In this document: one piece after another, positions 1 through 24,128 of the stretch
Layout: each line of letters opens with the position of its first letter
Numbering within the stretch: the stretch's first letter is position 1
IMG/VR virus record: IMGVR_UViG_3300017697_004551
Span: 1-24,128 of that record
DNA: 24,128 nucleotides
Direction: 5' to 3' (one strand)
DNA from: a virus
Position numbers and translations under genes: made by a program
Notes under the pieces: model-generated
What the model was told of the DNA's origin: nothing
Databases searched by the model: none
What the model saw: the letters and a program-made list of their open reading frames with translations, nothing else

Positions 1-1
1 A

Positions 2-181
2 ATGTACAAACTTACACTTGCAGACTTTAAAGCAGGTAGTTCACCCATAATGGCTGTGTTTGGTATGAAGACAGCACATCTAATGAGTGAAGTTGCCTAC
101 GAAAATGCCAAACTTGACCTCCTGACTGCAAGATACCAATTGCACAAACTACTAGGCATGGTCAATCCTATACTCCAGTAA
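2..181 (+). CDS. TolC-like outer-membrane efflux protein, C-terminal end (5' partial)
   Basis: The frame is open from the window edge and ends at TAA 179-181, giving 59 visible residues; the true start lies upstream. The visible stretch reads as the last helices of a TolC-family outer-membrane factor: an F-x-A-G-S segment, then ENAKLDLLTARYQLHKLLG, which follows the family pattern of an A-x-x-D-L-L-x-A-x-Y-x-L helix ending in L-x-x-L-G. TolC proteins form trimeric outer-membrane channels used by type I secretion and efflux systems. The next two genes resemble the inner-membrane and adaptor parts of such a system, which supports the call. Only the tail is visible, so length and integrity cannot be judged. 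The ATG at position 2 is probably internal. Confidence 0.6.
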   Translation: MYKLTLADFKAGSSPIMAVFGMKTAHLMSEVAYENAKLDLLTARYQLHKLLGMVNPILQ

Positions 182-190
182 TACAATTCA

Positions 191-197
191 TTAAATA
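191..197 (+). promoter_or_regulatory. Putative T4-like late promoter (TTAAATA) before the ABC membrane-domain gene
   Basis: TTAAATA lies 8 bases before the ATG at 206, in the short gap after the TolC-like gene. It matches the core TAAATA of T4 late promoters (TATAAATA) and recurs before five other genes in this window. There is no good Shine-Dalgarno sequence between it and the ATG. Confidence 0.45.
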
Positions 198-205
198 CAG
201 TTATA

Positions 206-961
206 ATGAAAAGTCTAATACGAAATCTATCCAAAGAACCTCAAACAGCGGCCATGCTATTTGTTAGCAGTTTTATCATTGGTATTTGTGCCCTTGCACC
301 TTCGTTGTTTGTGATAATTGTATTGAACAAGTATCTATCGTCGGGTGTGACCGCGACTTTGATAAGCCTAACTATCGGGGCAGTCTTAGCGATGACATTT
401 GAGTTTATTTTTAGACAGAACAGAGGGAGTATGATGACAGGTTTCAACCAACGTTTGTATGATCCTTTGTTGAAAGCATTTACAGAAAAATTTAGATTGG
501 CTGGACAACTTACTTCCCAACAATATAAGAAGTTAGATGGTTCAGGCACAATGATTAAAAATATGAGGACATCTGCCACAACAAGTTGGCTACTTGACTG
601 GCCTTTTGTTTTGATGTTTTTGATTGTGTTGCTGTATATAAATTGGGCCGCGGCAATTATCACTGCAATATTCATGGTGGTGATGTATAATTTAGTCACG
701 TGGAAACGCAATATGACCATGTCGCAGGAGACACAAGGCAACATAGAAATATGTTTAAATGGTTTACAAACAATAGTGATAATGGCAGTTGGTGCCACAA
801 TGATCATTGCAGGTACACTGGACATTGGATTGCTAATTGGCTCTAACATATTGGCGGCAAGAGCATTACAAGGAACCAGCAAGTATGCCAAAGCAATAGA
901 ATTCTCAAAGCAACGTGACCAAGCAGTAGGAGAAATAATTAATTATGTCAAAAGCAAGTAG
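206..961 (+). CDS. Type I secretion ABC exporter, membrane domain only (no ATPase domain)
   Basis: This 251-residue integral membrane protein resembles the transmembrane half of LapB/HlyB-type exporters. Hydrophobic segments lie near residues 16-40, 45-68, 130-160 and 188-215. Family-like stretches include a SWLLDWPFVLMFLIVLLY segment (compare the usual D-x-P-F before a membrane helix) and a late VGATMIIAGTLDIGLLIGSN followed by ILAARAL. Family knowledge: normal proteins continue into a nucleotide-binding domain with Walker A, LSGGQ and Walker B motifs. None of these is present; the protein stops about 35 residues after the last membrane segment. The stretch between the fourth and fifth helices, which normally carries the long cytoplasmic loop contacting the ATPase, also looks strongly shortened (about residues 165-187). 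Its end overlaps the HlyD-like gene by 17 bases. It could be a non-transporting relic, or work with an ATPase encoded elsewhere. Confidence 0.65.
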   Translation: MKSLIRNLSKEPQTAAMLFVSSFIIGICALAPSLFVIIVLNKYLSSGVTATLISLTIGAVLAMTFEFIFRQNRGSMMTGFNQRLYDPLLKAFTEKFRLAGQLTSQQYKKLDGSGTMIKNMRTSATTSWLLDWPFVLMFLIVLLYINWAAAIITAIFMVVMYNLVTWKRNMTMSQETQGNIEICLNGLQTIVIMAVGATMIIAGTLDIGLLIGSNILAARALQGTSKYAKAIEFSKQRDQAVGEIINYVKSK

Positions 962-1646
962 TAAATTCTTTTTAGCGATTACAAGTTTGTTTGTGTTATT
1001 CTTCTTTTGGATGTTATTTGCAAAAGTAGATATTACAACACAGGCAATTGGTATTGTTGTTCCAGAGAAAAATATTACAAAATTAGGCACAATGGTAACA
1101 GGAGAGATTGTTGCTGTAAATTACAAACAAGGAGACATAGTAAAGAAAGGTGACACTATCATAACAATTAATCCAGGAGTGGGTTACGAACCTCGACACA
1201 TAGTTGCAAATATTGATGGAAGAATACAGGAGTTGACTTATAAGAATCCAGGTTCGGTTGTCAAGCAAGGTGACGGACTTGCAATACTTGTTCCCTTAGA
1301 TCAGAAATTAATAGTACAAGGAAGGCTGTTGGTTAAAGACAGAGGTTATGTTGCTGTTGGAATGGAAGCCAAAATAAGATTGGCCAATCAAGATCAATTA
1401 AAATTTGATTCAATCAATGCAAAAATAATTTCTATATCTCCCGATGCTAATCAATCGTCTAATGCGGCCTGGTACGACATAGAACTTGAAATAGATAAAG
1501 AGGTATTTGAAAGTGGAGATATAACTTATACTCTTGTTCCGGGCATTCATGTGTTAGTTTTTATATTAACAGGTGAAAGAACAGTACTGAGCTACATTAC
1601 AACACCTTTCCACAATGGAATAGGACAGGCACTGCAGGAGAGATAA
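945..1646 (+). CDS. HlyD-family membrane fusion protein lacking the helical hairpin
   Basis: The protein has 233 residues; typical HlyD/LapC adaptors have about 400-470. One N-terminal membrane helix lies at about residues 8-26. A first lipoyl half follows (TGEIVAVNYKQGDIVKKGD, about 50-68), then almost directly the second half (ANIDGRIQELTYKNPGSVVK, about 87-107), with only a short NPGVGYEPRH linker where the long periplasmic hairpin should be. The beta-barrel part and the characteristic end are kept: ISISPDA, a PG-x-H-V-x-V segment, and TGERTVLSYITTPF near the C-terminus, which matches the HlyD tail. AGGAGA at 928-933 precedes the ATG at a normal distance, supporting this start. HlyD proteins link an ABC exporter to TolC, and the hairpin normally makes the TolC contact, so this form may not bridge in the usual way. 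The stop overlaps the next start (TAATG). Confidence 0.75.
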   Translation: MSKASSKFFLAITSLFVLFFFWMLFAKVDITTQAIGIVVPEKNITKLGTMVTGEIVAVNYKQGDIVKKGDTIITINPGVGYEPRHIVANIDGRIQELTYKNPGSVVKQGDGLAILVPLDQKLIVQGRLLVKDRGYVAVGMEAKIRLANQDQLKFDSINAKIISISPDANQSSNAAWYDIELEIDKEVFESGDITYTLVPGIHVLVFILTGERTVLSYITTPFHNGIGQALQER

Positions 1647-1774
1647 TGCTGACGTTTTTTTTGATTGGAATTTTTATAGGACTTATTATAAGATGTATGG
1701 CTACTCCTCACAAATCTGAATTAGAACGTTTTGAAGATCCATGGAACTGGACATCATTTGGAGGTGGCGGATGA
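1646..1774 (+). CDS. 42-residue single-span membrane peptide
   Basis: This short gene starts at the ATG inside the HlyD-like stop (TAATG) and ends at TGA 1772-1774, which overlaps the next start (ATGA). AGGAGA at 1636-1641 gives a plausible ribosome site. The peptide begins with a strongly hydrophobic segment (FFLIGIFIGLIIR, about residues 4-16), followed by a charged, tryptophan-containing tail ending in four glycines. Coupling on both sides and the ribosome site support a real gene, although composition alone would not. No family is recognised. It may be a small subunit or regulator of the neighbouring membrane proteins. Confidence 0.55.
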   Translation: MLTFFLIGIFIGLIIRCMATPHKSELERFEDPWNWTSFGGGG

Positions 1775-2130
1775 ACGAAACAAAAAAACTTACAATAAAA
1801 CAAAGATGGCGTAAGGCCTGCACAGCAGACAACATAGTAGATTTAAGTGTTGATGTATTTTTAATTGTATTTGATGTATTAAGTTCACCCATTCTAATAG
1901 TCATGAGGGTGGTTCGTTGGCTTTTAAATAAATTTGTAAATCAACACGTAAAAGGATTCATTAAAAAAATAGTTCATTGGTTTATAGACCATCGAAAGAT
2001 CAGACTTGAAAGAGGACAGAGCATTTTCCGTTACTACTGGTATCTATGGATACTGAGTCCATTTATTTTATTTGGACTATGGATTTTTATTTTAGTCACT
2101 ATAGGAGTTAGACAAGGTTTAGGATCATAA
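1771..2130 (+). CDS. Two-span membrane protein of unknown function
   Basis: The protein has 119 residues. I chose the ATG at 1771 over an upstream in-frame ATG at 1741 because GGAGG (1760-1764) sits correctly before it and it overlaps the preceding stop as ATGA. It has a basic N-terminus, a hydrophobic segment at about residues 22-46, a basic middle (KKIVHWFIDHRKIRLERG), and a second membrane span at about 88-112. No family is recognised. Its position, translationally coupled to the HlyD-like gene upstream and the adenylate cyclase downstream (TAATG at 2128-2132), suggests it works with one of these membrane proteins. Confidence 0.7.
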   Translation: MNETKKLTIKQRWRKACTADNIVDLSVDVFLIVFDVLSSPILIVMRVVRWLLNKFVNQHVKGFIKKIVHWFIDHRKIRLERGQSIFRYYWYLWILSPFILFGLWIFILVTIGVRQGLGS

Positions 2131-3968
2131 TGAAAATATTTACTAGCAGTTTGATGGTTGTAATACTCGCAACCATATTATTTGCCGGAAGATTTTTTGA
2201 TGTCAATCCTGTAGAAACGTTAAGATTAAAAACTTTTGACTATTATCAAAAAGCGTCACCAAGAGATATCACAACTGACAGCGTAGTATTAGTAGAGATT
2301 ACTGAACAAGATTTAAAAAAGTACGGGCAATGGCCATGGCCAAGAAACCTTATTGCAAATTTGCACAACAGGATATATCAATCTGGAGCAGATGTAATTC
2401 AATACAATATTATTTTTGCTGAAAAAGACAGATTTGGCCACGACGAAAAATTTGCACAAAAACTTAAAGGCACAAACACAATAATGATGTACAGTGTCAA
2501 ATCAAACAAAACAGATGGTCCTGTAGCCAAAGTGGGCATTGTAAAAAAAGGCAAACCTGATAAGTTCCTTTTTAGTTTTGAAGGAGTGGTAACAAACATT
2601 CCTGAACTGTTACAATTTGCCAATGGAGCAGGTGTCAACATTATGATCCCTAATATTGATGGAACTGTCAGACAGATCCCTTTATTTGTAAACACAGACA
2701 TTGGAACATTACCAAATCAAGTATTGGACACTTTGCGTATTATAAACAAAAGTTCTAGATACAAAATTGTTGCCAACCCAAAAGGAATCCAAACTGTATT
2801 TGTAAGCAAGAAGAAAAGTTTTGACACAGACAAAAACGGTATGTTCAATATTAATTTTGCAGATGTAAAAACAATCAAAACGTATTCTGTAAGTGATTTG
2901 ATCAGCAACCAAATAAACTTAAAAAACAAAATAGTAATTGTGGGACTGAATTCGGCTGGTTTAAGTTATCTCAAAGACACACCTTTGGGACTAATGACTG
3001 ATGCAAAAATAAGTGCTCAGGCCATAGAAACTGCACTGACGGAAACACAATTGATAAGGAATGGTAATACCAATTTGATTGAACTTGTAGGTGTTTTGGC
3101 CTTGGGTATATTCCTCGTGCTCACTATACCCAGGTTGGGTATTACCAGCACTGTAGTAGTGTATTTGACACTTTTAACGGCTATGATATTCGTAAGTGTG
3201 TCCTTATATAACAACCATAATTATCTACTTGATGTGTCCTTTGCAACGGTGTTTATTACCATTATTTGGGGGCATTTGGTATTCAACAGTTTTGCTAAAC
3301 AGTTCAGATTGAGGCAACAAATTAAGAAACAGTTTGAGCATTACTTAGACCCAAGAATGGTTAAAAAACTACAAAACGACCCAGGTTTGTTGAAATTAGG
3401 TGGTGAAACAAAGACAATGACTTTTCTATTTTCTGACATACGAGGCTTCACTCCTATAGCAGAAAAATACAAAGGAAATCCTCAAGCACTTACAAAATTG
3501 ATTAATAGATTTCTCACACGCATGACAAATATTATTATAAAAAATGGTGGCACTATAGACAAGTTCATGGGTGACTGTATCATGGCATTTTGGAATGCAC
3601 CTTTGGATACGCCGGGCCATGAAAAACTTGCTGTCAAAACAGCTTTGCAAATGCAAAAAGAATTAAAAAAATTAAACAGAGAATTAAAGAAAGAGAAATT
3701 GCCACAGATTAATATTGGAATAGGAATCAACACAGGTGAAGCACTTGTAGGTAACATGGGCAGTGATCAAAGGTTTGATTACAGCGTTATAGGTGATGCT
3801 GTAAATCTTGCCTCAAGATTAGAAAGCAGTTCCAAAGAATTAAAGAAAACTTTGGTAATTGGTGAAAAGACAAAGAAAAAATGTAAAGGAATGCGTTTTA
3901 ACTCCCTTGGCACAATACAGGTCAAAGGCAAAACAGAAGATATTAAGGTGTTTACAATTAGTGGTTAA
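2130..3968 (+). CDS. CHASE2-domain class III adenylate cyclase
   Basis: This membrane-bound sensor cyclase of 612 residues is predicted to make cAMP from ATP. It has an N-terminal membrane helix (about 3-20), an extracytoplasmic CHASE2 domain (about 30-300, including QWPWPR and the usual late KIVIVG segment), three membrane helices (about 315-385), a short linker, and the catalytic domain (about 425-612). Catalytic residues appear intact: metal-binding Asp436 (FSDIRGFT) and Asp482 (MGDCIMAFW), Asn559 and Arg563 (VNLASRLE) for transition-state binding, and Lys478, the adenine-selecting position. Ser552 sits at the second base-selecting position, where bacterial adenylate cyclases often have Thr or Asp. 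Length and domain order match bacterial homologues. The start overlaps the previous stop (TAATG), so it belongs to the secretion-like series. Guanylate cyclase activity is less likely because of Lys478. Confidence 0.93.
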   Translation: MKIFTSSLMVVILATILFAGRFFDVNPVETLRLKTFDYYQKASPRDITTDSVVLVEITEQDLKKYGQWPWPRNLIANLHNRIYQSGADVIQYNIIFAEKDRFGHDEKFAQKLKGTNTIMMYSVKSNKTDGPVAKVGIVKKGKPDKFLFSFEGVVTNIPELLQFANGAGVNIMIPNIDGTVRQIPLFVNTDIGTLPNQVLDTLRIINKSSRYKIVANPKGIQTVFVSKKKSFDTDKNGMFNINFADVKTIKTYSVSDLISNQINLKNKIVIVGLNSAGLSYLKDTPLGLMTDAKISAQAIETALTETQLIRNGNTNLIELVGVLALGIFLVLTIPRLGITSTVVVYLTLLTAMIFVSVSLYNNHNYLLDVSFATVFITIIWGHLVFNSFAKQFRLRQQIKKQFEHYLDPRMVKKLQNDPGLLKLGGETKTMTFLFSDIRGFTPIAEKYKGNPQALTKLINRFLTRMTNIIIKNGGTIDKFMGDCIMAFWNAPLDTPGHEKLAVKTALQMQKELKKLNRELKKEKLPQINIGIGINTGEALVGNMGSDQRFDYSVIGDAVNLASRLESSSKELKKTLVIGEKTKKKCKGMRFNSLGTIQVKGKTEDIKVFTISG

Positions 3969-3971
3969 ATA
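3965..3971 (+). promoter_or_regulatory. Putative T4-like late promoter (TTAAATA) before the holin-like pair
   Basis: TTAAATA overlaps the stop codon of the adenylate cyclase and lies 8 bases before the ATG at 3980, the same spacing as the copy at 191-197. The following bases (CACACATA) carry no Shine-Dalgarno sequence. Confidence 0.45.
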
Positions 3972-3979
3972 CACACATA

Positions 3980-4261
3980 ATGACACAGTTTTTTAAATTA
4001 GTTGCAGAACTTGGAATGCCAATAGCGGCCACGGTCGGTATGGGCGTATTCATACTGTTCATTATAAAATATATATTAAATGGCATAGTAAGTTCTATTA
4101 AGTTCATCGAGACTGTTATATTACAACTGGACAACAGGGTCAAGACAATGAACAACGACATTCTTAAAATCGATCAAGAGGTTTCAGAGCAACTCGGAAT
4201 ACCAATAGACACAGACAGGGTGGCCAGAGCAGACGGCAAGAATGATGCGAGGAAAGACTAA
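3980..4261 (+). CDS. Small holin-like membrane protein 1
   Basis: The protein has 93 residues: a short N-terminus, one strong membrane span (about 13-38), then a polar, probably helical region (DNRVKTMNNDILKIDQEV) and a charged tail. It is built like the next gene product (82 residues), with the same order of LGMP/YGFP turn, membrane span, and an L-D-N-x-x-L-x-x helix, so the two look like tandem paralogues. Small single-span proteins with a charged helical tail are common among phage holins of the BhlA/UviB type, but I cannot show membership. Its stop overlaps the next start (TAATG). Confidence 0.7.
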   Translation: MTQFFKLVAELGMPIAATVGMGVFILFIIKYILNGIVSSIKFIETVILQLDNRVKTMNNDILKIDQEVSEQLGIPIDTDRVARADGKNDARKD

Positions 4262-4509
4262 TGGACCTAGTTACTAAACACATGACAGTCACTACCATTA
4301 TACATGACTACGGCTTTCCAACTGTCGCTGTGTTCTTCCTGGCCTACTTTATCTACTTTCTTTGGAAGTTCATTACAACAGAAATAACACCAAAACTAAG
4401 CTCAACCTCGGTAACACTAATCAAACTGATCGATAGAATACGTTTGCTGGACAACGATCTAATCAGACTGCGTACTAAAATTAAAACAGTCAGAGAAAAC
4501 AAAAAGTAG
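4261..4509 (+). CDS. Small holin-like membrane protein 2
   Basis: The protein has 82 residues, with a short N-terminus (HDYGFPTVAVFFLAYF), a membrane span at about 18-38, and a basic helical tail containing LIDRIRLLDNDLIRLRTKIK. The start shares one base with the previous stop. It resembles the upstream 93-residue protein in layout and in the L-D-N-D-x-x-R helix, which suggests local duplication and perhaps a two-component membrane complex such as a holin/antiholin pair. The function is inferred from architecture only. Confidence 0.7.
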   Translation: MDLVTKHMTVTTIIHDYGFPTVAVFFLAYFIYFLWKFITTEITPKLSSTSVTLIKLIDRIRLLDNDLIRLRTKIKTVRENKK

Positions 4510-4535
4510 TAGCACTTTAATTTTCTTAAAAAATA

Positions 4536-4542
4536 TTAAATA
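4536..4542 (+). promoter_or_regulatory. Putative T4-like late promoter (TTAAATA) before the small exported protein
   Basis: TTAAATA lies 5 bases before the ATG at 4548 in an AT-rich gap of 38 bases. It has the same core as the copies at 191 and 3965. The very short distance would leave almost no leader. Confidence 0.4.
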
Positions 4543-4547
4543 GTTGT

Positions 4548-4826
4548 ATGGAATACTTTTTAGTCGTAATAATGTGTATAGCAATGAACTGTCAAACAGC
4601 ATGGCAGGAAAAACCCTATTCTTCTAAATTTGAATGCGAGTTAGCATCAAAACAAATGGTATCTGATTTGTCAACCACTTTTCCAGACAGTGATGGTGAA
4701 GCATACTGTCTTACCAAAAGTGAATACAAAGATTGGACAGATAAGATTGAGAACGGACAAAAACCAGGACTTAAAAAGAATCATCCCATGTATCAAAATC
4801 CCAACATAAATGGTATCGAAGCCTAG
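4548..4826 (+). CDS. Small cysteine-containing exported or anchored protein
   Basis: The protein has 92 residues, starting with a hydrophobic stretch (MEYFLVVIMCIAM) that could be a signal or anchor sequence. Cysteines lie at 10, 15, 30 and 54, and the rest is polar with many charged residues. The spacing of Cys15, Cys30 and Cys54 could allow disulfides in the periplasm. No family is recognised. It stands alone, with its own putative late promoter upstream and a sigma70-like promoter beginning just after its stop. Confidence 0.7.
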   Translation: MEYFLVVIMCIAMNCQTAWQEKPYSSKFECELASKQMVSDLSTTFPDSDGEAYCLTKSEYKDWTDKIENGQKPGLKKNHPMYQNPNINGIEA

Positions 4827-4829
4827 GCA

Positions 4830-4857
4830 TTGACAAAACTCGTATCTGTGCTATAAT
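4830..4857 (+). promoter_or_regulatory. Consensus sigma70-like promoter, predicted leaderless start of the DUF2061 series
   Basis: A perfect TTGACA (4830-4835), a 16-base spacer and a perfect TATAAT (4852-4857) are followed after 5 bases by the ATG at 4863. A normal start 6-8 bases after the -10 box would fall on the ATG, so the mRNA would have no leader. The same geometry occurs at 10887-10914 and 13701-13728. Confidence 0.8.
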
Positions 4858-4862
4858 TAGGC

Positions 4863-5174
4863 ATGAAATCGAAACATTCGAGAACTCTGGTAAAAACTAT
4901 CAGCTGGCGAATTTTAGCAACCAGCGATACGTTTTTAATTGCATGGATTATTACAGGAAGATTTGACCTTGCTGGTGCTATTGCAGGTATTGAAGTTTTG
5001 ACAAAAATGATTCTATATTATTTTCATGAAAGAGCATGGAATAAAATTAGTTGGGGCAAGAAACAAATTGAATTGCCTACACAAATATTTCCATATGATG
5101 ACTGGAAAATTACTAGATTACAAAATTATCTTAACAAAAAAGGACATAGTAGGTTAGCGGGGTTATTGAAATGA
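4863..5174 (+). CDS. DUF2061 small membrane protein
   Basis: The protein has 103 residues. Its N-terminal half matches the DUF2061 pattern: R-x-L-x-K-T-I-S-W-R-I-x-A-T-x-D-T near residues 7-23, a hydrophobic stretch, then ITGRFDLAGAIAGIEVLTKM and YYFHERAWNKISWG (about 52-65). DUF2061 proteins are predicted small inner-membrane proteins of unknown role that occur in many bacteria and marine phages. The C-terminal 35 residues are polar and outside the usual domain. The gene starts 5 bases after a consensus promoter and leads an overlapping series with the next three genes. Confidence 0.85.
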   Translation: MKSKHSRTLVKTISWRILATSDTFLIAWIITGRFDLAGAIAGIEVLTKMILYYFHERAWNKISWGKKQIELPTQIFPYDDWKITRLQNYLNKKGHSRLAGLLK

Positions 5175-5335
5175 CAAAGTGTTGGGAATTTAATTTACAA
5201 TTAAAAGACAAAAAAATAAAAACCTTTGTGTATAGCGACACTGGAAACGATATTGAATCTAGATTTGAACCACACACAGTAACAAACATTAAAGAGATTG
5301 ATGATCCGTTAGCAGAAAACAAGGAAACTAAATGA
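5171..5335 (+). CDS. Small acidic protein, unknown
   Basis: This 54-residue protein uses the ATG that overlaps the DUF2061 stop (ATGA, 5171-5174) and ends overlapping the exonuclease start (ATGA, 5332-5335). It is charged and soluble, beginning MTKCWEFNLQLKDKK. The in-frame coupling on both sides is the main support. No family is recognised. Confidence 0.65.
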   Translation: MTKCWEFNLQLKDKKIKTFVYSDTGNDIESRFEPHTVTNIKEIDDPLAENKETK

Positions 5336-5859
5336 TTCATGCAATGATAGACTTAGAAACGTTAAGCACAACGCCTGATGCGGTGATTCTCACAGTGGGA
5401 GGTGTAAAATTCAATCCACACAACAATGTTGAACCAAATCAACCCATGTATTTTAGAGTAGATGTTGATGAACAGACTAAAATAGACAGACATGTGATGC
5501 AGGAAACTCTGGACTGGTGGGGCAAACAAGCCGAAGATGTCAGAGAAGAAGCACTTGGTGACAACAACAGAATTAGTTTGGATCAAATGATTAAGACAAT
5601 TAATAAGTTTGCTGTAGGTGTTGACGTGTTCTGGTGTCAAGGCCCGTTATTTGATTATGCTATACTACAAAATTTTTATGCACAGATGCAAGTGCCAGTT
5701 CCATGGAACTTTTGGCAGATCAGAGATTCGAGAACACTGGGCAGTTTGGTACCACGTGATCCAAATGAAAAGAGAACAGGACTACACAACGCACTTGAAG
5801 ATTGTTATTTCCAAGCAAAAAAAGTTCAACGTGTTTACAAACAATTAGGAATAAAATGA
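5332..5859 (+). CDS. dexA: DexA-like 3'-5' exonuclease (DnaQ/RNase H-like fold)
   Basis: The protein has 175 residues, with DEDDh-type exonuclease motifs: Asp7 and Glu9 in MIDLETL, Asp108 in WCQGPLFDYAIL, and His152 with Asp157 in LHNALEDCYFQA. The size and the N-terminal M-I-D-L-E-T fit the T4 DexA / Rv2179c-like family, which degrades nucleic acid from 3' ends. In T4, DexA is accessory and may help degrade host DNA. RNA substrates are possible, since relatives include exoribonucleases. The start overlaps the preceding stop by four bases, and the last bases overlap the next gene in the same way. Confidence 0.88.
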   Translation: MIHAMIDLETLSTTPDAVILTVGGVKFNPHNNVEPNQPMYFRVDVDEQTKIDRHVMQETLDWWGKQAEDVREEALGDNNRISLDQMIKTINKFAVGVDVFWCQGPLFDYAILQNFYAQMQVPVPWNFWQIRDSRTLGSLVPRDPNEKRTGLHNALEDCYFQAKKVQRVYKQLGIK

Positions 5860-6065
5860 GCGGACAGAGAAAATGGCTTAAACTTTGGGCAAGAACAGTT
5901 GGAATGCCCATGGGTAAAACAGACAAAGACAAGCCAAAATTTTTACCTATCACACAAGACGATGTAAAAAAGGCTTTGGCGTTTAGAACTTTTTGGATAT
6001 TACTACACATAACAACCTGCCTATTGATCATTTTGGGCAACGGCAGAGTTTTAAGCTGGTGGTAG
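5856..6065 (+). CDS. Small single-span membrane protein, unknown
   Basis: The protein has 69 residues when started at ATG 5856, which overlaps the exonuclease stop as ATGA. An upstream in-frame start at 5802 would lie inside the exonuclease gene and is not preferred. The N-terminus is basic and tryptophan-containing (MSGQRKWLKLWARTVG), the middle is polar (KTDKDKPKFLP), and a membrane span lies at about 44-62, ending LSWW. No family is recognised. Confidence 0.65.
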   Translation: MSGQRKWLKLWARTVGMPMGKTDKDKPKFLPITQDDVKKALAFRTFWILLHITTCLLIILGNGRVLSWW

Positions 6066-6072
6066 TTAAATA
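6066..6072 (+). promoter_or_regulatory. Putative T4-like late promoter (TTAAATA) before the SET gene
   Basis: TTAAATA directly follows the stop at 6063-6065 and lies 10 bases before the ATG at 6083. An AAAGGAA ribosome site sits between, as expected for a short-leader late transcript. Confidence 0.45.
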
Positions 6073-6082
6073 AAGGAATATT

Positions 6083-6403
6083 ATGTATAGACCATTACCA
6101 GACGGAATAACAGTCAGAGATTCAAGTGTGCAAGGCCTTGGATTGTTTGCAACCAAAGACTTTAACGCTGATGTGATACTAGGCATTGTACACGTGATGA
6201 ATAAAAATTTTCCACACGGTAGTATAAGGACAGCTTTAGGAGCCTTTTACAATCATTCTGAAAATCCTAATTGTAAAAATGTTGCAGGATTCTGGCATCA
6301 ACTTCCTGTTAGATATCTAATGACAGTAAGAGCAATCAAAGTAGGTGAAGAGCTAACTGCGAATTACACCCTTTACAATGATTTCAAAGATGACAGAAAT
6401 TAA
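6083..6403 (+). CDS. SET-domain protein (putative protein lysine methyltransferase)
   Basis: The protein has 106 residues, essentially a minimal SET domain. Visible motifs are G-L-G-L-F-A-T-K-D-F (about 18-27), which begins SET folds, AFYNHSENPNC (54-64), equivalent to the cofactor-binding N-H-S-x-x-P-N-C motif, and GEELTANY (88-95), equivalent to G-E-E-L-T-x-x-Y with the catalytic tyrosine at about 95. SET enzymes transfer methyl groups from S-adenosylmethionine to protein lysines. There is no separate substrate-recognition domain, so a target cannot be named. It has an AAGGA ribosome site and a putative late promoter. Confidence 0.85.
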   Translation: MYRPLPDGITVRDSSVQGLGLFATKDFNADVILGIVHVMNKNFPHGSIRTALGAFYNHSENPNCKNVAGFWHQLPVRYLMTVRAIKVGEELTANYTLYNDFKDDRN

Positions 6404-6752
6404 GTATTATAATATTCAAGAGCTCTACACTATTAAAGATTACAAAATAAAACACAAAAAAAATCCGGTTACCAAATGGATACAACTTTCTTGTGTCTAC
6501 AAGATCAAGATCGGCAATAATATTGTTCATGTAGGCAGATCAGACACTTGTAAAAAGCACGGCGGAGCGGAAAAGGTACGAAAAGCCATTGTAAATTTAC
6601 TAGGAGTAAATGAACACAATCCAAGTGTGCCTGAAACAAAATACTGGAAAGAAATTAGGTTTAAATATAGACCAAGCTCGCTTAATATTAGAATAGGAAT
6701 AATAAAAACAAATGCAATCAAAAAAATTTATCTACAAGAAATCAAAAAGTAA
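6378..6752 (+). CDS. Basic protein of unknown function, possibly GIY-YIG-like
   Basis: The protein has 124 residues if started at ATG 6378, which overlaps the SET gene by 26 bases; the in-frame ATG at 6390 (120 residues) is an alternative. It is rich in lysine and isoleucine. A CVYKIKIGNNIVHVGRS segment (about 39-55) is faintly like the G-I-Y ... Y-V-G-R-S start of GIY-YIG nucleases, but the spacing and the catalytic Arg/Glu cannot be confirmed, so I do not call a nuclease. Its last 14 codons lie in a copy of the sequence that begins the HIT gene at 9859, read in another frame, so its C-terminus may have been created by a rearrangement. Confidence 0.6.
   Translation: MISKMTEIKYYNIQELYTIKDYKIKHKKNPVTKWIQLSCVYKIKIGNNIVHVGRSDTCKKHGGAEKVRKAIVNLLGVNEHNPSVPETKYWKEIRFKYRPSSLNIRIGIIKTNAIKKIYLQEIKK
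6704..6744 (+). repeat. Left copy of an imperfect 41-base direct repeat
   Basis: This matches 9851-9891 at 37 of 41 bases by eye, including the non-simple core ATGCAATCAAAAAAA and the end TATCTACAAGAAA. The left copy falls in the end of the gene at 6378-6752; the right copy falls at the start of the HIT gene. Read in the HIT frame, the left copy would encode MQSKKFIYKK, close to the HIT start MQSKKTIYKK. Confidence 0.75.
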
Positions 6753-7823
6753 ATGAACTTCTATTACTCTGCTTCAGACATTCCGTCACCGTTCTACGGA
6801 CTAACCAAACACAAGATCGGGCATAGACAATTTCTCTACCTAGACAATGGATGGACAAAAAAAGAGAATTATTTTTTTAAAGGAATAAGTTCCAGTTGGT
6901 GCAAGATATTTTTTGATCCCACGATCAGAATAGAGACTAATAAATTAAGGGACTTCCCTATATACTACAACAATGACACTATCAGCAATTTTAAAAAACT
7001 AGATAAAACTGTTCCCGTAGATGGATTGATCGAGATAGATAAAGAAATTAACATTACCTATCAAGAAAATTTCTACCCTAATATCAACTCGAAACAGATA
7101 TCTTTTAAAGACTGCCACAATATTCTGTTTGATGCATTGATAGAAAATGTAAGCACCTTTCATTCACAGAACAAAAAATTAGTTTTAATTCCTGTGCAGA
7201 ACGGCATAGACACATTGACCGTGAGAAGCGTGTTTGATTTCTTAGATATCAGGTACGATACTTTTGACCTGCCTAGTAAACAGCCACAGATGTCTAGGGT
7301 GGGCACAGAACTAGCAAAGAACCATTGGGGGTTCAGACAATTACAAGAAAAAGAGGATTCAGTTATAGTCACAGGGTACTATGGTGATGAATGGATATTA
7401 CGTAATCCTTACTACGCACACGTTATACTGTCAGGTAGGGGAGTCAACATCACAGAAGAATTTGACAAAACTGAGAACTGTTACATGAAAGGATTCTTTG
7501 AAAAAAATTACAGGAAAAAATGTTCTAAGTCATCTGACACTAGCATTGAAAAGTTGATGACACAGATTTGCAATGACTTCCAGATATGGCATCTGCATAA
7601 CACATATTTCTTTTCCCCTTTAAAGCAAATGTCGTTGTTGGCTTTACTGAGTGCAGACACGGATACAATACTGCGTCAAATAACCAATGCGGAATTGAGC
7701 AGATCTATCATAGAAAAATGTAACCCAGCGTTGATTAGTCTGATTGATAGGGAGAAAAATTACAAAGATCCTTTATGGTTTGACAAGCCTCCAGTAGAAA
7801 TATCTACAATGCGTAGTAACTAG
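6753..7823 (+). CDS. Asparagine-synthetase-like protein with degenerate PP-loop
   Basis: The protein has 356 residues and its ATG directly follows the previous stop. The N-terminal part contains a D-P-T-x-R-x-x-x-x-x-L-R-D-F-P-I-Y-Y stretch (about 55-72), resembling the R-D-x-x-x-x-x-P-L-Y-Y region of asparagine-synthetase-type amidotransferase domains. The middle has LVLIPVQNGIDTLTVRSV (143-160), placed where the ATP-binding S-G-G-x-D-S loop would be, but with QNGIDT. VTGYYGDEW (206-214) resembles the later G-x-G-x-D-E motif. There is no N-terminal catalytic cysteine for glutamine hydrolysis. These are my own motif comparisons, so the family call is tentative; it may be a divergent amide ligase or an inactive relative. 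It is the first gene inside the direct-repeat-bracketed segment. Confidence 0.45.
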   Translation: MNFYYSASDIPSPFYGLTKHKIGHRQFLYLDNGWTKKENYFFKGISSSWCKIFFDPTIRIETNKLRDFPIYYNNDTISNFKKLDKTVPVDGLIEIDKEINITYQENFYPNINSKQISFKDCHNILFDALIENVSTFHSQNKKLVLIPVQNGIDTLTVRSVFDFLDIRYDTFDLPSKQPQMSRVGTELAKNHWGFRQLQEKEDSVIVTGYYGDEWILRNPYYAHVILSGRGVNITEEFDKTENCYMKGFFEKNYRKKCSKSSDTSIEKLMTQICNDFQIWHLHNTYFFSPLKQMSLLALLSADTDTILRQITNAELSRSIIEKCNPALISLIDREKNYKDPLWFDKPPVEISTMRSN

Positions 7824-7839
7824 AGTAAGTAGTTTTACA

Positions 7840-8637
7840 ATGGCAGGAATTATACTAAGATGGGTCGGCGGAGCAGGTGGTGATGCCTTATGTAATCTAC
7901 TATCTTTACAAAACAAAAACGTGTACATGAATTTTTCATGCCATGGAAAAATAGTACCCAACACAGGCCAAGCACAGGTCTCTGGTAGATATGATCCAGA
8001 TTATCCTTTATTAGTTCAGCTGGCCAGTGATAGAACCTGCAGTGGCATAGACATGGAACTGCTAGGTGTTGATGTATGTAATCTAATAAAAAAACACAAA
8101 AGATTTGTAATCAAGTCACATTTATTTGATAACGAGATGAAAAAATACGCAGAAATAATAGATTTAGGATTTGACCTAAAATTTTTACCTTTTATTGTAC
8201 AATGTAATATAGACAAAACAAAAACAGTTTTAAATAATTTTACCTATAACAATTCAAAATCTGATAGTACACTGAAAAAAATATCAAAAAACTTAAACAA
8301 CAAACAAAAGAAACAGCTAGTGATATGGAATGTGGTAAAGGATAACATTAAACAAATCAACAAGTTTGCTTTAGATAATACATCATTGAGCACTGAGGAT
8401 TTTTTCTACAATCAAAAACGTATAGAGGATTTCTTTAAAGAAAAAGGTTATGAAATAAATTTTGATCTACAATTTTTTTCTGATTGGAAAAACATTAACA
8501 CGAAATACCTGCCAAGCAAAAAATATCAGGAATATATACAAACCAAACAGTACAATTACAAAGATACTCAATTAGCTATTTCCGAAAGATACATTTTATT
8601 AGCGTTGTCAGGCCAGAATTTCACTTTCATGGACTAG
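7840..8637 (+). CDS. Unknown protein, possibly sulfotransferase/P-loop-like
   Basis: The protein has 265 residues. The N-terminus, MAGIILRWVGGAGGDALCNL, is a glycine-rich turn after a hydrophobic strand and before a helix, as in phosphate-binding loops, but it lacks the G-K-S/T of Walker A. A later KRFVIKSHLF segment (about 88-97) resembles the strand after the first loop in sulfotransferases. The second half is lysine/asparagine-rich and helical. I do not recognise the family with confidence. It lies between the asparagine-synthetase-like and radical SAM genes in the putative cassette, suggesting a shared modification pathway. Confidence 0.6.
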   Translation: MAGIILRWVGGAGGDALCNLLSLQNKNVYMNFSCHGKIVPNTGQAQVSGRYDPDYPLLVQLASDRTCSGIDMELLGVDVCNLIKKHKRFVIKSHLFDNEMKKYAEIIDLGFDLKFLPFIVQCNIDKTKTVLNNFTYNNSKSDSTLKKISKNLNNKQKKQLVIWNVVKDNIKQINKFALDNTSLSTEDFFYNQKRIEDFFKEKGYEINFDLQFFSDWKNINTKYLPSKKYQEYIQTKQYNYKDTQLAISERYILLALSGQNFTFMD

Positions 8638-8641
8638 GGCC

Positions 8642-8653
8642 TATCTGCAGATA
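8642..8653. other. 12-base perfect palindrome in the longest intergenic gap
   Basis: TATCTGCAGATA is self-complementary and lies between flanking GGCCT (8638-8642) and AGGCC (8666-8670), which could pair as an outer stem. This is in the 97-base gap before the radical SAM gene, the longest gene-free stretch in the window. There is no T-run after it, so it is not a clear terminator; it may be a protein-binding site or RNA structure, or chance. Confidence 0.35.
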
Positions 8654-8734
8654 AGGTTGCAACACAGGCCAAATTCTAGTAAAATAAGGATCATAGAAAC
8701 ACATGACATTGAAAAAATAACCATAATTATAATT

Positions 8735-9847
8735 ATGAATGACAAAAAAACTCCATTTTGCAAGGTTCCTTTTCTAATAGGATTCACAACAGATGATACT
8801 CACTATCGTGATTGTTGTGCTAAACAACCTCATCTAGCAAGTGACCATGGCCAGGACTTTAAGCAATGGTGGAACAGCGCCGAGTTGAACAAGTTCAGGC
8901 AAAGGCTAATAGAAGCCAAGGAGCATCCTCCTGAATGTTCTTCTTGCAAAATTGCCGAACAAAATGAAGGTAATAATTTTAGTAGTTTTAGGACCGCGGT
9001 CAACAAATGGGAAAACACAGATCATACACACCCAGCCGGATGGAATATAATTTTTGGAAATACTTGCAACCTAGCGTGTTGGAGTTGTAACGAAAATTCA
9101 AGTAGTGTGATATTTCAACACAAAAAAAAAGCAGGATTGGTATCAGGCAAAGACTTATCTGAAAGCAATTTTAAAAAATCCTGGTCCGACCTAAGAAAAA
9201 ATATTCTTAAAAGTTACGATCATCATGAAACAGTGAACCTAACACTGTTAGGTGGTGAGCCGTTGTACAATAAAAGTGTGATCGAGTTTTTAAAAGAGCT
9301 AACCGACATGGATCTTGCGAGTAGAACTAGGTTAGAATTCCACACCAACGGTACTGTGTATCCATACAAAGTTTTTCCAAGAGATAAAAAATCTCCATGG
9401 CAACATGTTTGCACGTTCATAAGCCTCGATGCGGCCGGGCCGTATGCTGAATGGTTGCGTTACGGATGTAATTGGAGCAAGGTAGACAAAGTAGTGGATT
9501 CCCTTATAGCATTATCGCATTACATAGAAATACAGTGTACCCTAACAGTCTTGAATATCAATCAACTGCAGAATTTATCCTCTTACGCACAAAGTAAAAA
9601 TGTTAGGTTACGAATCTCAACAACTGCTGAGCCAGATTTTATGGCACTAGAGAACTGGGACCTTCTAAAGGAATCGTTGTTGGTAAACAAGCAGTATGAC
9701 CAATTCCAGATATACTACGATTTAATAGGAACCACCCCTAAAACAGGGTCAAGCAATCGGCTTAAAGACTACATTCGTAAATTTGATGGTATCCGTAAAC
9801 CCTTGAGTGATTTTGATAAAACATTTGCAAACAAAGTAGGGTGGTAG
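8735..9847 (+). CDS. Twitch-type radical SAM protein
   Basis: The protein has 370 residues from ATG 8735. An upstream in-frame TTG at 8657 is less likely because the family begins shortly before the F-C-x-x-P segment, here PFCKVPF. The radical SAM cluster motif is Cys111-x3-Cys115-x2-Cys118 (NTCNLACWSCNE). Extra cysteines upstream (Cys9, Cys27, Cys28, Cys68, Cys71, the last two in PPECSSCKIAEQNEG) are typical of the twitch-domain subgroup and may bind an additional cluster or metal. LTLLGGEPLYN (about 205-215) matches the conserved G-G-E-P motif. Such proteins cleave S-adenosylmethionine to start radical chemistry; the substrate is unknown. It is the third gene of the putative cassette, and its stop lies just before the right repeat. 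Confidence 0.88.
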   Translation: MNDKKTPFCKVPFLIGFTTDDTHYRDCCAKQPHLASDHGQDFKQWWNSAELNKFRQRLIEAKEHPPECSSCKIAEQNEGNNFSSFRTAVNKWENTDHTHPAGWNIIFGNTCNLACWSCNENSSSVIFQHKKKAGLVSGKDLSESNFKKSWSDLRKNILKSYDHHETVNLTLLGGEPLYNKSVIEFLKELTDMDLASRTRLEFHTNGTVYPYKVFPRDKKSPWQHVCTFISLDAAGPYAEWLRYGCNWSKVDKVVDSLIALSHYIEIQCTLTVLNINQLQNLSSYAQSKNVRLRISTTAEPDFMALENWDLLKESLLVNKQYDQFQIYYDLIGTTPKTGSSNRLKDYIRKFDGIRKPLSDFDKTFANKVGW

Positions 9848-9850
9848 TGA

Positions 9851-9891
9851 AAAAACAGATGCAATCAAAAAAAACTATCTACAAGAAACCA
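9851..9891 (+). repeat. Right copy of the imperfect 41-base direct repeat
   Basis: This matches 6704-6744 at 37 of 41 bases by eye. It covers the start of the HIT gene (ATG 9859). The two copies bracket the genes at 6753-9847, so this segment could have been gained between an original copy and its duplicate, or could be lost by recombination between them. Confidence 0.75.
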
Positions 9892-10260
9892 CATGAACCC
9901 GTAGACCATTACGAAGAGTCTGTTTGGTTGAGCAACGATACCCCTTTGTTTGAGAATGAGTTTACAGCAGTATTCAAAGACAAATATCCTTGCACAAAAG
10001 GACACGTACTTTTTATTCCTAAGAAGAGAACAGCCGAATGCATAGGAGAGGCCTACAAACTGGCTTACTACTGTGGCGATGAATGGATTAAAGAAGGCAA
10101 GATGGATGGATTTAACGTGGGAATGAATATCGGAGAGTGTGCAGGACAGACCATCATGTGGCCACACATACATCTTATACCAAGACGAAATGGTGATTCA
10201 AAAGACATAGGCGGCATAAGACATGCACACCCGGGTGCAGATCACTATAAGTATTATTAA
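9859..10260 (+). CDS. HIT-family nucleotide hydrolase/transferase with altered histidine triad
   Basis: The protein has 133 residues from ATG 9859; GTG codons at 9841 and 9847 are possible earlier starts. HIT hallmarks are visible: an F-T-A-V-F-K-D-K-Y-P strand, KGHVLFIPKKR, GFNVGMNIGECAGQTI, and the end of the active site (WPHIHLIPRRNGD). In the usual H-x-H-x-H triad the first histidine is replaced by tryptophan, while the second and third, including the normal nucleophile position, are kept. HIT proteins act on nucleoside phosphates and phosphoramidates. The Trp change may alter specificity. It follows the radical SAM gene closely and overlaps the next start (TAATG). Confidence 0.85.
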   Translation: MQSKKTIYKKPHEPVDHYEESVWLSNDTPLFENEFTAVFKDKYPCTKGHVLFIPKKRTAECIGEAYKLAYYCGDEWIKEGKMDGFNVGMNIGECAGQTIMWPHIHLIPRRNGDSKDIGGIRHAHPGADHYKYY

Positions 10261-10904
10261 TGACCAAATATGTAACTATTATAGGCAACGGAGAAAGTCG
10301 CAGAGGATTTGATCTCCAACCTTTAAAAATATTTTCTACTGTAGTTGGATGTAATGCACAATTTCGAGATTACAATTTTGATTATTTTGTGTGTGCTGAT
10401 AGACATATGTGTCAAGAAGCAGTCAACACAGTTGGCAAAAACACAATAATTTACACTAGAGAAAAATGGGTTACACAATTTTCCATGTGGCCAAATGTAA
10501 AAAAATTACCCGATCTTCCATATGAGGGCGACAAAAGACCAGACGAGCCTTTTCACTGGGGTACTGGACCTTATGCTGGAGTGGTTGCACTAACATTTAA
10601 ACCCAAAGCTATTTTCATGCTAGGATTTGATCTATGGCCATTGCCGGGCACAGATAAAAAAAAAGACAACAACATTTACAGGGATAGTAAAGGTTACACC
10701 TATATCAAAAGACCTGTAGATCCAAAATATTGGATTCATCAATTTGATAAACTGATGGAACTATCACCTGATACACGATGGATTGTGGTAAATTATGAAG
10801 GGTGGGAAATGCCTAAAGAGTGGAGCCAACACAAGAATGTTTTCCAAGAAAGTCTTGAAGGTATGGCCAAATTTGTGAATAAACAGTTGACACAACCTAA
10901 ATAA
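10260..10904 (+). CDS. GNGESR-family protein 1 (putative glycan-related, DUF115/glycosyltransferase-like)
   Basis: The protein has 214 residues and its start shares a base with the HIT stop. The N-terminus carries IIGNGESRRGFDL (about 7-19), a Rossmann-like nucleotide-binding loop, followed by VVGCNAQFRDYNFDYFVCAD. Later segments include GTGPYAGVVAL and IFMLGFDLWP. The same layout (GNGESR, then GCNA-x-Y/F-R-D, then a G-S/T-G helix and a F-D-x-L/W strand) appears in the protein at 16054-16830, so the two are paralogues. Similar proteins in phages and bacterial surface-polysaccharide loci are annotated as DUF115-like or glycosyltransferase-related; the reaction is not established here. Confidence 0.7.
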   Translation: MTKYVTIIGNGESRRGFDLQPLKIFSTVVGCNAQFRDYNFDYFVCADRHMCQEAVNTVGKNTIIYTREKWVTQFSMWPNVKKLPDLPYEGDKRPDEPFHWGTGPYAGVVALTFKPKAIFMLGFDLWPLPGTDKKKDNNIYRDSKGYTYIKRPVDPKYWIHQFDKLMELSPDTRWIVVNYEGWEMPKEWSQHKNVFQESLEGMAKFVNKQLTQPK

Positions 10905-10914
10905 AGTGTAAAAT
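10887..10914 (+). promoter_or_regulatory. Sigma70-like promoter, predicted leaderless start of the Sm-like gene
   Basis: TTGACA (10887-10892), a 16-base spacer and TAAAAT (10909-10914) are followed after 5 bases by ATG 10920. The -35 box lies inside the end of the upstream gene. Spacing is identical to the promoters at 4830 and 13701. Confidence 0.7.
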
Positions 10915-10919
10915 TAGAT

Positions 10920-11225
10920 ATGTTTAAAAATTATAAAGAAAATGAAATAATCACGATTAAATTAACTTCAGGCGAAGAGATACTGTGCAAGTTTTTATCT
11001 GCAACTGAAAATCATATCACTGTTGAACAAGGATTAGTATTGATGCAAGGACCACAGGGCGTTGCACTGGGCACATTCTTTTCCACAGCAGATCCAGAAA
11101 AGCCAATCACAGTTGCTCAACAGAATATTACATCAACAGCTAATATCAATCCAAAATTAAAAGATCAGTATGATAATGTATTCAGTAAACTAAAAACTGT
11201 GGCCAAGCCCAAACTTATTTTATGA
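10920..11225 (+). CDS. Sm-like (LSm/Hfq-type fold) small protein
   Basis: The protein has 101 residues. The first half (ENEIITIKLTSGEEILCKFL, then ENHITVEQGLVLMQG) fits a five-strand Sm-like barrel: the I-x-I-x-L-x-S-G-E-E-I-x-x-K turn resembles Sm motif 1. Sm-like proteins usually form rings that bind RNA; phage members of this type are known, but their role is unclear. The second half is polar with a helical end. It starts 5 bases after a sigma70-like promoter and overlaps the next gene by four bases, so it leads a series containing the QueD-like gene. Confidence 0.6.
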   Translation: MFKNYKENEIITIKLTSGEEILCKFLSATENHITVEQGLVLMQGPQGVALGTFFSTADPEKPITVAQQNITSTANINPKLKDQYDNVFSKLKTVAKPKLIL

Positions 11226-11470
11226 TCTCAAAACACAAAAAAGCAATAACTGTGTTGGTAGATGCCACAGAAGCAGTATTAGATGTTTTAGAAAAAAATA
11301 AGATCGACCCAGACAAGGTGGCTCAAGGTCCAGAATTTAAAGTATTAGTACATCTTTTGAAAATGATCATTGATCAGCAAGTGGGCATACCCAACGAGTT
11401 AGGTGAAAAAATTAATGATCTGTCAGAACATTTTAATATTGACGAAGCCATACAAAAAACTGTACACTAA
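11222..11470 (+). CDS. Small helical protein, unknown
   Basis: The protein has 82 residues, starting in the stop of the Sm-like gene (ATGA). It is predicted to be mostly helical and acidic (VDATEAVLDVLEKNKIDPDK; LVHLLKMIIDQQVG). No family is recognised. Its end lies four bases before the QueD-like start, and a possible weak promoter for that gene sits inside its last codons. Confidence 0.7.
   Translation: MISKHKKAITVLVDATEAVLDVLEKNKIDPDKVAQGPEFKVLVHLLKMIIDQQVGIPNELGEKINDLSEHFNIDEAIQKTVH
11439..11468 (+). promoter_or_regulatory. Weak sigma70-like promoter candidate before the QueD-like gene
   Basis: TTGACG (11439-11444), an 18-base spacer and TACACT (11463-11468) end 6 bases before ATG 11475. 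Both boxes deviate from consensus and the spacer is longer than in the other members, so this may be chance. Confidence 0.3.
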
Positions 11471-11474
11471 CTAT

Positions 11475-11927
11475 ATGACACACCACTCAACAAAAACATA
11501 CGGACACAACATAGGATTGTCAGCAGTATTTAGACAGCCCAACGCAGATCATTCACACTGCCATCTACTACATGGTTACTCATTGGCATTTAAATTTACA
11601 TTTGGTTGTGAGGAATTAGATAACAAGAATTGGGCAGTAGATTTTGGCGGACTTAAACCTTTAAAAGCATGGTTGGAAGACCACTTCGATCACAAACTTG
11701 CACTAGACATGAACGATCCACATCTAGAAAAATTTAAAGAACTAGAAAAATTAGATCTAGCAGAGATTAGATTGTTTGACGGAGTTGGAGCAGAAAAATT
11801 TGCTGAACATGCCTTCCGTTTTGCAGACAACCTTATAACTGTTAAGACTGGCGGCAGATGTTTCGTTGAAAGTGTGGAATGTATGGAACATGGAGCCAAC
11901 AGTGCAATATTTACAAGACCAAATTAA
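11475..11927 (+). CDS. queD: QueD-like 6-carboxytetrahydropterin synthase homologue, atypical metal site
   Basis: The protein has 150 residues from ATG 11475; an upstream in-frame ATG at 11403 lies inside the previous gene. It resembles the QueD/PTPS fold: HCHLLHGYSLAFKFTFGC (28-45), VDFGGLKPLKAWLEDHFDHK (55-74) followed by LALDMNDP, and a late ESVECMEHGANSAIF. The family normally binds zinc through one histidine in A-A-H-R and two in H-G-H-x-Y. Here the first is AVFRQ and the second is HGYS, so canonical ligands are missing; I recall the same HGY form in alphaproteobacterial relatives. QueD makes an intermediate of 7-deazaguanine (queuosine, or modified phage DNA). No other pathway gene is in the window, so a different activity is possible. 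Confidence 0.75.
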   Translation: MTHHSTKTYGHNIGLSAVFRQPNADHSHCHLLHGYSLAFKFTFGCEELDNKNWAVDFGGLKPLKAWLEDHFDHKLALDMNDPHLEKFKELEKLDLAEIRLFDGVGAEKFAEHAFRFADNLITVKTGGRCFVESVECMEHGANSAIFTRPN

Positions 11928-13044
11928 AATAACACTATCTGGTACAACTGAGTTAGATTATACAATTCGTTTGTATGATCATCCTTTCATGAGAAGATGG
12001 TTGGAACAATTTAAAGATATTATTAAAAATAAGTCGGTTCTAGAAAAAAATTATTGTTTTTTAGGGTTTGCTGATTCTAAAAGAAATTTAAAATTTCTCT
12101 GTAATGAACTTAATACAGTTGTATGGCAAATCAATAGATTCAATTCAGCTAATCACTGGCAGGTAGCAGGGCTTGACCCTTACTCCATAGAAAGAACTTT
12201 TTCACCAGATGATTTTATGTATTCCGAAACACTGCCAATCGGCAAAGCTGTTAATGGAGATGAGACAGTCACATTAGGTTGTCGATTGAAACACGAAACC
12301 TGTAATGAGTTACATCGATACTTTGAAGATCTGCAAGGACAGGCTTGGAATTTGTCTAAATATTATTATGTTGCGGACAATGATACAAAATATGCAATAA
12401 GGCAATTAAACAACATCTGTCATGAGATAGAAGGTTGGGTCAATGCTTATAGAAAATCAAAATTTGAACCCGAGTGGATAAGACCAAGCCAAATAACAAC
12501 TTTTTTACATGCGTCGCGTAAGCCTTTACAAGACAGCGACTACGAACTTTTTAAACAAAATAGATATGATAGAGAACTTGGTGGTGTTTACCTTCATTGG
12601 TCCCAGGTAGGAAAGACTTTATATGAGGTATGGAGAGATCATGATGACGCAGTAGGAGAGGGCGGAATTAATGCACAAGAACTTTACAGCGGTGAATTTG
12701 ATATTGAATGGGGCCAAACAATAACTGATGCTAATGATTTTAAAAAAACAGAAACAGAAGGATTTAAAAAATGGTTGAAAGACAATGACTATGATTGGGA
12801 AGATCCTAAACTAGCATTAGGTTACATAAAGTTAGGACAAGTGGATCTAAAAGAGTCCTTTGGCACAGATAATTTCTCTGAGGTATACCAGCAAATGCTA
12901 AATTGCTTAAATATTCAAAAGATACAGATCACAGGTGATAAGAATATTGAAAATGTATACAATTATAGCCTTAGTGATAGCAATTGGAAAGAATTACAAA
13001 TAAACGAATTAAGAAAAGGTTATGAATCACATAGTTTGCGTTAA
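11890..13044 (+). CDS. 384-residue soluble protein of unknown function
   Basis: The start is uncertain. ATG 11890 overlaps the QueD-like gene by 38 bases, and TTG 11866 is farther upstream. The protein is soluble, rich in aromatic and acidic residues, with no membrane span and no motif I can assign. Notable segments are LYDHPFMRRWLEQFKDI (about 24-40), HEIEGWVNAYRKSKFEP, a central FLHASRKPLQDSDYELF, and GGVYLHWSQVGKTLYEVWRD (about 229-248). Its C-terminus overlaps the glycosyltransferase start by 23 bases, so the two may be translated together. Confidence 0.75.
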   Translation: MEPTVQYLQDQIKITLSGTTELDYTIRLYDHPFMRRWLEQFKDIIKNKSVLEKNYCFLGFADSKRNLKFLCNELNTVVWQINRFNSANHWQVAGLDPYSIERTFSPDDFMYSETLPIGKAVNGDETVTLGCRLKHETCNELHRYFEDLQGQAWNLSKYYYVADNDTKYAIRQLNNICHEIEGWVNAYRKSKFEPEWIRPSQITTFLHASRKPLQDSDYELFKQNRYDRELGGVYLHWSQVGKTLYEVWRDHDDAVGEGGINAQELYSGEFDIEWGQTITDANDFKKTETEGFKKWLKDNDYDWEDPKLALGYIKLGQVDLKESFGTDNFSEVYQQMLNCLNIQKIQITGDKNIENVYNYSLSDSNWKELQINELRKGYESHSLR

Positions 13045-13717
13045 ATGGGGCAACAAATATATAAGTGAATATGTAAACGTTTTGAAAAAAATGATTACTA
13101 GACACACCACAGTGCCTTTCCAATTCCATTGTTTCACAGAAGATTCAAGCGGATTAGACAAAGACATAAATGTTATTCCGTTTCCAAGTAGCTCAGGGAT
13201 TAAATCATGGTGGAGCAAGTTGGCCATGTTCCAGCCTGATATTGGAATCAAAGGCACTATACTTTATCTTGATCTAGATGTTATTGTGTTTAGGAACATT
13301 GACGAACTATTTGCATATAATCCTAGTAAATTTATGATCATAAGAGACTTTAACAGATGCAGAGTTCCGGACTGGAAACAAAGTAATTCAAGTGTCATGC
13401 GTTGGGACACAGGCACCATGAATTATTTGTGGGACCAATTTAATGAAGATCCAAGCAAAGTAATTGGTAGAATGCACGGAGATCAAGATTGGATAATGAG
13501 ACAGGCTGGAAAAGATATTAATTGGTGGCCTGACGAATGGATGCGTTCTTATAAATGGGAAATGATGGGACGTAAAGACACTAAAATAAAAAGAGGCACA
13601 AAACACATTTTTCAACACCCTCCAACAATAGAAAAAAATACCAAAATTGCGGTTTTCCACGGAGAACCTAAACCATTTAATTGTGGTGATCAGTTCGTTC
13701 TTGACAACTGGCAATAG
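13022..13717 (+). CDS. GT8-like glycosyltransferase (GT-A fold)
   Basis: The protein has 231 residues. The DXD motif is Asp84-Leu-Asp86 in ILYLDLDVIVFRNIDELF, the standard metal/nucleotide-sugar site. Other GT8-like features are FQFHCFTED (34-41), WWSKLAMF (63-70), DTGTMNYLWDQF and HGDQDWI, and a late VFHGEPKPF resembling the H-x-x-G-x-x-K-P-W end motif. It probably transfers a sugar to a phage or host molecule; the acceptor is unknown. The ATG lies in the end of the 384-residue gene. Confidence 0.82.
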   Translation: MNHIVCVKWGNKYISEYVNVLKKMITRHTTVPFQFHCFTEDSSGLDKDINVIPFPSSSGIKSWWSKLAMFQPDIGIKGTILYLDLDVIVFRNIDELFAYNPSKFMIIRDFNRCRVPDWKQSNSSVMRWDTGTMNYLWDQFNEDPSKVIGRMHGDQDWIMRQAGKDINWWPDEWMRSYKWEMMGRKDTKIKRGTKHIFQHPPTIEKNTKIAVFHGEPKPFNCGDQFVLDNWQ

Positions 13718-13728
13718 TATGTTACAAT
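13701..13728 (+). promoter_or_regulatory. Sigma70-like promoter, predicted leaderless start of uvsE
   Basis: TTGACA (13701-13706), a 16-base spacer and TACAAT (13723-13728) are followed after 5 bases by ATG 13734. The -35 box is inside the end of the glycosyltransferase gene. Spacing matches the promoters at 4830 and 10887 exactly. Confidence 0.75.
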
Positions 13729-13733
13729 AGCAC

Positions 13734-14786
13734 ATGAATAGACGTTTTGGATTTTGCTGTAAATGGCTTAATGATAGATCTGAATTTGGTGGGATGAAAG
13801 TAAATGCCAAAGACAGGAATCTAAATGGTAGATCCACAACCATGCGTTGGTTGAGAGAACACAAAGACGAAGCAGAACAGCGACAATGGGACATTATGAA
13901 TCATAATTCAGCCGCGGCTGTACGTATGATAGAACGTGTTGGCACATTGCCTATAGAACGTAGAATGGTGCGACTAGGTAGTGAAATGTTGCAGGGCTAC
14001 ACAGAGAAAGACTGGAAAGTATGGTGGCAACAGAAAGAAATACAAGATCATCTAGCAAAAATATTTGCACCTGTAGGAGAAGCATCTAGGAAACATGATG
14101 TCAAGGTTAGTTTCCATCCAGGACAGTTTTGTGTGTTAGCAAGTGCAACACCTGAAATAGTAGACAGAAGCATAGAAGAATTTGAATACCATGCAGACCT
14201 GGCACGTTGGATGGGCTTTGGCAAGTCGTTCCAAGACGGTTGCAAGATAAATGTACACATCTCAGGCAAACAAGGACCGGAAGGCATCAAGAAAGCACTT
14301 CCAAAACTATCGCCAGAGGCAAGGAATCTGATAACAATAGAAAACGACGAGATGTCACATGGACTTGAACAATCGCTGATGCTTGAGAAGGACCTAGCAC
14401 TTGTACTAGACATACATCACCATTGGATTAGAGACGAAGAGTATATAGAACACAACGATGACAGAGTCAAAAGAGTCATAGACTCATGGCGTGGTGTGAG
14501 GCCTTCTATGCACTATTCATATTCCAGAGACGAACACCTTGCAGTAGCAGGACTTGGTGACAAGACACACACAGAGATGCATGACATCAAGATGTTATTG
14601 GAACGTGGTTGCAAGAAACAGAAACTAAGAGCACACTCGGATCTGTTACCAAATGTAAAAGCAAACGACTGGGCATTGTCGTTTTCAGATGACTTTGACA
14701 TACAGGTGGAGGCCAAAGGTAAAAACATGGCCTCGGAACAATTATATAGACAACACCTAGATAATACCGTAATATATGCATCATGA
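13734..14786 (+). CDS. uvsE: UV damage endonuclease UvsE/UvdE
   Basis: The protein has 350 residues. It shows the TIM-barrel UvdE motifs: N-terminal RFGFCCKWLN, SFHPGQF (126-132), KINVHISG (171-178), IENDE (202-206), LDIHHHW (225-231), MHYSYSRDEH (259-268), RAHSDL (299-304) and VEAKGK (325-330). The histidines and acids in these motifs bind the metal cluster. The enzyme nicks DNA 5' to UV photoproducts without a glycosylase step, giving repair or protection of phage DNA in sunlight. T4 uses DenV instead. It is expressed from its own sigma70-like promoter, and its stop overlaps the next start (ATGA). Confidence 0.95.
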   Translation: MNRRFGFCCKWLNDRSEFGGMKVNAKDRNLNGRSTTMRWLREHKDEAEQRQWDIMNHNSAAAVRMIERVGTLPIERRMVRLGSEMLQGYTEKDWKVWWQQKEIQDHLAKIFAPVGEASRKHDVKVSFHPGQFCVLASATPEIVDRSIEEFEYHADLARWMGFGKSFQDGCKINVHISGKQGPEGIKKALPKLSPEARNLITIENDEMSHGLEQSLMLEKDLALVLDIHHHWIRDEEYIEHNDDRVKRVIDSWRGVRPSMHYSYSRDEHLAVAGLGDKTHTEMHDIKMLLERGCKKQKLRAHSDLLPNVKANDWALSFSDDFDIQVEAKGKNMASEQLYRQHLDNTVIYAS

Positions 14787-14953
14787 GTACCAAAGAGAAA
14801 GAATTAAAAAAATTACACGAGAAAGTGGATCTGCTTAACAAAAAGGTAGACGAACTTGCCGCGAAGTTATCTAAACACATCAAGTTTATTGACTCAACTT
14901 ATGATGGATTGAAAAATCCAATCGAAGCGGCAAGAAAATGGTTACGCAGATAA
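14783..14953 (+). CDS. Small coiled-coil protein, unknown
   Basis: This 56-residue protein starts at the ATG overlapping the uvsE stop (14783-14786) and ends at TAA 14951-14953. The N-terminal half has a leucine-spaced heptad pattern (KELKKLHEKVDLLNKKVDEL) typical of a coiled coil; the C-terminal half is basic and ends RKWLRR. No family is recognised. A protein this small and charged could be an assembly or DNA-binding helper, but nothing specific shows this. Confidence 0.65.
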   Translation: MSTKEKELKKLHEKVDLLNKKVDELAAKLSKHIKFIDSTYDGLKNPIEAARKWLRR

Positions 14954-14990
14954 AACTGGTAATACGGTTACAGATTGGCCTGTGGAATCA

Positions 14991-15019
14991 TTGTTCTTAA
15001 GCAATAAATCATTTATAAT
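14991..15019 (+). promoter_or_regulatory. Sigma70-like promoter before the gene at 15026
   Basis: TTGTTC (14991-14996), a 17-base spacer and perfect TATAAT (15014-15019) end 6 bases before ATG 15026, in a 72-base gap. The -35 is weaker than in the other three members, but the short distance to the ATG is the same. Confidence 0.6.
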
Positions 15020-15025
15020 AACTGT

Positions 15026-15322
15026 ATGAAACCGAGACCTTTAGAATTACAAAGGAATAGCCTAGAGAATGGCTACGATAAAAAGTATCGTCACAGCATC
15101 TATCTAAATTCAGATGGTGTAGTAGAAGATTACATACACTGGTGTGAAAGGAATTGTAAAGGCAGATGGGGTTGGTGGTATGAAACAACCAAGGCTTGGG
15201 AAACACATTGGGATTCTAGTGGCAACAGGGCCTACATGAGTTTTGGCAGGCAAGAAGAAGCATTAAAATTTTGGTTTGCAAATGTAAATTTGATATATGA
15301 CACAGATTACGGAAAAAATTGA
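15026..15322 (+). CDS. Tryptophan-rich small protein, unknown
   Basis: The protein has 98 residues, with an unusual cluster of tryptophans and aromatics (GRWGWWYETTKAWETHWD, about 46-63) and two cysteines in HWCERNC (38-44). It is soluble. No family is recognised. It is first in a series with sufE (26-base overlap) and the A-type carrier, so it may be linked to Fe-S assembly by context only. Confidence 0.7.
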   Translation: MKPRPLELQRNSLENGYDKKYRHSIYLNSDGVVEDYIHWCERNCKGRWGWWYETTKAWETHWDSSGNRAYMSFGRQEEALKFWFANVNLIYDTDYGKN

Positions 15323-15704
15323 GTATTGGGGTAGCAACCTAAAACTTTTAGAAGGCCTGGATAGGTTCCAATATCTTATTGAACAGGCAAAAATTGCTAA
15401 ACCCATGAAAGAAGAATACAAAATAAAAGAATTTCAAATCCATGGTTGTGCCAGTAAACTCTGGGTGGTGCCTGAACTAAGGCAAGACAGAATGTTTTTG
15501 ACTGTGGACAGTGATGCTTTTATTACAAAAGGTACTGCGGCCATAATAGCAGACATCTTTGATGGCCAATCCTTAAGTGAGATACTAGCCGTTAGCAAAG
15601 AAGATATAAAAAAGTTAGGCATTATTGAAATATTGACGCCACAAAGACAGAACGGCCTCAGCAACATGATCACAACCATCCAAAGATATGCAAATAGGAG
15701 ATAA
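15297..15704 (+). CDS. sufE: SufE-like cysteine desulfurase activator
   Basis: The protein has 135 residues, near the usual SufE length. Family motifs are FQIHGCASKLW (46-56) with the sulfur-accepting Cys51, DSDAFITKGTAAIIADIFDG (71-90), and LTPQRQNGLSNMITTI (113-128). SufE accepts persulfide sulfur from the desulfurase SufS and passes it on for Fe-S cluster building. No SufS is in the window, so a phage SufE would have to work with the host enzyme. The gene lies immediately before an A-type carrier gene (8-base gap). The start at ATG 15297 overlaps the upstream gene. Confidence 0.92.
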   Translation: MTQITEKIEYWGSNLKLLEGLDRFQYLIEQAKIAKPMKEEYKIKEFQIHGCASKLWVVPELRQDRMFLTVDSDAFITKGTAAIIADIFDGQSLSEILAVSKEDIKKLGIIEILTPQRQNGLSNMITTIQRYANRR

Positions 15705-15712
15705 TTACAGGT

Positions 15713-16048
15713 ATGGGAATGTTTAAAATTACAGATTCAGCAAAACAACAGATAGAAAATTTACTGTCTAAGAACACAGACAAGTATGCAGTTAGCCTAG
15801 CAGTGCTAGGTGGTGGCTGTGCAGGATTCAAATATTCTTGGGGTTTTGCAGACACTAAAGAGTCTGTAGGCAGTGATGATCACGTAGAAGATTGGGGAAC
15901 TGGACGTTTTGTTGTAGATTCTCAAAGTATGCTTTACGTGATTGGTACGCAGATTGATTTCGTTGAAGAAACATTTGGTTCACAGTTTGAAATATCCAAT
16001 CCCAACTCAACAGCATCTTGTGGTTGTGGAGAATCGTTCGGGGTCTAA
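15713..16048 (+). CDS. IscA/HesB-type Fe-S carrier protein
   Basis: The protein has 111 residues (or 109 if the ATG at 15719 is used). The three conserved cysteines are present: Cys36 in VLGGGCAGFKYSW, and Cys103 and Cys105 in SCGCGESF. SQFEISNPNS fits the family segment before the C-x-C motif. A-type carriers hold or deliver Fe-S clusters to apo-proteins. Together with SufE next door it forms a small Fe-S module. Whether it is closer to IscA, SufA or ErpA cannot be decided here. Confidence 0.92.
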   Translation: MGMFKITDSAKQQIENLLSKNTDKYAVSLAVLGGGCAGFKYSWGFADTKESVGSDDHVEDWGTGRFVVDSQSMLYVIGTQIDFVEETFGSQFEISNPNSTASCGCGESFGV

Positions 16049-16053
16049 CTCGT

Positions 16054-16830
16054 ATGAGTATAACAGATGAGACCTGTTTTGTGGTCGGCAATGGTGAGAG
16101 TCGAAAAATTTTTGGCAACCTAGATCGTTTACAAGGACATGGCACCATATATGGCTGTAACGCTATCTATCGCGACTGGCCAAATCTGTGTGATAAAATA
16201 TTTGCCATGAATCCAGATATGTATAATGAAGTTGTCGCAGGCAAGGAAAATAAAAATTTCAAAGCAGATGTACTAGGATTGGAACAAATTAGTGATTGGA
16301 ACTATATTGTAGAAAGCGATCCTCCTTATCACATGCCTGAAGGTCTAAAAATTTATAGGACATGGACAGGTATGAAACCATTCTCAAACGTAATAAAATC
16401 AATTGATTTCTCTAATTCTAGAGGGTCTGGATGTTCTGCGGTATTGCACGCCGCTGAACAGGGTTTTAAAAATATTTTTATTATTGCTTTTGACATTTTG
16501 GGTGCTCAACAATGGGAACAAGACTCTGGAAAATCCAGTCGAATTCAAAACAACATATATGCTGGCACTGTGAATTATCCAGATAGGAAGAACATGAAAG
16601 CCTACCTAAAGTACGAGTGGATGTTCCAACTCACACAAATCGCTAGAAACTTTTCTAAACAACATTTTTACTTTATTAATCGCAAAGAATATATCACAGA
16701 CAACCATTATCTACCTTATTATGTCAATCATGCCTCTAATAATTTCAATGCTGGAATCTACGCAGAACTTAATAAATTTATACTGGATCCAAGTGTTCTT
16801 GAAAATAAAAAATTAAAGTGGATACTCTAA
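16054..16830 (+). CDS. GNGESR-family protein 2 (putative glycan-related)
   Basis: The protein has 258 residues from ATG 16054, five bases after the carrier gene; an upstream in-frame start at 16018 overlaps that gene and is not preferred. It has CFVVGNGESRKIFGNL and TIYGCNAIYRDWP, matching the start of the protein at 10260-10904, then GSGCSAVLHAAEQGFKNIFI and IAFDILGAQQW. The paralogue has the same GxGx helix and F-D-x-L/W strand. It probably binds a nucleotide sugar or related substrate; the reaction is unknown. It is longer at the C-terminus than its paralogue. Confidence 0.7.
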   Translation: MSITDETCFVVGNGESRKIFGNLDRLQGHGTIYGCNAIYRDWPNLCDKIFAMNPDMYNEVVAGKENKNFKADVLGLEQISDWNYIVESDPPYHMPEGLKIYRTWTGMKPFSNVIKSIDFSNSRGSGCSAVLHAAEQGFKNIFIIAFDILGAQQWEQDSGKSSRIQNNIYAGTVNYPDRKNMKAYLKYEWMFQLTQIARNFSKQHFYFINRKEYITDNHYLPYYVNHASNNFNAGIYAELNKFILDPSVLENKKLKWIL

Positions 16831-16855
16831 ATTTTCATTGTAGAGCTGGTATCCA
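16819..16855 (+). terminator. Possible hairpin between the GNGESR gene and the fibre genes
   Basis: TGGATAC (16819-16825) can pair with GTATCCA (16849-16855) across a 23-base loop. The 5' arm overlaps the end of the coding region. No clear U-tract follows, so this is only a weak candidate for a terminator or an RNA structure at the boundary with the structural genes. Confidence 0.25.
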
Positions 16856-16872
16856 TGCTCACTTAACATTTA

Positions 16873-16879
16873 ATAAATA
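16873..16879 (+). promoter_or_regulatory. Putative T4-like late promoter (ATAAATA) before the first fibre gene
   Basis: ATAAATA is the closest match in the window to the T4 late consensus TATAAATA. It lies 14 bases before ATG 16894, with a CGGAGA ribosome site in between. Confidence 0.55.
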
Positions 16880-16893
16880 CACGGAGATATAAT

Positions 16894-18690
16894 ATGGCCA
16901 AAAATAACATTGACATAGGAACAGCAGGTAATCCAGCCACAGGAGACTCATTACGGGGTGCTTTTGCAAAAGTAAACGCAACCTTCGATGATATCTACAC
17001 AGCTATAGGTGATCCAAGCACTGGACTTTACACCACAGCTTTAACAAATGGCGATGTCAAACTTCAACCCAATGGTGCTGGTGTTGTTGAAATTGACCAA
17101 TTACAAATCAATAGTAGTGCTATTACCAGTACCACAACCAATACTACTGTTTCTCTCACAGGAAACGGCACAGGTGGTGTACAGGTTGAAGAAATACTGT
17201 TCAAAGATTCCACAATATCATCAGTAGACTCATCATCAATAAACATAAATGATGGAGTTATAATTGATGGACCATTGACCGTAAACGGTGAGTTTGTACT
17301 GAACGATTTGGCAGTAGGCACACTTAACGTTGACAACTTAAATTTTAATGACAACGTTATTAGTTCTGATTCCAATGCAGATATTTTACTATCTCCAGGT
17401 GGAACTGGTAGTGTTCAAGCATCAGGTATTGCAATAAGAGGAACAACAATTTCAGCAGATGATTCAACTGCGATCAATATAAATGAATCTTTAATAGTTG
17501 ACGGCACAGCAACAGTTTCCGGTGCATTGAGTTCTGCAACAAGTTTGGTCCTGGCAACTGGCGCCACTGTCACAGGCATAGCCGACGAAGACGACATGAC
17601 TTCAAACAGTGCAACTTTACTTTCTACACAACAGTCAATCAAAGCATATGTTGACAATGAAATCACAGGTGTTTCAACTACTAGTATCTCACAAGGAAAC
17701 AGTAATGTAACTGTTGCGGACAGCGGTACAGGAAATATTACTATAGAAGTAGATGGTACAGATAGAATTACAACATTGGCCGCAACCACAACAACTGCTA
17801 CTGGCCACAGTTTAGTAATTGGAGCCACAAGTACTAGTGCAGGTGGACAAATTAAATTTTTAGAAGGCACCGACAACGGCACAAATGGTGTTACAGTGCA
17901 AGGTCCTGCAAGTACTGCCGATGTAACTATTACATTGCCAGCCGCAACTGATACGTTGGTAGGTAAAACAACAACAGATACATTTACAAATAAAAGTATA
18001 GATTTTGACAACAACACAATCACCAATATTGAAGTAGACAATTTTAAGTCAGGTGTGTTAGACACAGACTTAACAAGTGTTGCAGGCACAGACACAACCT
18101 TAGCTTCAGCAAAATCAATCAAAACTTACGTTGACTCTCAAGTTACCGCACAAGATTTAGATTTAGTAGGAGACAGTGGTACTGGAGAAGTTGACCTTGA
18201 TTCACAAACACTTACCATTGCAGGTGGTACTGGGTTGGCATCAGTAGCAGGTAGTCAAACAGTCACATTGAACATAGACGCAACAGTGGCAACACTGGCA
18301 GGTTCACAGACTTTGACAAACAAAACATTGACTACACCAATCATCGATTCATTCACACTAAACACACAAACAGTACAAACTTCAGGTACAGCAACATTGG
18401 CAACGTCATCTGCTTCAGTGCTAGACAGTTTTGCAAGTGCAACATTCAGAAGTGCCAAATACATGGTGTCTATTAAAAACACCGCCAATTCAAGATTTGA
18501 AACAGCAGAATTATTAGTTGTACATGACGGTACAAACAGTTTTATATACTCAACAGGTGTTAGTTCAACAGGTGATGCGATGGCTACATACACCACAGAC
18601 ATCAACAGTGGCAATGTTAGAATTTTAGTAGTGCCACAAACAGCCGATTCCACAGTTTACAAATTCCAACGTACACTAATCGTAGTTTAA
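16894..18690 (+). CDS. Fibre-type structural protein, 598 residues
   Basis: The protein starts with NNIDIGTAGNPATGDSLRGA and KVNATFDDIY, a motif that opens many structural/tail-fibre proteins of marine T4-like phages. It continues with low-complexity Ser/Thr/Asn/Gly beta-rich repeats such as DILLSPGGTGSV and TISADDSTAININESLIVDG. It also has two SIK-x-YVD segments and GSQTLTNKTLTTP, stretches common in phage tail proteins. The last ~95 residues form a distinct module (LDSFASATFRSAKY ... LLVVHDGTNSF ... NSGNVRILVVPQ) that recurs about ten times in the next protein. It is probably a virion surface or receptor-contact protein. It has a late-type promoter and an obvious ribosome site. Confidence 0.85.
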   Translation: MAKNNIDIGTAGNPATGDSLRGAFAKVNATFDDIYTAIGDPSTGLYTTALTNGDVKLQPNGAGVVEIDQLQINSSAITSTTTNTTVSLTGNGTGGVQVEEILFKDSTISSVDSSSININDGVIIDGPLTVNGEFVLNDLAVGTLNVDNLNFNDNVISSDSNADILLSPGGTGSVQASGIAIRGTTISADDSTAININESLIVDGTATVSGALSSATSLVLATGATVTGIADEDDMTSNSATLLSTQQSIKAYVDNEITGVSTTSISQGNSNVTVADSGTGNITIEVDGTDRITTLAATTTTATGHSLVIGATSTSAGGQIKFLEGTDNGTNGVTVQGPASTADVTITLPAATDTLVGKTTTDTFTNKSIDFDNNTITNIEVDNFKSGVLDTDLTSVAGTDTTLASAKSIKTYVDSQVTAQDLDLVGDSGTGEVDLDSQTLTIAGGTGLASVAGSQTVTLNIDATVATLAGSQTLTNKTLTTPIIDSFTLNTQTVQTSGTATLATSSASVLDSFASATFRSAKYMVSIKNTANSRFETAELLVVHDGTNSFIYSTGVSSTGDAMATYTTDINSGNVRILVVPQTADSTVYKFQRTLIVV

Positions 18691-18706
18691 CAGACTCATT
18701 TTTTCA

Positions 18707-18713
18707 CTAAATA
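18707..18713 (+). promoter_or_regulatory. Putative T4-like late promoter (CTAAATA) before the giant fibre gene
   Basis: CTAAATA lies 9 bases before ATG 18723 in the 32-base gap after the first fibre gene. It shares the TAAATA core of the other copies. Confidence 0.45.
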
Positions 18714-18722
18714 TAAGCTAAT

Positions 18723-21700
18723 ATGGCTCAAGAACTAATCAATATAGGTGTGTCCGCTAACGATGGATCTGGTGATCCAATAAACGTTGCTGGCCAAAAA
18801 ATTAATAATAATTTTGAGGAAATTTTTGCTTTTCCGCGTGTGCAATCTCACATTGGCACAAAAAACAACAACATCGTATCACAATTATCAAATGAAGATA
18901 TTGTTCTAAAACCCAGTGGCACAGGCTCTATTGTTTTTCCTAACATACGAATCAACGACAATAACATTGAAACTATTCAAACCAACAGTGATTTAAAAAT
19001 AATACCTTCTGGATCAGGTTCTGTTGTAATCAACGGTTTAGGATTTGCCGGCACCACTATTACTGCAACTGATTCCAGTATAGTCAATATCAATGAGAAT
19101 GTAATTGTAGATGGCACACTGAGTGCCTCTGGGGCGTTCACTTTTCCACTAGCAATGGCCTTAGGATCTACTTTAAGCACTGGTGGCCTAGCCACACTAT
19201 CATCTTTGACCATAACTGGCGCCACAACGATGGGAAATTTAAATATTGAGAATTTGTCATTCATTGACGGCACTATTTCCACTACTTCAAACGCAGATCT
19301 ACACCTTACTCCAGGCGGAACTGGTTCAGTGATCATAGACAATTTAACCATAGATTCAAATATTAATATCACAGACAACAAAATTCAAGCCACAGCAACA
19401 AATTCAGAATTAGTCCTGTCAGCTAGTGGAACAGGAGACATTGTTGCAGGTGGCATCAGAATACATGGAACTACTTTAACATCAGATGATTCATCAAGAA
19501 TAGAGATCAATGAAGCACTGACTATCAATTCAAGTATGTCAATCGCAGGCAACGAAATAAAACCTACCACAACAAATTCAGAGTTGGTACTATCAGCTAG
19601 TGGAACAGGAGACATTGTTGCAGGTGGCATCAGAATACATGGAACTACTTTAACATCAGATGATTCATCAAGAATAAAAATCAATGAGGCAGTTACTATA
19701 GAATCGAGCATATCAATCGCAGACAACAAAATTCAACTCCTACAATCAAATGCGGAATTAGTCCTGTCAGCCAGTGGCACAGGAGACGTGGTTTTGAGTG
19801 CTATCAGAATACATGGCACTACTTTAACCTCAGATGACTCATCAGAGATAGCGATCAATGAAGGACTAACTGTAGATTCAAACATCAGCATATCAGAAAA
19901 TCAAATTCAAACCACAGCATCAAATTCAGATCTACTGTTGTTGACTGCAGGAACAGGAGCAGTTAAAATTACCAAAGCAGACATCGATGGCGGTACCGTT
20001 GACGATGTAGTCATTGGTGGTGAAGTTCCGGCGGCGGGTACATTTTCAACCATAACTCTTTCTCCGACCGACACAGCATCATTATCTTCATCAGGAGTTA
20101 AAATCACTGACAACACAATTACATCCACTCAAAGCAATGATGATTTAGAATTTTTAGGCAATGGCACAGGCACTGTGAGAGTAAACCAATTCTACCTGCC
20201 CAATGCTGACGGAAATATAGGACAACTTATACGAACTGATGGGTCAAAGGTGCTAGATTGGTTCACATCACCGATACTGTTCAGTACATCTAACCTACAA
20301 GATGTACAAGGCACAATTTCTTTTTCCTCTGAAGTCACGGTAGATCATGTCACAGCCACTGGTGCTCATGAGTTGATACAATCAAGTGCCTCTGTAATAA
20401 ATTCATTCGCGGTAGCAAAATATGACAGTGCATGGTACGTGGTTCTAACACGAGATGATGATGCCGCAAATTTTGAAATTGCAAAATATTCAGTTGTTCA
20501 CGATAACACAAATGCGTTTATAACCACTTCAAATCTAGTTAAATCTGATACCAACAATTACATCACTGCCACTGCAGGCATTTCCGGTGGTTTTGTTAGA
20601 GTATCCGGCGCAGGTGCCGGTACTGATATGAATTTGCAGTTCTACAGAATAGGACTAGGAGATGATGATTCTACTGGTTATGTCAGTGAAGATGCCACAA
20701 ATGCTGTAGCTAAGATCAACACCGATATTGATTCTGCCATTGAAACACTAGACTCATGGGCCAAAGCAGATTTCAGGGGAGCAAAGTATTTCATATCAGT
20801 AAATGATGGGGCAAAAACAGAATTAGGAAACATAGAATGTCTAGTGGTCCATGATGGCACCAATGCTTTTGTGAACACTTACAACATTGTGAATACCGGC
20901 AACAATGATCTTCTAACAATCACAGCTGACATTGACAGCAATAATGTGCGACTTAGAGCTTCAGGTAACACTCCAAATTTAAGAGTACACATGTATAGAA
21001 TTTTACTGGCAGACGACGAAAGCTCATCAACAGGAACCAATGTCAATGTGGTAGGAGCAACCACAGTCAGCACCATATCACAAACAACAATTGACACAAA
21101 CAGTTTTAGAGGCACTGCCAAACCAGATTTCAGTAGCACAAAGACAGCCAGCACTTTTGCCACAACAGATTTTGATAGTGTTTGGTATCACCTGATAAAC
21201 AGAGATCAAACTAATGGTGAATTCAACATGGAAAAATTATCGGTCATGCATGGAACAACCACAGACGGAAGCACCCAAGACGCTTTTATCACAAGTTCAA
21301 GTGTGGTTAAAAGTGGAGTCCACAATGATGTGATGAGTCATGATGTTGACATTGATGGGTCCAATGTAAGATTAAGAACCACAGGAGTCAGTGATGGATC
21401 AACAACGATTAGTAACAGTATGACCTATTATGCACTAGGACTTGGATCAAACACAGCAGATGCCACATCTGGAAACATAGGCACAGAAGCAGGTATCATT
21501 CTAGGAGGAAACAACGAAACACAGATAGACCATGTAATTGCCGAAGGCACAACACAGGGCAGTTTAGCTGAAGCAAGAACAGGTGCAGAATTTACTGCTA
21601 GTCAATTCAACGGTGCATTGTATCATATCGTGACCAAGGACGTGGCCAACGGCAGTTTCGAGACACAGAAAGTTTCTGTGCTACACAATTTCAATAACGC

Positions 21701-23816
21701 TTTCATTACATCATCAGCAGTGACTAGATCAGATGTGGGTGACACCCATCCAACGTTTGATGCGGACATGGTGACAGCGGATGACAGTGCATCCAAAATA
21801 AGATTAAGAATGACAGACGGTGATGGTTCATCCGTCACACCATCAAACACAATGGCTTACTACAGGATAGGAATCGGAACCGATGACTCCACAGGCTACA
21901 TTGGAGAACTAGGACTAGTTCATGACATCATGCATGTTGATATAATAGGTAGCAGTGTTGTTAACCTTGATGCATTTACAAAGGCTCCACACGCCGCGGC
22001 AAAATATTTCATAAATGTAAGGAATCAATCAACAGGCGAAACCAGCAACATAGAAGCACTGGTCACGCACGACAACACAAATGCTTACATAACGTCATAC
22101 AACGAGCACTTCTCAGGCAACAACAGCCTCATCACACTGACAGCGGACATAAGTGGCACCAGTGTTAGGTTGAGAGGTTCTGCCACGTCAGGTGCCAGCA
22201 CAAAGGTCATTGTCAACAGGATAGTGGCATTCGCGGACACAGAATCAGACGAGGCAACCACTGACAGCACAAGGAAGGTGATTGGAAACGTCACTGCATC
22301 AAGCTCGGCAACAACCTTTGACACTTTCCAATCCAGTGACACTGATGCTGTACATTATGTGGTGTGTGGACAGAACGGTGCCAATGAGAAATTTATTTGT
22401 GAGGCCACTGTGGTAACAGATGGCACAGGAGTTTTTATAGCCCAAGGTCCCAATGTCAGCACCAAAGGCACAGACATGTTGGAACTTACTGCTACTATTT
22501 CGGCAGGCACTGTCAGTGTCAAAGCAAGTTCAACGTCAGGTGCTTCAACAGCAGTGAGTGCCTATGCAGTAAGATTAAAAGCACCTGCAACATCCGCTAA
22601 AACCATGGACAGTTGGGCTCATGCCAGTTACAGAGGTGCCAAGTATTACATCAGTGCGGAGGACACTGACAATGGAAACGTCAGTAACATTGAAGCACTG
22701 GTTGTACACAACGGCAGTGAAGCATTTATAACTGTGTCCAATGAACATTTTTCAAACACCAGACTTGTGACTCTTACAGCAACTCTCAGCGGTTCAACTG
22801 TTTCAATTGATGCCACACCACAAAGTGGAGATATAAGAATAAAATTTTATAGAATTAGATTGGCAGACAATGAAAGTGATGCCACAGGCACGGACGCAAA
22901 CACTATCGGGGCAGTCACAGTTGCAAGTGCCGCCACAGACATAGACACATTTGAAGACACGCAACACACAGGTGCTCATTATGTCATGGTTGCAAACAAT
23001 TCCACAGAGGGAGCGGCTAGTATATCAGAATTTACAGTTGTCACAGATGGCGTAGATGCCAGTGTGGCACAAGGTCCTGAGGTCAGCACGAAAGGCACAG
23101 GACAAATATTTTTAACAGCGGCACACAACGGTTCATCAACTGTAACAATAAGTGCATCTTCAACAAGTGGAGGCTCAACAACGGTCAATGCATATAGAAT
23201 TCATATGTTGCGACCAGAGGCAACATCGACAACAACTATTGATAGTTTCGTAAGTGGCACTTACAATGGTGCTTATTATGTTGTGGTTGCCAAAAAAGTA
23301 GGGGCCGCTGACAGTCAAATTTCAGAAATACAAGCAGTAACAAATGGCAGTGACACTTTTATAAACAGCGATCCTATTGTTTCTTCAACTGGTAGTAGTT
23401 TAGTAAACTATACAGCAGGCAACACAGGATCCACAGCAGAAATAAGAGCATTAGCGGCAGATGGAACAAGTTCATTCACTGTAAATGCTTATAGAATCAA
23501 TTTAGCTAGAGGGGCTGGAAGTGCTTCTTCACAGCAAGTGTTGGATTCTTTCAGTGTGTCTTCATTCCGAGGTGCAAAATATACTGTTCAGGCAAGTGAC
23601 TCTGTCGGAGGCAATTTTGAAATTTTTGATGTAACTGTGATGCACGATGGAACAACTGCTTTTATCAGTGAGGGAGCTAGAATAGGAAACAGTACTCCAT
23701 CAGATCTTTTCACTCTTACTGCGGATATAGATAGTGGGAACGTAAGACTGCTTGGTGCAATAAGTAATACAAATGATCATGTGATCACCGCGGTTAAAAG
23801 ACTTATAAACGTATAA
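18723..23816 (+). CDS. Giant modular fibre-type structural protein, 1697 residues
   Basis: The N-terminal motif is related to the neighbouring fibres but degenerate (INIGVSANDGSGDPINVA, then QKINNNFEEIF). Residues ~55-510 are TGTGS-type beta repeats, including four 58-residue units at about 220-450. From about residue 549 to the end there are roughly ten modules of about 115 residues, each reading S/F ... A-K/W-Y-x-V ... E-x-x-V-x-H-D-x-T-N-A-F-I ... L-T-A-D-I-x-x-x-x-V-R-L-x-x-x-x ... Y-R-I. One such module ends the 598-residue protein. Modules 5-8 are more similar to one another in parts (for example SSTSGAST in modules 6 and 8). The overall design suggests a long virion fibre with repeated domains, possibly for host or glycan contact. 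No enzyme motif was seen. Confidence 0.85.
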   Translation: MAQELINIGVSANDGSGDPINVAGQKINNNFEEIFAFPRVQSHIGTKNNNIVSQLSNEDIVLKPSGTGSIVFPNIRINDNNIETIQTNSDLKIIPSGSGSVVINGLGFAGTTITATDSSIVNINENVIVDGTLSASGAFTFPLAMALGSTLSTGGLATLSSLTITGATTMGNLNIENLSFIDGTISTTSNADLHLTPGGTGSVIIDNLTIDSNINITDNKIQATATNSELVLSASGTGDIVAGGIRIHGTTLTSDDSSRIEINEALTINSSMSIAGNEIKPTTTNSELVLSASGTGDIVAGGIRIHGTTLTSDDSSRIKINEAVTIESSISIADNKIQLLQSNAELVLSASGTGDVVLSAIRIHGTTLTSDDSSEIAINEGLTVDSNISISENQIQTTASNSDLLLLTAGTGAVKITKADIDGGTVDDVVIGGEVPAAGTFSTITLSPTDTASLSSSGVKITDNTITSTQSNDDLEFLGNGTGTVRVNQFYLPNADGNIGQLIRTDGSKVLDWFTSPILFSTSNLQDVQGTISFSSEVTVDHVTATGAHELIQSSASVINSFAVAKYDSAWYVVLTRDDDAANFEIAKYSVVHDNTNAFITTSNLVKSDTNNYITATAGISGGFVRVSGAGAGTDMNLQFYRIGLGDDDSTGYVSEDATNAVAKINTDIDSAIETLDSWAKADFRGAKYFISVNDGAKTELGNIECLVVHDGTNAFVNTYNIVNTGNNDLLTITADIDSNNVRLRASGNTPNLRVHMYRILLADDESSSTGTNVNVVGATTVSTISQTTIDTNSFRGTAKPDFSSTKTASTFATTDFDSVWYHLINRDQTNGEFNMEKLSVMHGTTTDGSTQDAFITSSSVVKSGVHNDVMSHDVDIDGSNVRLRTTGVSDGSTTISNSMTYYALGLGSNTADATSGNIGTEAGIILGGNNETQIDHVIAEGTTQGSLAEARTGAEFTASQFNGALYHIVTKDVANGSFETQKVSVLHNFNNAFITSSAVTRSDVGDTHPTFDADMVTADDSASKIRLRMTDGDGSSVTPSNTMAYYRIGIGTDDSTGYIGELGLVHDIMHVDIIGSSVVNLDAFTKAPHAAAKYFINVRNQSTGETSNIEALVTHDNTNAYITSYNEHFSGNNSLITLTADISGTSVRLRGSATSGASTKVIVNRIVAFADTESDEATTDSTRKVIGNVTASSSATTFDTFQSSDTDAVHYVVCGQNGANEKFICEATVVTDGTGVFIAQGPNVSTKGTDMLELTATISAGTVSVKASSTSGASTAVSAYAVRLKAPATSAKTMDSWAHASYRGAKYYISAEDTDNGNVSNIEALVVHNGSEAFITVSNEHFSNTRLVTLTATLSGSTVSIDATPQSGDIRIKFYRIRLADNESDATGTDANTIGAVTVASAATDIDTFEDTQHTGAHYVMVANNSTEGAASISEFTVVTDGVDASVAQGPEVSTKGTGQIFLTAAHNGSSTVTISASSTSGGSTTVNAYRIHMLRPEATSTTTIDSFVSGTYNGAYYVVVAKKVGAADSQISEIQAVTNGSDTFINSDPIVSSTGSSLVNYTAGNTGSTAEIRALAADGTSSFTVNAYRINLARGAGSASSQQVLDSFSVSSFRGAKYTVQASDSVGGNFEIFDVTVMHDGTTAFISEGARIGNSTPSDLFTLTADIDSGNVRLLGAISNTNDHVITAVKRLINV
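19381..20076 (+). repeat. Four-unit tandem repeat, 174-base period
   Basis: Units start near 19381, 19555, 19729 and 19903 and keep the reading frame (58 residues each: E-L-V-L-S-A-S-G-T-G-D ... IRIHGTTLTSDDSS ... INE). Units 1 and 2 share an 84-base identical block (19419-19502 and 19593-19676), pointing to recent duplication or gene conversion; units 3 and 4 have diverged. The repeat lies inside the 1697-residue fibre gene. Confidence 0.9.
20370..23816 (+). repeat. Array of about ten ~115-residue protein modules
   Basis: Module starts lie near 20384, 20741, 21141, 21560, 21955, 22300, 22600, 22920, 23225 and 23535 (approximate). Each has an aromatic AKY/AWY/AHY strand, a VVHDGTNAF-like strand, and a final YRI/YRL strand. 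They are diverged at DNA level and recognisable mainly as protein. Confidence 0.8.
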
Positions 23817-23817
23817 T

Positions 23818-24128
23818 ATGACACAACTAGTATTAAACATAGGAACAGCAAACGGAGGAGATGGCGATACACTTCGAGCGGCGATGATTAAAGTGAATAC
23901 CAATTTCACTGAAATATATGATTCGGCACAGCTCAGCAGTTTTATTAGCATTACTGGCAATGAAATTGCCGCAACACGAACCAACGATGATCTAGTCCTT
24001 AGTCCAGCTGGCACAGGTGGTGTATCATTTCCTGCTATCAGAATAAATGACAACAATATTGAAGGTACTAGAACCAATGAAAATATTAATTTACTTCCTG
24101 CAGGTACGGGATCGGTAATTTTTGGAGC
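23818..24128 (+). CDS. Third fibre-type structural protein (3' partial)
   Basis: Starting one base after the giant fibre stop, this frame is open to the window end (about 103 residues seen). It begins LVLNIGTANGGDGDTLRAA, with KVNTNFTEIY following, the clearest version of the shared N-terminal motif. It then enters the same repeat type (DDLVLSPAGTGGVSF, INLLPAGTGSVIF). It is another member of the tandem fibre family; its length and C-terminus are unknown. A TATAAAC sequence at 23804-23810 is a poor late-promoter match, so it may depend on read-through. Confidence 0.85.
   Translation, partial: MTQLVLNIGTANGGDGDTLRAAMIKVNTNFTEIYDSAQLSSFISITGNEIAATRTNDDLVLSPAGTGGVSFPAIRINDNNIEGTRTNENINLLPAGTGSVIFG

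Follow-up and report, generated by a model that had tools for sequence, protein, structure and literature searches.

In type I secretion systems (T1SSs), the ABC protein has no periplasmic extension. RTX proteins are secreted substrates whose folding outside the cell is driven by calcium, and LapA-type adhesins are held half-exported in the outer-membrane channel. Pelagiphages and methylophages have been reported to carry a curli (T8SS) cassette together with FecR and adenylate cyclase genes (PMC7029224, PMC9004378, PMC9599517); type I secretion, TolC and HlyD are nowhere mentioned in these three papers. A periplasmic adaptor without a hairpin has been described in a working pump, BesA of Borrelia burgdorferi (PDB 4KKS, 4KKT and 4KKU; PMC3807786). 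The sequence comparisons presented here support a phage-borne, T1SS-derived gene set that is coordinately pared down, under purifying selection and retained for use. No phage T1SS set of this kind was described in the open-access papers searched, in agreement with the original prediction.

The window is the complete stretch of DNA analysed, the 24,128-base viral contig IMGVR_UViG_3300017697_004551, and all cassette genes in it lie on the plus strand. Three consecutive genes had been predicted to match the parts of a T1SS, and all three are present as described: the C-terminal end (59 codons) of an outer-membrane protein of the TolC family (1..181), a T1SS ABC transmembrane domain of 251 aa (206..961) and an HlyD-type periplasmic adaptor of 233 aa (945..1646), the start of the HlyD gene overlapping the end of the ABC gene by 17 nt. 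They are followed by a possible 42-aa ORF with a single TM segment (1646..1774; called from the reading frame and hydropathy only), a 129-aa two-TM protein of unknown family with no Pfam match (1741..2130) and, as the last gene of the cassette, a 612-aa CHASE2-domain class III adenylate/guanylate cyclase (2130..3968). The gene overlaps suggest one operon. Genes further downstream include phage tail and baseplate proteins. Neither RNA families nor tRNAs were detected in the window, and megablast of its first 10 kb against phage records gave no match. A DUF2061 membrane protein (4863-5174, E=9e-26) is also found near the cassette in loci L040 and L061. The 1697-aa protein encoded at 18723-23816, after a baseplate/tail-fibre gene, gave one weak PHROG match (E=0.00075) and is probably a tail fibre.

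The TolC tail was assigned by alignment with its relatives and by a match to OEP (PF02321) that covers positions 137-187 of the 187-position profile at E=0.0016, below the cut-off. The ATG at position 2 lies within the TolC coding sequence, the aligned relatives reading ...NDEMYKLTLADF... at that place, so the TolC gene runs off the 5' end of the window. Full-length TolC genes were found upstream in the relatives, where the outer-membrane channel of a T1SS is represented in full. These proteins have 523-617 aa, match TIGR01844 type_I_sec_TolC (E=4e-36), contain two OEP repeats and are extended at the N-terminus by up to ~200 aa of charged sequence that resembles a coiled coil.

The ABC protein matched the NCBIfam profiles TIGR03375 type_I_sec_LssB (LssB/LapB-type, E=2.5e-19) and TIGR01842 PrtD (E=1e-11), and each profile was matched by all 14 of the aligned ABC relatives. 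Neither match reaches the curated cut-off for a whole protein, which is what a partial family member should show; Pfam ABC_membrane gave no match with the single ABC sequence. The protein is thus a T1SS-type ABC transmembrane domain, homologous to that part of an ABC transporter only. The DNA of the relatives covers TIGR03375 positions 140-304 and ~361/371-444 of 696, which locates three missing parts: the N-terminal C39-like domain (positions 1-139), absent from the nearest cellular relatives too; about 60 residues (profile ~305-365) that include the second (TM4-TM5) intracellular coupling loop; and the whole nucleotide-binding domain. Alignment with full-length cellular ABC proteins agrees with these boundaries. 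The predicted shortening of the coupling loop was therefore a real deletion, and the predicted lack of ATPase motifs held for all six frames of the window, in which no Walker A or LSGGQ motif and no frame completing the ATPase domain were found. Relaxation of the first intracellular loop in the phage proteins was also considered and rejected, as cellular homologues are equally variable there. Searches with the ABC sequence alone gave no match in phage records or viral contigs, and the relatives were found with an alignment as the query.

The adaptor belongs to the T1SS subfamily of HlyD proteins, matching TIGR01843 type_I_hlyD at E=5e-43 (below the whole-protein cut-off owing to the missing hairpin) and HlyD_3 at E=2e-17. 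As predicted, it retains the TM helix, both lipoyl halves, the barrel and the C-terminal TGERTVLSY motif, with residues 85-233 aligning to TIGR01843 positions 272-422, and it has lost the long alpha-hairpin that reaches TolC. The hairpin of ~185-190 residues in cellular adaptors (417-446 aa) is reduced to ~7 residues, GVGYEPR. The AlphaFold2 model of HlyD (pLDDT 78) likewise has no hairpin helices, and its top Foldseek match was the hairpin-less BesA (E=5e-11). Structure prediction was less informative for the ABC protein: its AlphaFold model had low confidence (pLDDT 57) and serves here as weak support only, with HlyB (8dck) as the top Foldseek match. One viral relative, L017:1861-2721, has an HlyD with a hairpin stub of ~55 residues downstream of a motor-less ABC protein of the full 251 aa, and is possibly an intermediate of hairpin loss.

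The shortened set recurs, with identical boundaries, in ~20 marine viral contigs from many samples. HlyD is encoded in 25 viral loci and the ABC protein in 20, on many separate contigs. Among the extracted sequences the ABC proteins have 247-251 aa and the HlyD proteins, L017 excepted, 230-241 aa; no ABC or HlyD frame contains an internal stop. Pairwise dN/dS was mostly 0.03-0.25; in the closest pairs it was 0.03-0.24 for ABC and 0.03-0.25 for HlyD. The set was found in metagenomic contigs only, which might point to a relic or an assembly artefact; the same short forms in the viral relatives, their identical boundaries, intact frames and low dN/dS refute such an origin, which we regard as hardly credible. 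Recurrent shortening under purifying selection is neither decay nor misassembly, and it agrees with the original proposal in so far as the trimming is not random and the set is retained for use.

We also searched 289 bacterial genomes of the class of a metagenome-assembled genome (MAG), 'Rickettsiales bacterium MED657', with the ABC alignment. More than 80 matches were listed, in frames of 470-886 aa, and among these matches short ABC frames (255 aa) occurred only in phage contigs binned into the MAG. The motor-less ABC protein thus seems to be characteristic of phages. The MAG itself was rejected as a bacterial carrier of the short forms, as its matches are binned phage contigs with the same phage neighbours; these two cassette contigs (L061 and L062; NZHE01000025.1 and NZHE01000018.1) represent either contamination or a hint of the host.

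Where relatives have upstream sequence, the cassette reads giant protein, TolC, ABC, HlyD, (small membrane protein) and CHASE2-adenylate cyclase. The gene for the giant protein lies outside the window, and its presence here is deduced from L003 and L005, whose HlyD proteins are 88-89% identical to that of the window. In the relatives this protein has 1005-1696 aa, with an N-terminal FecR domain (FecR-like, with no retention-module call in the profile search), long coiled coils and cadherin domains (E=5e-30 in L040). It has no signal peptide or hydrophobic N-terminus and contains 0-1 cysteine. Its C-termini fall into two classes. The first ends ...DTILDF...DxIDIS...TGTADQVTVVT, and L059, L008, L015 and L058 belong to the class with RTX and PF08548 (in L059, RTX PF00353 at E=5e-8 and serralysin C-terminal PF08548 at E=4e-9); the second ends ...ESALISEVVVxx and gave no RTX match. 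The missing signal peptide, the few cysteines, the conserved C-termini and, in the first class, the RTX repeats point to a T1SS-type adhesin substrate with a predicted C-terminal secretion signal. Tail fibres also contain long coiled coils and Ig/cadherin-like domains, and weak matches to tail-protein PHROGs lie inside the coiled coil, so the giant protein might instead be a virion (tail-fibre) component beside membrane genes of unrelated role. We consider this very improbable, given that the FecR domain has homologues in the curli cassettes, that RTX and serralysin C-terminal domains occur, and that the operon is shared with TolC and HlyD, a linkage repeated in bacteria.

Of the remaining genes, the 129-aa ORF, which may start at an in-frame ATG at 1771, was found in L002, L004, L005, L009, L015, L016 and L018 and is missing or replaced in L040, L048, L059 and L061. 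The window cyclase matched CHASE2 at E=2e-41 and Guanylate_cyc at E=8e-24. Its homologues in Pelagibacter phage HTVC008M (37.6% identity) and methylophage Melnitz (32.3%) both adjoin curli genes. The FecR domain of the giant protein matched phrog_37870 and is 36% identical to an HTVC008M protein; in both phages the FecR and cyclase homologues lie next to CsgF, CsgG and curlin-like genes. Upstream sequence of 4.5 kb or more was available for 29 cyclase loci: 23 had curli genes, five had the T1SS-like set, one had neither and none had both. CsgG (PF03783) is absent from the eight cassette contigs examined and present in HTVC008M and Melnitz. In the contigs checked, the two cassettes are separate. 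A common genomic slot for them was not supported, since the 172-kb contig shares with HTVC008M only some replication and metabolic genes; as the similarity is patchy we claim no close kinship, only a parallel gene set.

Full-length counterparts of the phage genes occur in bacteria. The 289 genomes were searched with the cyclase (a tblastn-type search) and with the ABC profile, and the positions were compared by hand. An ABC relative and a CHASE2-adenylate cyclase (AC) lay within ~7 kb on the same contig in at least 14 genomes (G013, G022, G042, G057, G092, G134, G156, G171, G179, G182, G255, G279, G295 and G301). Locus L224 reads ABC (603 aa), HlyD (427 aa), AC (738 aa), TolC (441 aa) and FecR/RTX giant; L219 reads RTX giant, ABC (551 aa), HlyD (417 aa) and AC (753 aa); and L220 and L221 both read ABC-HlyD-AC-TolC. 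The bacteria with these intact operons are apparently Alphaproteobacteria, a class taken from the Rickettsiales title of the MAG. Because the intact cellular loci hold the same genes, the phage set is a cut-down version of a bacterial T1SS operon that serves a FecR/RTX adhesin and includes a CHASE2 cyclase. No paper describing this linkage in bacteria was found in the literature searched. The MAG also contains a T1SS operon of the order TolC-ABC-HlyD-CHASE2-AC (L079), in which, by eye, the HlyD (8854-10581, minus strand) has an N-terminal cyclic-nucleotide-binding-like domain and a small cNMP-binding-like protein (6027-6467, minus strand) is encoded beside it; this operon is possibly a cAMP-regulated type I secretion system.

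The original prediction had considered that the phage proteins poison the exporter of the host by mixed assembly. Truncated half-transporters are natural dominant negatives, and the candidate hosts have host-like T1SS genes, so that the ABC membrane domain and HlyD might interfere with host T1SSs or TolC pumps. A poison, however, would not need its own TolC, a giant substrate and a cyclase. The MAG with the two binned cassette contigs encodes full T1SS ABC proteins of 719 and 529 aa, to which the phage ABC protein is 21-23% identical, little for co-assembly. We therefore hold poisoning to be improbable.

A motor might be supplied in trans, either by a T1SS ABC protein of the host (through mixed dimers or a borrowed inner-membrane machine) or by a phage gene outside the contigs, which would make the set an ATP-driven split adhesin exporter. 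The substrate is of the T1SS type and the two ABC proteins of the MAG could serve; however, the link to this host is weak, as it comes from binning. In the three longest contigs that carry the cassette (137, 148 and 172 kb), the only ABC_tran match above the cut-off was SufC beside SufE. This candidate, in G001, was rejected as the ATPase because it adjoins SufE. Weak PF00005 matches in other contigs are partial P-loops below the cut-off, and the one in the 172-kb contig G303 (95676-95786) overlaps an ORF related to the HTVC008M clamp loader. SufC aside, no T1SS nucleotide-binding domain was found in the ABC protein, the window or these three contigs, which are partial genomes: none has a recognisable terminase, gp23 was absent in the two tested, and they are probably parts of larger genomes. 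None of the cassette contigs is a complete genome, which leaves room for a phage ATPase elsewhere. That the coupling loop has gone together with the ATPase makes a simple split exporter less likely, as this loop docks on the opposite nucleotide-binding domain and a split ABC protein would need it. In our judgement an ATPase in trans is unlikely.

The large contigs have further features of their own. G001, G003 and G303 (137-172 kb) carry tail genes and no recognisable terminase, which may reflect genomes of unusual size or packaging genes that have diverged strongly. In G001 the phage-borne SufE and SufC genes for Fe-S cluster assembly (L026:1056-3460) adjoin a TonB-dependent-receptor-like gene. 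By eye, G303 appears to encode parts of a TctA/TctC tripartite transporter, a PstS-like protein, ClpX and ClpA (L188, 4593-7068; L187, 53242-54195; L190, 41863-43146; and L192, 104554-106860).

The three genes thus occupy the middle of a cassette that derives from a bacterial operon for adhesin secretion. Our preferred reading, which we put forward tentatively and rate as somewhat short of probable, is that the phage uses this cassette to place a giant adhesin of its own on the surface of the infected cell. We infer that the cargo is the giant protein, that the conduit needs no ATPase of its own and that the cyclase serves the same programme. The infected cell would display the giant FecR/RTX adhesin, and the extended TolC, the HlyD without its hairpin and the ABC membrane domain without its motor would form a conduit or an anchor. 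With no dedicated ATPase, the adhesin might be moved, for example, by the membrane potential as it enters and by calcium-driven folding of the repeats outside; alternatively, it could stay partway through the outer-membrane channel, like LapA-type adhesins. The cyclase would adjust host cAMP for the same programme. The whole could be a functional analogue of the pelagiphage curli, FecR and cyclase cassette, acting in cell aggregation, in 'sibling capture' or in masking against superinfection.

All known T1SSs depend on ATP hydrolysis, which would make export by an ABC protein without a motor unprecedented; and, as T1SS ABC proteins have no periplasmic extension, an HlyD that lacks the hairpin would need some novel means of reaching TolC. 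The motor-less ABC protein and arm-less HlyD may form a passive or ratcheted conduit, may be an anchor that holds the adhesin, or may work with an ATPase in trans. A more specific proposal, that the set is an ATP-independent T1SS offshoot which exports or anchors the giant adhesin by membrane potential or calcium-driven folding, and so is the type I counterpart of the curli cassette, seems to us doubtful, though it deserves consideration. The other function originally suggested, a passive pore, would be a channel spanning the envelope or a single membrane that acts in lysis timing or uptake, roles that have been suggested for the CsgGF pore which phages encode in related cassettes (PMC7029224, PMC9004378). 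Loss of both the motor and the coupling loop fits such a channel. However, a pore leaves the conserved T1SS-type giant protein and the retained adaptor and TolC unexplained, and a hairpin-less adaptor makes a poor sealed conduit; we consider it quite unlikely. The retained T1SS-derived set that had been predicted therefore stands, and the giant FecR/RTX protein and the CHASE2 cyclase make surface display likelier than either exporter poisoning or a bare pore.

Phage-borne secretion of surface fibres would then not be limited to curli, and an unrelated route would share the same FecR and CHASE2-cyclase partners. This suggests that infected marine bacteria wearing a phage-encoded surface protein are a recurrent strategy. 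The set is also a natural experiment on type I secretion, in which the motor, the coupling loop and the hairpin were lost together and the rest has remained under selection; if it still exports, it asks how much T1SS export needs ATP. The results also point to a bacterial association between FecR/RTX-adhesin T1SS operons and CHASE2 adenylate cyclases that the papers searched do not describe.

Four known systems resemble the cassette most. The bacterial FecR/RTX-T1SS-CHASE2-AC operons (L219, L224, L220, L221 and L079) have the same five parts, with the order giant-ABC-HlyD-AC in L219, but their ABC proteins have 551-603 aa with Walker A and their HlyD proteins 417-437 aa with the hairpin. The RTX-adhesin T1SSs of the LapB/LssB and PrtD types (TIGR03375, TIGR01842, TIGR01843, TIGR01844) share the three component families and an adjoining RTX-type giant without a signal peptide, and their cellular operons share neighbouring genes with the phage cassette; they differ in that the phage ABC protein lacks the ATPase and the second coupling loop, the phage HlyD lacks the hairpin and the phage TolC has a charged N-terminal extension. 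BesA, the structure that the phage HlyD model matches best, is likewise an adaptor without the alpha-hairpin, but it serves an RND pump, whereas the phage HlyD falls in the T1SS subfamily by sequence. The curli cassette also combines phage genes for surface-fibre secretion with a homologous FecR domain and a CHASE2-adenylate cyclase; in the phages described here, TolC, ABC, HlyD and a giant adhesin replace CsgG, CsgF and the curlins, and the two sets do not co-occur in the contigs checked.
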